Source: Brevinematales bacterium (GTDB lineage Bacteria > Spirochaetota > Brevinematia > Brevinematales > GWF1-51-8). From it: a stretch of 61,387 nucleotides of DNA. Numbering within the stretch: position 1 is the stretch's first letter; every line of letters begins with the position of its first letter. Of this stretch, positions 1 to 61,387 are shown one piece after another. Made by a program: the position numbers and the translations under genes. The stretch is taken from contig JAGVBZ010000002.1 of the NCBI GenBank assembly GCA_020059465.1, positions 1 through 61,387 of the forward strand, in the 5' to 3' direction. A model generated the notes under the pieces. It had not been told where the DNA came from. It saw only the letters and a program-made list of their open reading frames with translations, and searched no databases.

Positions 1-126
1 GGTTTCTTCCTGTTTTAATAAAACAGTATTCTCTTGAGTATTCATATTTGTTTTACCATCATATTTTTGATTACAACTAAATAGTATAAATACCAAAATA
101 AAATAACCACTATTTTTTCGTTTCAT
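1..126 (-). CDS. Putative lipoprotein, 3' part outside window
   Basis: Reading leftward from the ATG at 126, 42 codons stay open to the window edge, so the C-terminus is missing. The N-terminus is a short lysine/arginine-rich segment, then a hydrophobic stretch ending FILFSC, which is a plausible lipobox with Cys18 as the lipidated residue. A GGAGAG ribosome site sits at 134-139 and overlaps the stop codon of the upstream small ORF, so the two are probably cotranscribed. The DNA is very AT-rich compared with gyrB, which suggests acquired DNA. The function is unknown. Being coupled to a short secretion- or toxin-like ORF, it could be an immunity lipoprotein, but that is speculation. Confidence 0.6.
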   Translation of the reverse strand, partial: MKRKNSGYFILVFILFSCNQKYDGKTNMNTQENTVLLKQEET

Positions 127-138
127 AAAAATTCTCTC

Positions 139-372
139 CTACCATTCTTGGAAATAGTTAATTTTATCTTTTTTCCCGTTTAATGCCCCATATAAACCAT
201 TTATCCATTTACCTGTATTTGGATTCTTTACCTGCCAGTTCACATGAAGATGCGAATCATATCGTATGTAGCATTTCCCAGCCCCGCCGCGTGATTGTCC
301 ATCATTATACCATGCGCCCAGCCCGAACGCAAGCGCAAGCGCGTAGATACTGTATGCGGCGAACGGATTCAT
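139..372 (-). CDS. Small hypothetical protein, possibly a gene-end remnant
   Basis: This is a 77-codon frame; the same frame is open back to a stop at 397-399. It starts with a hydrophobic segment (NPFAAYSIYALALAFGLG) and continues with a polar domain containing SHLHVNWQVKNPNTGKW. I see no convincing ribosome site before the Met at 372, so it could be the C-terminal remnant of a longer gene instead of an intact gene. The HLHVNW-like ending followed by a small lipoprotein resembles the toxin-tip and immunity layout of polymorphic toxins. I do not recognise the domain, so no function is assigned. Confidence 0.4.
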   Translation of the reverse strand: MNPFAAYSIYALALAFGLGAWYNDGQSRGGAGKCYIRYDSHLHVNWQVKNPNTGKWINGLYGALNGKKDKINYFQEW

Positions 373-453
373 CCCCGGCCTACAATGAAGTCTAATTTAC
401 GTACCCATATAGCAAAATAGACGGGGTAAAATATTTATTTTTCTCCGGTTCTA

Positions 454-462
454 TGCTATAAT
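454..462 (+). promoter_or_regulatory. Extended -10 promoter of gyrB
   Basis: TGCTATAAT is a consensus extended -10 element (TGnTATAAT). It lies 36 bases before the gyrB ATG at 498. The -35 position (434-439, TTTATT) is poor, as is common with extended -10 promoters. The gyrB ribosome site GAGGGG is at 488-493. Confidence 0.6.
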
Positions 463-497
463 ACTCTACCATTCGCCAATCGATAAAGAGGGGAAAC

Positions 498-2468
498 ATG
501 CCTAAAAGTAAAGAGTATAACGCCGATTCCATCGCGTCATTGAATTATCCCGACGGAGTACGGAAACGCCCGGATATGTATATAGGCGACCGCGACGTCG
601 AGGGATACCATCACCTCGCCATAGAAATCATCGACAACTCGGTCGACGAGCATCTTGCCGGTATCGCGGATAAGATCCGTGTCAGCCTTATCGCGCCAGA
701 CGTCCTCGAGATAGAGGATAACGGGCGCGGGATCCCTGTGGGTATGCACGCGCAGGAGGGCATCCCCGCGATAGAAGTGGTCATGACCCGTCTCCATTCA
801 GGCGGAAAATTCGACCGTGAGTCCTATCAGGTTTCCGGCGGTCTGCACGGGGTGGGACTGTCGGTGGTTAACGCCCTCGCGGAGTTTCTCGAGGCGGAGG
901 TGTATCGCGACGGAAAGATTTATTCCATCCGTTTTGAGCGCGGGTTAAAAACCGAATCCCTTAAGGAAACAGGAAAAACCGATAAGCACGGTACTCTCAT
1001 CCGTTTCAAGCCCGACGATACTATATTCCAGATATCCAAGTTCAGTTCGAGTTCTCTTGCCGGGCGTCTCCGTGAAGTGGCGTTCCTCAATCCCGGACTG
1101 GAAGTGACGTTCGAGGACAGAATGCAGCCCGACGAGGAATCGCCCAGCGGGTTTGTCACGCAGGTATACCGTTACGATGAAGGTATATATGAGTTTATGA
1201 AAAACGAGCTGAACCGCGATTACGAAGTGATATTCCCCGATCCGGTGAAGACCACCGGCGAGATGGACGGGATTACCGCGGATGTGGTTCTCCAATACCG
1301 CAACTCAGGCGACGATCCGGAAATATTCAGCTATGTGAATAGTATCCATACGAAAAACCACGGCGTTCATGTGGACGGATTCTGGATGGCGTATGAAAAA
1401 GTCATGCAGAAGTTCGCGGAGCGCTTGAATATCGATAAAAAAGGCGACAAGATCAATAAAAAAACCCTTTCGTTCGGGCTGACCTGCGTCATCAATACCC
1501 GTATCCCGAACGCGGAATTCAAGGGGCAGACGAAGGATAAACTGACCGAGCCGCTTGAAGCGCGCCGTATCTGCCGGGATATTGTCGAGAAGGCGATGGG
1601 TCTATTCTTCGAGACCCAGATCAATATCGCCGAAACGATCCTGAAGAAGGCGGTGCTTGAATTGAAGGCGCTGCAGGAAGCGGAACGCGCCCGTGAGGGA
1701 GTCCGTACGAACCTCGGACGCGGCAGGAAAGAAACGTTGTCGATTATCGCGGGGAAGCTCGCAGACTGCTCGACCCGCCGCCGCGAACTCCGTGAGATTT
1801 TCATTGTGGAGGGCGATTCCGCGGGAGGTTCCGCCAAACAGGGACGCGACCGCGAGACCCAGGCAATCCTTCCCCTGCGCGGAAAGATTCTCAATGTCGA
1901 GAAGAAGATCGAAAAGAAGTCGCTCCAGTCCATCCTCGCGAACGAGGAAATCAAGACGCTGATAGCGGTATTGGGCGCGGGCTATTACCAGAACTTCGAT
2001 CTATCGAAACTCCAGTACAATAAAGTCGTCATTATGACCGACGCCGATGTGGACGGTTCGCATATCCGCACGCTTCTGCTGACGTTTTTCTACCGTTTTA
2101 TGCGCGAACTGATCGAGCAGGGGCATCTCTATATAGCGCTTCCTCCGCTTTATAAAATCACGGCCGGAAAGCATATCGAGTATGCTTATACCGACGATGA
2201 GAAGGAAAAGATACTCAAGACGAAATTCGGGAATAAGCAGCCGGATATTCAGCGCTACAAAGGTTTGGGAGAAATGAATCCCGACCAGCTTTGGGAGACG
2301 ACGATGGATCCCGAGAAGCGTAAAATGCTGCGGATGTCGATCACCGATTTCGAGGAGTCCGAACACCTTCTCAAGGTGCTAATGTCCGACGACGCGCAGG
2401 AAGGTGAGCGGAAGAAGTTCATCCTCTCGAACGTGAACTTTGTCACCAACATCGACGATATCGGATAA
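498..2468 (+). CDS. gyrB: DNA gyrase subunit B
   Basis: This 656-residue type IIA topoisomerase ATPase subunit pairs with GyrA to introduce negative supercoils. The GHKL ATPase region is at the N-terminus, with IEIIDNSVDEH, EDNGRGIPV and GGLHGVGLSVVNAL. The TOPRIM region has EGDSAGGSAKQGRDR and the metal-binding TDADVDGSHIRTLLL, and the C-terminus carries the usual QRYKGLGEMNPDQLWETTMD. Length and motifs suit GyrB; ParE is the main alternative but the GyrB tail fits better. An extended -10 promoter and GAGGGG ribosome site precede the ATG. The last 44 bp (2421-2464) are repeated exactly at 3235-3278, beyond a HEPN/MNT pair, so this gene's end has been an insertion site. Confidence 0.95.
   Translation: MPKSKEYNADSIASLNYPDGVRKRPDMYIGDRDVEGYHHLAIEIIDNSVDEHLAGIADKIRVSLIAPDVLEIEDNGRGIPVGMHAQEGIPAIEVVMTRLHSGGKFDRESYQVSGGLHGVGLSVVNALAEFLEAEVYRDGKIYSIRFERGLKTESLKETGKTDKHGTLIRFKPDDTIFQISKFSSSSLAGRLREVAFLNPGLEVTFEDRMQPDEESPSGFVTQVYRYDEGIYEFMKNELNRDYEVIFPDPVKTTGEMDGITADVVLQYRNSGDDPEIFSYVNSIHTKNHGVHVDGFWMAYEKVMQKFAERLNIDKKGDKINKKTLSFGLTCVINTRIPNAEFKGQTKDKLTEPLEARRICRDIVEKAMGLFFETQINIAETILKKAVLELKALQEAERAREGVRTNLGRGRKETLSIIAGKLADCSTRRRELREIFIVEGDSAGGSAKQGRDRETQAILPLRGKILNVEKKIEKKSLQSILANEEIKTLIAVLGAGYYQNFDLSKLQYNKVVIMTDADVDGSHIRTLLLTFFYRFMRELIEQGHLYIALPPLYKITAGKHIEYAYTDDEKEKILKTKFGNKQPDIQRYKGLGEMNPDQLWETTMDPEKRKMLRMSITDFEESEHLLKVLMSDDAQEGERKKFILSNVNFVTNIDDIG
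2421..2464 (+). repeat. Direct repeat, gyrB 3' end, proximal copy
   Basis: These are the last 44 coding bases of gyrB before the final codon position and stop. They are identical to 3235-3278. This copy ends GGA TAA in frame. Confidence 0.95.
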
Positions 2469-2489
2469 TATAGAATAAGGCGGTTTCGT

Positions 2490-2897
2490 TTGAATCGTAC
2501 CGTTAGCGCAAAGAATTGGCTTAGTCAGGCAAAACATGATCTTGATATGGCCGAACAGAATTTAAAAATACTGGGTTTCGATATCTGTGCTTTTTTATCA
2601 CATCAATCGGTAGAAAAACTTTTAAAATCAATTTATGCATTCGAACTTGGGACTATTCCTCGAACTCATCATATTATCGATTTGGCGAACGAGCTTATAC
2701 TTCCTGAGTCAATTATGCAGTCTTTATTAGAAATTTCCGGCGATTACACCCTTTCCAGATATCCCGATTTTAATGAAATACCCCCGTTCGAAGCCTACAA
2801 TAAGGAAATCTCGCTGGAAAAATTGACAGCCGCCCAGCGAATCTTTACAATGCTCAATGAGAAAATAATAAATATTGAGGAAAGTCTTGAAAAATGA
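2490..2897 (+). CDS. HEPN-domain protein of a HEPN/MNT pair
   Basis: This 135-residue, mostly helical protein starts at a TTG and is followed by an overlapping nucleotidyltransferase gene. The segment AEQNLKILGFDICAFLSHQS and the following VEKLLKSIYAFELG are typical of PF05168-like HEPN proteins (pattern: helical N-terminus, cysteine or histidine around xxAFxxxQxxEKxLK). HEPN proteins of this kind are usually RNases or RNA-binding partners toxic to the cell and are held in check by a linked MNT protein. The classical RX4HXY motif of HepT is not evident, so it belongs to a different HEPN branch from the hepT genes at 9121 and 33156. The DNA is AT-rich relative to gyrB, and the pair sits between two copies of the gyrB 3' end. 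Confidence 0.8.
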   Translation: MNRTVSAKNWLSQAKHDLDMAEQNLKILGFDICAFLSHQSVEKLLKSIYAFELGTIPRTHHIIDLANELILPESIMQSLLEISGDYTLSRYPDFNEIPPFEAYNKEISLEKLTAAQRIFTMLNEKIINIEESLEK

Positions 2898-3213
2898 TCA
2901 AGTGGTCAAACGTTTTATAGATAACGCCGTCCCGCTCTTAAAGAAAGAGTTTCATCCGGTAAAAATTTTAATCTTCGGTTCGCGGGTAAACGGGCGTCCT
3001 ACTCCTCAATCCGATCTTGATATCATAGTTGTATCGGATGCTTTCACAGGAATACCCTTACCGCTGAGAATGGGAAAAGTTCTGAAAATAATACGTTTCG
3101 AGCGACATGTTGATATAATTTGTTATACCCCTAATGAGTTCGAGCGGATGAAAAACAACTCTATTATTCTCTCAGAGATACTTCCCACCGCAGAGGAAAT
3201 CAGTTTAGTTTAA
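2887..3213 (+). CDS. MNT nucleotidyltransferase of a HEPN/MNT pair
   Basis: A minimal nucleotidyltransferase (MNT) fold is indicated by ILIFGSRVNGRPTPQSDLDI, which has the GS-x10-DxD signature; a later aspartate (HVDIICY) completes the metal triad. MNT partners act as antitoxins of HEPN proteins, in the best-studied case by adenylylating them. The start is uncertain: the frame opens at a TTG at 2875, but TTG 2887 follows GAGGAAAG (2877-2884) at a normal distance, so I chose it. Either way the gene overlaps the end of the HEPN gene, which implies translational coupling. The copy of the gyrB 3' end begins 21 bases after its stop. Confidence 0.82.
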   Translation: MKNDQVVKRFIDNAVPLLKKEFHPVKILIFGSRVNGRPTPQSDLDIIVVSDAFTGIPLPLRMGKVLKIIRFERHVDIICYTPNEFERMKNNSIILSEILPTAEEISLV

Positions 3214-3234
3214 ATATCGAATGTTATATTAAAA

Positions 3235-3278
3235 ATCCTCTCGAACGTGAACTTTGTCACCAACATCGACGATATCGG
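3235..3278 (+). repeat. Direct repeat, gyrB 3' end, distal copy
   Basis: This is an exact 44-bp copy of 2421-2464. In this copy the last gyrB codon and stop read GGG TAG instead of GGA TAA, which is synonymous, so it still encodes the end of GyrB (NVNFVTNIDDIG and stop). It lies just before the convergent gene ending at 3286. Confidence 0.95.
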
Positions 3279-3285
3279 GTAGGCT

Positions 3286-3861
3286 CTAACGGATCAGCAA
3301 TACTGCGATAGGGCGGTAGATGAATGTACTGATCAGCCCGATCATGATGCACGCGGCCCATCCCAATCCTGTAAAGTATTTCAATATCCTCGTGCTGAAA
3401 TAGACTTCGAGAAGCGCGGCAACCGTATGTACGGGAATAATGATCGACTGGTTCCAATTGCCGGTGATGATACAGATTAGATCGGGGATACCGTATAACG
3501 GCCATGTCGCGAATGCGAGGATACTGTAAAAAGTCAGAATAGCCCTAAACTTATCCCCTTCGCCCATAATAAAAACAAGGACTTGAGCGCATCCTGAGAC
3601 GACGATCCACAGGACAATTCCGAAGGGGATCAGAAAAAACAGTTCGTAATAGTAATAAGATTCAGCCGGAATGCTGACGAAGGGAGCGACAAAAGGCTGC
3701 CGTCCCAGCAGGAATGCGAGAAATATTGTGCCCCATGTGAATACCCATCGAAGGGTTATTCCCAGTATCGCGTAGCCGAACGGTACGCCTTCCCCGATAG
3801 TCTGAGCGGCCTTCTTCGGATGAAACAGCAGGGTAAATGCCAACGATAGGAATTGTTTCAT
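3286..3861 (-). CDS. Yip1-like integral membrane protein
   Basis: This 191-residue protein has about five hydrophobic helices (around residues 27-50, 72-98, 105-125, 135-155 and 165-190). It opens with a soluble segment containing FHPKKAAQTIGEG, the kind of start seen in bacterial Yip1/YIF1-fold proteins (short soluble helix with a proline before the membrane region). The molecular role of bacterial Yip1 proteins is not established. It is the last gene of a leftward run beginning at leuD; lepB lies 90 bases upstream. Its stop lies only a few bases beyond the distal gyrB copy. Confidence 0.65.
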   Translation of the reverse strand: MKQFLSLAFTLLFHPKKAAQTIGEGVPFGYAILGITLRWVFTWGTIFLAFLLGRQPFVAPFVSIPAESYYYYELFFLIPFGIVLWIVVSGCAQVLVFIMGEGDKFRAILTFYSILAFATWPLYGIPDLICIITGNWNQSIIIPVHTVAALLEVYFSTRILKYFTGLGWAACIMIGLISTFIYRPIAVLLIR

Positions 3862-3951
3862 ACTTTCTTCCCTCAGATCGGATTAATATATAATATATTA
3901 AACAATCAGCGCGAGAAAAATTATTACAAATCCCGTCTTTATTCAGGAAAA

Positions 3952-5007
3952 TTACTTATTGAATTTTACGTTCTTGACCGATTGCGAATTCTCGTCTACA
4001 TTGAACGCTATCCTGAAGAACGGGAAATACCGGAACAGGATACGTCCGAATATATTCGTCTCGGGAATGAATCCGAAATACCGGCAGTCCTGGCTGTTAT
4101 CGCGGTTATCGCCCATCCCGAAGTAATAGTTTTCCTTCGGCGTATACGTATCGATCTTAGTTCCTTCTATATAGATATTTCCGTCGGCGCCCTGAATGAC
4201 GTCCTTACCGGTCTCGCGTTCTATCAGCATTTGCAGAAGATGCTTATAGTAGTCGTTCGCCTTCGCAAGGTCGATCGGTACGTCCTTAACCGGGACGGTA
4301 ATCTCCGGAAAATCCTTCCGCAGATCGAGATGCATCGACGGGACGGGATTATAATAGGCGCTGTCGAAATGAAGGAACTGGATGATACGGATTCTGTTGC
4401 TGAAATTTTCAGCGTACAGGTCGTAAAAATTGATGCCTGTCTGGTTGAAATGGTTATAGGTAATCTGGCTGACATTGGTAATATAATCCGTGACTAACGG
4501 GTGGTTGTTGATGATCAGCTGACGGTTGGTCATAATGATCTTATCCCCGGGCATGCCGATCAGCCGTTTTACCAGGTTCTTGGGATTTTCCATCGTATTG
4601 TCGAGGTTGATGAGCGAAAGGGATACGAGCGTGATCAGTTCCTCGCCCCATCCGGGGGATTTCCATTCCGGCGATACGAATACAATGATATCGCCGCGGG
4701 TGGGCTTGAAGATCGCAGGGAGCTTCCAGTGCGCTATCGGAAGGATAGACCCGAACGAGAACTTTTCCACCATGAGGATGTCCTGCACCATCAGATTGGG
4801 TACCATCGACTGGGAAGGTATCTGGTATGCCTCGATCAGAAAGAGGCGGATGACGAACGCGATCAGGTATGCGGAAAAGAACACCTTGATGTTATCGACG
4901 ATCTTTTCCTGGAGGGTCATGTCTTTTTTATCTTTCTTCTGTTTCTTTTCCGCGTTATCGGACGTGTCCTTTTTACCGGTAATCCATGAGAGTATCTTTT
5001 TCAGCAC
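3952..5007 (-). CDS. lepB: Signal peptidase I
   Basis: The 351-residue membrane-anchored serine protease removes signal peptides from exported proteins. A lysine-rich cytoplasmic tail is followed by one membrane helix (about residues 41-61), then box B with PSQSMVPNL, which places the catalytic serine at residue 67. The lysine box is KRLIGMPGDKI and the C-terminal box is GMGDNRDNSQDCRYFG. The protein is longer than a typical 200-280 residue enzyme because of an insert between the lysine box and the C-terminal box, as in other large Gram-negative-type LepB proteins. The start is a GTG at 5007 behind an AGGAGT ribosome site. It is in the leftward leuD to yip1 run. Confidence 0.92.
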   Translation of the reverse strand: MLKKILSWITGKKDTSDNAEKKQKKDKKDMTLQEKIVDNIKVFFSAYLIAFVIRLFLIEAYQIPSQSMVPNLMVQDILMVEKFSFGSILPIAHWKLPAIFKPTRGDIIVFVSPEWKSPGWGEELITLVSLSLINLDNTMENPKNLVKRLIGMPGDKIIMTNRQLIINNHPLVTDYITNVSQITYNHFNQTGINFYDLYAENFSNRIRIIQFLHFDSAYYNPVPSMHLDLRKDFPEITVPVKDVPIDLAKANDYYKHLLQMLIERETGKDVIQGADGNIYIEGTKIDTYTPKENYYFGMGDNRDNSQDCRYFGFIPETNIFGRILFRYFPFFRIAFNVDENSQSVKNVKFNK

Positions 5008-5060
5008 TGGTGACTCCTGTCATATATCTTTAACTATTAGACGGAAATAATCGCGTTCGG

Positions 5061-5528
5061 TTAGGAATAGCGGGATTCATACAGGCAAACAACATACGAT
5101 TCAATAGTCGTAGAACGGGTGTTTTCCGTGGTTTTACCTTTTATTCCGATTTTTTCCGGAGATAGTCCTATTATCGAAGAAATGTTCTCTTTCATTTTTG
5201 CTATGTGGCCGGCGATTTTCGGCCGGTCTAATATTACAACAGAATCGAAATTATATACGATGATCCGTCCCGAAACCTGTTCCCACGCCCTGCGCAGAAG
5301 TTCGAGGCTGGATATTTCACGGTACGCCGGGTCGTTATCCGGGAACATTGTCCCGATATCGCCCAAACCCGCGCCCGACAATAACGAGTCGATCAGCGCG
5401 TGCAGTAAAGCGTCGCCGTCCGAATGAGCCTCAGCGCCGAACTGGGAATCGATCGCTACTCCGCCGACAGTCAGCGTGCGTCCGGGGACAAGCCGGTGCA
5501 GGTCGTAGCCGATCGCGATACCCGGCAT
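5061..5528 (-). CDS. ispF: 2-C-methyl-D-erythritol 2,4-cyclodiphosphate synthase
   Basis: This 155-residue enzyme of the MEP isoprenoid pathway converts CDP-ME 2-phosphate to the cyclic diphosphate with release of CMP. The metal-binding GYDLHRL near the N-terminus, the HSDGDALLHALIDSLL segment and the later KGKTTEN loop are diagnostic. The length is normal. Its ATG directly follows the TAA of the PIN-TRAM gene with no gap, so the two are cotranslated. Together with uppS and cdsA elsewhere in the window it shows that this organism makes isoprenoids by the MEP route. Confidence 0.93.
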   Translation of the reverse strand: MPGIAIGYDLHRLVPGRTLTVGGVAIDSQFGAEAHSDGDALLHALIDSLLSGAGLGDIGTMFPDNDPAYREISSLELLRRAWEQVSGRIIVYNFDSVVILDRPKIAGHIAKMKENISSIIGLSPEKIGIKGKTTENTRSTTIESYVVCLYESRYS

Positions 5529-6560
5529 TTATTTTCTCAAATCTTTAAAGTCTTTCGGTTCCGTAAAAATTATCCGTCCGGCGGAAGTCTGCAGAATACT
5601 GGTCACGCGCACCATCAGCTTTTTGCCTATCTGGTTCAATCCGCTGGCGACCACCACCATTGTCCCGTCCGCCAGATAGCCGACGCCCTGATTATTCTCT
5701 TTACCTTCTTTTATAACATCGATCTCGAATTCCTCGCCGGGCAGAAGAAGCGGCTTCATCGCATTGGCAAGATCGTTCAGGTTCAGTATCTGGATACCCT
5801 CGAGCTGCGCGATTTTGTTGAGGTTATAGTCGTTGGTGAATATGCTTGCGTGAATCTCCTTAGCGAGCTGAATCAGTTTGGTATCGACCCCCCGCAGTTC
5901 ATGATAATCCCGCGACGAGATACGGAGTTCGATGGTCGCAATCTCCTTTAGTTTGTTAAGCACATCCAAACCCCTGCGCGCGCGGGAACGTTTGATCGGG
6001 TCCTGCGAATCCGCGAGAGCCTGAATCTCGTTCAGCACGAACTTCGGGACGACCAGCGAACCGGAAAGGAACCCGGTCTCGGCGATATCCGATATGCGCC
6101 CGTCGATAATCACGCTGGTATCGAGAAGTTTGATATCGGCGGCCTTTTTATCCGAATCGGGGACGCCCGCCGGAAACTGGAACGCATATGCGCCTTTCTG
6201 GGTGGCGTTGATCGGAAGGAAAAATCCCAAGTATGAGAACGTCAGCATAAAGTACGGCTGTATTTCCGGAAGACAGTAGTTCTGGAAAAGCGCGCAGAAT
6301 AGCTTATACAAAACGTCGCCGGAAAAGTAACCGGCGATCAGACCGACGAGGGCATAAAGGAAAATCCCCCGTTTGGAATAAAATATCCCTTCCAGAATGA
6401 GAGTAACGAGCGCGAAGGCCAAGGAAATCCCGATCACCCAAATCGAGTCAATTTGAGGAAAGTTCTGCGAATCGGGACTGACACGAATGATATAATGCAA
6501 GAATCCGAGAAGGATGAAAGATGATAGAACGATAATTCGTCTGCGCATAGTTTTAGTCAT
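5529..6560 (-). CDS. PIN-TRAM domain membrane protein (YacL-like)
   Basis: This 343-residue protein has four N-terminal membrane helices (about residues 8-120), a PIN nuclease-like domain starting at KLLDTSVIIDGRISDIAETG with acidic residues through TNDYNLNKIAQ, and a C-terminal TRAM-like segment (EGKENNQGVGYLADGTMVVV). This is the arrangement of Bacillus YacL and related proteins, which commonly sit next to isoprenoid genes such as ispD or ispF, as here. The substrate is not known; nucleic-acid cleavage is inferred from the PIN domain. It lies 14 bases downstream of leuD in the same leftward operon. Confidence 0.85.
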   Translation of the reverse strand: MTKTMRRRIIVLSSFILLGFLHYIIRVSPDSQNFPQIDSIWVIGISLAFALVTLILEGIFYSKRGIFLYALVGLIAGYFSGDVLYKLFCALFQNYCLPEIQPYFMLTFSYLGFFLPINATQKGAYAFQFPAGVPDSDKKAADIKLLDTSVIIDGRISDIAETGFLSGSLVVPKFVLNEIQALADSQDPIKRSRARRGLDVLNKLKEIATIELRISSRDYHELRGVDTKLIQLAKEIHASIFTNDYNLNKIAQLEGIQILNLNDLANAMKPLLLPGEEFEIDVIKEGKENNQGVGYLADGTMVVVASGLNQIGKKLMVRVTSILQTSAGRIIFTEPKDFKDLRK

Positions 6561-6574
6561 AGGTACCTCTATAA

Positions 6575-7069
6575 TTATAAGTTTATAAATTCCTTTGCGT
6601 ATTCCATCAGCCCGCCCATTTCCATGATTTTCTTCATCATATCGGGGAGCGGATGAATTTTATATTCTTTGTTTTTAGTAATATTTTTCGCAAACCCGCG
6701 GTCGAAATCGATTTCGATGACGTCCCCGGTTTCCGCGTCGTTGACAATCGTCTCGTCCTCGATGACGGGCAAAGCGATATTGATCGCGTTCCGGAAAAAT
6801 ATTCTCGCGAACGATTTGGCGATCACGACCGAAACGCCGCATTCCTTGATCGCGATCGGGGCGTGCTCGCGCGACGAGCCGGAGCCGAAGTTCTCGCCCG
6901 CGATCAGGATGTCTCCCTTTCCGACTTTGCCCGCGAAGGTCACATCCTCGTCCTCGAGACAGTGTTTCGCCAGTTCGGCGGGGTCGGATGTATTCAGATA
7001 ACGCGCCGGTATGATCTTGTCGGTATCGATATTATCGCCGTATTTCCACGATTTTCCGCGATAGTTCAT
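6575..7069 (-). CDS. leuD: 3-isopropylmalate dehydratase small subunit
   Basis: The 164-residue protein is the swivel domain of the aconitase-family enzyme that isomerises 2- to 3-isopropylmalate in leucine synthesis, or a closely related homoaconitase-type subunit. Signature segments are YGDNIDTDKIIPARYL at the N-terminus and AGENFGSGSSREHAPIAIK in the middle. The large [4Fe-4S] subunit (leuC) is not next to it and must lie elsewhere. It is the first gene of a leftward operon with a strong promoter at 7099-7127. Confidence 0.9.
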   Translation of the reverse strand: MNYRGKSWKYGDNIDTDKIIPARYLNTSDPAELAKHCLEDEDVTFAGKVGKGDILIAGENFGSGSSREHAPIAIKECGVSVVIAKSFARIFFRNAINIALPVIEDETIVNDAETGDVIEIDFDRGFAKNITKNKEYKIHPLPDMMKKIMEMGGLMEYAKEFINL

Positions 7070-7098
7070 ATTTCTTCTCCTGTTCTAAAATAAAAAAG

Positions 7099-7127
7099 AT
7101 TGTAACATATTATTGACGATTAGTCAA
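7099..7127 (-). promoter_or_regulatory. Promoter of the leuD operon
   Basis: On the minus strand TTGACT (7122-7127), a 17-base spacer and TACAAT (7099-7104) form a good vegetative promoter. It lies about 30 bases upstream of the leuD ATG and points away from the promoter at 7172-7199. Confidence 0.75.
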
Positions 7128-7171
7128 TTAATAAGAGAATCGATGTAAAACATATGTATATCCCCTAAGCC

Positions 7172-7199
7172 TTGACAGAAATCGTGTTAGCATTACAAT
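7172..7199 (+). promoter_or_regulatory. Promoter of gene 7217-8380
   Basis: TTGACA (7172-7177), a 16-base spacer and TACAAT (7194-7199) lie 17 bases before the ATG at 7217. The -35 box is perfect consensus. Confidence 0.75.
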
Positions 7200-7216
7200 A
7201 GAGGCCGGAGAAACCG

Positions 7217-8380
7217 ATGGAATTGAATTATATCATCCTGAAACAGGGCAAAATCGCGGAGCAGATCGGCAGGGCGCTCGAGATGAAAACCGCGCTCGTT
7301 CTGAACTCCCGTCAGCGGAAATCCCTGTCCGGTACCGACGAATGGATGCGCCGGACAGCGCGCGTACTGGACGAATTGATCGCCGGGGGATATACGATTT
7401 TATCCTCGCTCGAGATGACGACCTATGAATTCACGGTCTGGTATGCCGGGTCGCACGGGGGGCGGCTGGCGGTATTCGTACCTGTATACGGCGGGGAGGA
7501 CGCGCGCGACGAGACGCTCCGGTGTATGACGGATTTCGGACTCGATCCGCGCCGCACGGTGTTTTTCCCGTATGTGACCGATGTACCCCGTCAGCGCCAT
7601 AAAGACCTCTGGCCCGAACGCGACGCCGGCCTGATGGCGGCGGCGGGGCTGGTTGTCCCGGTATCCATCCGTCCCGGGGGAAACCTCGAAACCCTGCTCG
7701 CGGGTATTGCACCTGAAAAAGTCCGGCGCGGTTATATGATCGATTACCCGGAAGGGCATCCCGTGAAACGGACGAAGCTCCCCGAAATGCCGCGAAAGAT
7801 GCTGCCCGGATGGGACTGCCTCACTCATTGGACATCGTCGTCGCACGGGCCGTTTCCCGGCGAAACATCCGCCGAATATTATGAATCGATCTTCGGCGAT
7901 ACCGCCGGATTTAGCCATTCCGCGCTTCACGCGCTCGGGCGGATCATCGGGAGCGGGGTGATCTACGGGGGTTCCGGCGGGATACGCGGCGGACGGCGCG
8001 CGGTGTCGTTTACGGCGGACGACCCCTATGAATCGCTCGGCAGGATGTTCTGGCGTTCCCGCCGGCAGCGTTATACGTTCGAGCCGTACGGGATAGCGTT
8101 CGACCGGGCATGGCTCGAATCGATCGGGGCGCGCCCGGTAATTTACGGCGCGGACGAGGATTATGACGAAATGGACGAATCCGATCAGCCGTTCTTCCAG
8201 AGTTCCGGGCGGGATAACCGTTGGGAAGGCGAGCGGGAATGGAGGATTGCGGGCGACCTGCGATTGAGCGGCGCCCCGCCGGGGAGTATCCGTATTATTG
8301 TGCCCGCGCGCGCGGACGAGGAAAGGCTTCGCGAATACGTCGGGATAATACCCGTTGAAGTCATCGTTCTCTCGGAATGA
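7217..8380 (+). CDS. Protein of unknown family, possible nucleotide-binding N-terminal half
   Basis: I do not recognise this 387-residue protein. The N-terminal half (about 20-150) alternates strands and helices; ALVLNSRQRKSLSGTDEW and the later GGYTILSSLEMTTYE loosely recall the SLOG/DprA Rossmann fold, in which SRQ..S and GxxxxSxL loops bind nucleotides, but this is only a resemblance. The C-terminal half (250-385) is rich in tryptophan and arginine, with FTADDPYESLGRMFWRSRRQ, YEPYGI-like FEPYGIAFDRAWLESIGARP and WEGEREWRI. That pattern suggests a second defined domain with conserved acidic and arginine residues. It has its own strong promoter and seems to be a single-gene unit, without membrane segments or signal peptide. 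Confidence 0.6.
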   Translation: MELNYIILKQGKIAEQIGRALEMKTALVLNSRQRKSLSGTDEWMRRTARVLDELIAGGYTILSSLEMTTYEFTVWYAGSHGGRLAVFVPVYGGEDARDETLRCMTDFGLDPRRTVFFPYVTDVPRQRHKDLWPERDAGLMAAAGLVVPVSIRPGGNLETLLAGIAPEKVRRGYMIDYPEGHPVKRTKLPEMPRKMLPGWDCLTHWTSSSHGPFPGETSAEYYESIFGDTAGFSHSALHALGRIIGSGVIYGGSGGIRGGRRAVSFTADDPYESLGRMFWRSRRQRYTFEPYGIAFDRAWLESIGARPVIYGADEDYDEMDESDQPFFQSSGRDNRWEGEREWRIAGDLRLSGAPPGSIRIIVPARADEERLREYVGIIPVEVIVLSE

Positions 8381-8418
8381 AAACTTGCCATATTCGATGA
8401 TAGGGATTAAATTATACT

Positions 8419-9117
8419 ATGAAAACAGGAAAAGTTTTTGCGATTGTTTTTACAGGGTTATTTCTAATGAACGGATGTGTCAATAAGGCGGACGCGGACT
8501 CCAAGAAAAAGACCGACACAGTAAGCGGCGCCACCCATTCGAGCGAGTTCCTTCCGGGTGAATGGACGAACTATAACGGCGTCGCGCTGGGGCCGATGAG
8601 CAGTTTCCGCGAGAACTCCATCAAGGGCGTGCAATATGTCGACGCGTCGAAATATACCCTGAAGTTCACGGGTATGGTCAAATCGAAACTCTCCCTGAAA
8701 TACGCCGAGGTCACCAACCTCGCGGCGGTACGCAAGCTCATCACGATCTACTGTGTCGAGGGATGGTCGGTGACTGTGCTATGGCAGGGAGTGCCGATGA
8801 AGACTCTCCTCAAGATGCCGGGGGTATCCGGCAGTCCGAAGACGGTAATATTCCGCGCGGCCGACGGCTATTCGACGTCGCTTCCCCTGCATGAGGTGCT
8901 CAAGAAGGATATGATACTCGCGTACAGCGCCAACGGGATACCCCTGCCCGCGAAGAACGGGTTTCCCTTTATATTAGTCGCCGAGGATAAGTGGGGGTAT
9001 AAATGGGCGCGATGGATCACGGAGATCGAACTGTCCGCGAATACGGACTACAAGGGGTACTGGGAACAGCGCGGGTATAACAACGACGCGAGCCTGAGCG
9101 GGCCGATATTCGAGTAG
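8419..9117 (+). CDS. Molybdopterin-fold oxidoreductase-like lipoprotein
   Basis: This 232-residue protein begins with a signal peptide ending FLMNGC, so Cys20 is probably lipidated. The rest matches the sulfite-oxidase/MsrP molybdopterin-binding fold: an early strand with YTLKFTGMVKSKLSL, a central IYCVEGWSVTVLWQGVPMKTLL with the cysteine that binds Mo in active family members, and the C-terminal PLPAKNGFPFILVAEDKWGYKWARW. Family members are about 200-350 residues. Whether it binds Mo cofactor is inferred from the conserved Cys only; some family members bind none. It would act outside the cytoplasmic membrane. No partner heme subunit is adjacent. Confidence 0.75.
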   Translation: MKTGKVFAIVFTGLFLMNGCVNKADADSKKKTDTVSGATHSSEFLPGEWTNYNGVALGPMSSFRENSIKGVQYVDASKYTLKFTGMVKSKLSLKYAEVTNLAAVRKLITIYCVEGWSVTVLWQGVPMKTLLKMPGVSGSPKTVIFRAADGYSTSLPLHEVLKKDMILAYSANGIPLPAKNGFPFILVAEDKWGYKWARWITEIELSANTDYKGYWEQRGYNNDASLSGPIFE

Positions 9118-9120
9118 AGG

Positions 9121-9453
9121 TTATTTTATCAGGCTTTTTAGAAGTGCTGGAATTTTATCCGTAATAATATTCCAAATAATCACATCGTCTATACCGAAGT
9201 ATTTATGTGTAATGATATCTCGGAGACCCGCCATTTCTCTCCATTCGATATCCTTATGCTTCGCTCTGATCTCATCAGGTATTTTTTTAGCCGCTTCGCC
9301 AATAATCTCAAGGTTTCTGAGAATCGCGTCATGTTTTACCCAATCTTCGACAAATTCGCTATATCCCGTATTTTCAGTGAGTGATACGATTTTTCTGGAC
9401 GAATCAATAATATCGCTAATGAATAAGCTATAATCCCTTTTATTCCCCGACAT
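9121..9453 (-). CDS. hepT: HepT-like HEPN RNase toxin
   Basis: This 110-residue DUF86-type HEPN protein carries RDIITHKYF near residue 80, which fits the RX4HXY motif (R, H and Y) of the HepT RNase toxins. It opens with MSGNKRDYSLFISDIIDSSR. In the described HepT-MntA system the toxin cleaves RNA and is silenced when MntA adenylylates the motif tyrosine. I chose the Met at 9453, which gives a 14-base overlap with the mntA end, in preference to an upstream start at 9501 that adds 16 unusual residues. It is the last gene of a leftward glyQ-mntA-hepT run and lies 3 bases from the convergent gene at 8419-9117. Confidence 0.85.
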   Translation of the reverse strand: MSGNKRDYSLFISDIIDSSRKIVSLTENTGYSEFVEDWVKHDAILRNLEIIGEAAKKIPDEIRAKHKDIEWREMAGLRDIITHKYFGIDDVIIWNIITDKIPALLKSLIK

Positions 9454-9742
9454 ATATTGTCTCTTCCAATACCTTTTCTTTATACTCCTTCCGGAGGGCA
9501 TTAGCGGTTACTACATCAGCCTTCATTCCAAGCCGGTCTTCGATGAAAAATTTCAGGTGCATATAATGATCGAACGTTGCCTCACCCGGCCGGAATTCCA
9601 CGAGGAGATCGAGGTCGCTGTCGGGGGAGTTTTCTCCACGCGCTGTTGAACCGAATACCCCGAGTTTTTCCACGCCATAGGCATTACGGAAATGTTCCAG
9701 ATTATTCGATAAAAACGCAGTAATGTCTTGATAGTTAGACAA
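9440..9742 (-). CDS. mntA: MntA-like nucleotidyltransferase antitoxin
   Basis: The 100-residue MNT-fold protein has GVFGSTARGENSPDSDLDLL, with the GS-x9-DxD catalytic signature, and a third acidic residue near KADVVTANAL. In the HepT-MntA system this enzyme AMPylates HepT to neutralise it. The start is TTG at 9742, behind GGAGG (9750-9754 region on the minus strand), and this ribosome site overlaps the glyQ stop. It is therefore likely transcribed and translated with glyQ, an essential housekeeping gene. Unlike the other TA modules here, I found no duplicated host sequence around this pair. Confidence 0.85.
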   Translation of the reverse strand: MSNYQDITAFLSNNLEHFRNAYGVEKLGVFGSTARGENSPDSDLDLLVEFRPGEATFDHYMHLKFFIEDRLGMKADVVTANALRKEYKEKVLEETIYVGE

Positions 9743-9751
9743 TTTTACCTC

Positions 9752-10636
9752 CTACGCGCTCTTCTTCTGGCGCTTGAGGAGCGGGAATCCCAGTTCCTCG
9801 CGCTTCTTGAGGTACGCCGCCGCGACCGCCGCCGCCATCTTCCGCACCCGCAGGATATACGACTCCCGCTGGGTGACCGATATCGCCCCGCGTGCGTCCA
9901 GCACGTTAAATGTGTGCGAGCACTTCATCGTGTAGTCGTACGCCGGGAGCACAGCGCCCATCTCCAGCGCGCGGAAACATTCGCCCTCGTACTCGTCGAA
10001 CCATTTATTATGCAATGCGATATCCGCGACTTCGAAGTTATATTTGGAGAACTCCTGCTCGATCTGCTGGTGCAGGTCGCCGTAGGTGAACTCGTCGTTC
10101 CACTGGATATCGAAAATGTTCTTCCTGCCCTGCAGGTACATCGCGATCCGTTCGGTGCCGTAGGTGATCTCCGAGGGGATGGACACGAGGTCGATCCCTC
10201 CGCATTGCTGGAAATAGGTGAACTGGGTGATCTCCATCCCGTTCAGCCACACCTCCCATCCGAGTCCCCATGCGCCGAGGGTGGGCGATTCCCAATCGTC
10301 ATGCACAAAACGGATGTCGTGCTCATGCAGGACCAGTCCGAGCGACTCGAGGCTTTGGAGGTAAAGGTCCTGTATATTATCGGGGGACGGTTTCATGATG
10401 ACCTGGAACTGGAAGTAATACCCCAGCCGGTTGGGGTTTTCGCCGTAACGCCCGTCCGCGGGGCGCCGCGACGGCTCGACATAGGCGACATTCCACGGCT
10501 CGGGGCCGAGCGCGCGCAGGAATGTGTCGGGGTTGAACGTACCCGCGCCTTTTTCGATATCGTATGGTTCGCGGATCAGGCATCCCTGTTTCGCCCAGAA
10601 TTCTTTCAGCTTGAAAATGAGGTTCTGAAATGTCAT
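9752..10636 (-). CDS. glyQ: Glycine-tRNA ligase alpha subunit
   Basis: This 294-residue catalytic subunit of the alpha2-beta2 glycyl-tRNA synthetase charges tRNA-Gly. It starts [20 protein letters not shown], and shows [20 protein letters not shown] and [19 protein letters not shown], all hallmarks of GlyQ. Length is typical (about 290-300). The beta-subunit gene glyS, which usually follows glyQ directly, is absent from this window; a MntA/HepT pair occupies that spot. The promoter at 10663-10691 lies within a 39-bp repeat that is duplicated beyond a HicAB module. Confidence 0.95.
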
Positions 10637-10662
10637 TGCCGGCTCCTTAATTAAGGTAAGGT

Positions 10663-10701
10663 ATTATAACGGAAAACGCGGGGCTGGGCAAATTTGCACG
10701 G
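10663..10701 (-). repeat. Direct repeat carrying the glyQ promoter, proximal copy
   Basis: These 39 bp are identical to 11236-11274. On the minus strand they contain TTGCCC (10686-10691), a 17-base spacer and TATAAT (10663-10668), a good promoter that reads into glyQ. The HicAB module lies between this copy and the other. Confidence 0.9.
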
Positions 10702-10713
10702 CTAGGGTAATAG

Positions 10714-10935
10714 TTATTTTAATAATCTTATAAAATCCTCAGGGGTCAATCCCGACTGTCTGATGATAGATTTCAGAGTGGTAATAGTCAAATCGTGATT
10801 ATGAACTGGGACAGTAACTAGGAGATTGCCTTTCTTCAGCTGGGTATGACTTCCTTTTGTCCGGACAGTCATGAAACCTACTCTTTCAAGGGCTTTCAAT
10901 ACTTCTTTCGGTTTTGCTACAGGGTATTCAGGCAT
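10714..10935 (-). CDS. hicA: HicA-family mRNA interferase toxin
   Basis: This small double-stranded-RNA-binding-fold toxin (YcfA/HicA) is 73 residues from the Met at 10935. It has VLKALERVGF at the N-terminus, the catalytic-histidine region TKGSHTQLKKG and the typical VPVHNHDLTITTLKSIIRQ tail. HicA toxins cleave mRNA independently of translation and are blocked by HicB. The start overlaps the end of hicB by 8 bases; an upstream Met at 10959 is possible but adds residues outside the family pattern. The gene order is hicB-hicA, the reverse of the classic hicAB order. Confidence 0.88.
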   Translation of the reverse strand: MPEYPVAKPKEVLKALERVGFMTVRTKGSHTQLKKGNLLVTVPVHNHDLTITTLKSIIRQSGLTPEDFIRLLK

Positions 10936-11209
10936 AAGTATGAACCTGAAGATCGACATGAATTTTGAAGGTCGATGCGATTCGCGGGTCGTTCGACAAT
11001 ACCGGGTTATCCGCGGCGGGTATGGGGCGGACGATGGGGAGATTGCTTTCGAGCGCGGATTCGATATAGAGATTGACCGCCTCGATCAGACTGCTTTTCG
11101 CTTCTTCGGCAGTCGATCCGTCCGAGGCCACATCGGTATCTATGCATAACGCGCTATAACCATTTTTTTCCTTTAAAATAACGCCCGTGAATATCAGCAC
11201 GTTTTCCAT
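10928..11209 (-). CDS. hicB: HicB-family antitoxin
   Basis: This is a 93-residue partial-RNase-H-fold HicB antitoxin with the motif GYSALCIDTDVASDGSTAEE and AVNLYIESALES. It neutralises the HicA encoded directly downstream. There is no clear C-terminal DNA-binding helix-turn-helix or ribbon-helix-helix, so autoregulation is doubtful. The Met at 11209 follows AAGGAG at a good distance and is preferred to the one at 11224. It is expressed from the promoter in the distal copy of the glyQ promoter repeat, 27 bases upstream of the RBS region. Confidence 0.82.
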   Translation of the reverse strand: MENVLIFTGVILKEKNGYSALCIDTDVASDGSTAEEAKSSLIEAVNLYIESALESNLPIVRPIPAADNPVLSNDPRIASTFKIHVDLQVHTYA

Positions 11210-11235
11210 CCGCCGCTCCTTCAAAGAACTGAAAC

Positions 11236-11274
11236 ATTATAACGGAAAACGCGGGGCTGGGCAAATTTGCACGG
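11236..11274 (-). repeat. Direct repeat carrying a promoter, distal copy driving hicBA
   Basis: This exact copy of 10663-10701 carries TTGCCC (11259-11264), 17 bases, TATAAT (11236-11241) on the minus strand. It now drives hicB-hicA. The flanking bases differ from the proximal copy on both sides. Confidence 0.9.
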
Positions 11275-11291
11275 ATATAACATGATGGCTA

Positions 11292-11320
11292 TTGACAAAA
11301 AACCCGCCCGATGCTAATAT
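11292..11320 (+). promoter_or_regulatory. Promoter of the small membrane protein cluster
   Basis: TTGACA (11292-11297), a 17-base spacer and TAATAT (11315-11320) precede the small gene at 11366. It diverges from the hicBA promoter. Confidence 0.7.
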
Positions 11321-11365
11321 GATTTACATGAGCGCGAAGGCGTTCTGATAATCAGGAGGATGTGT

Positions 11366-11563
11366 ATGAAGATTATCTCCGGTATTTTTACCACATTGGG
11401 CGGTCTTGCCGCGTTATCGCTGATTTACCCTCTGTTCGGGTATAAGATTGTCGGGATGCCCGAAGATTTTATTTATACCCCGCTTCATTTCGTGATCGCC
11501 GGCGCGCTTGTGGCACTGGGCGTCGTATTCCTGGTAATCGGCGCTAAGGCACGGCAGAAATAG
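11366..11563 (+). CDS. Small two-helix membrane protein, copy 1 of 3
   Basis: This 65-residue protein has two predicted membrane helices (about residues 3-25 and 42-60), separated by a short loop containing the conserved P-E/D-D/E-(F/W)-I/T-Y-T-x-x-HF motif. It is a paralogue of the proteins at 11684 and 11977; all share LPL-type first-helix ends, HFxIxGxLxxLG and a basic C-terminal tail. AGGAGG at 11354-11359 selects the Met at 11366 over the one at 11360. The family is unknown to me. Three tandem copies suggest a recently amplified small membrane protein with a common function. Confidence 0.7.
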   Translation: MKIISGIFTTLGGLAALSLIYPLFGYKIVGMPEDFIYTPLHFVIAGALVALGVVFLVIGAKARQK

Positions 11564-11683
11564 TCTTTCGATAATTGTTCCTTTTTTATGGAGCTGCGTA
11601 TTTAATACGGATAATGAATAAACACCGCTCTTTCCTTCGCGGGAAGTATAAGCAGGTGCTATCGGCTGAATAGTGGAGGTATA

Positions 11684-11890
11684 ATGAGAGCGTTGTGCGG
11701 CATTATCAATATAGCAGGCATTTTCGCGGCGGCATCGTTAATACTGCCTCTTCTGGGATTTAAGATCAAACTGATGCCGGATGAATGGATATATACCACA
11801 GAACATTTTATTGTCGCGGGTATTCTGACCGGATTGGGTATTATCTGCGGAATCATACTGTTCACCATGAAAAAGCCGGAAGCAAAATAA
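11684..11890 (+). CDS. Small two-helix membrane protein, copy 2 of 3
   Basis: The 68-residue protein repeats the architecture of its neighbours: helix 1 (residues 3-25), a loop with MPDEWIYTTEHFIV, helix 2 (43-62) and a lysine-rich end. It is closer to copy 3 than to copy 1. GGAGG lies 8 bases upstream of the ATG. The 120-base gap after copy 1 has no terminator I can see, so the three may be cotranscribed. Confidence 0.7.
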   Translation: MRALCGIINIAGIFAAASLILPLLGFKIKLMPDEWIYTTEHFIVAGILTGLGIICGIILFTMKKPEAK

Positions 11891-11976
11891 TCCGGTCCGG
11901 CAGTGTTATGGTTGTTAAAGACATATTATAGTGATAGATTTTCATAGGCTTCGCATCACTTAGAAACGGAGGCATC

Positions 11977-12189
11977 ATGAAAGGGATATTAGGTATCATC
12001 GGAATATTAGGCCTATTCTCGGCGCTGACTCTCATTCTGCCGCTTCTCGAACACCAGCTGATCTTTTTTCCGGACGAATGGACTTACACTGCCGAGCATT
12101 TTATCATCGGGGGTATTCTCACCGGGGTGGGTATCATCTGTATCATCGTTCTGTTTGCCCTAAAGAATAAAGAGACCCAAGCGAAATAA
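11977..12189 (+). CDS. Small two-helix membrane protein, copy 3 of 3
   Basis: The 70-residue protein has the shared loop FPDEWTYTAEHFIIGG and the two hydrophobic helices of its paralogues, and a GGAGG ribosome site. It shows the most hydrophobic first helix of the three. No catalytic residues are evident; the invariant histidine in the HF motif and the acidic-aromatic loop are the only polar conserved points. Confidence 0.7.
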   Translation: MKGILGIIGILGLFSALTLILPLLEHQLIFFPDEWTYTAEHFIIGGILTGVGIICIIVLFALKNKETQAK

Positions 12190-12280
12190 CTCCCGGGGCC
12201 GTATCTCCGTGCTCCCGCGATTGACCAACTCCAGTCGTGAAATGACGGCTTCTTTTAATCCGTTTATTGAGGTGATTCGC

Positions 12281-12793
12281 GTGAATAGTAGAATAACCAT
12301 AGGTATACTCGCTGAATCAGATATCCCTGCTATAATTCAGGCGATGCTGGAATCCGGCAGCCCCCGGAGTGACGAGTATTACCGGCAATGCCTCGATGAA
12401 CAGGTTAAGAACAAGCGTATCGTGCTGACCGCATTTTCCGGCGGACATTTCGGGGGACAGGCGAACCTGATTTTTACATCGAAATATCCGTACTTCCGTG
12501 AGAAAAATATTCCTGAGATCAATGACCTGTTTGTCATACCGGAGTACCGCGATAAAGGCGTAGCCACTGCTTTAATGGCCGAAGCTGAGGCAAGGCTTCG
12601 CGGGAAATTTCACGCCGTCGGGCTGGGTGTGGGGCTATACCGGGATTACGGGAACGCCCAGAAACTCTATGTCAAATTGGGCTATATCCCCGACGGGAAC
12701 GGGATATGCTATAAAAATACTGCGGTAGTCCCCGGGGCGAGCGTGACTGTGGACGACGATCTGCTGATGTATTTCATTAAACAGCTTTTATGA
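12281..12793 (+). CDS. GNAT-family N-acetyltransferase
   Basis: This is a GNAT acetyltransferase of about 170 residues. Strand beta4 (INDLFVIPEYRDKGVATALM) carries the acetyl-CoA pyrophosphate-binding loop R-D-K-G-V-A-T, and LGVGLYRDYGNAQKLYVKLG is the usual beta5/helix region. The substrate is unknown. I chose the GTG at 12281 because GAGGTG sits just upstream; an in-frame ATG-type start at 12209 would add a non-conserved 24-residue extension. It follows the three small membrane proteins in the same direction. Confidence 0.8.
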   Translation: MNSRITIGILAESDIPAIIQAMLESGSPRSDEYYRQCLDEQVKNKRIVLTAFSGGHFGGQANLIFTSKYPYFREKNIPEINDLFVIPEYRDKGVATALMAEAEARLRGKFHAVGLGVGLYRDYGNAQKLYVKLGYIPDGNGICYKNTAVVPGASVTVDDDLLMYFIKQLL

Positions 12794-12814
12794 TACCGCC
12801 CGTTCAAGGGGGAT

Positions 12815-12970
12815 ATTGACAAACTATTTTAGTCATTGCGATGCCGCGCTATAAAAAACTATTGGGGCGCGGTAGAAGCAATCTAATTTCATGCCATCCA
12901 AAGACTAAAACAGACTGCTTCACCGCGTTGCGGGTTCGCAGTGACAGAAAATTATCGCATTTCCTTGTTA
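12815..12970. repeat. MITE-like palindromic repeat, copy A
   Basis: This non-coding element of about 155 bp has inverted ends built from TCATTGCGA...GAAGCAATCT on the left and AGACTGCTTC...TCGCAGTGACA on the right. It is homologous to copy B at 26254-26391 across most of its length, including TTGAC at the left and AAAACAGACTGCTTCA in the centre. It is flanked by near-identical 15-17 bp sequences sharing TCAAGGGGGAT (12798-12814 and 12979-12993), which look like a target duplication. The right flank contains the ribosome site of the gene at 12997. Confidence 0.75.
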
Positions 12971-12996
12971 ATTAACACGCCCTCAAGGGGGATGAT

Positions 12997-13944
12997 ATGA
13001 AAACGTTTCTTTCCATACTGCTTATCATGCTGTACAGCTTCGCTTTTTCCGCCGAGCATACCCTGTCCGAACTTGGGCTGAAAATCGATATACCCGCCGG
13101 GTGGACGGTGAAGGAAACCCCGTTCTCGATCGAGGCGTCCGAACCCTCCGGGAAATATAAGATCGCCGTCAATATGAACTTCGTACTGAGCCCGAAGACG
13201 TTCGGCGAAAAGGACATGGTCAAGGAACTCGAACGGTACTGCGCGGCTGCGGCGGGGACGAATATCGGGGTGATCGACTCCGGGCGTGTGACATTCATGG
13301 GGATATCCGCGCTCTTCGCGGGATACCGTTACATCGCGTCCGGGGGCGTGAAGCACTGCGCGGTCACCTACGTGTTCGACACCAAGGCCGGGAAGGCGCA
13401 GTTGACCGCGGACAGTCGGATGGACGCGCTATACGACGCGGGATTCCTACTCGAGGATATTGTGAAAAGCCTCGCGTCCGTGAAGGGCGCCGGGGGATAC
13501 TCGCCCAAATCGCAGGATATGTACTTCTATACCGCGAACCTGAAAATGACCGTGCCCGCCGATTGGAAACCGGCGATTTCCGGGGGAAAGATTACCGGGA
13601 AAACGAAGCAGGGCCTGACTTGGGCGTTCGAGGTATACCCGGAGAGCGTGTTCGAGATGAAATCGCAGTCCCAGATCACCGCGCTCCTGAAAAAGACCGC
13701 GATGGAGCGTTACGGGAAGGAATTGCAATACTTCGGGGAAAGCGCGATCGGCGGGAAGGGTATGACATTCGTCGCACTGCATTTCAGCACCAAGGATAAA
13801 AAGATGACCTGTATGTACTATCTGGTCGATACCGGATTGAACACATTCCTTTTTTCCACCGAGGCCTCAGGCGACGGGTTCGTGATGAGTTCCAAGGAGA
13901 TCGAGTCGTTCATGAAGAGCTTCAAGCCCCTCACCGACTGGTAG
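12997..13944 (+). CDS. Exported protein with two repeated PsbP/DcrB-like domains
   Basis: The 315-residue protein has an N-terminal signal peptide (MKTFLSILLIMLYSFAFSA). The mature part is two tandem domains of about 145 residues each. The first begins LGLKIDIPAGWTVKE and the second LKMTVPADWKPAI; each continues with an alternating strand pattern and ends with an amphipathic helix (LVEDIVKSL-like and ESFMKSFKPL). This pattern, a VPxxW strand and a C-terminal helix, is seen in PsbP/DcrB/DUF1795-fold proteins, though the family match is only by eye. The function is unknown. A repeat insertion (copy A) lies in its leader next to the GGGGG ribosome site. Confidence 0.65.
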   Translation: MKTFLSILLIMLYSFAFSAEHTLSELGLKIDIPAGWTVKETPFSIEASEPSGKYKIAVNMNFVLSPKTFGEKDMVKELERYCAAAAGTNIGVIDSGRVTFMGISALFAGYRYIASGGVKHCAVTYVFDTKAGKAQLTADSRMDALYDAGFLLEDIVKSLASVKGAGGYSPKSQDMYFYTANLKMTVPADWKPAISGGKITGKTKQGLTWAFEVYPESVFEMKSQSQITALLKKTAMERYGKELQYFGESAIGGKGMTFVALHFSTKDKKMTCMYYLVDTGLNTFLFSTEASGDGFVMSSKEIESFMKSFKPLTDW

Positions 13945-13982
13945 TATGATGCGGGATCAAAACGGGATAGACCGTCTGCGAT

Positions 13983-14009
13983 AAAAAAAACGCCCGCGAG
14001 GGGCGTTTT
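13983..14009. terminator. Bidirectional terminator between convergent genes
   Basis: The stem AAAACGCCC (13987-13995) pairs with GGGCGTTTT (14001-14009) across a 5-base loop. A-rich and T-rich tracts on the two sides serve the genes ending at 13944 and 14040. Confidence 0.85.
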
Positions 14010-14039
14010 ATAATGCGGATTATTGCGTCAGCTGTAACT

Positions 14040-14882
14040 TTATTTCCAGAAGTCGCCGCCGTTATGGGATATCTGAACCGGATACCCGGCCTTATCGAGC
14101 TCCTTAAGACAATCGGCCCAGATGCCCCATGCTTCCTTTTTCTGAAGCTGCATCGCGGCGGCCATACCCTGAGTCTTCATCCATTCGTTAAACTGCTTGG
14201 GAGTCATCTTCTTATTCGCGCCCATCAGTTTCTGGTAGGCGAGGAGCATGATCTTATCGGCATCGTTCGCCATCTCATCGTCCATATCCTTCTGGTACGA
14301 ACGGTAGTAGAGGGCGTTGAGGCCGCCGTACTGAGCCTTGAGCGCGTCGAATTCCTTCTGGGTATGCCCGAACTGTCCGATCTGCATCATCATCATGATC
14401 AGCGGGAAGGGCAGCATACTGTAGTCCAGCGCGGATTCGTCGCCCTGCATATACTTACTCAGTTCCTTTTTCTGCGCGGCAAGGTCTTTATAGGTGATAT
14501 CCACGCTTCCCAATTCGTAGCCGTCGGGACTGTTGTAGGTAAACTTGTACCCCCCGGTAAATTCGTTATCTCCGCCCGGGACGACCTTGACCATTTTATC
14601 GTCCTTGCCCATCAGTCCCTTGTAGTACGCGGCGATGGTTTCGATATTATCCTTGGACAGGCGCGTCAGACGCACGAGGTTCTCGTCGAATCCGCCGCCG
14701 CCCTTACCCTCGACTAACGACTTCAGGACGTCAACCCCCGTGACCGTAAGCACAGGAACGCTGTTCTTGTACATTTTCAGTGTTTTCATCGGGATATTCG
14801 GCCCGCCGCCGTCGGGGAAAACCAAACCCTTAGAAAGCAATACCGCCCCCATGATTGCCATAAAAAAGCCTATGCGTTTCAT
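14040..14882 (-). CDS. Exported protein of unknown function
   Basis: This 280-residue protein has an N-terminal signal peptide (KRIGFFMAIMGAVLLSKGLVF). The mature part is mostly helical, with PVLTVTGVDVLKSLVEGKG near the N-terminus, a run of methionines (LPFPLIMMMMQIGQFGHT), and a C-terminal half rich in KKMTPKQFNEWMKTQGMAAA. I recognise no family. It is a single-gene unit with a terminator shared with the convergent gene. Secretion to the periplasm or surface is inferred from the signal peptide alone. Confidence 0.55.
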   Translation of the reverse strand: MKRIGFFMAIMGAVLLSKGLVFPDGGGPNIPMKTLKMYKNSVPVLTVTGVDVLKSLVEGKGGGGFDENLVRLTRLSKDNIETIAAYYKGLMGKDDKMVKVVPGGDNEFTGGYKFTYNSPDGYELGSVDITYKDLAAQKKELSKYMQGDESALDYSMLPFPLIMMMMQIGQFGHTQKEFDALKAQYGGLNALYYRSYQKDMDDEMANDADKIMLLAYQKLMGANKKMTPKQFNEWMKTQGMAAAMQLQKKEAWGIWADCLKELDKAGYPVQISHNGGDFWK

Positions 14883-15079
14883 AGACCCTCCAAATTAGAA
14901 TTGAATGAGTCTAGTGACGCGGGGCGAATTCCGCAAGTTTTAGCGGAAATTGGGAATCACTACTTCTTCTTTTTATAAAAACAATCTGCTTATGAAGTTT
15001 TTCATTCATAAGAAAGCTAATCAGTTTGATTCACTTAATCGGGCAGGGGGAGGCGTGAGCTGATTTACGGATGGGGGGG

Positions 15080-15430
15080 TTATTTATGATCTGATAATAT
15101 TTTTACTTCATCCTCAATCGCCTTCTGAACGAACTGGTTTAATGATATCCCTTCCTTTTCTGCTGAGTGCACGGCCTTTTTATGGAGTTCTGGATTGATA
15201 CGTACATTAAACGAACCCTTATAGGACTTTTTTGGATTTCTTTTCTCCTTCTTGCAGAGATCGATATAATCGTCGACGGCTTCTTCGAATGCCTTTTTAA
15301 TTCCTTTTACATTATCGCCCTCGAATGAGACTAAATCGTCGATACCCTCGATTTTTCCGAAAAATATTTCGTCTTCCGTGCTGTAATGGATAGACCCGAT
15401 ATAATCTTTATAAAACACGATATCTTTCAT
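15080..15430 (-). CDS. hicB: HicB-type antitoxin with ribbon-helix-helix end
   Basis: The 116-residue protein has the HicB partial-RNase-H-like fold: YKDYIGSIHYSTEDEIFFGK, then GIDDLVSFEGDNVKGIKKAFEEAVDDYIDLC. The C-terminal domain SFNVRINPELHKKAV...LNQFVQKAIEDEV is a ribbon-helix-helix DNA-binding fold, so it probably represses its own operon. Its ATG overlaps the hicA stop in an ATGA junction. A candidate operator (inverted repeat 15718-15736) sits upstream of hicA. Confidence 0.88.
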   Translation of the reverse strand: MKDIVFYKDYIGSIHYSTEDEIFFGKIEGIDDLVSFEGDNVKGIKKAFEEAVDDYIDLCKKEKRNPKKSYKGSFNVRINPELHKKAVHSAEKEGISLNQFVQKAIEDEVKILSDHK

Positions 15431-15687
15431 GGTATTAACTCCTGATTTTTCAGTTCCGCAATTATTAAATCTATCTGATACATTTTCAATTCATTATTTG
15501 GGTGCGGTTTATGCAGCATGATTATATGCTTCGTTTTTGTATGTATAAAAGAAACCCTTGAACCTGACGTTTTCCCTTTGTTTGTTTCCGAATAACCGAA
15601 GCCGTGCAATAAAGTAATTAATTCCTGATAAGTAAAATCTTTCGGGCGGGATAAAAACCTTTCCAGAATTTTTTCAAATTTACTCAT
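15427..15687 (-). CDS. hicA: HicA-type mRNA interferase toxin
   Basis: This toxin is about 86 residues from the Met at 15687 (MSKFEKILERFLSRPKDF). It has YQELITLLHGFGY and the FIHTKTKHIIMLHKPHPNNELKMYQ region of the YcfA/HicA fold; the upstream Met at 15759 would add a non-family leader. It is the classical order, toxin first then antitoxin, with a 4-base ATGA overlap. The DNA is AT-rich compared with the sua5 gene next door. A good promoter (TTGCAT-17-TACATT) and the inverted repeat are directly upstream. Confidence 0.85.
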   Translation of the reverse strand: MSKFEKILERFLSRPKDFTYQELITLLHGFGYSETNKGKTSGSRVSFIHTKTKHIIMLHKPHPNNELKMYQIDLIIAELKNQELIP

Positions 15688-15692
15688 AATAT

Positions 15693-15736
15693 AATGTAAC
15701 ATTGATCGGTAAAATATGCAACTAAATATCAGTTGC
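15693..15736 (-). promoter_or_regulatory. hicAB promoter with candidate operator
   Basis: On the minus strand TTGCAT (15716-15721), 17 bases and TACATT (15693-15698) form the promoter. An inverted repeat GCAACT/AGTTGC (15718-15723 and 15731-15736, 7-base gap) overlaps the -35 box and is well placed for autorepression by HicB. Confidence 0.65.
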
Positions 15737-15771
15737 GTATTATTTAAATCTATATCCACAAACTTACTTCT

Positions 15772-16833
15772 CTACACCCATTCGCCGCCGCTCGACTTAC
15801 GGAGCCTGTCCGCGAGCGCGCGCCCCAACCCGGTCTCCTCGACACCCTCGGCGATAATCACGTCCGCGCCCATCCGGTCGAACTCCGCGAACGCGCGGTA
15901 CAGTTCGCGCGCGTACTCCTCGAACGAGTAGAACGCCCGTTCGATCACACGCGTCCCGGTCATCATTTCGCGGGCATGGATCTCGTCGAGACGGATGCGG
16001 ATTTCCCCGCCGTCCTCGCTCATAATCTCCGGGAATAGCCGCAGGATGCCGATCGTTTTCCCGGCGAAACGGTCCATCCATCCGTACAGCAGGCCGTCGT
16101 TCATCCGCGCGGAAAGCAGGACTTGCGCGTCGGGGCGGTAGTGCGCGTACTTGGTGCCGGGGGACAGGGGTATGTCCGACGGTTCCGCCGCGCCGGTCAC
16201 ATCGATATGCAGGCGGTTTCGTATCATCTCGGCGGTGATCGCGCCCGGTCTGAGTATGACCGCGGAACTGTCCGTCAGCGACACGACAGTCGACTCGATA
16301 CCGACCTCGCAGTCCCCGCCGTCGAGGATAATGTCCGCCCTCCCGTCCATCTCCGAGCACGCCATCCCGAACGATGTGGGGCTCGGCCTGCCGGAACGGT
16401 TTGCCGACGGGGCGGCTAACGGTACTCCCGAGGCGGATATCAGAGCGCGCGCTACGGGATGCGACGGTATCCGGACGGCGACCGTGCCGAGTCCGCCTGT
16501 GACTATCTCGGGTATCGAAGGGTGTTTTGATAGGACGATGGACAGCGGGCCGGGCGAGAAGCATTCCATCAGGCGGTACGCGAGAGGGGGGATGTCTGCC
16601 GCGGCCTGTTCGAGCATCGACGGGGAGTCGATATGCACGATCAGCGGGTTGTCGGGCGGGCGGCCCTTCGCGTCGAATATCTTAGATACCGATTCCGCCG
16701 AGAACGCGTCCGCGCCGAGCCCGTACACGGTCTCTGTCGGGAATACCGCCAGTCCGCCGTTTCGCAGGATGCCGGCGGCTTCGCCGACTTCCGTATTGTA
16801 CGGCGGATGGTAGGGATACTTTTTTGTCTGCAC
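15772..16833 (-). CDS. sua5: Threonylcarbamoyl-AMP synthase, Sua5 type
   Basis: The 353-residue enzyme makes threonylcarbamoyl-AMP from threonine, bicarbonate and ATP for the t6A37 modification of ANN-decoding tRNAs. The N-terminal YrdC domain has FPTETVYGLGADAF, KGRPPDNPLIVHI and PLAAPSANRSGRPSPTS. A linker with LRPGAIT and SPGTKYAHYRPDA leads into the C-terminal Sua5 domain, where the short TsaC form ends. Length fits the Sua5 long form (about 340). The gene is rightmost in a leftward pair with the HicAB module 12 bases beyond its stop. Confidence 0.93.
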   Translation of the reverse strand: MQTKKYPYHPPYNTEVGEAAGILRNGGLAVFPTETVYGLGADAFSAESVSKIFDAKGRPPDNPLIVHIDSPSMLEQAAADIPPLAYRLMECFSPGPLSIVLSKHPSIPEIVTGGLGTVAVRIPSHPVARALISASGVPLAAPSANRSGRPSPTSFGMACSEMDGRADIILDGGDCEVGIESTVVSLTDSSAVILRPGAITAEMIRNRLHIDVTGAAEPSDIPLSPGTKYAHYRPDAQVLLSARMNDGLLYGWMDRFAGKTIGILRLFPEIMSEDGGEIRIRLDEIHAREMMTGTRVIERAFYSFEEYARELYRAFAEFDRMGADVIIAEGVEETGLGRALADRLRKSSGGEWV

Positions 16834-16940
16834 GTTTATTACACCTCACAGGCGATAATGTTATTATAATCCGTCTGAAATGTAAATAAAATTTGTGGTA
16901 TTTTATGAAATTATTATATAATGAATGAGGAAGGTGTGAA

Positions 16941-18863
16941 ATGCCAGATGAAATAAAAAAACCGGAAAACATCCGTCTTATTATCCGCAGGACAAGGACA
17001 CAAATATTTCTATTGATCTTCCTTATCAACTTTTTCCTGCTGTTTTCAAGCGAGTTAATCGCCTCCCTGTTTAATTACAAACTCGACGGCCTGAATTACT
17101 CGCTCCTTGCGCGCATCGGATTTGCATTCAAACCCACCGTCCTTCTCATGTTCATGGTTTCATGTACGCTGATTCTTTCCGTAGTATACATTTTACTGAT
17201 ACCGCTTTTCCGGTACCTGCGGGAAGGGTCGAATTATGAAAGCGCGAGGAAAGTTATTATCCGGATGCCGTGGATACTGTTGTTTGTTTCCGAGTTTTTC
17301 TGGATATTCGGCACAACCGGGTATTTTATCCTGAAGAACTGGAGCGGCGACAGCGGAATCCCGTATCCGTGGGTGATTTTCATGAAAATCGGTACCGGAT
17401 TCCTTGCATCGGTCTTCTCTGCGGTGATCATCCATGTTATCACCAATCCGTTAAAGGAGCGTCTGAATATATACGAAATGACTCCAAAAGATAACGACCT
17501 GTTTATCCGTTTGAACGATTATATGATATTGCTGTCCTCCATGCTTTATGCAAGTGCGCATCTGGGGTATCTCGCGTATCATTTCTTTATATCGAAGGAA
17601 AATTCAGGGGGCTATACTTATTTTGTTTTAGGATTTTCTAGTATTCTCGCCTTTCTTTTTATCGAATGCTTTATCCTGACAAGTGTCGCACGGCGGATTT
17701 TCCGGCATCAGGTCGATTTCCTGAATAATAAGATAAAAGAGTTTTCCAGCGGGAAGGCGGATCTGACTAAACGCATACTGCTTCTGAATTTTGACGAACT
17801 GGGCGAATTGTCGGATTCGTTCAATAAGTTTATGGAATTTCTCAGCAAGGATTTCCTCGAACTCAAGGATCAGGTGATGAAAATGCGGGAGAATATCCAA
17901 GTGCTGACCGGGTCGTCTGAGGATCTCGCGTCCGGGGCGGAGAAGCAGGCCGCGACCACTACGGAAATATCGAGCTCCATGGACGAGTTCAACCGTATCA
18001 TGCAGGAAATCCGCACGAATATTCAAGCCCACGCCGAGGTGATTAACAGCAATGCGCAGAACGCGAAACAGCTTTCGCGGAATCTTCTCACGGTTATCGA
18101 AACATCGAAAATAGTCCGCGCCCGTTCCAACGAGAATCTCTTATCGGTACGGAACGGAGTCGAGACGGTAAACCATTCTGTCGATAAAACGCTCAAAATG
18201 GGGGGAAGTCTACAGGATATCGCTCACCGGATCGAGAGCGCCGGGGAAGAGACCGACCGTATCGACGAGATACTCGGGTCGATCCAGGATATCGCCGAGA
18301 GCACGAACATGCTCGCGATGAACGCGTCGATCGAGGCCGCGCACGCCGGAGAGGCCGGAAAGGGATTCGCGATAGTGGCGAACGAGATCCGCTCGCTGGC
18401 GGAGACTTCCTCGGCGGCTGTACGCGATATTTCCGAGCTGGTCATGAGCATCAAACGGAGTGTGGACGAGGCTGTGGTGATCGCGAAGGCCGGGGCGATG
18501 GAGGCTGAGGAAACGAAGAACCTTGCGAACTCCGCGGGCGCCGCGCTCAACATGATCTCCGAGGATATGAAAAAAAGCACCGAGATGATTACCGAGATCA
18601 GCGATCTCACCGAACAGCAGGGCGCGTCCATAAAAAGTATCCGCGAGGCGTCGGAACAGCTCGAGGAGATTTCCGATAAGATCAGGACGTCTGTCGAACA
18701 GCAGGCAGACGGCGCGAAGGGGATCGGGGAGTCGATCAGTTCGCTGAGCGGCTCGATCACCGAGAACGCCGGGTACGCCGAGAAGCTCGCCGAGCTTGCG
18801 CAGAACCTCCAAGCCATGAGCGAACGAATCTCCGACCTTATCAAACTGTTCGTCTTCGAGTAA
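16941..18863 (+). CDS. Methyl-accepting chemotaxis protein with polytopic N-terminus
   Basis: This 640-residue receptor has about six N-terminal membrane helices (residues 12-30, 45-75, 95-120, 135-160, 180-200, 215-240) and no large periplasmic sensor. A HAMP-like segment ([27 protein letters not shown]) joins the coiled-coil signalling domain. The signalling tip reads [30 protein letters not shown], cut here only for description at its key residues (N, E-A-A, A-G-E-x-G-x-G-F-x-V-V/A). It likely relays membrane or cytoplasmic signals to CheA/CheW for the periplasmic flagella. No che genes are adjacent. Confidence 0.9.
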
Positions 18864-18871
18864 GCTTTGGA

Positions 18872-18977
18872 AGCCGCAGAGACTCAGAGGTCACGGAGAA
18901 TTAAACTCGTATGGAATACTATTGAATTGATTTTCGATTCATACCCTTTTTCTCCGTGCTCTTCGTGCCTCTGTGGC
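18872..18977. repeat. Imperfect inverted repeat after the chemotaxis gene
   Basis: The left arm, CCGCAGAGACTCAGAGG with CACGGAGAA behind it (18872-18900), pairs with the right arm TTCTCCGTG...GCCTCTGTGGC (18950-18977). About 49 bases separate the arms. It resembles the widespread dispersed REP/MITE-like repeats of uncultured bacteria with CGCAGAG...CTCTG ends. Confidence 0.7.
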
Positions 18978-18980
18978 AAA

Positions 18981-19469
18981 TTATATACTCAATCGTTTTA
19001 CCATCAGGTAAGTATCCACGTTATCGTACGACTCCACACGGTATCCCATCCGCTGATACAACCGTACGGCGGGGTTGTCGGTGTTGACTGACAGCGATAT
19101 ATTTTCTACACCGTTATCGAGCGCCCAGCCTTCCAGCCGCGCGATCATCTCCCTGCCTATCCCCGTGTTCCGGTACTCCGGCCTCACCGATACGGAAAGC
19201 TCCGGCGTGGATTCGTCGTAGTATCCGTAGCCCTTGTTGTCCGCCCCGAAATACCTCAGCCATGCGATACCGGCAGTTTCCGCGCCGTCCTCCGCGACGA
19301 CAGCGATCTCGCCGGGCTTGCCGAAATCTTTATAGTATTTCGCCAGCTCAGGGAGTTCGATAATGGATCGCGGAAGGGGCGGCTGGTCGGGGGGGACAAA
19401 AATAGCGAGATAAAAAAATTCCCCGAGTAGGGATTCGTCGATACGGGTGCGGAAAAGGTATGTTATCAC
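18981..19469 (-). CDS. GNAT-family N-acetyltransferase
   Basis: The 162-residue protein is a complete GNAT acetyltransferase. ELSVSVRPEYRNTGIGREMI holds the acetyl-CoA loop (R-N-T-G-I-G), and NISLSVNTDNPAVRLYQRMGY is the RimI-like tail. An insertion with FGADNKGYGYYDES precedes strand 4. Substrate unknown. It lies 12 bases downstream of the SDR gene in the same leftward unit, so the two are probably cotranscribed. Confidence 0.85.
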   Translation of the reverse strand: MITYLFRTRIDESLLGEFFYLAIFVPPDQPPLPRSIIELPELAKYYKDFGKPGEIAVVAEDGAETAGIAWLRYFGADNKGYGYYDESTPELSVSVRPEYRNTGIGREMIARLEGWALDNGVENISLSVNTDNPAVRLYQRMGYRVESYDNVDTYLMVKRLSI

Positions 19470-19481
19470 GTTTTCAGTCCG

Positions 19482-20318
19482 TTATTTCCCGGAGGGTCTC
19501 GCGCCTTTCTTCACCTTCATCGTGCCCTGCATGATGCCGTTCATCCAGCTTTCGGGAAGGTGACGTTTGAAAAACATCAGGGGCTTGGCCATACTGCCGG
19601 TGGGATAGCGCAGTTTATGGCTGCGGCTCGACGCCGCCTTATAGATGGTTTTCGCGACCACAATGGGGAGGGACCCGGGGAAAGAATCCATCGCCTTCAG
19701 TGTCGCTGAAAACGGTTCGCCGTACGCCCCCCATTCCCCGATATCCTTTTTATCCAGCGCCCGATAGAAATTGGTGTGAATAAAGCCCGGTTCGACTATT
19801 TTCACACGGATATTAAACGGCAGCATCTCGTAGTACAGCGCCTCGGAAAATCCCTCGACCGCCCATTTCGTGCTGTTGTACACGGAGTATAACGGTATCC
19901 CGGTCCTGCCGCCGATGGAGGTAATATTGACTATAGTGCCGGAGCTGCGTTCCCTAAAGTGCGGAAGCACCGCGCGCGTCATATCCATCAGCCCGAATAC
20001 GTTGGTCTCGTACTGCTTCAGGATACTCTCTTTATCGAGGGTCTCGAACGGCCCCATGAGCGCATACCCGGCGTTATTGACCAGCGCGTCTATACTCCCG
20101 AATTTCTGGATGGAGTAATCTAAGGTTTGCGCGATGGATTTCGGGTCGGTGACGTCGAGATGAACGAGGTCGATATTCGGATTGCCGTGCAGGGAGGTTT
20201 TACGTTTATCGGGTTCGCGCATAGTCGCGACTACATTCCAACCCTTCTCCGCAAAGTAGAGGGCGGTATCCAGCCCGATTCCCGACGACGACCCTGTGAT
20301 CATGACGGTCTTAGACAT
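19482..20318 (-). CDS. Short-chain dehydrogenase/reductase
   Basis: This 278-residue classical SDR has the NAD(P)-binding TGSSSGIG near the N-terminus, LVNNAGYA, the catalytic serine region NITSIGG and the YxxxK pair in YSVYNSTKWAVEG. The basic residue in MREPDKRK after the second strand suggests NADP preference. The C-terminal 40 residues are basic. Substrate is not predictable. The 3' neighbour is a GNAT gene in the same operon. Confidence 0.88.
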   Translation of the reverse strand: MSKTVMITGSSSGIGLDTALYFAEKGWNVVATMREPDKRKTSLHGNPNIDLVHLDVTDPKSIAQTLDYSIQKFGSIDALVNNAGYALMGPFETLDKESILKQYETNVFGLMDMTRAVLPHFRERSSGTIVNITSIGGRTGIPLYSVYNSTKWAVEGFSEALYYEMLPFNIRVKIVEPGFIHTNFYRALDKKDIGEWGAYGEPFSATLKAMDSFPGSLPIVVAKTIYKAASSRSHKLRYPTGSMAKPLMFFKRHLPESWMNGIMQGTMKVKKGARPSGK

Positions 20319-20422
20319 TGAATTACTCCTTAATATAGTAGAATGACTCTAATCTGAAGAAAGCGGAAAGTCAATTTTTACAAAGCCGGTTTTACCATGC
20401 GTAGGAAATGTAACGCGATTCT

Positions 20423-20451
20423 TTGATTTTCCCGCAGTAATCAGTTAAAAT
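20423..20451 (+). promoter_or_regulatory. Promoter of frr-uppS-cdsA
   Basis: TTGATT (20423-20428), a 17-base spacer and TAAAAT (20446-20451) precede the frr ATG at 20481. A GGAGGG ribosome site follows. Confidence 0.65.
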
Positions 20452-20480
20452 GATGAAACATAAACTACGGAGGGAAGATT

Positions 20481-21047
20481 ATGATTGAAGATTTTAAAGC
20501 CTTAAAAGATGAAGCCATTGAGAAGATGGATAAATCTATCCAGTTCCTGAAAGACGAATATAAAAAGCTCCGCACCGGCCGCGCAAATGCCGCGATGGTG
20601 GAGGATATCAAATTTATATATTACGGCAATCCGACGCCCATCAAGCAGGCGGCGAGTGTTCAGACTCCCGATCCCCACAGCATCCTGATCGACCCGTGGG
20701 ATAAATCGGCGCTGCACGCTATCGAGAAGGGTATTTCCGATTCCGGGATGGGATTTACCGCGTCCAACGACGGCCGGGTTATCCGTGTCTCGGTACCGCC
20801 GTTGACCGAAGAGCGGAAGAGAGAGATGGTAAAATTCGGAAAGGAAATGGCTGAGGATTCCCGTGTGGTAGTCCGCAACTGGCGAAGGGATATTAACGCG
20901 AAGATCAAACAGCTTCTGAAGGACGGGCATATCGGGGAGGACGAGGAGCACAAGGAGCTTGACGAGATACAGAAAGTTACGGACAATCATATAAAGAATA
21001 TCGACGATTTGGTGGCGAACAAAGAAAAGGAGATTATGGAAGTCTAA
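20481..21047 (+). CDS. frr: Ribosome recycling factor
   Basis: The 188-residue protein frees ribosomes after termination together with EF-G. Its three-helix-bundle fold is shown by LKDEYKKLRTGRANAAMVEDI, the YGNPTPIKQAASV loop of the small domain and VSVPPLTEERKREMVK. Length is normal (about 185). It heads the frr-uppS-cdsA operon; uppS starts 3 bases after its stop, and this gene order is widespread in bacteria. Confidence 0.95.
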   Translation: MIEDFKALKDEAIEKMDKSIQFLKDEYKKLRTGRANAAMVEDIKFIYYGNPTPIKQAASVQTPDPHSILIDPWDKSALHAIEKGISDSGMGFTASNDGRVIRVSVPPLTEERKREMVKFGKEMAEDSRVVVRNWRRDINAKIKQLLKDGHIGEDEEHKELDEIQKVTDNHIKNIDDLVANKEKEIMEV

Positions 21048-21050
21048 CTT

Positions 21051-21779
21051 ATGAGGATATACGGGCACGAAATCGACGAGAAGAAATTACCCGCCCATGT
21101 AGGCATCATTATGGACGGCAACGGGCGGTGGGCGAAGGCGCGCGGAATGGCGCGTATCGCCGGGCATGAGCAGGGCTTTCAGTCCCTCGACAGGCTCCTG
21201 CACGCCAATAAAAAAATCGGTGTCCGTGTAATAACAGTCTATGCGTTCTCCACCGAGAACTGGAAACGCCCGCCCGCCGAGGTGAAATTTCTCATGGGGA
21301 TGGCGAAAAAAATGATCGTCGATTATCTCGATACCCTGCTCAGAAACGATATCCGTTTCGTGATGACCGGTTCGTTCGAGGGAATTTCCCCCGAGCTTCG
21401 GGATATGATACACGGCGCGATGGAACGAAGCAGGCATTGCAAATCGTACATCCTGAACGCGGCGTTCAACTACGGCGGAAGGAAGGAAATACTCGACGCT
21501 GTTCGCAGGATATCGGAGGATTGTTCCGGCGGGAAACTGAATCCGTCGAAAATAGACGAAAATAAGATTTCAGAATACATGTACAGTCCCGGATTGCCCG
21601 ATCCCGACTTGATCATACGGACAAGCGGGGAATTGCGGCTCAGTAATTTTCTTCTCTGGGAAGGGGCGTACTCGGAGTTGTGGTTCACGAAAAAGTTATG
21701 GCCCGACTTTCACCCGCGGGATTTCTGTAAGGCGATAGCCGATTTTCAACAGCGCAAACGACGTTTCGGAAAGGTATAA
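21051..21779 (+). CDS. uppS: Undecaprenyl diphosphate synthase
   Basis: This 242-residue cis-prenyltransferase adds eight isoprene units to farnesyl diphosphate to make the cell-wall carrier lipid precursor. Signature segments are IIMDGNGRWAKARGMARIAGH with the catalytic Asp, YAFSTENWKRPPAEV and the C-terminal RTSGELRLSNFLLWEGAYSE. Length is typical. It is between frr and cdsA and starts 3 bases after the frr stop. Confidence 0.95.
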   Translation: MRIYGHEIDEKKLPAHVGIIMDGNGRWAKARGMARIAGHEQGFQSLDRLLHANKKIGVRVITVYAFSTENWKRPPAEVKFLMGMAKKMIVDYLDTLLRNDIRFVMTGSFEGISPELRDMIHGAMERSRHCKSYILNAAFNYGGRKEILDAVRRISEDCSGGKLNPSKIDENKISEYMYSPGLPDPDLIIRTSGELRLSNFLLWEGAYSELWFTKKLWPDFHPRDFCKAIADFQQRKRRFGKV

Positions 21780-21781
21780 AT

Positions 21782-22639
21782 ATGAGCAATTTTACAAAAA
21801 GACTTTTAACTGCGCTGGTCGGCGTACCGGTCGCGGCGTTCACGATATATTTCCCGGGTCTGAACGGGATACCGTTCGGTGTGGCATTGCTCGTGTTCGC
21901 GATACTGATGACATTCGAGGTCGCGGTGATGGTGGAGAAAAAGAATATCCGTTTTCATCTATGGATCAATTCCGCCGCAGTGACACTCGGTTTTGTGAAC
22001 AGCGCTCTCTATGGGATGGGTATGATTGTCGAGAACGTGTTCTATACATTGCTTTTTGCGATCTCGGCGATCTATCTTCTGGCGTTGTTTATTTCCGAGT
22101 CGGCGCGCGGGAAGTTCGACGGCGCACTCGAGAGTGTGAGTATTTCCATGCTTACCTATGTCATGTTCGGGATTTTCCTTCCTATAGTCGTGCAGATCAA
22201 AATGTGGGACCTCTCCGGCTGGTTTCTGACCATCGTATTCGGGATACCGTGGCTGAGCGACGCCGGCGGGCTTTTCGCCGGAAAGCTTTTCGGCAAGCAC
22301 CCCATTCCTTCACTGGCAAGCCCCAACAAGACAGTCGAGGGATATATCGGTACGGCGGTGATGGGGTTCGTGTCGGGGCTTGTGATGTATCTCCTGCAGA
22401 ACGTCCTCCCGATCCGCAACGTTTTCTCGCTCGGGCAGATGATGCTGCTTTCCGGCGCGATGATCATCACATCTATAGCCGGCGACCTGGGCGAGTCGAT
22501 GATCAAGCGTTGGGCGAACGTCAAGGACTCGGGGACATTCCTTCCCGGGCACGGCGGGATTTTCGACCGGATGGACAGCGTGATACTTTCCGCACCGGTC
22601 TTCCTCGTCCTCGTCCGCTTCATGGGATACGGGGTATAG
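21782..22639 (+). CDS. cdsA: Phosphatidate cytidylyltransferase
   Basis: The 285-residue membrane enzyme makes CDP-diacylglycerol from phosphatidate and CTP, the branch point of phospholipid synthesis. It has about eight hydrophobic helices and the CdsA signature SDAGGLFAGKLFGKHP with PNKTVEGYIGT, followed by GDLGESMIKRWANVKDSG and PGHGGIFDRMDS. Length is normal. It starts right after uppS. The usual downstream genes dxr and rseP are absent; a repeat-rich gap follows. Confidence 0.93.
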   Translation: MSNFTKRLLTALVGVPVAAFTIYFPGLNGIPFGVALLVFAILMTFEVAVMVEKKNIRFHLWINSAAVTLGFVNSALYGMGMIVENVFYTLLFAISAIYLLALFISESARGKFDGALESVSISMLTYVMFGIFLPIVVQIKMWDLSGWFLTIVFGIPWLSDAGGLFAGKLFGKHPIPSLASPNKTVEGYIGTAVMGFVSGLVMYLLQNVLPIRNVFSLGQMMLLSGAMIITSIAGDLGESMIKRWANVKDSGTFLPGHGGIFDRMDSVILSAPVFLVLVRFMGYGV

Positions 22640-23026
22640 GGTATAGAGGATAGTTTCTATTCTTTGCAAATGAATCCCCGCTATCCTGAACTGACAGGTG
22701 AGTATCATAGCTGTATAATCAATATCTTCTAAAGCTCTTCCAAATAAAAACCGTAATAATTTCTGCCGAAGATTGGAGAATCAAGGAGAATTGTTTTCTT
22801 TCTTTCCCGCAGGGGAAAGAAAGAAACAAAGAAAGCCTGCCCCTCCTGAATGCCGCTTAAAAGAAGAAGAGCCGCAAAACGGGAAAAGCCGTAACTCCTT
22901 CCCCCTTTCAGGGGGTCGTCAAACAAACGGCGTTTCATTTCCGCTTCGCGGAAAATCCGTTTTGCTCAGAAGAATCGCGGCATAAAGTCGGGGGTAAAAA
23001 CCAAATCGAAAGGCGAAACCGCCCGG
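22640..23026. other. Non-coding gap with short hairpins
   Basis: No gene can be supported here. The stretch holds small palindromes such as TTTCTTTCTTTCCCGCAGG...GAAAGAAAG (22793-22826) and CCGCTTCGCGG (22940-22950). It leads into the degenerate truA-end copies. Confidence 0.6.
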
Positions 23027-23183
23027 TCAGGCTACACAGTATCGTCGCAGAGGGTATAAGCTGAGGTAATGGGGTTAGCCAGCACAGCGGTGGGATTAGG
23101 CTACGCAGTAGTACTCGCCGAATATCGCGCACAGTATTGTCGCAGGCTAACGGTTGATATAAGCTCTATATTTCGTAATGGGT
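23027..23183 (-). repeat. Tandem degenerate copies of the truA 3' end
   Basis: Beyond the truA stop (TAA at 23184-23186; last residues RGYYRCAG), the minus strand carries further gene ends. One at 23096-23119 encodes GEYYCVA and stop, one at 23075-23092 encodes HRCAG and stop, and one at 23027-23047 encodes RRYCVA and stop. The surrounding CACAGTAT-GTCGCAG (23035 and 23129), TATAAGCT (23055 and 23157) and TAATGGG-TTAGCC-GC-CAGCGGT (23067 and 23176) are repeated in the same order. Differences fall often at third codon positions. Confidence 0.65.
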
Positions 23184-23954
23184 TTAGCCCGCGCAGCGGT
23201 AGTACCCGCGTTTGAAGTAGAGTCCGTTCGCGGGAACCGGAGCGCAGTGTTTCGAATTCAGCCTATGCCCCTCGTCCAGCGCCCGCCTGATTTCCTCAAG
23301 GGGCACCCTTCCGTAAGCGTAATTCAGCGATACCGCGACCAGTGTGCGGATCATCCCCTGAAGGAAGCCGTTACCTTTGATAGTAAAGACCACGCGCCCG
23401 GGGAGTTCCGCAGCCCGGAAGTAGTAAATCGTTCGAACTGTTGACTTGACTCCAGACCTGCCGTGCCCGGAGCTGAACTGCCTGAAATCGTGCTCGCCGC
23501 GGAACAGATGGAGGACGGTTCCGAGACGGGCCATATCGGGGACACTGTCGAGGAAATGGGCGTACGAGCGGAAGATGGGGTGGGGGTCCGGCGAGGTCAT
23601 TGCGATATAGACATACTCCCGCGCCGACGCGGAAAAGCACGCATGGAACTTATCCGGCACCTCGACCGCGGAACGGATACGGATACTGCGGGGAAGGACG
23701 CTGTTCAGCGCGGCGGGAATTTTCTCTATCGGGAGAGTCGTGTTCGACGTCTTGAAGTTGGCGTAATACGCGATCGCGTGCGCGCACCTGTCGGTACGGC
23801 CTATACCCATCGGAGGCTTGTGCGGGCCGGGAATGATTATCCCGAGCGCACGGTGGATTTCTCCCTGCACGGTGGGCTGGTCGTCCTTCTTCTGGAACTG
23901 CCAGCCGAAAAATTCGGAACCGTCGTACGACAAGGTAAGCAGGATATTTCTCAT
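23184..23954 (-). CDS. truA: tRNA pseudouridine synthase A
   Basis: The 256-residue enzyme makes pseudouridine at positions 38-40 of tRNA anticodon stems. It has LSYDGSEFFGWQFQ near the N-terminus, GIGRTDRCAHAIAYYANFK containing the catalytic Asp, and the C-terminal GNGFLQGMIRTLVAV. The motif reads GRTDRCAHA where most TruA proteins have GRTDAGVHA, a small variation. Length fits. The thioredoxin gene upstream ends 1 base before its start. The 3' end is followed by several degenerate copies of itself. Confidence 0.92.
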   Translation of the reverse strand: MRNILLTLSYDGSEFFGWQFQKKDDQPTVQGEIHRALGIIIPGPHKPPMGIGRTDRCAHAIAYYANFKTSNTTLPIEKIPAALNSVLPRSIRIRSAVEVPDKFHACFSASAREYVYIAMTSPDPHPIFRSYAHFLDSVPDMARLGTVLHLFRGEHDFRQFSSGHGRSGVKSTVRTIYYFRAAELPGRVVFTIKGNGFLQGMIRTLVAVSLNYAYGRVPLEEIRRALDEGHRLNSKHCAPVPANGLYFKRGYYRCAG

Positions 23955-23955
23955 A

Positions 23956-24276
23956 CTATTCTTCCGAGGCGGTCAGTATCATTTCGATCTTCTCGAGGTC
24001 GACGAAACGCGAGCTTTTATAGATTTCCTTTCCGCGCAGGAAAACCGTCACAATCGGCACGGTAAATACCATGTTCTGCGCGGCGATCTGGGGGAACACC
24101 GCCGGATCGATCTTCGTCCATATCAGATGAGGGAAACGGTTCATCAGTTCCCCGATACGCGGGGAGAGCGACTTGCACGGCGGACAGCCGTCGCTGAAAA
24201 AATAGACCAGCACAGGGCTTTCCTCCGTTATCAGCGCATGGAAGTGTTCGGGCGAATGAGTCGTTTCGTATGCCAT
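23956..24276 (-). CDS. Thioredoxin-like protein with CPPC site
   Basis: This 106-residue thioredoxin-fold protein has YFFSDGCPPCKSLSPRIGEL, an atypical CPPC active site in place of CGPC, and the cis-proline region FTVPIVTVFLRGK. No signal peptide is seen, so it acts in the cytoplasm. CPPC sites occur in some thioredoxins of anaerobes. It is the first gene of the pair with truA. Confidence 0.85.
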   Translation of the reverse strand: MAYETTHSPEHFHALITEESPVLVYFFSDGCPPCKSLSPRIGELMNRFPHLIWTKIDPAVFPQIAAQNMVFTVPIVTVFLRGKEIYKSSRFVDLEKIEMILTASEE

Positions 24277-24555
24277 AATTTCCTCGAAATATGTGTTTTA
24301 CGGACGATTGTCTGATTTACCCTTATATTAAGCAGGATGATATATATGCGGAAGAATTATCACTGCGAGACTTTTGGAGGGAGCTTCGGACAGCTGAGTG
24401 CGCGGTATCGCAATGACAAAAGGGTTTACCATCAAACCTTCTATATAAATCGGTATTTCCCGGTCATTTTCTTAGTTTTAGACAACGGAAATGACTGCAA
24501 GCGGTCAATGATGAGAATTCTATTCCGATAATAAATATACTAAGCGAGGTTTGCT
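24277..24555. other. Intergenic region with a partial dispersed repeat
   Basis: No gene is supported. The stretch GTATCGCAATGACAAAAGGG (24403-24422) resembles one end of the MITE-like repeat seen at 12815 and 26254, without its partner arm. Confidence 0.4.
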
Positions 24556-26220
24556 ATGTCAAGAACCATGAAAATCGGACTGACGCTTGCGTTATGCGGC
24601 GTAGTTCTTTCTATATTTATGATATTGATTATTACCGCCCCCGATGATATAATCCGGTTCGGCAGTGTTCCCGTGACGACGCTGGACAAGATCGAGAACG
24701 ATACCGCCATACTGGTGGACGATCCGGCATTCCTCCATGTGACTAATACGTTCGAGATGCGCGAACTGATAAAAAAGACCATCTCTTATAAAATATACTT
24801 GGAGAACAGCCCTATCGACGGGATTTCCCCGCTCCTGATTCAGTCGTTCACAGAACCGTATTCGATGCAGGAAGGGATTTTCACATTCAAGGGAAGCCCG
24901 ATGCGGGACTGGGGCGCGATCGGTAAACTGACGTCGCAGGATTTCAGTCTGTCGGTGGAGTGGGCGAATAAGACCGGGCAATCTCCCGTATGGGGCGGCG
25001 GCGGGGGATGGACAGGCCAGCCGCTTCTCGTACACTGGACATCCGCGCAGAAATCGAATATGCTGATCCCGAAGAAGTACAAGGATAACGCGGAGTTCAC
25101 CGAGGTCATATTCGCTTCCCTGGACGGCAGGATATACTTTTACGACTTCGATACGGGCGTATCCACACGCCCGCCGATCTATCTGGGAAACCCCGTGAAA
25201 GGAACGCCGTCGATCGATCCGCGCGGCCTGCCGCTCCTGTATGTCGGGGAGGGTGTCCCGGAAAAAGGCAAGCAGAAGTACAGGATATACAGCCTGATCG
25301 ACCAGAAGCTGCTTTATTCCATCTCCGGGGGAGATCCGCAGGCGTACCGGACATGGGGTGGGTTCGATTCGTCAGGGATAGTGAACTCCAAGTCGGATAT
25401 CCTGATTACAGGCGGCGAGAACGGTATCCTGTATATCGCGAAGCTTAACACGGAGTACGACTTCGCCGGGGGAAAGCTGTCGATTTCCCCGAAGCTCTAT
25501 AAATATGTCTACCATTATAAAACCGGAGCGGGCAAGAAGAAGGTCTACGGGATCGAGAACTCGGTCGCGGTATACAAGAACCTTCTCTACTTCAGCGATA
25601 ACTGCGGGACGATCCAATGTATGGATCTGATCAACCTGAAGCCGTTATGGATCAAGGATGTGAAGGATGATACCGACGCGTCGATAGTGGTCGAGGCAGA
25701 AAAGGGCGTGCCTTATCTTTATACCGGGTGCGAGGTCGATATCCAGGGGGCGAAGGGGTATTCCTATATCCGTAAGATAAACGGGCTGACCGGCGACACG
25801 GTCTGGGAAAACCGTTATTACTGCCGTTCCCTGCCCGAACGGAACGGCGGGGTGTTCGCTACCCCGATGATCGGGAAATTGAGCCTGTCGAACCTTGTAG
25901 TGTTCACCCTCGCGTATTACCAGACGGTCGGCCGGGGGCTGATGGTCGCGCTCGATAAGGCGACCGGCAAGGAGCTATGGCGATGGGAGATGACCAATTA
26001 CTCGTGGTCGTCGCCCACGGGAGTTTATGACGCGGATGGCAACGGGTATATCGTGCAGTGCGACTCCGCCGGGAACGTCAACATGCTCGCGGGGATGAAC
26101 GGGTCGAACCTCGCAAACCTCAAGCTCCCGAACAATATTCAGGCTACCCCCGTGTTCTATAAGGATTCGATTCTGATCGCCGAACGGGGGAATAAGCTGT
26201 ATAAAATCAATATCCAATAA
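24556..26220 (+). CDS. Membrane-anchored PQQ-type beta-propeller protein
   Basis: This 554-residue protein has one N-terminal membrane helix (about residues 6-28) and then an extracytoplasmic beta-propeller. The blades show repeated PQQ-like strands such as IFASLDGRIYFYDFDTG, ILITGGENGILYIAKLN, LYFSDNCGTIQCMDL, TGKELWRWEMTNYSWSSP and GYIVQCDSAGNVNML. A short polar region with WGGGGGWTGQPLLVHW begins the propeller, as in BamB-like proteins. It may act in binding or protein assembly at the cell envelope; the ligand is unknown. It is a single-gene unit. Confidence 0.72.
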   Translation: MSRTMKIGLTLALCGVVLSIFMILIITAPDDIIRFGSVPVTTLDKIENDTAILVDDPAFLHVTNTFEMRELIKKTISYKIYLENSPIDGISPLLIQSFTEPYSMQEGIFTFKGSPMRDWGAIGKLTSQDFSLSVEWANKTGQSPVWGGGGGWTGQPLLVHWTSAQKSNMLIPKKYKDNAEFTEVIFASLDGRIYFYDFDTGVSTRPPIYLGNPVKGTPSIDPRGLPLLYVGEGVPEKGKQKYRIYSLIDQKLLYSISGGDPQAYRTWGGFDSSGIVNSKSDILITGGENGILYIAKLNTEYDFAGGKLSISPKLYKYVYHYKTGAGKKKVYGIENSVAVYKNLLYFSDNCGTIQCMDLINLKPLWIKDVKDDTDASIVVEAEKGVPYLYTGCEVDIQGAKGYSYIRKINGLTGDTVWENRYYCRSLPERNGGVFATPMIGKLSLSNLVVFTLAYYQTVGRGLMVALDKATGKELWRWEMTNYSWSSPTGVYDADGNGYIVQCDSAGNVNMLAGMNGSNLANLKLPNNIQATPVFYKDSILIAERGNKLYKINIQ

Positions 26221-26253
26221 ACAGCGCTGAAAACGGCTGTTCCCGAATGACTT

Positions 26254-26391
26254 GTTGACGAATGGTTTTTTATCATTGCGAAGCCAGAGTCGAAGCAATC
26301 TATTCTAATACCGTATAATGAATAAAACAGACTGCTTCACAGCGTCGGGGTATCGCAGAGACAGGGAATCATCGAAATTTCTTGCTTGTCA
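26254..26391. repeat. MITE-like palindromic repeat, copy B
   Basis: This is homologous to copy A at 12815-12970: TTGAC, TCATTGCGA, GAAGCAATCT, AAAACAGACTGCTTCA, TCGCAG-GACAG and TTTCTTG follow in the same order and spacing. It is shorter in the first arm than copy A. I see no clear target duplication around it. Confidence 0.75.
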
Positions 26392-26603
26392 TTAAGTCTG
26401 ATATTAAACGGTTGTAATTACTGATATCTTGATATAAATAGTCTATCAAAAACCGGGAAACGACGGATTAATGGATGTATCCCTGCACCGGAAAAATCGT
26501 TCGGATAGTGCCAGCATGCGGAAAAGAAAAATATACTAAGTATATCGTTTTTATAGTTGTTATATCGGAAAACCCTTGTTATAATAAAAAACTATAAAAA
26601 CGG

Positions 26604-28616
26604 ATGAACCGCATGAAATACTTATCGACGGTAGTTTTAGTATCGCTTTTCTTTGTCACAAATCTATTTGCAACAAACCAGAAACTTAAATCCGACGATA
26701 CCGCGCGGGTCTTAAGCTCTAACTGGCAGTATATTTGGGGAGACCCGCAGGGTTTTTTAAAAGAAGCAGGAACCGTCGATCCGGTGCTTCTTTCCGAAGC
26801 CGCTTGGAATTCCGAATATTCTCCCGGTGTACCGCCAAGAGATGGGCATACTAATATCATCTGGTACCGTGTTCTGCTCCCGGCAGGAAAATGGTCGCCC
26901 CCCTATATACTTATTCCTGTCGAAATTGCTGGTGAGCTGGAAGTGTTTTTTAAGGGCGATTTGATCTATCATTTTCAGGAAACCCCTCAGGGAATCTGGA
27001 TCATGTTCCGATTGCCTGATCAATTCGAGGGAGAGTTTCTCTATTTCCGGGTGGCTTCTGCGCGAGAAGAGATCGGCATATTTAATTCTGTTTGGATTGG
27101 GCCGCAGGACGATTTAATCCGCGTGATAATCCATATGCATCTCGGCAGCTTTTTAACCAGTTTCGTACTTCTTATTATGGGTATCGGAGCGGTAGTGATA
27201 TTTATTATTAACAGGAATGATGGAAGACGACGTTTCTTATATTATAGTATTTTCACTATTAACGCGGGTCTTCTGATACTTGCACGTTCCGGATTAAGCT
27301 ACCTGATATATCCGGATTATCAGTTTTGGTCAAGACTTTCGCTGATGATGTTATTCCTAATCCCCGTTTCCTTTCCGCTCTCATCCTTTGAATTCTTTAA
27401 AAACAGGTATAAATCTTTATTACTTATATATTCCGCAATCAGCTTATTTTTCATCGCAGCATTGTATATATTGGACCTGACCGGGTTTGTGCCATTGCAG
27501 TCTGCGTTGGTATTTTTTAATTTCGCCATTCTGATTGCCGGTGTTTTTTGGGGGGTGATATCGGTTAGGTTTATTTTCGATCAGGATAAGGACACCAAGA
27601 TTTTTGCGGCCGGATTCTTCCTCATGGTTATTTACGGGATCATAAACACTGTTTCCTCTATGAAAATTATTCCCTATACCGGGGGTGTTTTACATTGGGG
27701 GCTATTGCTTTATAATGCAGCGATGGCCGCCATTCTCATTCGAACTATGCTATTATTAGGAAAACGTTTTCAGGAAATAAACATCGAACTGGAACGAAAA
27801 GTGAAGGAACATGCCGTCGAATTGAAAGAGACATTTGCTATTCTCGAAGCCAAGCAGAACGAGATGTTTTTAGAGCTTGAAATGGCTCGAAGAATACAAC
27901 AGCATCTGATTCCGGAAAGCAAGTCAGTAAACATACCGGACGGGGTGGGGTTTGCCGCACGGTATGTCGCGCTCGAATCGGTGGGCGGCGATCTATATGA
28001 TTTGATCAGGGTTGGGCGGAATGCCGTCGGTTTCCTTATTATGGATGTTTCAGGGCATGGAGTTCCCGCCGCAATGGTTACAATGATGGCGAAGGTTAAT
28101 TTCCAGTTATATTCCAGATGGGGTAATTCCCCGGCAAAAGTGATCAGTCAGGTGAATAATGATCTGATAGATTTCATCGGTGATTTAGGTTTCTTTTTAA
28201 CGGCTTTCTATGGAATTCTTAATTTGGAAACCCAAGTATTGGAATTTGCAAATGCCGGGCATCCCCCCGCTATTATTATCAGAAAAAGAACCGGGGATGT
28301 TGAGCTTTTAGAAGCTACGGGGACAGTTATCGGTTGTTTTCCAAATCCTCAGTGGAAAACGGTAAGTTTAAATATTGAGCCGGGGGACAAAGTTATTCTA
28401 TATACTGACGGAATCACAGAATCCCGTAATTCCGAAGGAGAAATGTACGGGCTGGATAGTCTGATAGAATCCTGTACCCGTTTCGCCGATAAACCACTTG
28501 ATGATTTTATAGTCGGGGTGTCCTCCGATCTGATCCGTTTCTGTTGGGAAATTCCGCTGAATGATGATCGTTGTATCTTATGTTTTAATTATTCACACAA
28601 AGCGGAAAAGAAATAA
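26604..28616 (+). CDS. 7TM receptor with SpoIIE/PP2C phosphatase domain
   Basis: This 670-residue protein has a signal peptide (residues 1-24), then a beta-rich extracytoplasmic domain (30-175) with the jelly-roll look of 7TMR-DISM sensors (NIIWYRVLLPAGKW, LEVFFKGDLIYHFQETPQG). Seven helices span roughly 178-390. A coiled coil (395-430) leads to a SpoIIE-type serine phosphatase: AARYVALESVGGDLYDLI, FLIMDVSGHGVPAAMV and VILYTDGITESR, with the aspartates of the Mn2+ site. Such proteins usually dephosphorylate an anti-anti-sigma factor. It is a paralogue of the protein at 29170. Confidence 0.85.
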   Translation: MNRMKYLSTVVLVSLFFVTNLFATNQKLKSDDTARVLSSNWQYIWGDPQGFLKEAGTVDPVLLSEAAWNSEYSPGVPPRDGHTNIIWYRVLLPAGKWSPPYILIPVEIAGELEVFFKGDLIYHFQETPQGIWIMFRLPDQFEGEFLYFRVASAREEIGIFNSVWIGPQDDLIRVIIHMHLGSFLTSFVLLIMGIGAVVIFIINRNDGRRRFLYYSIFTINAGLLILARSGLSYLIYPDYQFWSRLSLMMLFLIPVSFPLSSFEFFKNRYKSLLLIYSAISLFFIAALYILDLTGFVPLQSALVFFNFAILIAGVFWGVISVRFIFDQDKDTKIFAAGFFLMVIYGIINTVSSMKIIPYTGGVLHWGLLLYNAAMAAILIRTMLLLGKRFQEINIELERKVKEHAVELKETFAILEAKQNEMFLELEMARRIQQHLIPESKSVNIPDGVGFAARYVALESVGGDLYDLIRVGRNAVGFLIMDVSGHGVPAAMVTMMAKVNFQLYSRWGNSPAKVISQVNNDLIDFIGDLGFFLTAFYGILNLETQVLEFANAGHPPAIIIRKRTGDVELLEATGTVIGCFPNPQWKTVSLNIEPGDKVILYTDGITESRNSEGEMYGLDSLIESCTRFADKPLDDFIVGVSSDLIRFCWEIPLNDDRCILCFNYSHKAEKK

Positions 28617-29169
28617 TCGGTTAAGTGACCCTTTTCCCATTCTAACGGGGATTTTTTGTTAATCTTGGTGCATTCATCGGGGATTTCATTCTGAGATAGA
28701 AAAGTTCCTGTTGGTTTGCGTTTTGATACGGCTGTGAGACGATGAATTTTTTCCCGCATGTATAAGGGGTATAAATAAAAACTCTATCTAAATGGAGAAT
28801 GGAATGAACTGCCGGTTTTCTGCGGAAAATCTGGTGTTGTCCGTAAATGATATCGATCTTCCGCATTCTGACATCTCTGTCATCGCCTGTCTGCCTTCGG
28901 CAGAAGGCAGGCGGGACTTCCCTCTCCCTATGGTCGAGGACAGGCTCTCATCCGTGAGAGCGCCCCGCTTCCTGACATCCCTGTCATCGCCTGTCTGCCT
29001 TCGGCAGAAGGCAGGCGGGACTTCTCTCATCCGTGAGAGTCGCAGTACCTTGACATTCGGGAACATTCGGAATTATAATTAATCAGTTTATAGAATAATT
29101 TCAGCATGTCCTGTTGACGGGAGGGGATTAGCTGCCCTATACGGGAAACGGAATTATTGCGGGGAACGG
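28617..29169. other. Gap between phosphatase paralogues, with repeats
   Basis: No gene is supported. The right half holds the duplicated hairpin block of 28868-29039. A short leftward frame (28642-28866) has no ribosome site and looks like chance. Confidence 0.6.
28868..29039. repeat. Duplicated hairpin block
   Basis: A 53-bp unit occurs at 28868-28920 and 28972-29024 with one mismatch. Each unit contains a stem from GCCTGTCTGCC and GGCAGAAGGCAGGCGGG around TTCGG. A second palindrome, CTCTCATCCGTGAGAG, follows each unit (28945-28960 and 29024-29039). Confidence 0.8.
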
Positions 29170-31170
29170 ATGTCAAGGCGGATACTCTACCTTCTGTCGC
29201 TATTAATGCTCTCTCCTGTTTTACTCTTAGCCGGCGAATCCTGCCGGAAAATCGAGAGCGGATGGGCTTTTTATTGGGGCGAACTCCCCGGATATACCGG
29301 CATTTCTCAGGGGCTGAACCCGGTATCGCTTACCGGTATCCTTTGGACACCCCTGAAGTATGACGGAAGCCCGCCTCCCGGCGAACGGCTTCATATTGTT
29401 TGGTACCGGCTCATATTACCCGAAACCAACTTCGAAAACCCGTCCCTCTATTTTGAGAACGAGATTATGGGAAAAACGGATTTCTATATGGATGGGAGAC
29501 ATATATACAGTTCCCCCTACGCATATACCGGAGTCTGGCATATCGTCCGTCTGCCAGTGAATTATCCCGGGAAAATGTTGTTTATTCGCGTCGAATCGGC
29601 ACGGAAATCCATAGGTATATACGGCGACGTATGGATCGGTCCCGAGGGGGGGCAATGGGTTTCGGTGATCAATCGGGATATCTTCAAGTTTATTTTTTCA
29701 TGCATTCTCATCGCGCTCGGACTATTTATCGGTTCTATTCAGTTCCTGCTCCCCAAGAAAAACGATTACTCCTATTTGTCGTTTGCGCTTTTCGCGATTA
29801 TTTTAGGAGGTTACATCCTCTCCAAGTCGGACATCCGTATCATGCTGATCCCGGTGCAGACGTTATGGTCGTATCTCGAACTGATGACACTCTCTCTTGT
29901 CCCGGGTATAGCGTTCATGGCGTTTTACTATACGTTCCAGTCACAGGCGAAACCTTATCTTCTGCGGATATCACAGGGATTAGTGATCGGGGGCGGCGTT
30001 ATCATTCTTCTCGACCTGATACGCGCGGTACCGTTAATCGTCTTTTTATTCCCGTTTCAGATTCTTATAGTAGCTGGGGGAATTACCCTGCTGGTATTAT
30101 CTATCCGTTTTGCGGTGCAGGGGCATACTGACGCAAAAATCTACTCTTTCGGGTTCGGGATTATGTGCGTATACGGTATTTATAATGTTCTGACTGCGAC
30201 CGAGGTGATCCCGTTTACAAAAAGCAGCGTCTACTACGGAGTATTCTTCTTCACATTATCGTTCGTCATTATATTTATCAGGCGTTTTCTTTCGGTCAAC
30301 CGGAAGATAAGCCTGTATAACACCGAACTGGAAGAACAGGTTAAAAAACGTACCGATGAACTGATAAAATCGAACAGGCAGCTCCTTCGGACTACCGAGG
30401 CGATCCTGAAAGAACTGATGATGGCCAAACGGGTGCAGGAGCATTTTATTCCCGACGATACCCGTTTCCCGAGCGTGAACCAGTTATCGTTCGGGTCGAA
30501 GTATGAGGCGCTGGAATCGGTCGGCGGGGACTTATACGATGTTATCCAAGTAGGAAAGAACGGGTACGGTTTCCTGATCGCAGACGTCTCCGGCCACGGT
30601 GTAGCGTCGGCGCTGATCTCCGGAATGATCAAGGTCGACTTTTTTACCCATTCACGCTGGGGGGTGGCTCCTTCGGACGTCATCATGAAAGTCAACAAGG
30701 ATATATATAATTTTATCGGCGACCTCGAGTACTTTGTCACCGCATACTACGCAATCCTCAATCTCGAGACAGGAATCCTCCATTATACCAACGCGGGACA
30801 TCAGCCGGCCATCCTTCTGCGCCGTTCCACCGGAGAAGCGCGCGTGCTCAATACGCCGGGAACCATCATCGGCAGTTTTGTCGATTTCGAATGGAAAAGC
30901 GAAAGTCTGAAGCTGGAAAAAGGCGACCGTATCCTTTTCTATACCGACGGCATAGTCGAGGCGAGAAGCGAGAAGAAGGAGTTATGGGGATACGACAGGC
31001 TGATGGAATCGATCCTGAAGAACATCGATTATCCAGTACGTGAATTCGTAGATAGAATTATTGTGGATATCGGCAAGTTCTGCGGAGAACAGCCCGCCGA
31101 CGATGACCGCGCATTGTTCTGTGTGGAATATAATCCCGACGGAATAACCGAAACGCATATCAAGAAGTAA
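29170..31170 (+). CDS. 7TM receptor with SpoIIE/PP2C phosphatase domain, paralogue 2
   Basis: The 666-residue protein has the same architecture as the protein at 26604: signal peptide, 7TMR-DISM-like beta domain (HIVWYRLILPETNFENPS, KTDFYMDGRHIYSS), seven membrane helices (about 180-385), a coiled coil and a SpoIIE phosphatase. The catalytic part reads KYEALESVGGDLYDVI, FLIADVSGHGVASALI and ILFYTDGIVEARSE, and ends with DDRALFCVEY. It lies 554 bases after its paralogue and upstream of flaB. Both would be environment-responsive regulators of partner-switch signalling. Confidence 0.85.
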   Translation: MSRRILYLLSLLMLSPVLLLAGESCRKIESGWAFYWGELPGYTGISQGLNPVSLTGILWTPLKYDGSPPPGERLHIVWYRLILPETNFENPSLYFENEIMGKTDFYMDGRHIYSSPYAYTGVWHIVRLPVNYPGKMLFIRVESARKSIGIYGDVWIGPEGGQWVSVINRDIFKFIFSCILIALGLFIGSIQFLLPKKNDYSYLSFALFAIILGGYILSKSDIRIMLIPVQTLWSYLELMTLSLVPGIAFMAFYYTFQSQAKPYLLRISQGLVIGGGVIILLDLIRAVPLIVFLFPFQILIVAGGITLLVLSIRFAVQGHTDAKIYSFGFGIMCVYGIYNVLTATEVIPFTKSSVYYGVFFFTLSFVIIFIRRFLSVNRKISLYNTELEEQVKKRTDELIKSNRQLLRTTEAILKELMMAKRVQEHFIPDDTRFPSVNQLSFGSKYEALESVGGDLYDVIQVGKNGYGFLIADVSGHGVASALISGMIKVDFFTHSRWGVAPSDVIMKVNKDIYNFIGDLEYFVTAYYAILNLETGILHYTNAGHQPAILLRRSTGEARVLNTPGTIIGSFVDFEWKSESLKLEKGDRILFYTDGIVEARSEKKELWGYDRLMESILKNIDYPVREFVDRIIVDIGKFCGEQPADDDRALFCVEYNPDGITETHIKK

Positions 31171-31253
31171 AGGTTATATTTAGACATACCTCCGTAAAAA
31201 ATAATTCGTAAAACCCTAATCGAAACCCCCAAATTTCCGAAAAATTAAGAGAG

Positions 31254-31288
31254 GCGACAAGGATGTCGCTGCCAAACCATCAAGGAGG
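31254..31288 (+). promoter_or_regulatory. Predicted CsrA-binding leader of flaB
   Basis: The stem GCGACA (31254-31259) pairs with TGTCGC (31264-31269) and presents AGGA in the loop. The core ACAAGGATGT (31257-31266) matches the CsrA SELEX consensus ACARGGAUGU. A second GGA lies inside the ribosome site AAGGAGG (31282-31288), 5 bases before the ATG. This two-site layout is the one CsrA uses to block flagellin translation. Confidence 0.7.
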
Positions 31289-31293
31289 ATGAT

Positions 31294-32166
31294 ATGATTA
31301 TCAACCACAACATCAGCGCGATCTTCGCCCAACGCCAGTTGACAGTCAACAACTGGGACGCTGATAAGTCCATCGAAAAGCTCTCGTCCGGTATGAAGAT
31401 CAACAAAGCCGGCGACGACGCTTCCGGTCTTGCGGTATCCGAGAAAATGCGGACCCAGATCCGCGGTCTCCACCGCGCCAATCAAAACGTCATGGACGGC
31501 ATCTCGTTCATCCAGACAGCGGAAGGCTACCTCGAAGAATCTCAGCAGATCCTTCAGCGTCTTCGCGAACTCGCAGTACAGGCCGCTAACGGTATCTATG
31601 ATACCACCGACCGTATGATGATTCAGGTCGAAGTTTCGGAAATGGTTGACGAACTTGACCGTATTGCATCTCACGCGCAGTTCAATGGAATGAACCTGCT
31701 GACCGGGCGTTTCGCTCAGCCTACCGGTACCAACACCGTGATGGCAAGTATGTGGCTGCACATGGGCGCCAACATGGACCAGAGAGAAAGAGTATACATC
31801 GGTACGATGAACTCTCAGGGTCTCGGTCTCAAGGCTCCCGTCGGGAATCCCGAAACCGCTTCATTTATCAGCTTAAGTACGCCGGACAAAGCCAATATGG
31901 CGATCGGTCTGATCGACCAGGCCTTGACCAAAGCCAGCAAACAGCGCGCGGACCTCGGTGCCTACCAGAACCGTCTCCAGCACGCATCCAAGGGCCTCAT
32001 GGTCGGTTTCGAAAATCTGCAGGCTGCCGAATCCCGCATCCGCGACACGGATATGGCATACGAAATGTCGAACTTCGTCCGGAACCAGATTCTCACTCAG
32101 GCTGCGACCGCTATGCTCGCTCAGGCGAACCAGAAGCCTCAGCTCATGCTCCAATTACTGCGGTAA
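31294..32166 (+). CDS. flaB: FlaB-type periplasmic flagellin
   Basis: The 290-residue flagellin begins [20 protein letters not shown] and continues [20 protein letters not shown] and [14 protein letters not shown], which is the canonical spirochaete FlaB start. The N- and C-terminal D0/D1 helical domains dominate; the variable middle is short, with [14 protein letters not shown], a segment typical of FlaB core proteins. The C-terminus ends in [20 protein letters not shown]. No signal peptide is present, as expected for export by the flagellar type III system. A CsrA-like leader hairpin suggests translational control. A strong terminator follows. Confidence 0.95.
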
Positions 32167-32191
32167 CGTATCGAAATCAGTATCAAACAAT

Positions 32192-32226
32192 AAAAGCGTC
32201 CCCGCAAAGGGGACGCTTTTTGTTTT
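32192..32226 (+). terminator. flaB terminator
   Basis: AAAAGCGTCCCC and GGGGACGCTTTT form a long stem around GCAAA, followed by a T-tract at 32216-32226. Confidence 0.9.
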
Positions 32227-32318
32227 GTCGAACCTTCCGAATTAGTACTTTACTTTTTTCACGTGTGAAAATATAATAGGGCAGTTATTAATAAACATAA
32301 AAAAATGGAGAGGACAAT

Positions 32319-32819
32319 ATGAAAAGAACGCTTATTGTCTGGGTCTTTCTTATTTTATTTTCCGTAATTTTTACGGGAAGTGTCTACGCCGCAGGTAAGG
32401 CGTCTCTGAGCGTAGAGATTTTGCGCACATTGGTCAACGCAATCACCGGAACAGCAACTGCGGATATTGAGTTCGAGACCCCGCTGTCGGATAACCTGAC
32501 GTTCGATTTCGGGATGATATATTTCAGCGCACCCTCCGCCGGCAGTTATTTTCAGCCGTCAATCGGAGTCAATCTCTATATTACCGCCCGTTCGCTTTCC
32601 GGTTTCTGGGTGGGAGTGAAATACGCCCCGATGATGAGTTTCGGGCCGGCATTCAATTATGCTAATGCTTTAATGACCTCGATGGGTTTTAAGCTGATAC
32701 TGGATAATGTGGACGGGATTTTCCTCGAGCCGAGTTTTGCGCTGAACTGGCAGTTGGAGCAGAAGACAGGGCAGCAGGTGTTTCCGTTGTTCATGTTCCG
32801 GGTCGGGTATATTTTCTAA
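32319..32819 (+). CDS. Small outer-membrane beta-barrel-like protein
   Basis: The 166-residue protein has a cleavable signal peptide (residues 1-24, ending VYAAG). The mature part alternates short hydrophobic strands and turns: ATADIEFETPLSDNLTFDFG, YFQPSIGVNLYITARSL, FWVGVKYAPMMSFGP and GIFLEPSFALNWQLE. It ends VGYIF, with a C-terminal phenylalanine like many outer-membrane barrels. About eight strands are possible. The function is unknown. Its last 30 bp are repeated at 33554-33583 beyond a MntA/HepT pair. Confidence 0.65.
   Translation: MKRTLIVWVFLILFSVIFTGSVYAAGKASLSVEILRTLVNAITGTATADIEFETPLSDNLTFDFGMIYFSAPSAGSYFQPSIGVNLYITARSLSGFWVGVKYAPMMSFGPAFNYANALMTSMGFKLILDNVDGIFLEPSFALNWQLEQKTGQQVFPLFMFRVGYIF
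32790..32819 (+). repeat. Direct repeat, outer-membrane gene 3' end, proximal copy
   Basis: These are the last 30 bp of the outer-membrane gene, encoding FMFRVGYIF and stop. They match 33554-33583 at 25 of 30 positions; all five differences are third codon positions, four of them silent. Confidence 0.85.
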
Positions 32820-32857
32820 GTATTTCATCGGCATTCAAGTGTATAGGAGATGCTAAT

Positions 32858-33163
32858 ATGATTGGAACCGATTTAAACCGTGATGCCGTTATTTCGGAAT
32901 TACAGCAGCTTAAACCCGAATTAAACCGTCAGTTCGGGGTAATCCGTATCGGGCTATTCGGTTCGTATGCGAGAGGAGAAAACGTACGGGATAGCGATAT
33001 CGATGTGGTAGTCGAACTGGCGGAACCGGACCTTTTTACCTTAGTGCATATCAAGGAAGTTTTAGAACATAAACTTAACCAATCAGTCGATGTCATTCTT
33101 TTCAGCCGGTTTCTGAATTCTTTCCTAAGGAAAAGAATTCAAAATGAGGCGATTTATGTATGA
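32858..33163 (+). CDS. mntA: MntA-like nucleotidyltransferase antitoxin
   Basis: The 101-residue MNT-fold protein has IGLFGSYARGENVRDSDIDV with the GS-x9-DxD motif and a third acidic residue in KLNQSVDVILF. It would AMPylate the linked HepT and so neutralise it. A GGAGATG ribosome region precedes the ATG. It overlaps the hepT pseudogene by 8 bases. The gene is AT-rich against its neighbours. Confidence 0.85.
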   Translation: MIGTDLNRDAVISELQQLKPELNRQFGVIRIGLFGSYARGENVRDSDIDVVVELAEPDLFTLVHIKEVLEHKLNQSVDVILFSRFLNSFLRKRIQNEAIYV

Positions 33164-33529
33164 TAAAGAACTGGTATTGGAAATAATATCGCAGATTTTG
33201 AATGCAATCAGCCGGATTGAACGCAGGGTGTCGAAGATAAATAATCCCAACAATTTATTTCAAGCGACGAAGGGACAGATATGCTTGATTCCATCTCAAT
33301 GATGCTAATCGCTATCGGCGAGAGTTGTAAGAATCTAGATAAAATTTCCGGCCAAACATTTCTTACCCGGTATCCTGAAATAGACTGGAAAGGCATCAAA
33401 GGTATTCGGGATGTGATTTCTCATCATTACTTCGATATTAACGCTGAAATAATCTATCTTGTATGCAGAAAGAATATTCCAGAACTTAGAAAGGTTTTTG
33501 AGAAAATGTTAAAAGATGTGCGAGAATAA
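33156..33529 (+). pseudogene. hepT: hepT, frameshifted HEPN toxin
   Basis: The ATG at 33156 overlaps the mntA stop and encodes MYDKELVLEIISQILNAIS... in the HepT pattern, but this frame stops after about 49 codons. The second half, from SSDEGTDMLDS near 33267, lies in another frame and continues SISMMLIAIGESCKNL and RDVISHHYF (RX4HXY) to a stop at 33529. A single missing base near 33257-33262 (the T-run after AACAA) would join both parts into a full-length HepT of about 124 residues. Either the toxin is disabled, or this is an assembly or sequencing error in a homopolymer. Confidence 0.75.
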
Positions 33530-33553
33530 TGGAGAAAAATGCCAATCGCTTTT

Positions 33554-33583
33554 TTTATATTCCGGGTAGGGTATATATTTTAA
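33554..33583 (+). repeat. Direct repeat, outer-membrane gene 3' end, distal copy
   Basis: This copy encodes FIFRVGYIF and stop in frame, like 32790-32819, but with different third bases. Upstream, an in-frame ATG at 33539 (PIAFFIFRVGYIF) hints that more of the original gene end survives. Confidence 0.8.
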
Positions 33584-33951
33584 TCCTTCTCAAGCACTAC
33601 GACCGCCGAGGCCATGAGACGGTTGTGCGATAACGATATATGTATCTTGGGGGATCCAAGCCCCTCCCATTGCTCCTTCGTCTTCCCGTGGAGACGGATC
33701 TCCGGCTTCCCGGTCGGCAGGTTATATATCTCGATCTCGTGAAACGCCAGCACTCCGGTTCCCACCGCTTTATAGTACGCTTCCTTCGCCGAAAAACGCG
33801 CCGCGAGATGTGTAAACTGCTCGGTGAACCCGTGGCAGTATTTCAGCTCGTCCGCAGTGAATACACGTTTGATGAACTTCTCCCCCCGTTTCGCGAAAAC
33901 ATTTTGTATCCGTTCTATCTCGATGATATCTATTCCTACTCCAATAATCAT
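33580..33951 (-). CDS. acpS: Holo-[acyl-carrier-protein] synthase
   Basis: The 123-residue enzyme transfers 4'-phosphopantetheine from CoA to acyl carrier protein. IGVGIDIIEIERIQ at the N-terminus contains the Mg2+-binding Asp, FSAKEAYYKAVGTG holds the catalytic glutamate and lysine, and SLSHNRLMASAVVV closes the fold. I chose the Met at 33951 because AAGGAG is just upstream; the longer frame from 34071 would add 40 non-family residues. The stop overlaps the distal repeat by 4 bases. Confidence 0.93.
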   Translation of the reverse strand: MIIGVGIDIIEIERIQNVFAKRGEKFIKRVFTADELKYCHGFTEQFTHLAARFSAKEAYYKAVGTGVLAFHEIEIYNLPTGKPEIRLHGKTKEQWEGLGSPKIHISLSHNRLMASAVVVLEKD

Positions 33952-34199
33952 GTAGGGCTCCTTGGAATTTAGGGCGTTATAATAATACTCAATTTCGAGT
34001 ATTTCGGCAATCGAAAGAGCCGCAGAAAAAATGATACGAACGCCTCCGGATATGTGAAAATAGTGTATCATATTGACACGGTATTTTTATATGCGGCGGT
34101 ACAATGAATAGTTATAACTGTATATTGGGTAACAAATAAAGAAATATTTATGATGGTACGGCTATTGCTTATAATAGGGAAACCAACGGGAGAATATAT

Positions 34200-35093
34200 A
34201 TGAACGCGGTTAAAGAAGAGATAAGAAAAGCGCCCGACTTGAAAAAATTTGAAAACATACTGAGAAAGAACTCCATTTCGGTTTACCTCAAAGAAATCGA
34301 TCAGATACCTTTGCTGACCCGCGACGAGGAAGTATCGCTTGCGAAACGGGCGTCCGAAGACGATAAAAGCGCCAAGGAGAAACTGATTATTTCAAACCTG
34401 CGTTTCGTGATTTCGATCGCGAAAAAGTATCAGGGAAAAAATATTCCGCTCGCCGATCTGATCAGCGAAGGAAACATTGGACTGATTACCGCAGTGGATA
34501 AATTCGATTACCGACGCGAGGTGCATTTCATTTCCTACGCGGTATGGTGGATCAAACAGGCTATCATGAAGGCGATATCCGAGAAATCCCGGATGGTGCG
34601 TCTCCCGATGAACCGTGCGAACGAACTGATGAAGATCGGTAAGTTCATCGAGAATTACTCCAAAGAAAACGGGAAACGCCCGGATCATGATGAGATCGCC
34701 GATAAGCTTTCGATGAACAAGGACGAGATAAAAAAACTGATCGACCTTTCCAGCAATTCGTCGCTGGAGGAAATGATCCCCGAGGATTCGTCGGGTATAA
34801 ACGAGACGATGTTTCAGGCCGACAGCGAGGAAAAGGTGAAGAATCCCGATAACGCGGTCATTCTTTCGAGCCTCAAGGAAAGCATCCAGAATCTTCTGAA
34901 CAAGCTCGGAGAACGGGAAAGAGAGATTATCGAGTACCGTTTCGGTTTGAACGGGAAAGAACCTCAGTCGCTGAGTAAAATCGGCGAGAAGATGAAACTG
35001 ACAAAAGAAAGGATTCGTCAGCTTGAGAAAATCGCAATCGACCAGATGAAGGGTTACGAAGAAAGCAACCACCTTTACGCATATCTTAACTAG
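34200..35093 (+). CDS. RpoD/RpoS-like sigma-70 factor (short form)
   Basis: The 297-residue sigma factor lacks region 1.1 and starts near region 1.2 (SISVYLKEIDQIPLLTRDEE). Region 2 includes EKLIISNLRFVISIAKKYQG, LISEGNIGLITAVDKFDYRR and the promoter-melting AVWWIKQAIMKAISEKSRMVRLP; region 4.2 is the helix-turn-helix SLSKIGEKMKLTKERIRQLEK. The length and lack of region 1.1 suit a group 2 sigma factor more than the primary factor. The terminator at 35112-35143 closes the gene. Confidence 0.85.
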   Translation: MNAVKEEIRKAPDLKKFENILRKNSISVYLKEIDQIPLLTRDEEVSLAKRASEDDKSAKEKLIISNLRFVISIAKKYQGKNIPLADLISEGNIGLITAVDKFDYRREVHFISYAVWWIKQAIMKAISEKSRMVRLPMNRANELMKIGKFIENYSKENGKRPDHDEIADKLSMNKDEIKKLIDLSSNSSLEEMIPEDSSGINETMFQADSEEKVKNPDNAVILSSLKESIQNLLNKLGEREREIIEYRFGLNGKEPQSLSKIGEKMKLTKERIRQLEKIAIDQMKGYEESNHLYAYLN

Positions 35094-35111
35094 CTTTCCA
35101 TACACACTCCG

Positions 35112-35143
35112 GGGCTTCTCTTTTTGAGAAGCCCTTCTTTATT
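35112..35143 (+). terminator. Sigma factor gene terminator
   Basis: GGGCTTCTC (35112-35120) pairs with GAGAAGCCC (35126-35134) around TTTTT and is followed by a T-rich tract. Confidence 0.88.
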
Positions 35144-35246
35144 TCATTCCTTAACATGCGTTTTCTTTGATTTATCATTGTATTTTCTTTTCATATTAAG
35201 ATTTTTACTCTATAATATTGTACTTGGAATGAGGAGTTTTTTAACG

Positions 35247-36587
35247 ATGGGCGATGGATTTAAACTGGGTGATATTGCTTTTCTATTCTGGATAGCCTTA
35301 GGAATCGGGGTGGTGGCAATAATCCTGATAGTGGTTTTTAAATTTCTAAAGAAAGATAATGCGATGCTTTCAGTCGAGAAGCTGATAAAGACGGGGAATT
35401 ATAAGAAGGCATTGGCGCTTGCGCTGCAGCACCAGCAGGGTAATCCGAAGGATTACGTAGTCAAGTATTATATCGCCCAGGCGTACGAAGGATTGCATCA
35501 GTACGAACAGGCGACCGAGTACTACGAGAAGGCATCGGTCGCAGCCTCTGTGACCGGAAATAACGATCTTAAGCCGCAGATATACTTAAAAGTCGGACAA
35601 CTCTATAAACGGAAACGGATGCAGAAGGAAGCGTTGGGGTATTTCCTTCTTGTGTTGGACAAAATTCCCACCCACAGTAAAGCCCTATACGAGGCGGGCG
35701 AGATTTTATATGAGATGAAAAATTACCAGAAGGCGAAGGGATATCTTGAAACCCTAGTGCGTGTCAAGCCGGATAATCTGAAGGGCAAGCTCCTGCTCGG
35801 CGAAACACATTATCAACTGAACGAGTATACGGAATGTGTCAATCAGCTCGATCCCATATTCGGTAAATTCCCGTCGAACGATGCGGATTATAAAAATCTG
35901 ATATTCTGTTTATCCGACGCTCTGACTATAATGAAGCGTTATGACCGTGCTGTGGATGTGCTTACTCCGTCGCTGGAAAATAAAATGCTTTTCGACGATG
36001 TTCTGCTGAAAATAATAACAGTGCTGATTCGGGAAAACAACCTGAAGCGTCTGACCGATTTTATGAACCGTTATATCAATGTTGTCGCCCCAAGCATTAA
36101 GGTGGTTATGCTTTATGAGACTGCCGGGCTTCTATTCAAAGACGGCGAGTATTACCGGGCCTTATACTACTGGCGGGATGCGTCCGCAATCGACCGGAAT
36201 TATAAAGACCTTCCGGAAATCATGCGGAAGTATAAAGTCCTCCTCGATAATCCGAAACTGGAGCACTTTTTTTCAAAGAACATCACGCAGTTTCAGGAGT
36301 ACGCCGGCCGGTTTCTCAGGCTTCGTTCCGCGAGCCAGATTATCAAGCAGGAGACCTATTGGGTGATCAAGCATGGGGATATCAGTCATGTGCTCAACAG
36401 GATTCCAAATCAGTTGAATCCGATGGATCTCGAAGGGGTTTCAAAAGACTTAAAAAGCGAAGTAATCGCAAATCTCGGGATAAATGTATATTCGTTGTTC
36501 GGTATGACTCCCGAATGTGAAAGTCATTTTATGTTTCGAAAGATTAAACTGATTCAAGGGGCGGATTTCCTAAAACTGTTAGTATAG
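35247..36587 (+). CDS. Membrane-anchored TPR-repeat protein
   Basis: From the ATG at 35247 (GAGGAG at 35231-35236) this is a 446-residue protein. An N-terminal helix (about residues 8-30, IAFLFWIALGIGVVAIILIV) anchors it, and the cytoplasmic or periplasmic part carries tandem TPR-like helical repeats, for example YKKALALALQHQQGNP, YEQATEYYEKASVA, MQKEALGYFLLVLDKIP, YQKAKGYLETLVRV and LTIMKRYDRAVDVLTP. A few more degenerate repeats follow. It is likely a scaffold; the partner is unknown. It forms a run with the HD-GYP gene 9 bases downstream. Confidence 0.8.
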   Translation: MGDGFKLGDIAFLFWIALGIGVVAIILIVVFKFLKKDNAMLSVEKLIKTGNYKKALALALQHQQGNPKDYVVKYYIAQAYEGLHQYEQATEYYEKASVAASVTGNNDLKPQIYLKVGQLYKRKRMQKEALGYFLLVLDKIPTHSKALYEAGEILYEMKNYQKAKGYLETLVRVKPDNLKGKLLLGETHYQLNEYTECVNQLDPIFGKFPSNDADYKNLIFCLSDALTIMKRYDRAVDVLTPSLENKMLFDDVLLKIITVLIRENNLKRLTDFMNRYINVVAPSIKVVMLYETAGLLFKDGEYYRALYYWRDASAIDRNYKDLPEIMRKYKVLLDNPKLEHFFSKNITQFQEYAGRFLRLRSASQIIKQETYWVIKHGDISHVLNRIPNQLNPMDLEGVSKDLKSEVIANLGINVYSLFGMTPECESHFMFRKIKLIQGADFLKLLV

Positions 36588-36596
36588 GATAACAAA

Positions 36597-37934
36597 ATGC
36601 CTGAAGAAAAAAACGAATTTAAGGTCGAGCTTTTTGTTAAGTTTCTTTATCCCGGAATCATATTAAAAGGCGACGCTTATACTTATTCGGGAGATAAGGT
36701 TTGGGACGGAGGAACACCGTTTACGAACGAGATTATTCATGACCTCAAGGAACAGGGAGTTGTGAAAATATTCTACACCCGCTCGAAGGTTGCCCAGAAA
36801 CCCTCTGCTGAAAACCCGATGGTCAGTCCGCAAACGATTGAAAAGGCGGTCGATATTTCCCATGAAATCGAGCACGCAGTTTCCTCAAAATCGATCATCC
36901 CCGAAAAGGGGGTGAACGAGGTCGTTGATGGTTTTATCAACGATGTTTCTTCATCGGAAGGGACAGTTCTCAATCTTCTCGAACTGAAAGAGTATGACGA
37001 TTATACTTATACCCACTCTATCAATGTTTGCCTGATCTCTATCTTATTTGCGAAAAAAATGAATTATAATGAAAAGGGCTTAAAAATTATCGGTGTGGGC
37101 GCGCTTCTCCATGATATAGGGAAACAGATGATTTCAAAGGAGATCCTGAATAAACCGCTCAATCTGACCCGTGACGAATTTGAAATTTTAAAGAAGCACC
37201 CGATATTCGGGTATGAATTAATAAAGTCTCAATCGAGCTATGGAACCTTGATTCAGAAGGTTGTTCTCCTGCATCACGAGAAATATGTGGGAAAGGGATA
37301 CCCCTTCGGATTGCGGGGGGAACAGATCGGCGAGGTCGCGCAGATTGTCAGCATGGCGGATGTTTTCGACGCGATTACTTCGGAACGGGTCTACAAACCC
37401 GCCCGTCCGTATTGGTACGCGCTGTCAACAATAAAGAAAGAGAGCGGGATATCATTCGCTCCACGGCTTGCGAGGGCGTTTGTCGACGATATGCCGAAAT
37501 ACCTGACAGAGACGGAAATATTTACAAAGGGCGGGTTTGTTATACTGAATACCGGAGAGGTCGGCGAGGTGATCGACTACCGTTTTCCCCAGTCTCTGAA
37601 GCCGGTTGTGAATGTTTTTATCAATTCCAAGAAAGAAGTTGTCCGTTACCCCATCCCTATAAATCTGGAATTTGATGATTCCCGCAATATTGAAAATGTA
37701 GTCACGGATGAGAGGATTTTACAGCGGCTGAATGAGATAAAGGATAAGATACTTTTAAAGAAGGAAAAAGCCCAGTATGTCCCGGAACTTGAACCTGAAG
37801 TAATTGCCGCTACGGAAATTAAACCTGAAGAGCCTGTAGAGATTCCCGCCGCGATCATTGAATCTGCCCAGAAACCCGAGCAGGCGCAAATCGACAAAGA
37901 TTTATTCATCGATAATGAAACGGATTTAAAGTAA
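36597..37934 (+). CDS. HD-GYP domain cyclic-di-GMP phosphodiesterase
   Basis: The 445-residue protein has a DUF3391-like N-terminal domain (residues 1-110), a linker, and the HD-GYP domain (about 125-315). The HD motif is LLHDIGKQMISKEILNKP; the GYP region reads HHEKYVGKGYPFGLRGEQIG. The metal site is completed by HKHP-like KKHPIFGYEL and ADVFDAITSERVYKP. The family hydrolyses c-di-GMP to pGpG or GMP. The C-terminal 100 residues are low-complexity acidic and proline-rich. It is cotranscribed with the TPR gene. Confidence 0.9.
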   Translation: MPEEKNEFKVELFVKFLYPGIILKGDAYTYSGDKVWDGGTPFTNEIIHDLKEQGVVKIFYTRSKVAQKPSAENPMVSPQTIEKAVDISHEIEHAVSSKSIIPEKGVNEVVDGFINDVSSSEGTVLNLLELKEYDDYTYTHSINVCLISILFAKKMNYNEKGLKIIGVGALLHDIGKQMISKEILNKPLNLTRDEFEILKKHPIFGYELIKSQSSYGTLIQKVVLLHHEKYVGKGYPFGLRGEQIGEVAQIVSMADVFDAITSERVYKPARPYWYALSTIKKESGISFAPRLARAFVDDMPKYLTETEIFTKGGFVILNTGEVGEVIDYRFPQSLKPVVNVFINSKKEVVRYPIPINLEFDDSRNIENVVTDERILQRLNEIKDKILLKKEKAQYVPELEPEVIAATEIKPEEPVEIPAAIIESAQKPEQAQIDKDLFIDNETDLK

Positions 37935-38185
37935 TCATTCTTCAAATATATAATTTATAGAGAGAACAAGGAGATTCGCAGGTAATTCGGGGATAGTACT
38001 TTCACGTGGGAGTTTTAGTGAGATAAAACGGCAGGTATTTCATATCGTGTTCGCATTCTCGAAAACTTTTCGGTAAAAATATCTATTTTCTAACCGTTCA
38101 TCGGGTTAGGATTTATCTGCGGTATCTTGAAACTACGGGCGGGAATGTAGATTCTAATAAATTCAGGGTGATGGAGGAAGCGGAT

Positions 38186-40813
38186 ATGCCTTCTTATATG
38201 AGCCAATACAGTACCGGACTAAGGGGACTGGATTTTATTATAAAGGAATTGATACCGGGCGATAACGTAGTCTGGCATATCAACTCGTTCGAGGATTACA
38301 AGCAGTTTGTCGATCCTTTCTGCGAGGCGGCGTTACAGCGGGGGCAATCTCTGACATATTTCCGTTTCGCTAAACACGCGCCCCTTATACAGGAGAAGCC
38401 CGGGATTAAGATTGTTCCCCTCAAACCCGAAGAAGGTTTTGAGGCGTTTATCCTTGAATTGCACAGCGTTATCAGAGACCGCGGACGGGGCGGGTGTTAC
38501 GTTTTCGATTGCCTGTCCGACCTTGCGGTCGACTGGTTCAGCGACCAGATGCTCGCGAATTTTTTTATGCTGACCTGTCCATTCCTGCTCGATATCGAAG
38601 CAATCGCTTATTTTGCGATTGAAAAATTCAAGCACTCATCCTATGCCACATCCCCGATAGTGGACACCACCCAGATATTTATCGATATTTATCATCACAG
38701 GGATAAAATATACGTTCACCCGATCAAGGTGCAGCAGCGCTACTCAATGACAATGCACATGCTCCATCTATGGCAGGGTGATGAGTTTATACCGGTCACT
38801 AAGAGTTCGCAGAACGCGGAAATTCTCGCCCAGACCCCGTTGGTGGGTTCTGAATCGGCAAGCCGCCAGTACGATATCTGGAACAGAACATTCCGGGAGG
38901 GACAGGCCGTATTGGATAATATGGATCAGGGTATCAGAAATCTCGAGAGGGAGGCCGCGGTATTCGGACGTATTGTGCGTATGGCGGTAACCCGCGACGA
39001 TAAACTTCTCGAACTCATCAAACGGTACATGGATCTCGAAGACGTAGTGGCGCTCGGTAAACGGATTATCGGTACCGGCCTGATTGGCGGAAAATCGGTG
39101 GGTATGCTTCTCTCCCGCGCAATCCTCAAGAGGCAAAGTTCCAAGTGGAAGGACGTACTGGAGATCCACGATTCTTTCTATATCGGTTCGGATATCTTCT
39201 ATACGTTTCTGGTGCAGAACGGGTGCTGGTGGGCGCGCGAACAGCAGAAAGACCTCGATCATTTTCTCCAGCACGCCGAACATGCGCGCCGTCTGATTCA
39301 CAGGGGAAAATTTCCCGATTATATTATCAGGATGCTTTCGGATATGCTGGATTATTTCGGGCAGTCCCCGATTATAGTCCGTTCCAGCAGCCTTCTGGAG
39401 GATAATTTCGGGAATGCGTTCTCCGGGAAGTACGAGAGTGTATTCCTGCCCAACAGAGGCCCGAGGGAAAAGTGCCTCGAAGACTTGTTGACGGCTATCA
39501 AAAATATATTCGCAAGCACGATGAGCGAACAGGCGCTGCTCTACCGTTCCAGATTCGGCCTGCTGGAAAAGGATGAGCAGATGTCGCTTCTGGTGCAGCG
39601 TGTTTCGGGCGATATGCATACGAATATCTTTTATCCGTTTGTTTCCGGCGTGGCATACTCCTTTAATCCGTTTGTCTGGAATAATACCATCGATCCGAAC
39701 TCGGGCATGCTGAGGCTTGTTTTCGGGATGGGCACCCGCGCGGTGGAACGCTCGGATGACGATTACACCCGTATTGTTGCGCTGAACGCCCCCGACCGCA
39801 GGCCGGAATCGGGATTGGAGGAGGTTCGTAAGTACTCCCAGAAGAAGGTGGATGTGCTCGATCTGGAATCGAACCGGCTGATATCGGTTGATTTTCGGGA
39901 TGTTGTACAGAGAAGCCCCGAAATGCAGATCAATACCATTGCGTCTCGAGATCATGAACTGGAACGGCAGGCGGAGTATAACGGGAAGAAAAACGTCTTC
40001 TCGTGGATTATCACTTTCGACGAACTCCTGCAAAAAACGAACTTCACATCGGATATGCGGGAAATGCTTCGGATAATCCAGGGCGCATATCATTATCCGG
40101 TTGATGTGGAATTTACCGCGAATGTTTCGGATAAGGGCGAGATCAAGATCAATATTGTCCAATGCCGTCCGTTCCAGGGTAAGGACGGCGGAAGCATCAA
40201 GGAAATTTCGTTCAATATTCACCCGAAGAGCATTATACTAAAGACGGGCGGGCCGGTAATCGGGCAGAGCCGGAACGAATCGATTGACCGCATTATTTAT
40301 GTGGTGCCTTCGAAATACTCCGAACTGTCCCTGAGCGATAAATATACGCTCGCGCATACAATAGGGAAGATTGCGAATATGAAGGATGCGGAGAACAAAA
40401 GGAAAAAGGTCATATTGATCGGGCCCGGCCGATGGGGTACTACCACACCGGCATTGGGCGTACCTGTAGTGTTTTCCGAGATCAGCAATATCGAGTTCCT
40501 TGTGGAGATAGTCGAGATGAACGAGAACCTGATACCCGATATTTCCCTCGGCACCCATTTCTTCAACGATCTGGTAGATTTTAATATTCTGTATATGGGA
40601 GTATATCCCCATAAAGAAGACACCATCCTGAATAAGGATGTGCTGGAAAACACCCCGAGCAAACTGAAGACGATTTTGCCGGAGGCGGCGCAGTTTGAGA
40701 AGGTAATCCGGGTGATCGACAGCAAAGATATTCAGGGAATTAAGAGTATTATGCTGTATGCCAATACTCAAAAGCAGCAGGTTATCTGCTATACGCAGAA
40801 CAGGAATGTGTAA
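38186..40813 (+). CDS. PPDK-like ATP-grasp protein with KaiC-like N-terminal domain
   Basis: This 875-residue protein has an N-terminal KaiC/RecA-like domain (residues 1-230; STGLRGLDFIIKELIPGDNVVWHI, then YFRFAKHAP, VFDCLSDLA). The usual Walker A loop G-x4-GKT is absent. The middle is a pyruvate-phosphate dikinase ATP-grasp domain: GTGLIGGKSVGMLLSRAIL, PIIVRSSSLLEDNFGNAFSG, LVFGMGTRAV and INIVQCRPF. The last 180 residues carry VILIGPGRWGTTTPALG. The phosphohistidine swivel and PEP-binding barrel of PEP synthase are missing. RBS GGAGGAAG chooses ATG 38186 over a GTG at 38168. Function unknown, probably ATP-dependent signalling or phosphoryl transfer. Confidence 0.8.
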   Translation: MPSYMSQYSTGLRGLDFIIKELIPGDNVVWHINSFEDYKQFVDPFCEAALQRGQSLTYFRFAKHAPLIQEKPGIKIVPLKPEEGFEAFILELHSVIRDRGRGGCYVFDCLSDLAVDWFSDQMLANFFMLTCPFLLDIEAIAYFAIEKFKHSSYATSPIVDTTQIFIDIYHHRDKIYVHPIKVQQRYSMTMHMLHLWQGDEFIPVTKSSQNAEILAQTPLVGSESASRQYDIWNRTFREGQAVLDNMDQGIRNLEREAAVFGRIVRMAVTRDDKLLELIKRYMDLEDVVALGKRIIGTGLIGGKSVGMLLSRAILKRQSSKWKDVLEIHDSFYIGSDIFYTFLVQNGCWWAREQQKDLDHFLQHAEHARRLIHRGKFPDYIIRMLSDMLDYFGQSPIIVRSSSLLEDNFGNAFSGKYESVFLPNRGPREKCLEDLLTAIKNIFASTMSEQALLYRSRFGLLEKDEQMSLLVQRVSGDMHTNIFYPFVSGVAYSFNPFVWNNTIDPNSGMLRLVFGMGTRAVERSDDDYTRIVALNAPDRRPESGLEEVRKYSQKKVDVLDLESNRLISVDFRDVVQRSPEMQINTIASRDHELERQAEYNGKKNVFSWIITFDELLQKTNFTSDMREMLRIIQGAYHYPVDVEFTANVSDKGEIKINIVQCRPFQGKDGGSIKEISFNIHPKSIILKTGGPVIGQSRNESIDRIIYVVPSKYSELSLSDKYTLAHTIGKIANMKDAENKRKKVILIGPGRWGTTTPALGVPVVFSEISNIEFLVEIVEMNENLIPDISLGTHFFNDLVDFNILYMGVYPHKEDTILNKDVLENTPSKLKTILPEAAQFEKVIRVIDSKDIQGIKSIMLYANTQKQQVICYTQNRNV

Positions 40814-42490
<1,677 letters not shown>

Positions 42491-42503
42491 TATTGAAATA
42501 GAA

Positions 42504-42540
42504 AACAAAGCGGGGGAATCTTCCCCGCTTTGTTTTTCTT
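42504..42540 (+). terminator. gdhA terminator
   Basis: ACAAAGCGGGGGA pairs with TCCCCGCTTTGT around AATCT-type loop bases, followed by TTTTTCTT. Confidence 0.85.
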
Positions 42541-42643
42541 TTAGACCGTTTGTTATATAAATATTTCCCGAAACCGGTTGCCGGGATGCTGTCTTTTATG
42601 TACATCCTGTGCAGTAAAAATGAATTGTATACGGAGTAGTGTA

Positions 42644-43543
42644 ATGTATAAAATCTTGAAGAAGAAGGCGCTGGGGTCGCAGGTCATTCTGATGGATATC
42701 GAGGCTCCCCGTGTCGCTAAAGCGTCCCTTCCGGGACAGTTTGTGATAGTGATCACCGACGAGAAGGGCGAACGGATACCGTTGACAATCTGCGATTACG
42801 ATAAGAAACGCGGCACGGTCACCATCGTCTTTCAGACTGTCGGGGATTCGACCCGTCGAATGGCAGAGTATGACGAGGGTGACAGCTTTTTCGCGTTCAC
42901 AGGCCCTCTCGGGCATCCCTCGGACTTCGTGAAGGAGCCGCTCGAAGAAGTGAAAAAAAAGAAATTTATCTTTATCGGGGGCGGAGTGGGTGTCGCTCCG
43001 GTATATCCCCAGGTTAAATGGCTCAAGGAACAGGGGATCGATGTTGATGTGATTATCGGCGCGCGGAATAAAGACCTTGTTATTCTTGAAGAGGAGATGC
43101 GCGCGGCCGCGAAAAACCTCTATGTTTGTACCGACGACGGTTCCTACGGCTTCCACGGGCTTGTGACCGACTGCCTGCGCGACCTTGTCGAGAAGCAGGG
43201 AAAATCATACGATCACGCGGTGATTATCGGCCCGATGATTATGATGAAGTTCGCCGCGAAACTGACGAAAGAACTGAACATCCCGACAGTCGTGAGCCTC
43301 AATACTATTATGGTAGACGGTACGGGGATGTGCGGCGCATGCCGGGTAATGGTCGGCGGGGAGGTGAAGTTTACCTGTGTGGACGGTCCCGAATTCGACG
43401 GGCATCTGGTGGATTACGACGGAGCGATGCGGAGAATGTCGATTTTCAAGACCGAGGAGGGGCAAAAGGCGCTCCGCGAGGCTGAAGGAAAAACCCATCG
43501 CCCGAAGCATGGGTGCGGAGTACAGGGGGCGAAAATTGGTTAA
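42644..43543 (+). CDS. nfnA: NfnA-type NAD-binding subunit of ferredoxin:NADP oxidoreductase
   Basis: The 299-residue flavoprotein resembles the sulfide dehydrogenase beta / NfnA subunit. An FAD-binding barrel (residues 1-100, with GQFVIVITDEKGERIPLTI) and an NAD-binding domain (FIGGGVGVAPVYPQVKWLKE) precede a [2Fe-2S]-binding C-terminus, DGTGMCGACRVMVGGEVKFTC and VDGPEFDGH. NfnAB couples NADH and reduced ferredoxin to NADP+ reduction by flavin-based bifurcation. I chose Met 42644 (ACGGAG upstream); the longer frame adds 22 residues. It overlaps nfnB by 8 bases. Confidence 0.9.
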   Translation: MYKILKKKALGSQVILMDIEAPRVAKASLPGQFVIVITDEKGERIPLTICDYDKKRGTVTIVFQTVGDSTRRMAEYDEGDSFFAFTGPLGHPSDFVKEPLEEVKKKKFIFIGGGVGVAPVYPQVKWLKEQGIDVDVIIGARNKDLVILEEEMRAAAKNLYVCTDDGSYGFHGLVTDCLRDLVEKQGKSYDHAVIIGPMIMMKFAAKLTKELNIPTVVSLNTIMVDGTGMCGACRVMVGGEVKFTCVDGPEFDGHLVDYDGAMRRMSIFKTEEGQKALREAEGKTHRPKHGCGVQGAKIG

Positions 43544-44924
43544 CCTCAAGAGAACGCCTATCGGGGAACAGGCGCCCGACGAAAGGAATAAAAATTTTAC
43601 CGAGGTATGCCTCGGATATACCGAAGAGCAGATGATCGAAGAGGCAGACCGCTGTCTCCAGTGCAAGACGCGCCCTTGTGTGGCAGGGTGTCCGGTCGCG
43701 ATCAAGATACCCGAGTTCATCCTGCACCTCCGGAATAAGGAGTACGACCTCGCGTCGAAGAAGATCGCCGAGGACAGCGCGTTGCCGGCGGTATGCGGAC
43801 GGGTATGCCCTCAGGAGACCCAGTGCGAGGAACTATGCGTCCTCTCGAAGAAGGGCGAGGCGGTCGCTATCGGCAAGCTCGAACGGTTTGTAGGCGACTG
43901 GACGCGCGAGAATAAATATAAACTCGCCGAACCGGCGAAACCGAACGGGCATAAAGTCGCGATAATCGGGAGCGGCCCTGCCGGACTGACCTGCGCGGGC
44001 GACCTCGCCAAACTCGGCTACGAGGTCACCGTATTCGAGGCGCTACATAAAACCGGAGGAGTGCTGGTTTACGGTATCCCCGAATTCCGTCTCCCGAACA
44101 CGGTGGTGGAATACGAGATCGAGAACCTGCATAAACTCGGCGTGAAATTCGAGACGAATGTGATCATCGGGCGTACGGTATCGATCGACCAGTTGATGAA
44201 CGAGGAAGGGTACGAGGCGGTGTTTATCGGGAGCGGCGCGGGACTGCCGATGTTTATGAACATCCCCGGCGAGGAACTGAACGGGGTTTACTCCGCGAAC
44301 GAATTCCTGACCCGCAACAACCTGATGCAGGCGTACGATGAATCGTTCGATACGCCGATCCGTGTCGGAAAAAGGGTGGCAGTCGTGGGCGGCGGAAATG
44401 TCGCGATGGACGCGGCGCGTTCCGCGAAACGCCTCGGCGCGATGACCTATATCGTGTACCGCCGTTCGGAGAAGGAACTCCCCGCCCGTGTGGAGGAAGT
44501 TCATCACGCGAAAGAGGAAGGGATCGAGTTTCATATGCTGACCAACCCCACTGAAATACTCGGCGACGATAAGGGATGGGTGCGCGCGATCCGGTGTATC
44601 CGGATGGAATTGGGCGAGCCGGACGATTCCGGCAGACGGCGGCCTGTTCCGGTCAAGGGGTCGGAGTACGAGATCGAGGTCGATACGGTCGTGATCGCGA
44701 TCGGGACAAGCCCCAATCCGCTGATATCCCAGACGACGCCGGGGATCGAGATCAACAAGTGGAAGGCGCTGATTATCGACGAGGCTACCGGGAAAACCAC
44801 CCGCGAGGGAGTTTACGCCGGAGGGGACGCCGTATCCGGTTCGGCGACAGTGATCCTCGCGATGGGCGCGGCGCGTGTTGCCGCGAAGGCGATGGACGAA
44901 TATATTAAAAGTAAGACGAAATAA
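43536..44924 (+). CDS. nfnB: NfnB-type large subunit, FAD and iron-sulfur oxidoreductase
   Basis: The 462-residue protein resembles GltD-like NfnB/SudA. Two [4Fe-4S] cluster motifs lie at the N-terminus (CLQCKTRPCVAGCPV; CGRVCPQETQCEELC). FAD-binding IGSGPAGLTCAGDLAKLGYE, a second Rossmann loop VVGGGNVAMDAARSAKRLGA for NADPH, and the C-terminal GVYAGGDAVSGSATVILAMG follow. Start TTG 43536 after AGGGGGCG gives the normal NfnB start NLKRTPIGEQ. GltD of glutamate synthase is the alternative, but nfnA beside it argues for Nfn. The TTCG-loop terminator ends the unit. Confidence 0.88.
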   Translation: MVNLKRTPIGEQAPDERNKNFTEVCLGYTEEQMIEEADRCLQCKTRPCVAGCPVAIKIPEFILHLRNKEYDLASKKIAEDSALPAVCGRVCPQETQCEELCVLSKKGEAVAIGKLERFVGDWTRENKYKLAEPAKPNGHKVAIIGSGPAGLTCAGDLAKLGYEVTVFEALHKTGGVLVYGIPEFRLPNTVVEYEIENLHKLGVKFETNVIIGRTVSIDQLMNEEGYEAVFIGSGAGLPMFMNIPGEELNGVYSANEFLTRNNLMQAYDESFDTPIRVGKRVAVVGGGNVAMDAARSAKRLGAMTYIVYRRSEKELPARVEEVHHAKEEGIEFHMLTNPTEILGDDKGWVRAIRCIRMELGEPDDSGRRRPVPVKGSEYEIEVDTVVIAIGTSPNPLISQTTPGIEINKWKALIIDEATGKTTREGVYAGGDAVSGSATVILAMGAARVAAKAMDEYIKSKTK

Positions 44925-44931
44925 CCAGTAC

Positions 44932-44955
44932 GGGGAGCTTCGGCTCCCCTTTTTT
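44932..44955 (+). terminator. nfnAB terminator
   Basis: GGGGAGC and GCTCCCC form a stem with a stable TTCG loop (44939-44942), followed by TTTTTT. Confidence 0.92.
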
Positions 44956-45010
44956 ATTGTTATATAAACAAATCGGTATTATAATATTTTATAATACAGG
45001 TAGGAAATTT

Positions 45011-46351
45011 ATGAAAAATAAAATTCTGCATATCTCCGCTAAAGCCATCGTTATCCTGTTTCTTCTTATCAGTAGTGTCGATTGCAATGTATCTAAGGAT
45101 AAAGTTCAGTTATTACCGAATAAAGGGAACGGCGTATATTTTTCCGCCGATGGAACCGCTAAACTTACGGTTAATAACTCGATGAGAATCCTTCAGCTGC
45201 AGGGCGAGGGATATCAGATGGGGTATAATTACGGATATCTTCTCGGCAATGAAATAATAAATACCTTAAGGATTTATGTATTCTGGTTCTTTAAAAATCA
45301 GGACGCAAATAACTCTTTTCATAAAGTGCAGAAGTTACAGGAAAAATTTGTATGGACTTCTCCATATCTGAAAGAGCTGGAAGGAATGCTGAAAGGGATT
45401 TACGAAAGCGTAGGGACAAATAACCTGATGATACGGACTCCCGATGGAAAATCTCACATGCTAAATATGCAGGATTTGATGATACTAAATACAATCGGTG
45501 ATTGGGCATGTTCGAGTTTTTCAGTATGGGGTTCGCTGCGAAAAGACGGGTCGCTGCTCTTAGCGCGTAATCTGGATTACATGATCGACGAAAAGGATGA
45601 ATTTAGGAACTATCATCTGATTACAGTATATAAACCGGATGATGGGAACGATTGGATAAACATCGGAATGTGCGGTTCGATCGGCGCGATAACCGCTTTT
45701 AATCAGTATGGAATTTGCGGGGTTCTTCATAATACCATGTATTATAAATCCGAAAATAATACCGGATTTGTATCGCGGATGATATTACTCAGAGAACTGA
45801 TGGAAAAGATGGGAAAAAACTCTCTCCCGTCTGACGCTGAGCAGCTTATAGAAAAAACCCCTGCCTTTTGCGGGAATAATATTCTGATGTGCTTTAATAA
45901 TGCCTCGTCAGACAAGAACCACGCGGCTGTTTTTGAGTATGACGGGAAATATTCTCACCCTGACGGAAGGGTGACGGTACGTTTTTCGACCGACAACCCG
46001 ACGTTGCCGAAAAATAAGGATTATGACCAGACTCTTTCATATACTGATTGTATCATCAATGTCAATCATTACCTTCTTAGAAAGAAAGATGCGTTCACCG
46101 AGTATAAGAATTCGGTCGAAAGATACATAAAGCTGAAAAAGGGAATTATCGCCGCGGTTCAGAAAGACGGTGATATAGATGTTATGGACGCAAAGGATAT
46201 TCTGAAAACGGTCGATGGCAAGTATACATTGCATAGTGTGATTTTTAAACCGCAATCCGGGGAGTTGTATATTTATCTTTCTGATTCGCCGAAATCGGCG
46301 CTGGAATGCAAAGAATGGAAGTTTTCTATCGAGGAATTATGGAATTGGTAA
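45011..46351 (+). CDS. C45-family acyltransferase/hydrolase-like lipoprotein, copy 1
   Basis: This 446-residue protein has a lipoprotein signal peptide (VILFLLISSVDC, lipidated Cys). The catalytic core resembles autoproteolytic NTN hydrolases of the C45 (acyl-CoA:6-APA acyltransferase-like) family: GDWACSSFSVWGSLRKDG with the candidate nucleophile Cys, LARNLDYM, GMCGSIGAITAFNQYGICG and an HNTMYY region. A pre-domain of about 80 residues with QMGYNYGYLLGNEIINTL precedes it. The substrate is unknown. The Met at 45011 follows AGGTAGGA. It is a tandem paralogue of 46445-47785. Confidence 0.78.
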   Translation: MKNKILHISAKAIVILFLLISSVDCNVSKDKVQLLPNKGNGVYFSADGTAKLTVNNSMRILQLQGEGYQMGYNYGYLLGNEIINTLRIYVFWFFKNQDANNSFHKVQKLQEKFVWTSPYLKELEGMLKGIYESVGTNNLMIRTPDGKSHMLNMQDLMILNTIGDWACSSFSVWGSLRKDGSLLLARNLDYMIDEKDEFRNYHLITVYKPDDGNDWINIGMCGSIGAITAFNQYGICGVLHNTMYYKSENNTGFVSRMILLRELMEKMGKNSLPSDAEQLIEKTPAFCGNNILMCFNNASSDKNHAAVFEYDGKYSHPDGRVTVRFSTDNPTLPKNKDYDQTLSYTDCIINVNHYLLRKKDAFTEYKNSVERYIKLKKGIIAAVQKDGDIDVMDAKDILKTVDGKYTLHSVIFKPQSGELYIYLSDSPKSALECKEWKFSIEELWNW

Positions 46352-46444
46352 GAATTTATTATTGATATAAATATTTTCCTTTTTAAGGTTGAAAATTTCT
46401 AATTTTGTATTATTATATACATAGTGATGATTTCAGGAGGCAAT

Positions 46445-47785
46445 ATGAAAAGCGGGACAAAACTGTTTTTATTGGCATTATTAGCAGGGGCGGGGTTTGC
46501 GTCAGGCTGCGCGATATTTGTGGGGCTGAATCCTAATGCTAAGGAACTTCCCATGAAGGGCGACGGAGTTTACACATCTGTCTATGGCGGTCAGCTCACG
46601 GTCAGCGGCGCGATGAGAATGCTCAAGCTTCAGGGGAGCAATTATCAGATGGGCTACGATTACGGCTACCTGCTCGGCAACGAGATTATCAATACACTGC
46701 AGTTATATATCTACTGGGTGCTTTTCCTTAAATATCCCGTGCAGACATACGATGAGGTTTACTCGTTCCAGACCCGATTCACATGGGAAACGTCTTATTC
46801 CAACGAACTGGTCGGGATGCTCGACGGTATCTACGCCAGCGTGACGGAGGAAAATCTGACAATATTCCCGCCTAACGGGCCTGTCCATAAACTCAGTCTT
46901 CAGGATCTGATGGTAATGAACACCGTCGGGGACTGGATGTGTTCGAGCTTAGCGGCATGGGGAAGCGCGACATGGGATGGTTCTTTGGTGTTTGCGCGCA
47001 ACTTCGATTATCTTCCCGACAGCCAGTCCGAATGTAAGAAGCTCCATGTGGTTACTGTCTACAAATCGGCTGTCGCGGGTGTTCACAGTTGGGCAGGCGC
47101 CGGAGTATGCGGCGTCATCGGCGCGATGACCGCGATGAACGACGCCGGTGTAGCTGGGGTGCTTCACAATACCGACGGATATCCGTCGTCCGATACCGGC
47201 GGATATATTTCCCGGCTGATCGCCCTCCGAAAGATTATGGAAACGATCGGCAGCGCGGACGGACCCTCCAATGTGGTGACGTTGCTCAATGCGACTCCGG
47301 CATATTATGGGAATAACATAATGGTGGGTTTCAGCAATACTTCGCTCCCGTTGAACGATAAGGCTGTGGTATTCGAATATGACGGGGATGCTACTCAGCC
47401 CGGCGGTCGTGTGACCGCGCGGTATGCGTCCGACAACCCCTCGCTGCCGGATAACGCCTATTTCACCCAGAGTATGACCAATCTCAACCTGATTATCAAC
47501 GTCAACCATTATCTCAAACGTAAATCGGTCGCTCCGGGTTATACCGACGATTCCGGAAACCGTTACGCGATGATCACGAACCAGTTAAAAACATATCTCC
47601 CGTTGAAAATTGATATTACCAACGTGAGAACGATTATGATGACTGTGGATGACGTGTTTACCCTGCATAGCGTGATATTCCAGCCCGAGAAGGGTTTGAT
47701 CGATATCTATCTTTCAGACAGTCCTTTACCCGCGTTTGAATGTAAGAAGTACAGTTATACTCTGTCCCAGTTGTTAACCTGGTAA
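46445..47785 (+). CDS. C45-family acyltransferase/hydrolase-like lipoprotein, copy 2
   Basis: This 446-residue paralogue has the lipobox GFASGC and the same domain order. QMGYDYGYLLGNEIINTL is nearly identical to copy 1. The catalytic segment is GDWMCSSLAAWGSATWDG with FARNFDYL, and AGVCGVIGAMTAMNDAGVAG follows. The Met at 46445 is behind AGGAGG. This copy is clearly less AT-rich than copy 1, so the two differ in base composition despite being tandem; copy 1 may be the later or relaxed one. Both end with conserved aromatic W. Confidence 0.78.
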   Translation: MKSGTKLFLLALLAGAGFASGCAIFVGLNPNAKELPMKGDGVYTSVYGGQLTVSGAMRMLKLQGSNYQMGYDYGYLLGNEIINTLQLYIYWVLFLKYPVQTYDEVYSFQTRFTWETSYSNELVGMLDGIYASVTEENLTIFPPNGPVHKLSLQDLMVMNTVGDWMCSSLAAWGSATWDGSLVFARNFDYLPDSQSECKKLHVVTVYKSAVAGVHSWAGAGVCGVIGAMTAMNDAGVAGVLHNTDGYPSSDTGGYISRLIALRKIMETIGSADGPSNVVTLLNATPAYYGNNIMVGFSNTSLPLNDKAVVFEYDGDATQPGGRVTARYASDNPSLPDNAYFTQSMTNLNLIINVNHYLKRKSVAPGYTDDSGNRYAMITNQLKTYLPLKIDITNVRTIMMTVDDVFTLHSVIFQPEKGLIDIYLSDSPLPAFECKKYSYTLSQLLTW

Positions 47786-47809
47786 ATATGGAAAACGGGT
47801 TATAGATGA

Positions 47810-47843
47810 GGCGGTTATCTTCGGATAACCGCCTTTTTTTATT
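47810..47843 (+). terminator. Terminator after the C45 pair
   Basis: GGCGGTTATC (47810-47819) and GATAACCGCC (47824-47833) pair around TTCG, followed by TTTTTTTATTT. Confidence 0.92.
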
Positions 47844-48045
47844 TCACCGGGAAGAGTAATGATGATGCAAATCGATGTGCCGGAAATCGTGCTTTATCAT
47901 AATGAAGCTGTTATACATACATTGGTTCATGTAATGGTTTTATCCTACTATATTACTATTCTATTTGTGAAAAAATTCACTTTTTTTCTTGCGTTTTTTC
48001 AGGTTTATGTTATTCTAAAGATGCAAATAATAATAGGGGTGCGAT

Positions 48046-49080
48046 ATGCAAAATGCCATACTTCGCAAATCTCATCTCAACGATTTTATCTCGAAACTTG
48101 CGGTAATTGAAAAGGTAATGGCTCCTGTAGCCAAAGGCCCGAATCATTACGCGTTCGAGGAAGTAAAATCCGCGAAGGAGATTTCGCTCCAGTACATTCC
48201 CACCATTCTCCCGCCGAAAAAGTATTTTATGCCGCAGCATGAAACTCTTCTTGAGTACGACACCCGCGAAGGGCAGAAAATGCATGCGGTCGCAGAGGTT
48301 GAAAAAATGGTGCTGTTCGGCGTTCATACCTGCGACCTTGCCGGTATTCAGTGCCTGAATATTGTTTTTTCCGACCGCCCGAAAGACCTCAATTATCTGA
48401 TCCACAAGAACAAAATTGCCATCATCGGGTTCGAATGCAATAATTACTGTGACGAGCATGCGAGCTGTGCACTGATGGGAAACCATATCCCGAAAGGCGG
48501 ATACGACATGTTTTTCACCGACCTCGGGGACTATTTCTTTATTCATGTAAACACCCAGCTTGGCGAAGAATTATTGGACAAAACAGGGGTGTACGAAGAG
48601 GCGAAGATCGAGCATATGAATGCGCTCGAAGATCTCCGGGCGAAAAAGAAGGAAATCTTTAAAAACGAAGTCGATGTCGATAAAAATATGATACCGGAAT
48701 ATTTTAAAAAAGGTTTTGACAGTGCGGTGTGGGACGATTTGGGAGAAAGGTGTATCTCGTGCGGGAACTGTACCAACGTATGTCCGACCTGTTACTGCTT
48801 CGATGTCTATGACGATCCCGACCTCGGCGCGAAAACGGGAAAGCGTATCCGTGTATGGGACTCCTGCCAGAACGAACCGTTTGCACGGGTTGCAGGCGGC
48901 GAAAGCTTCCGTTCTCAGCGCAAAGACCGCAAGCGTCACCGCTTCAACCGGAAATTCCGTTATCCCGTCGAGCGGTACGGAAAATTTTTCTGCACAGGAT
49001 GCGGCAGATGTACCCGTGTGTGTATGGCGAAAATCAACCTCAAGGATACCATCAAATCCTTAGCGAAGGAGTACAAGTGA
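48046..49080 (+). CDS. hydB: Sulfhydrogenase-type hydrogenase beta subunit
   Basis: This 344-residue iron-sulfur subunit matches HydB of cytoplasmic group 3b [NiFe] hydrogenases. The N-terminal two-thirds resembles the AsrA-like domain with FGVHTCDLAGIQCLN, and two [4Fe-4S] motifs lie at the C-terminus: CISCGNCTNVCPTC and CTGCGRCTRVCMAKI. It would pass electrons between the catalytic pair and HydG. It is the first gene of hydB-hydG-hydD-hydA, the same order as in Pyrococcus. Confidence 0.88.
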   Translation: MQNAILRKSHLNDFISKLAVIEKVMAPVAKGPNHYAFEEVKSAKEISLQYIPTILPPKKYFMPQHETLLEYDTREGQKMHAVAEVEKMVLFGVHTCDLAGIQCLNIVFSDRPKDLNYLIHKNKIAIIGFECNNYCDEHASCALMGNHIPKGGYDMFFTDLGDYFFIHVNTQLGEELLDKTGVYEEAKIEHMNALEDLRAKKKEIFKNEVDVDKNMIPEYFKKGFDSAVWDDLGERCISCGNCTNVCPTCYCFDVYDDPDLGAKTGKRIRVWDSCQNEPFARVAGGESFRSQRKDRKRHRFNRKFRYPVERYGKFFCTGCGRCTRVCMAKINLKDTIKSLAKEYK

Positions 49081-49922
49081 TGGAAAAAATGAGTATAAAC
49101 CGTTCCGCTTATAAAATCAAGGAAGCGAAAATTTTAAGCGCCAGACGTCTGACGGACAGCGAAAAACTTTTCGATATCGCGCTCCAGAGCGGCGAAAGCC
49201 TCGATTACGAACCGGGGCAGTTTGCCGAAGTATCCATCTTCGGAGTGGGTGAGGCTCCGATTTCGATCTGTTCCTCTCCGACGAAAAGGGGTTCGTTTGA
49301 ACTCTGCGTACGTGCGGTCGGAGACGGGCGTTTTACCAACGCTATGCATAAACTTGAGGCCGGCGACGATATCGGTATTCGCGGCCCGTTCGGAGTGGGT
49401 TTTCCCGTGCAGCTTTTCGAAGGCAACGATCTTATGCTGGTTGCGGGCGGACTGGGTATCGCTCCCCTGCGTTCGCTGATTAATTATGTCATCGACAATC
49501 GCCGCGATTTCGGAAAGGTCAACATCCTTCTCGGCTGTAAGACCCCGCTGAATATGCTGTTCGGCGACGAGATCGAGGATTGGCAGAAACGCATCGATAT
49601 CAACTTCAGTTGTACGGTCGACCGCGGTGCGCCTGATTGGAAGGGCAACGTCGGTCTGATCACGTCGCTTATCCCCGGCGTCGACCTCGACCCGGAAAAT
49701 ACGTTTGCAGTAGTGGTGGGCCCGCCCATCATGTATAAGTTCGTTATCAAGGAATTGACCGGGAAGAATATCCCGGATCACCGGATCCTTGTTTCTCTCG
49801 AGCGGCATATGAAGTGCGGTCTCGGTAAATGCGGGCATTGCCAGATTCATAATATTTACTGTTGTCAGGACGGACCGGTGTTCTTCTACGACCGGATCAA
49901 AGATTTGAAGGGGGCAATCTAA
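49080..49922 (+). CDS. hydG: Hydrogenase gamma subunit, FAD/NAD(P)-binding
   Basis: The 280-residue diaphorase-like subunit reduces NAD(P) with electrons from HydB. An FAD domain (YEPGQFAEVSIFGVGEAPIS, APISICSSPTK), an NAD(P)-binding domain (LVAGGLGIAPLRSLINYVID), and a C-terminal [2Fe-2S] site (HMKCGLGKCGHCQIHNIYC) are clear. The ATG at 49080 overlaps the hydB TGA. The name hydG here means the hydrogenase gamma subunit, not the [FeFe] maturase. Confidence 0.9.
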   Translation: MEKMSINRSAYKIKEAKILSARRLTDSEKLFDIALQSGESLDYEPGQFAEVSIFGVGEAPISICSSPTKRGSFELCVRAVGDGRFTNAMHKLEAGDDIGIRGPFGVGFPVQLFEGNDLMLVAGGLGIAPLRSLINYVIDNRRDFGKVNILLGCKTPLNMLFGDEIEDWQKRIDINFSCTVDRGAPDWKGNVGLITSLIPGVDLDPENTFAVVVGPPIMYKFVIKELTGKNIPDHRILVSLERHMKCGLGKCGHCQIHNIYCCQDGPVFFYDRIKDLKGAI

Positions 49923-50662
49923 TGACAAAACCTAAGGTCGCGTTTTTCGATTTTGCTTGCTGCGAGGGTTGTCAGTTACAGGTCGCCAATCTGGGTGAAG
50001 CCCTTCTGGATATCCTCGAAGTGATAGATGTGGTGGAATTCCGCGAAGTTATGTCCGAAAAATGGCCGCAGAGTTTCGATATCGCTATTATTGAAGGAAG
50101 TATCACCACCAGTCACGCGGTAGAACGGATCAAAGAAATCCGCGCGCGTTCCAAAGTACTGATCGCGTACGGCTCCTGCGCCACTATCGGCGGAGTGAAC
50201 GGGATGAAGAATAATTACGAATTGAAGGATATCCGTGAATATGTCTATAAGGATAAAGCGGAGTTCTTCGATACGATTCCCACCCGCGCGGTTCATCAGG
50301 TGGTAAACGTCGATTATTCCGTCAACGGATGCCCGATTTATCCGCCCGAGTTTATCCGTATCCTCAAAGCCGCATTGGCGGGGCTTCCGTACCATGTGCC
50401 CGATAATTCGGTATGCGTCGAATGTAAGCTGAACGAGAATATCTGCCTGTTCGAGCGCGGGATATCTTGCGCCGGGCCCATCACACGTTCCGGATGCAAC
50501 TCGTGGTGCGTCAATAACGGCAACATCTGCTACGGCTGCCGCGGTATGGTCAGCAATCCGAACGAGAACGGGTTTAAGGCCGTACTCGAAAAGTATGATA
50601 TCACGGTGGATATGATTATGAACAAGATGAATATGTATAATAAATGCCGGGAGATCAAATAA
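49922..50662 (+). CDS. hydD: [NiFe] hydrogenase small (delta) subunit
   Basis: This 246-residue small subunit holds the electron-transfer clusters, with FDFACCEGCQLQVANLG at the N-terminus for the proximal [4Fe-4S] cluster and CXXC patterns VECKLNENICLFERG and CNSWCVNNGNICYGC at the C-terminus. No Tat signal is present, in line with a cytoplasmic enzyme. The ATG at 49922 overlaps the hydG stop (TAATG). Confidence 0.9.
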   Translation: MTKPKVAFFDFACCEGCQLQVANLGEALLDILEVIDVVEFREVMSEKWPQSFDIAIIEGSITTSHAVERIKEIRARSKVLIAYGSCATIGGVNGMKNNYELKDIREYVYKDKAEFFDTIPTRAVHQVVNVDYSVNGCPIYPPEFIRILKAALAGLPYHVPDNSVCVECKLNENICLFERGISCAGPITRSGCNSWCVNNGNICYGCRGMVSNPNENGFKAVLEKYDITVDMIMNKMNMYNKCREIK

Positions 50663-51984
50663 TGGGAAAGAATATAAAGGTCAATGTCGAATACTTGACC
50701 CGTGTGGAGGGTCACGGCAATATCGTGGTGAATGTAAACGACGGGGTGCTCGAAGAGTGCAAACTGGAGATCGTAGAAAGTCCGCGTTTCTTCGAGGGAA
50801 TGCTCAGGGGCCGCTCGATATTCGAGGCTCAGCATGTCACATCGCGTATCTGCGGTATCTGCGCATGCGGGCATAGTCTCGCGTCGATACAGGCCGCCGA
50901 GGACGCGATTGGATTCAAGCCCAGCGATCAGACTATCCGTCTCCGCAAGCTCCTGCTCCATATGGAGAACCTCGACAGCCATCTTCTGCATATTTACCTG
51001 CTGGTGGCTCCCGATCTCCTCGGCGTCAAGAGCTTCGTTCCCCTGATCGACTCGCATAATAAGGTCGTCCGCCGCGCCCTGCGTATGAAGAAGACATGCA
51101 ACGACGTCTGCGATATCCTTGCGGGACGGCATATTCACCCGATATCCAGTATCGTCGGCGGATGGACGAAGCTTCCCGACGAAAAGGCGCTCGACGCGAT
51201 GCTCGCGTATCTGAATGGGATGATTCCCGATATGAACGCGACCATCGAGCTTGCGGCGGGGCTGAAGTTCCCGGAATTGCAGCGTGATACTGAATATGTA
51301 GCGCTAGTCTCGGACGACGGGGAATACCCTCTCCTGATGGGCGACGTGGGTTCGACCGACGGTGTCCGAATGAATAAAAAGGATTATAAGAAAATCACGA
51401 ACGAATTCGTCGTACCGCATTCGTCCGCGAAACATACGAAGCTCAGCCGCGAATCCTATGCGGTCGGCGCGCTTGCCCGTTTTAATGTCAATTACAGCAA
51501 GCTCCGAAAGGAAGCCAAGGATATTGCGGCCGCAGTCGGGATGAAACCGAAGGTTACGAATCCCTACCTGAATACAGTCGCGCAGCTGATCGAATGCGCG
51601 GAAAGTCTCTATGACGCTATCGATATTGTCAAGCATTTCAAGGAAAAAGGGGTCGACCATTCGGAAGCGGTAGTAGTCGGGCTGAACGAGCAGAAGCGTA
51701 TTCTGGTCAAAGCGGGTTCCGGTGTGGGCGCTGTGGAAGTCCCGCGCGGACTGCTGTTCCATCATTATGAGGTGGACGACAAGGGGATCATTGTTAACGC
51801 GAACTGTATCATACCGACCGGCCAGAACTGCAATAATATCGAGCACGATATGAAGAAACTGGTTCCGGAGATACTCGATAAGTCGGAAGCCGAGATTACG
51901 CTCGCGCTCGAAATGCTGGTACGCGCATACGATCCGTGTATTTCCTGTTCGGCGCATTTCCTGGACGTAAAGTTTGTTAGATAG
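50662..51984 (+). CDS. hydA: [NiFe] hydrogenase large (alpha) subunit
   Basis: The 440-residue catalytic subunit binds the Ni-Fe(CN)2CO site. The N-terminal RICGICACGHSLASIQAAED (RxCxxC) and the C-terminal DPCISCSAHF (DPCxxC) give the four cysteine ligands. HPISSIVGGWTKLP supports group 3. After the conserved His, the tail FLDVKFVR is the peptide removed by the maturation protease. The start overlaps the hydD stop. Group 3b enzymes oxidise NADPH with H+ reduction or the reverse, and may reduce sulfur. Confidence 0.92.
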   Translation: MGKNIKVNVEYLTRVEGHGNIVVNVNDGVLEECKLEIVESPRFFEGMLRGRSIFEAQHVTSRICGICACGHSLASIQAAEDAIGFKPSDQTIRLRKLLLHMENLDSHLLHIYLLVAPDLLGVKSFVPLIDSHNKVVRRALRMKKTCNDVCDILAGRHIHPISSIVGGWTKLPDEKALDAMLAYLNGMIPDMNATIELAAGLKFPELQRDTEYVALVSDDGEYPLLMGDVGSTDGVRMNKKDYKKITNEFVVPHSSAKHTKLSRESYAVGALARFNVNYSKLRKEAKDIAAAVGMKPKVTNPYLNTVAQLIECAESLYDAIDIVKHFKEKGVDHSEAVVVGLNEQKRILVKAGSGVGAVEVPRGLLFHHYEVDDKGIIVNANCIIPTGQNCNNIEHDMKKLVPEILDKSEAEITLALEMLVRAYDPCISCSAHFLDVKFVR

Positions 51985-52450
51985 CGGTATCTCGGGATAT
52001 TTTAAAGCACCGGGTTATCCGTTTCTCATAGTGACTGTCGGCAATTCGCTGCGCAGCGATGACGGGGTTGGGCCGTATATCTCGTCGAAACTGACGGAAC
52101 TCCCAAGGGGATTCCACCTGCTGGACGCGGGAGACCGTCCCGAGAATATTGTTACCGACGCGGTAGATATCCGTCCCGCGCGGACAGTTATTATCGATGC
52201 CGCGGATTTCGGCGGGTTCCCCGGCGAGGCGCGTTTTATTCCTGACAGCGCGATCCCCCAAACCCCGCTCAGCACCCATTCCTTTCCGTTACCTGTAATC
52301 ACATCCATTCTCCGGCAGGATACCGGAAGCGAAGTGCGTTTCCTCGGGATTCAGGCGAAATCCCTCGGATTCGGCGAGGTTATTTCTCCGGAAGTTCTCG
52401 CGTCTGCCGATGAGATTATCTCGCTGATTACCGGATTTGTGACGGGATAA
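51974..52450 (+). CDS. hycI: Hydrogenase maturation protease (HycI/HyhD type)
   Basis: This 158-residue protease removes the C-terminal peptide of the large subunit once nickel is inserted. TVGNSLRSDDGVGPYISSKL is the family's metal-sensing GNxLxxDDGxG motif, DAGDRPENIV, DAADFGG and HSFPLPVITSIL follow. It starts at a TTG overlapping the end of hydA by 11 bases. It is the dedicated protease of this operon. Confidence 0.88.
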   Translation: MLDSGISGYFKAPGYPFLIVTVGNSLRSDDGVGPYISSKLTELPRGFHLLDAGDRPENIVTDAVDIRPARTVIIDAADFGGFPGEARFIPDSAIPQTPLSTHSFPLPVITSILRQDTGSEVRFLGIQAKSLGFGEVISPEVLASADEIISLITGFVTG

Positions 52451-52537
52451 ATCCTACCTTTTTTACAGGTAGTGACTGGATATTTTCCACAGAATTATAT
52501 ATAATTATTACGGTGTTTTTTGAATTTGGAGGCGGCG

Positions 52538-53836
52538 ATGTGCTATGCCATACCCGGAAGGGTCGAGGCGATGGACGAACGTTTTGTGACAGTGGATTAT
52601 TTCGGCGAGAAGAAGCGCGCGATTAACGAGCTTTCCGACCTGCGGATAGGGGATTATATTTACGCGCAGGGCGGATATGTCATACAGGCGCTTCCCGAAC
52701 AGGAAGCCCGTTCCATTCTATCGGTCTGGAAGGAAACGTTTTTCGAACTTCAGGAGATGGATCTTCAGCTCTCGCGGCTGGATATGAAAGACCGCGGGGT
52801 GGATAAAAAGACTCTGCGGTTACTCGATAAGGCCGCAGAATCCCGCCCGCTTTCCGGCGAAGAACTCTATCACCTGCTCAATCTCGAGAACGATCATGAA
52901 CGGTCGATGCTCTATAAAACCGCGAACTTTCTGCGCCGAAAGCATTTGGGAAATTCCTGCTGCGTGCATGGTATTATCGAATTCTCCTCTTATTGCCCGC
53001 GGAACTGCTTCTATTGCGGTATTTCCGCCCATAATAATAAACTTGCGCGTTACCGGATGACCGACGAGGAAATCTACGCGGCGGTCGACGAGGCTGTGGA
53101 AAAGCACGGATTCCAGGCGCTGGTGCTGCAGTCCGGCGAAGATCCTGAATTCCCCGCGCCGCGTCTGGCTGGAATCATCTGTGAGATCAAACTCAGGCAT
53201 CCGTGCCTGATATTTATCAGCGTTGGGGAAATCGGTATCGACGGGCTTCGCGAACTGTACGACGCGGGAGCGAGGGGAGTCCTGCTCCGTTTCGAGACGT
53301 CCAATCCTGAACTCTATCAAACGCTCCATCCGGGATATAGTCTGGACAGCCGTATCGCGCACCTGAAAGCGGCGTATGAGATGGGTTACCTGATTATTAC
53401 CGGAGGGCTGATCGGCGTGCCGGGGCAGACGAAGCGCGATATGCTGAACGATATCCTGCTCGCGCGGGAACTGCATTCCGAGATGTACAGCTTCGGGCCG
53501 TTCATCCCGCATCCCGGTACTCCTCTTGCGGATAAAACGGTCGCCCCGGTCGAACAAATCCTGAATACGCTGGCGGCTGCGCGTATCGCCGACCCTGATA
53601 ATGCGAAAATACTGGTGACGACATCGTTCGAGACGGCAGACCCGGAGGCGCGAGAGAAAGGGCTGATGGCGGGTGCGAACTCGGTCATGCTGAATGTCAC
53701 CCCGGAACGTTTCCGGGAGTGCTACGAGATTTACCCGAACCGCGCGCACCTGCATGAAAGTATCCCAGTTCAGATCGAGACGACCCTCAATCTGCTGCGC
53801 GGCCTCGGGCGCGCGCCCACCGATCTGGGGGTGTGA
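52538..53836 (+). CDS. HypC-HydE-like radical SAM fusion
   Basis: This 432-residue protein has an N-terminal HypC domain (residues 1-70): MCYAIPGRVEAMDERFVTVD, then DLRIGDYIYAQGGYVIQALP and EQEARSIL, with the conserved N-terminal Cys2. In normal HypC the loop WVLVHVGFA has a key His; here it is AQGGYV, so the His is replaced by Gln. A linker and a radical SAM domain follow, with SSYCPRNCFYCGISAHN (CX3CX2C) and a HydE/BioB-like barrel to ILKTTL-type strands (LITGGLIGVPGQTKRD). The ATG at 52538 with GGAGG matches the MC start. It lies after the hydrogenase operon. Confidence 0.82.
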   Translation: MCYAIPGRVEAMDERFVTVDYFGEKKRAINELSDLRIGDYIYAQGGYVIQALPEQEARSILSVWKETFFELQEMDLQLSRLDMKDRGVDKKTLRLLDKAAESRPLSGEELYHLLNLENDHERSMLYKTANFLRRKHLGNSCCVHGIIEFSSYCPRNCFYCGISAHNNKLARYRMTDEEIYAAVDEAVEKHGFQALVLQSGEDPEFPAPRLAGIICEIKLRHPCLIFISVGEIGIDGLRELYDAGARGVLLRFETSNPELYQTLHPGYSLDSRIAHLKAAYEMGYLIITGGLIGVPGQTKRDMLNDILLARELHSEMYSFGPFIPHPGTPLADKTVAPVEQILNTLAAARIADPDNAKILVTTSFETADPEAREKGLMAGANSVMLNVTPERFRECYEIYPNRAHLHESIPVQIETTLNLLRGLGRAPTDLGV

Positions 53837-53842
53837 TTATTT
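53772..53842 (+). repeat. Direct repeat, HypC-radical SAM gene 3' end, proximal copy
   Basis: This 71-bp stretch covers the end of the fusion gene and its TGA stop, plus the vapC stop. It matches 54520-54589 except for one missing base. Confidence 0.92.
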
Positions 53843-54244
53843 GAGATAAGGATTCAAAATTTGCAATCTTTCCTCGATGATCTGTTTATGCTGCATATCC
53901 TCGGAATAAAGTACGGTACAGTTATTCTCTAAAGCAGATGCGAGTATCAAACTGTCATAATAGGAAAAAGAATATGTGCCTGCGAGATTCAGTGCCAATG
54001 CGATGGTTTTATAATCGATCAATGCAAGATGAGAATTTTCCACAATTTTCGAGGTTATCTGAAAAATCGACGGATAGTCGAAATGAAATTTTCGGTGCAT
54101 TACATTTGAGATTTCATTGATTACCTGCGTTGATATAACCGGTTTCCTTTCAAGAAGTTGCAGAGTGCTTTCTTTCTTTGGCGGGTATTTATCTATTGCG
54201 TAAATGATTACAGAAGAATCCAGAAAGAATAAGCTATCGCTCAT
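53837..54244 (-). CDS. vapC: VapC-type PIN-domain ribonuclease toxin
   Basis: The 135-residue PIN protein has FFLDSSVIIYAIDKYP at the start (first acidic residue), INEISNVMHRKF, and SYYDSLILASALEN, with TVLYSEDMQHK bearing the last acidic residues. PIN toxins of VapBC systems cleave tRNA or other RNA. The Met at 54244 is used; the antitoxin overlaps it by 11 bases. Its stop TAA lies within the proximal repeat. The gene is AT-rich. Confidence 0.85.
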   Translation of the reverse strand: MSDSLFFLDSSVIIYAIDKYPPKKESTLQLLERKPVISTQVINEISNVMHRKFHFDYPSIFQITSKIVENSHLALIDYKTIALALNLAGTYSFSYYDSLILASALENNCTVLYSEDMQHKQIIEERLQILNPYLK

Positions 54245-54443
54245 TCGCTTCTTCCCGATCAAATTTGAAATGGCTTAGGTCTAATTGGAACTGATCGAAG
54301 AAAGACCTTAAGTCTTTTCCTTTTTCGAATTCCTCAGAGTTATCGGTATTCAGAATCACTTGTACTTCCTGTCTGACTTGGGGTTTTTCTTCATCTGTCA
54401 ATTCGATTTTTCCATTATCGTAGATTCCATGTAGTATTATCAT
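54234..54443 (-). CDS. Antitoxin of the VapBC-like pair
   Basis: This 69-residue protein begins MIILHGIYDNGKIELTDEEKP and has RQEVQVILNTD, a short strand pattern like the DUF104/DUF2281-type antitoxins that pair with PIN toxins, followed by an acidic helical tail (SEEFEKGKDLRSFFDQFQLD). It is upstream of vapC, overlaps it and would be translated first. No clear DNA-binding fold can be assigned by eye. I call it antitoxin mainly from the context. Confidence 0.75.
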   Translation of the reverse strand: MIILHGIYDNGKIELTDEEKPQVRQEVQVILNTDNSEEFEKGKDLRSFFDQFQLDLSHFKFDREEANER

Positions 54444-54519
54444 AACTGTCTCCTATGAATAATTATATACATGAATCTGTGAATTGTCAAAACGGGGAGG
54501 TCTCGCCTAAAAAAAATAA

Positions 54520-54589
54520 AGATCGAGACGACCCTCAATCTGCTGCCGGCCTCGGGCGCGCGCCCACCGATCTGGGGGTGTGATTATTT
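54520..54589 (+). repeat. Direct repeat, HypC-radical SAM gene 3' end, distal copy
   Basis: This 70-bp copy of 53772-53842 has one base deleted (CTGCTGC-CGG) but keeps the TGA stop and the ATTATTT after it. It now lies beyond the VapBC pair, as a gene-end fossil. Confidence 0.92.
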
Positions 54590-54685
54590 CAGGGAGATAC
54601 CTATAATCGTGATATCGTCGTTTGGGGTATCTGTTCCGATAAAATCGCCGTCGAGAGTGCATGAAGCCCGCCGGAAAAAAACCAT
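54584..54685 (-). pseudogene. C-terminal remnant of a SpoIIE/PP2C phosphatase gene
   Basis: The minus strand encodes TLDGDFIGTDTPNDDITIIG followed by ISLK and stop, the usual C-terminal end (DDITIIGI) of SpoIIE-type phosphatases. The stop overlaps the distal repeat. The frame has no real start and only about 33 codons remain, so this is a truncated gene. Before the VapBC insertion a convergent phosphatase gene probably ended against the fusion gene's stop. Confidence 0.7.
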
Positions 54686-54890
54686 CATGATTTTAAAAAA
54701 TCCCGGCTTCCGTTCCAATTATTCTTCCTTAAAATCACGTAGTAGAAATTTATTATATACAAAAATATAAGGTTTTACATATTTATCCGTTATTCAGGAA
54801 AACGGGGATTAAGCGTTGAATGCCCCAAAAATCTTGCAATTCCCGGAAAATATGGTAAGCTAATATTAAGGCGAAAAGAAGGAGGCGGGT

Positions 54891-56423
54891 GTGAAACGTT
54901 TTAAATTATTCCTGATCGCGTTCGTATCGGCAATATTAATTCCGGCTGTATCTTACTCGGCGGTGTTAAAGGCGCTGCTGATTATACAGGATAATTACTA
55001 TGACTCGGGTCTGAACAGTATAGCAGAGGATGTCCGGCTCGATCTGGGACATGTCCAGTCGCTGCTGAATAATCTCGAAAAGGGGAATGTGATAGACGTT
55101 GAGATTACAGTTCTGAAAGGAAAGAACGCCACCTATGCCAATATGGAAAAACTCCTAAAGAATGTGGAAACCGAGAAGGACGATGTTCTGCTTTTTTATT
55201 TCAGCGGGCACGGCGGAATGGATAAAAATAAAACATTTCTGCTCACGACGGATAAGAAATTTTTCTATCGTGACGATGTCGAGAAGTATCTTAAATCCAA
55301 GAAGGCGAAGCTGAAAATAGCAATTTCCGATGCGTGCAGCAGTTCTATCGGCGGGATCGATTCGCGGGGATTGTTCGAGACCCCCGAGGAGATGGCGAAA
55401 AAAGAGAACACGTTTGTCGAGATCTATAAAAACCTGTTCCTGAACTACGAGGGTATGCTTTATATCACATCGGCAAGTCCCGGCGAGTATGCGTGGGGAT
55501 TCGGCAGCGGAGGATCGTTCACCATGTCGTTTTTCAACGAAGTCTTATTCAACGATCCTAAGTTTACATGGGAAGAAGTTATCGACGCGGCGTCGAAACT
55601 CACTCAGGAAAAATACGCCTATATGGTTAATATGGGGAATCTTCCCGATGCTATGAAAAAGGACCTCAAGAAGAAAGGGATTACTGGCCAGCACCCGTAT
55701 ATATATTCGATGGTGAGCGCTATCGATAAAAATGTCACCGAGGTTCTTCCTGTCCAGAATATAGATAAGCAGGAGGCCGGCGACGTCCTTGTCCGAAACG
55801 ATTCCCCGGTTACAGTCAAGTTTTATATTGATAACAACAAATCGCACGACAGTCAATGGTCATGGAAAAATGTAGAGACATATTATATCGACGCGGGGAA
55901 AACCCTATCCTTGAAGACAAAGAAATCGATGCTGGTATTTTTCAAGCAGGACCGGTACGATTATGTTTCTTATACGCTGAAACCCGGGAAATATGTTTTT
56001 ACCCTTAACCAGAAAGATATGGTCGATTTATTTACCGATTCCGGGAAAAAAACTGCCAAGAAAACGGATGTTAAGGCAAATCCGATTATCGGAAAATGGA
56101 CATGGGATATGTGGACTGTCGAGGATATTAATAAGGGCAGCAAATCGAAGAACGGAGTGTTGTACTCCATCGACTTTAAGCCCGATAATACGTTTGTTAT
56201 TACCGACAGCAAGGGTAAGAAAACCGATTGGGGCAAATGGGAATCCGAGATTGCGTCGGGACGAGAATATCTGACAATTGAAAAGCAGGACGGAAAGACT
56301 CCTATAGTATTGAAAATGGAAGTCAATTACCTGAAGAACTCCTATATCCAGCTTTTACCGAAAATGCTGAATAACGTCAAGAAGGACGTCGACGAAGTTC
56401 CGCAGATATTTTTATACAAGTAG
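54891..56423 (+). CDS. Exported caspase-like peptidase with lipocalin-like tail
   Basis: This 510-residue protein starts at GTG 54891 behind AGGAGG and has a signal peptide (FLIAFVSAILIPAVSYSA). A peptidase C14 caspase/metacaspase domain (about 25-255) has the catalytic pair in VLLFYFSGHGGMDKN (His) and IAISDACSSSIGG (Cys). The C-terminus (residues 395-505, IIGKWTWDMWTVEDINKG to QLLPKML) has the lipocalin-like GKW...W pattern. Such a secreted protease would act in the periplasm or outside the cell. The substrate is unknown. Confidence 0.8.
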   Translation: MKRFKLFLIAFVSAILIPAVSYSAVLKALLIIQDNYYDSGLNSIAEDVRLDLGHVQSLLNNLEKGNVIDVEITVLKGKNATYANMEKLLKNVETEKDDVLLFYFSGHGGMDKNKTFLLTTDKKFFYRDDVEKYLKSKKAKLKIAISDACSSSIGGIDSRGLFETPEEMAKKENTFVEIYKNLFLNYEGMLYITSASPGEYAWGFGSGGSFTMSFFNEVLFNDPKFTWEEVIDAASKLTQEKYAYMVNMGNLPDAMKKDLKKKGITGQHPYIYSMVSAIDKNVTEVLPVQNIDKQEAGDVLVRNDSPVTVKFYIDNNKSHDSQWSWKNVETYYIDAGKTLSLKTKKSMLVFFKQDRYDYVSYTLKPGKYVFTLNQKDMVDLFTDSGKKTAKKTDVKANPIIGKWTWDMWTVEDINKGSKSKNGVLYSIDFKPDNTFVITDSKGKKTDWGKWESEIASGREYLTIEKQDGKTPIVLKMEVNYLKNSYIQLLPKMLNNVKKDVDEVPQIFLYK

Positions 56424-56657
56424 TATCCCTTTTGCTGGACAAGAGAATGCTTATAAGAAGAATCCCGGAAATAAGGCATACAGATATCTCAATGCATTAC
56501 TAATACTCATGCATCACTGACGGGTTAATAGTTTCCCGGCCGGTTCTTACCCGAATTGAAAAATATTTTCATGGAATCACTTTACAAACCGAGAGTTTTT
56601 GATTAAAATTTATGTATTCTAATAAGATAATGAGTATTAGAATATCAGGGGTAAGGT

Positions 56658-59636
56658 ATGGAAGAGTATTTCTATAAATTGGCCCTACAAAAATCGCCTA
56701 TCGGTTATGCATATCACCAAATTATTCTGGATGAGGCGGGGAAACCTGTCGATTATAAGTATATAGATATTAATCCCGCCTTCAGAGAAATGACCGGGTT
56801 GTATCAAACGGACATAATCGGAAAAACTGTTACGGAATTATTCCCCGGAATTATCGAGGATGATTTCGACTGGATCGGTTTATACGGGGATATCGCACTC
56901 AACGGCGGGGAGAAATCCTTCGAAGAATTCTCCTCTCATTTTAACCGCTGGTATGAGGTAAACGTGTTTTCTCCGGAAAAGAATCACTTTGTTACCTTTT
57001 TTACGGACATATCAGAGCGAAAAGAATCTTTGGACAGACTGAGGGAGAGTGAGGAAAATCTTCGAATCACCCTTCATTCCATAGGAGACGCGGTGATTGT
57101 AACCGACGCGGATGGAATGGTGAAACGGATGAACTCGATGGCCGAGGAATATACGGGTTGGAAAATGGCTGAGGCGGGCGATCGGCCTCTTTCGGATATT
57201 TTTAAAATTGTCAATGCGCATTCCGGGGATACTGTTGAAAACCCTATTGAAAAAGTGATAAAGACCGGATTGATCGTCGGACTGGCAAATCATACGGTAT
57301 TGATAGATAAATACGGGAATAACAGGCAGATCGCGGACAGCGCGGCGCCGATTATGGATGACGCTAAGAGTATTAAGGGCGTTGTTCTAGTCTTCAGGGA
57401 TGTCACGGAAGACTATAAAAGAAAAGAAGAAATCAGAATGCTAGCGAAGTTCCCGTCGGAAAACCCGAATCCGGTGATGCGAATAAAACCGGACGGCGAA
57501 TTGCTTTATTCCAATCAGCCCGCAAACGCGATCATTGAAACATCGTCGGGAAAAATGATAGATTCGGAGTGGCATAAGATTCTAATTGAGTGCCTGCGGC
57601 GCGGAAAAACCATGGAGATAGAGGAGAAAATCGGAGAAAATATCTTTAGCTTTTCGTTTTCCCCGATCGTAGAAAGGGGATATGTTAACGTCTATGGAAT
57701 AGATATTACCGAGCGTATCAAGGCAGAAAAAAAACTGCGCGAATCCGAAGCGAGGTTGAAAAAAGCGCAACAGTATGCGCATGTCGGAAGCTGGACTTGG
57801 AATATAAAAACCAATGAACTCGAATGGTCGGACGAGATGTTCCGGATTTTCGGCGTGGAAAAAAAGGAGCATCTCATTCTTCAGGATGTTATCGCGCAGG
57901 CGATACACCCGGAAGACCGGGAAAAGGTCGAACAGTCGAATATTTCTGTCGCCATGGATAAAAAACCGATCCCATTAGAGTACAGGATTATCTGGCCCGA
58001 CAAATCGATCCATGTAGTATGGGCCCAGGCCGGCGAATTACTGGAGGACTCAGAGGGGAATCCCTGCATGTTGTCGGGATATGTTCAGGATATTACCGAC
58101 AGAAAGAAGGTGGAAGAGGAACTCCGGGAGAACCGGGAACGACTTGCAATGGCGGTAAACTCTGTTAAACTCGGCATTTGGGAACAGGATCTTATCACGA
58201 AGAGAGTCGAGTGGAATGAGTTCATGTACCAGATCTATGATGCGGATAAAGACACCTTCGACCCGGCTTATTCGAATATTCTGGATTTCACCCATCCCGA
58301 CGATAAAGAGAGGATTCTGAAAGAAATAGAGAATGTGATGGAGACCGGTCAGGATCATGAGACGCAGATGAGGATTATTACCCTGACCGGACAAACCCGT
58401 TATATCCGTGCATACGCGCATGTGCATCAATTTATTGACGGAAAACCGGCGAAAATTATGGGAGTGAACACCGATATCACCGATCAGGTAAGCGCCTATA
58501 ATACGATAATCCGAAATCAGCGGTTGAACGCGATAGGGGAATTCGCTTCGGGTGTGGCCCACGATTTTAATAACAGTCTGGAATCCATCTTAGGAAACAT
58601 CGAATTAATGCTGCCCGCCCCGGAGATTTCCGCCGAATTTAAGGAGAACCTTAGCTCGATGAAAAAAAGCGTTCTGGACGCCGCTGCGAGAATAAGAAAA
58701 CTCCAGAGCTTCAATAAGCCGCTCAGCGGCCAGAGAAACTATTCCCCAATACAGATGAACCATGTGGTAAACGACGTTATTGCGCAGACCCGTCCGATAT
58801 GGAAGGACACCGCAGAACAGAAGGGTATATACTTTAAGATTGATAAGAACATGAGCGATATTCCCCTGATACGGGGAGACGAGAATGAGCTGAGGTCGGT
58901 TCTATACAATCTGATCAAGAATGCTATCGAAGCGATGCCGAACGGCGGAACCATTTATTTATCCACCGGTCATGACGGTAAAGACGTAATTGTCAGAGTC
59001 CGGGATACAGGGATGGGGATGGATGAGGAAACGGTGAAAAAGATGTTCCAGCCGTATTTTACGACCAAGGGATTTGAGTCGGGAAGAGGTTTGGGGATGT
59101 CCGGGGTGCTTTCGGTAATCAAAGCGCATGACGGTGAAATTTTTGTCGAACGGACGACACAGGGTGAGGGCACGGTCATACAATTCCGTATTCCGATTGC
59201 GGCAGAACAGACGCGGCCGGAGCAGAGGGAAACACTGAACACATCGACAGAGGTCAAACTAAAAGTACTTTGGGTGGATGACGAGGTCTCCATCCGCCGT
59301 CTTGGGCAAAGAAGACTTAAAATGCTTGGACATGACACGGATATTGCAGGAAACGGCGGGGAAGCGTTGGAGTTGATGAAAATTAACCGATATGATCTCA
59401 TTATTACGGATATAGGCATGCCGGTGATGAACGGCTGGCAGTTCGCGTCGCGTATCAGGGATGAGTACGGCGAAAGTATTCCGATTGCGGTATTATCCGG
59501 CGGGGGCGGCGATCAGATAGGCGATTTGAATAAACCCCAAACGATAAATTATATCCTGAAGAAACCTATTGAAACTAATGAACTGACGAGGGTTCTGAAT
59601 GAAATATCGGCACGAAAACGGCACGAACCGGTATAA
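56658..59636 (+). CDS. Multi-PAS hybrid histidine kinase with receiver domain
   Basis: This 992-residue sensor lacks membrane helices. Five PAS-like domains cover roughly residues 10-615 (YKYIDINPAFREMTGL, TDADGMVKRMNSMAEEYTGW, PNPVMRIKPDGELLYSNQPA, MFRIFGVEKKEHLILQDVI, MYQIYDADKDTFDP). The kinase core follows: GEFASGVAHDFNNSLESILG (phosphoacceptor His), NLIKNAIEAMPNGGTI, RDTGMGMDE and SGRGLGMSG. A C-terminal receiver has VLWVDDEVSIRR and YDLIITDIGMPVMNGW with the phosphoacceptor Asp. The output partner is unknown; a phosphorelay is likely. Confidence 0.9.
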   Translation: MEEYFYKLALQKSPIGYAYHQIILDEAGKPVDYKYIDINPAFREMTGLYQTDIIGKTVTELFPGIIEDDFDWIGLYGDIALNGGEKSFEEFSSHFNRWYEVNVFSPEKNHFVTFFTDISERKESLDRLRESEENLRITLHSIGDAVIVTDADGMVKRMNSMAEEYTGWKMAEAGDRPLSDIFKIVNAHSGDTVENPIEKVIKTGLIVGLANHTVLIDKYGNNRQIADSAAPIMDDAKSIKGVVLVFRDVTEDYKRKEEIRMLAKFPSENPNPVMRIKPDGELLYSNQPANAIIETSSGKMIDSEWHKILIECLRRGKTMEIEEKIGENIFSFSFSPIVERGYVNVYGIDITERIKAEKKLRESEARLKKAQQYAHVGSWTWNIKTNELEWSDEMFRIFGVEKKEHLILQDVIAQAIHPEDREKVEQSNISVAMDKKPIPLEYRIIWPDKSIHVVWAQAGELLEDSEGNPCMLSGYVQDITDRKKVEEELRENRERLAMAVNSVKLGIWEQDLITKRVEWNEFMYQIYDADKDTFDPAYSNILDFTHPDDKERILKEIENVMETGQDHETQMRIITLTGQTRYIRAYAHVHQFIDGKPAKIMGVNTDITDQVSAYNTIIRNQRLNAIGEFASGVAHDFNNSLESILGNIELMLPAPEISAEFKENLSSMKKSVLDAAARIRKLQSFNKPLSGQRNYSPIQMNHVVNDVIAQTRPIWKDTAEQKGIYFKIDKNMSDIPLIRGDENELRSVLYNLIKNAIEAMPNGGTIYLSTGHDGKDVIVRVRDTGMGMDEETVKKMFQPYFTTKGFESGRGLGMSGVLSVIKAHDGEIFVERTTQGEGTVIQFRIPIAAEQTRPEQRETLNTSTEVKLKVLWVDDEVSIRRLGQRRLKMLGHDTDIAGNGGEALELMKINRYDLIITDIGMPVMNGWQFASRIRDEYGESIPIAVLSGGGGDQIGDLNKPQTINYILKKPIETNELTRVLNEISARKRHEPV

Positions 59637-59640
59637 TTCA

Positions 59641-60897
59641 TTACGGAATAGATACGTAGTCCTCGGCAAGCCTTCCCTTGTTCTCTGAAATAATCGTTTT
59701 TATAACTTCCGACAGCCGTTCGATACCCGTCCGTATCTGGTCGTTCGACGCAAAACTGTAATTCAGCCGCATCGTATTGTGCCCGCCCCCGTTGGGGAAG
59801 AACGGTTCGCCGGTAACATAAGCGACGTTATTCTCGATCGCGCGCGGCAGCATAGTCAGCGAGTTGATAAATTCCGGGAGGACGAGCCAAAGGAAAAGAC
59901 CGCCCTGCGGCTTGTTCCAATTCACCTCCTTCGGGAAAAATTCCTTCAATGCTTCGATCATCAGGTCGCGTTTCTCTTTATAGATAGTGATTATTTCCTT
60001 GATATGGGGGAACAGAATATCGTGGTAAATAGCCTCAAATATACAATACTGCCCGAAGTTATTGGTACAGAGGTCCTGCGCCTGTTTTGCGATAGTAGCC
60101 TTCCGGATTATTTCCTCGTGTGCGGCGATCCATCCTGTTCGGAATCCCGGGGCGAGGATCTTCGAGAAAGTCCCCAGATAGATGACCCTGTTCTCATCGT
60201 CTATACTTTTTATCAACGGTTCGCGTTTTCCCTCGAAGCGAAGGAGACCGTACGGGTCATCCTCGATCAGCAGAAGGTCGTGCCGGCAGATAATATCGTA
60301 GATTTTCTCCCGGCGCTTGAGAGGAATGGTTACACCTGTCGGGTTTTGAAACGTAGGAACGAGGTATAAAAATTTCGCCTGCTCCTTCCGCTGCTCCATA
60401 TATTCGAGCTTTTCCTCGAGTAGTTCGGGAATGATGCCATTTTCGTCCAATGTAATAGCGCTGATCTGCGCCTGATGCGCCTGGAACGCCATAATCGCGC
60501 CGAGATAGGTGGGGTTGCTGGTCAGTATTTTATCGCCGGGGTTCAGGAATATTTTCGAGATCAGGTCAAGTCCCTGCTGAGCGCCGTTGGTGATCATGAT
60601 ATTCGAGAGCGATTGGGGGGCGCCGTACTGCTGGCCCATCCCGCGCGCGATCACGTCTCGAAGCTTGTTGTTCCCTTCAGTAGTCCCGTATTGGAGAGCG
60701 TCACGGGCGTGTGACTGCATCACATGCTCGACTACGGGTTTCATTTTATCGATCGGGAACGCATCGGGATTCGGGAGACCGCCCGCGAAACTGATCATAT
60801 CGGGACTGTTTAACAGCTTTAAGAGTTCGCGTATCTCCGACGACTTCATGTTATTGGAAGAGCGGGAATACAAATGGGCATATGTCGATTTTTTCAT
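59641..60897 (-). CDS. PLP-dependent aminotransferase, class I/II
   Basis: The 418-residue fold-type I aminotransferase resembles 2-aminoadipate/LysN or MocR-like transaminases. SFAGGLPNPDAFP at the start, LQYGTTEGNNKLRDVIA, LIEDDPYGLLRFEGKREP and the PLP lysine region YLGTFSKILAPGFRTGWIAA (K in SK) are typical, with the C-terminal arginine region TMRLNYSFAS. The amino donor is uncertain; glutamate or aromatic/aminoadipate substrates are plausible. It is a single-gene unit opposite the kinase gene. Confidence 0.85.
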   Translation of the reverse strand: MKKSTYAHLYSRSSNNMKSSEIRELLKLLNSPDMISFAGGLPNPDAFPIDKMKPVVEHVMQSHARDALQYGTTEGNNKLRDVIARGMGQQYGAPQSLSNIMITNGAQQGLDLISKIFLNPGDKILTSNPTYLGAIMAFQAHQAQISAITLDENGIIPELLEEKLEYMEQRKEQAKFLYLVPTFQNPTGVTIPLKRREKIYDIICRHDLLLIEDDPYGLLRFEGKREPLIKSIDDENRVIYLGTFSKILAPGFRTGWIAAHEEIIRKATIAKQAQDLCTNNFGQYCIFEAIYHDILFPHIKEIITIYKEKRDLMIEALKEFFPKEVNWNKPQGGLFLWLVLPEFINSLTMLPRAIENNVAYVTGEPFFPNGGGHNTMRLNYSFASNDQIRTGIERLSEVIKTIISENKGRLAEDYVSIP

Positions 60898-61136
60898 TTT
60901 ACACCTCGTTCGAACAAGAGAAGAGATATTATAGAGGTATAAACGGTTTTCGTCAAACGAATGGGTGTGTGAATAGAATAAAGATGCGAAAAGATGCAGG
61001 ATAGCAGAAACGAAGCCTCAGCACGGCATCTCGGAAACCTGTCATTGAATTATGAGTTTCTTTGAGGGAACAATATTTCCCTTTCAATTATTCTCCAATC
61101 AGTTGAGTAGGGACGGCCGCATGCGGAAGAATACTC
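60898..61136. other. Intergenic region
   Basis: I see no supported gene, promoter or repeat here. Confidence 0.5.
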
Positions 61137-61325
61137 CTATACACCGCGCAGAATTGTAATTATTTCTTTGGAAGTCTTTAAACTGCCGCCTTCTTCAGCG
61201 ACGACAGTTTTATAAAACTCGCAATCCATACAGTTGAATATCTTCTGGGCGAAGGTGCCCTGCACTTTTCCCCCGCAGAGAGTTCCAGTTAAGGGGGAGT
61301 AGATAGTTTGTAAGGTGAACCGCAT
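61137..61325 (-). pseudogene. C-terminal fragment of a two-CW-type protein
   Basis: This 62-codon frame contains TGTLCGGKVQGTFAQKIFNC followed by MDCEFYKTVV, the cysteine pattern (CGGxVQGTFA, CxxCxFY) of the C-terminal half of two-CW domains. In complete proteins it follows a CW half and often a kinase or chemotaxis module; here only the end is present, with no ribosome site. It looks like a decayed remnant. Confidence 0.65.
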
Positions 61326-61387
61326 ATAGTTTGCTCACAGGATTTATAGATATTGTAAAGAGTTAGATACAATAAATCAATAAATAA

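Follow-up and report, generated by a model that had tools for sequence, protein, structure and literature searches.

The question raised by this locus is what a single protein, assembled from parts of two otherwise separate hydrogenase maturation systems, might do beside a [NiFe] hydrogenase operon. The window, i.e. the whole stretch of 61,387 nucleotides that was analysed (contig JAGVBZ010000002.1 of the Brevinematales bacterium assembly GCA_020059465.1), contains a hydBGDA operon whose products are nearest to the subunits of NADP-dependent sulfhydrogenases. A gene for a HycI-like protease comes next, and the gene of interest lies directly downstream of these (Table 1). Its ORF (52538..53836 on the forward strand, the stop codon ending at 53836) encodes a protein of 432 aa with an N-terminal HypC domain and, in the same chain, a radical SAM enzyme of the HydE type. 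A GGAGG Shine-Dalgarno sequence (52528-52532) lies just ahead of the ATG at 52538, therefore the cysteine is residue 2 of the fusion. The large subunit HydA carries the ligand motifs RICGIC and DPCISC, the PRG motif and a C-terminal tail, and the real start of hydD is probably further downstream within the ORF given in the table. Note that the hydrogenase subunit hydG of the window is not the maturase HydG that is discussed below. As to the surroundings, two tandem paralogous lipoprotein-like ORFs (464 and 453 aa; 44957-47785) are situated between an NfnB/GltD-like gene and hydBGDA, a PIN-domain toxin-like ORF (53837-54262, reverse strand) is convergent with the fusion gene, and a caspase-like protease ORF (54891-56423, forward strand) lies beyond it, the last two being assigned by eye.

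Table 1. Hydrogenase operon of the window and the two domains of the fusion protein
Feature	Position	Strand	Evidence
Iron-sulfur subunit hydB (sulfhydrogenase beta)	48046..49080	+	PF17179, NF040833
FAD/NAD(P)-binding subunit hydG (sulfhydrogenase gamma)	49074..49922	+	NF006220, NF040830
[NiFe] small subunit hydD	49862..50662	+	PF01058, NF040831
[NiFe] large subunit hydA	50662..51984	+	PF00374, NF040832; motifs
HycI-like hydrogenase maturation protease	51974..52450	+	PF01750, TIGR00072 over cut-off
HypC domain, residues 1-64	52538..52729	+	PF01455, HypC 2z1c fold, C2/Q44 invariance
HydE-like radical SAM domain	52823..53833	+	TIGR03956, T. maritima HydE matches, residue comparison

An earlier note, made from the DNA sequence alone, had read the gene as HypC fused to a HydE-like radical SAM enzyme following hydBGDA and its protease, and model matches, folds and operon order all agree with this reading. 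The HypC domain scores 45.8 bits against the Pfam model HupF_HypC (PF01455; cut-off 28.5) and has T. kodakarensis HypC among its matches; the Radical_SAM and BATS models of Pfam are likewise over their cut-offs. The HydE model TIGR03956 matches residues 96-405 with an E-value of 1.2e-72 and 245.1 bits, a score just below the equivalog cut-off of 254.6, and among solved structures the C-terminal half is closest to the HydE of T. maritima (217 bits). The AlphaFold2 model of the whole chain is confident across both halves (pLDDT 93.0, pTM 0.91) and superimposes on T. maritima HydE (3iiz) with a TM-score of 0.93 on the target. When the N-terminal 82 residues were modelled separately, the top match in the PDB was HypC 2z1c (TM 0.81/0.89), as the note had expected of this region. 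The [4Fe-4S] cluster motif CX3CX2C corresponds to Cys153, Cys157 and Cys160, and the residues Cys142 and His144 constitute a signature of the family.

The same domain order recurs in many uncultured bacteria. Of 50 loci obtained by scanning 84,980 species genomes, about 45 encode full-length fusions with 41-78% identity, and a chance fusion is excluded because so many full-length orthologues exist. They are distributed over Omnitrophota, Spirochaetota, Atribacterota (Caldatribacterium), Elusimicrobiota, Nitrospirota, WOR-1, WOR-3, UBP13 and others. The fusion proteins of two MAGs from one site (L003 and L004) are identical, therefore one of these MAGs is probably mis-binned. Of 46 fusion loci, many of which are truncated at contig ends, 32 show a large subunit resembling that of the window, 32 a protease, 27 a HypA-like gene and 19 HydG. 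The expected association with [NiFe] hydrogenases was thus borne out, but its restriction to group 3 enzymes was not, as numerous relatives of the fusion adjoin group-4-like complexes. Two further features of these neighbourhoods deserve mention. Many loci have, between protease and fusion, a gene for a mini-HypA of about 80 aa (PF01155 over cut-off) that keeps the Met-His-Glu start and is missing the zinc-finger half (L012:4449-4694, L016:6077-6319, L137:8407-8649 and others); there is none between protease and fusion in the window. In addition, a gene for a Rex-like redox-sensing repressor, identified by eye, adjoins the fusion at L012:6105-6737 and at about a dozen further loci, which suggests that the fusion operon is under NADH/NAD+ control.

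Residue conservation in the family follows a clear pattern. Cys2, Gln44, Cys142, His144 and the cluster cysteines are invariant in 44/44 fusion sequences, so the combination that the earlier note had pointed out in the window protein, a retained Cys2 together with Gln44 in the place of the HypC histidine, is a family-wide property. In standard HypC this histidine is positioned at the HypD/ATP pocket (PMC11565642), and its loss therefore fits the absence of HypD that is described below. The HydE half keeps most of the HydE site: in the numbering of T. maritima HydE, C63/C67/C70, Q107, R159, E161, R180, M224, T268, M291, Y303 and Y306 are invariant in the 44 fusions. Three residues that are invariant in stand-alone HydE are replaced, i.e. 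R54 is His in 72/72 fused proteins and Arg in 19/19 stand-alone HydE proteins, T134 is F, C or I, and R155 is G or A. Moreover, Cys142 is present in 72/72 fused proteins and is not among the common residues at this position in stand-alone HydE. Cys142 and His144 may together provide a second iron site, which in the standard pathway is supplied by HypD. In the phylogenetic tree a branch with 100% SH-aLRT support lies between the fused HydE and its stand-alone counterpart from [FeFe] genomes; three tree labels of "stand-alone HydE" (L030, L073 and L145) were rejected as start-site or contig-edge artefacts of fusions. The group is best named a fused HypC-HydE family, with a branch of its own.

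The genomes that carry the fusion have [NiFe] hydrogenases and are devoid of the central Hyp proteins. A [NiFe] large subunit was found in 31/31 fusion genomes, and the 56 large subunits that were read all keep the four cysteine ligands (two CxxC motifs) and the PRG motif; an equal occurrence of the fusion in genomes without hydrogenase, which would have spoken against the proposal of the earlier note, was not seen. HypD was detected in none of the 31 fusion genomes (32 genomes were searched, one of which, G031, has plain HydE only), HypF over cut-off in none of the 31, and HypE in none of 52, with 8/8 HypD-bearing control genomes positive for HypE, all these absences to be read with the incompleteness of the MAG assemblies in mind. 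In the genome of the window the fused copy is the sole HypC. Since HypD, HypE and HypF are absent, the Hyp route has most likely been replaced and not given an extra supplier. Two hits to HypF (128 bits, in G000 and G001) were rejected, as they belong to a 525-aa protein without the other HypF domains. This protein, which contains only the C-terminal Kae1-like carbamoyltransferase domains of HypF, is encoded at L086:1063-2640 in the genome of the window and at L087:1051-2619, and its genomes have neither HypD nor HypE.

The relation of the fusion to HypD could be followed in Omnitrophota, where 237 genomes contain HypD in 86, the fusion in 35, a [NiFe] hydrogenase in 130 and HydG in 106 cases. 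Of the 35 fusions, 26 have a long linker and 9 a short one. Among the 130 [NiFe]-positive genomes HypD is found in 84 and the fusion in 35; the two never occur together, and 11 genomes have neither (Fisher p = 2.2e-22, a value inflated by kinship as the counts come from related, phylogenetically non-independent MAGs). All 35 fusion genomes contain a [NiFe] hydrogenase and 34 of them contain HydG, whereas HydG is found in only 17 of the 86 HypD genomes. Seven Omnitrophota with a strong [NiFe] hit (G054, G102, G105, G108, G168, G197 and G257) have neither HypD nor the fusion, and they are either incomplete MAGs or represent a further variant. The HypD-less fusion recurs in several phyla besides Omnitrophota.

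The partner that does accompany the fusion is the maturase HydG, which is over cut-off in 28/31 fusion genomes. The catalytic domain of [FeFe] hydrogenase is missing from 15 of the 31; HydG is present in 14 of these 15 and HydF over cut-off in none. HydG was not detected in G028, a genome without [FeFe] hydrogenase, and none was over cut-off in G004; these gaps may be due to incomplete assemblies. The genome of the window does have [FeFe] hydrogenases, and its HydG (L094:7004-8497), HydF and stand-alone HydE (L095:1843-2943) are sited away from the fusion. A separate stand-alone HydE is found in most fusion genomes that bear [FeFe] hydrogenases. In Omnitrophota HydG is immediately beside 8 of the 9 short-linker fusions, and there are two single-chain HypC-HydE-HydG proteins, one of 943 aa in a Nitrospirae MAG (L044:8001-10832) and one of 915 aa in Omnitrophota (L137:8651-11398). 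Both triple fusions stand beside [NiFe] genes and contain HypC, two radical SAM domains and matches to HydE and HydG; they score 304-332 bits against TIGR03956 across the whole chain. A variant of HydG, in which the cysteines of the auxiliary cluster are spaced as CX5CX19C in place of CX2CX22C, is encoded at L094:7004-8497 in the genome of the window and in many relatives. It was considered as a marker of [NiFe]-specific HydG and rejected, as it occurs in an [FeFe] operon too (G018, L103); fusion genomes without [FeFe] hydrogenase contain both cysteine forms.

On the basis of these observations we consider it probable that an alternative [NiFe] maturation route operates without HypD, HypE and HypF and that the fusion forms its core. 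The genomic evidence for such a HypDEF-free route is strong and consists of what was observed here: which genes are present, which are absent and which occur together, the triple fusions, the folds and the conserved residues. Every chemical step, with the CN-/CO count, the carrier step and the role of Cys142/His144, is what we infer. It is known that the Fe(Cys)(CN)(CO)2 made by HydG goes straight to HydE and is reduced there via adenosylation (PMC12752695), and that the large subunit receives Fe(CN)2CO from Cys2 of HypC (PMC11565642). The fusion would unite these two steps, the receipt of the HydG product and the carriage on Cys2, in one chain. We propose that HydG would form CO and CN- from tyrosine and assemble the cysteine-bound Fe(CN)(CO)2 unit, which the HydE half would then take over, just as HydE receives it when [FeFe] hydrogenases are matured. 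The iron unit would next be freed from the cysteine by radical chemistry of the HydE half and moved to Cys2 of the HypC half, possibly with Cys142/His144 as second ligands replacing Cys41 of HypD, and the ligand set would be adjusted to the need of the hydrogenase (normally Fe(CN)2CO). The HypC half would subsequently dock to the apo large subunit and deliver the iron, after which HypA-type proteins would add nickel and the neighbouring protease would trim the tail. The earlier note had proposed an iron-ligand or CO-forming role: the former has gained genomic support, whereas the latter is unlikely for the fusion itself, because the HydE site is retained in its HydE half and because the CO- and CN--forming HydG is separate, co-occurring and sometimes adjacent or fused. 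The likely source of CO is HydG.

The rival explanations differ in what they ask of the two halves. The simplest would be that the fusion is an ordinary HydE of [FeFe] hydrogenases with an incidental HypC domain, the [NiFe] operon being matured by overlooked Hyp proteins. The HydE-like sequence and fold would agree with this, as would the [FeFe] hydrogenases, HydG and HydF of the window genome, but it fails to account for the 15 fusion genomes without [FeFe] domain and without HydF over cut-off, for the separate stand-alone HydE in most of the remainder, for searches for HypD, HypE and HypF that stayed negative with positive controls, and for the mutual exclusion of fusion and HypD among [NiFe]-positive Omnitrophota (p = 2e-22); we regard it as extremely improbable and largely refuted. 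It might also be argued that the radical SAM half is an enzyme of the BioB/PylB type by which either the large subunit or a small molecule is modified, HypC being merely a targeting domain. The fusion does score against the PylB and BioB models, it remains just below the HydE equivalog cut-off, and it departs from all 19 stand-alone HydE proteins at R54, T134 and R155; however, HydE is the top match by a wide margin in both sequence and fold, the remaining site residues are invariant, HydG co-occurs and is also fused, and the absence of HypDEF would be left unexplained, which makes this reading very unlikely.

The two other alternatives are closer to the proposed route. The HydE half could only aid the supply or insertion of CO or iron, with cyanide coming from an unrecognised enzyme, another scaffold replacing HypD and HydG being kept for other reasons. 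Three of the 31 fusion genomes without HydG over cut-off and the HypF-C-terminal-like protein of G000 and G001 could be cited in its favour. We find it very unlikely nonetheless, given that HydG accompanies the fusion in nearly all Omnitrophota concerned, is adjacent in many loci and was fused twice, and that the HypF-like protein is limited to two genomes and has none of the other HypF domains. The last alternative concerns the ligands. The iron of known [NiFe] sites bears two CN- and one CO, and the arginine of the PRG motif belongs to the surroundings in which cyanide is bound in normal sites. HydG gives one CN- per two CO on iron, a mismatch on which the sequences give no clue: either a ligand exchange takes place, and we would expect an Fe(I) intermediate to be labile, or the iron of these enzymes is unusual. 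The route could thus be as proposed, with an unusual iron such as Fe(CO)2(CN) and no exchange. The HydG stoichiometry of two CO and one CN- (PMC12752695) and the lack of HypE/HypF for a second cyanide are in line with this, but the PRG motif is retained in the large subunits, whose sequences look ordinary, and we see it as a minor possibility.

It is instructive to set the proposed HypC-HydE route against the known systems. Like the HypCDEF route of E. coli and Thermococcus kodakarensis, it has a HypC domain with Cys2 beside a [NiFe] large subunit and a protease, and a HypA-like partner at many loci; unlike it, HypD, HypE and HypF are missing, HypC is joined to a radical SAM enzyme, and the histidine of the HypC-HypD interface is replaced. 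The similarity to HydE of the HydEFG system (T. maritima, 3iiz) includes the fold, the [4Fe-4S] cysteine motif, the SAM site and most substrate-site residues as well as the partnership with HydG, whereas the N-terminal HypC, the changes at R54, T134 and R155, the invariant Cys142, the separate tree branch and the fact that half of the genomes have no HydF or [FeFe] hydrogenase are differences. HypX is comparable in as much as it is a dedicated enzyme tied to the CO ligand of [NiFe] hydrogenase; it makes CO from formyl-tetrahydrofolate in aerobic [NiFe] maturation and supplements HypCDEF under O2, and it is unrelated in sequence to the fusion, whose system is HypDEF-free and radical SAM based. 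Functionally the fusion would resemble HypC as an iron carrier and HydE as the recipient of the HydG product, and it belongs to neither standard pathway: there is no HypD/E/F and no HypC histidine, and HydF and [FeFe] hydrogenase are missing in half of the genomes. A 2025 review calls the anaerobic CO source the most pressing question and mentions neither HydG, HydE nor radical SAM enzymes (PMC12134894). In the open literature (subscription journals and preprints were outside the scope) we found no description of the fusion or of a use of HydG/HydE for [NiFe] hydrogenases. The novelty is in the assembly route, as each protein part is from a known family.

Taken as a whole, a third maturation pathway, in which CO and CN- made by HydG from tyrosine reach [NiFe] hydrogenases via HypC-HydE and which replaces HypCDEF in several phyla, appears to us the probable answer. 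If this is true, tyrosine would be the anaerobic CO source of these [NiFe] enzymes, and there would be a HypDEF-free route for which the genes themselves tell where the CO comes from. It would also link two hydrogenase maturation systems that are otherwise kept apart, and [NiFe] hydrogenases could be expressed with the help of a compact maturation kit, possibly of one or two proteins. For the candidate phyla, finally, it would mean that a genome missing hypD is not necessarily a genome missing a working [NiFe] hydrogenase.
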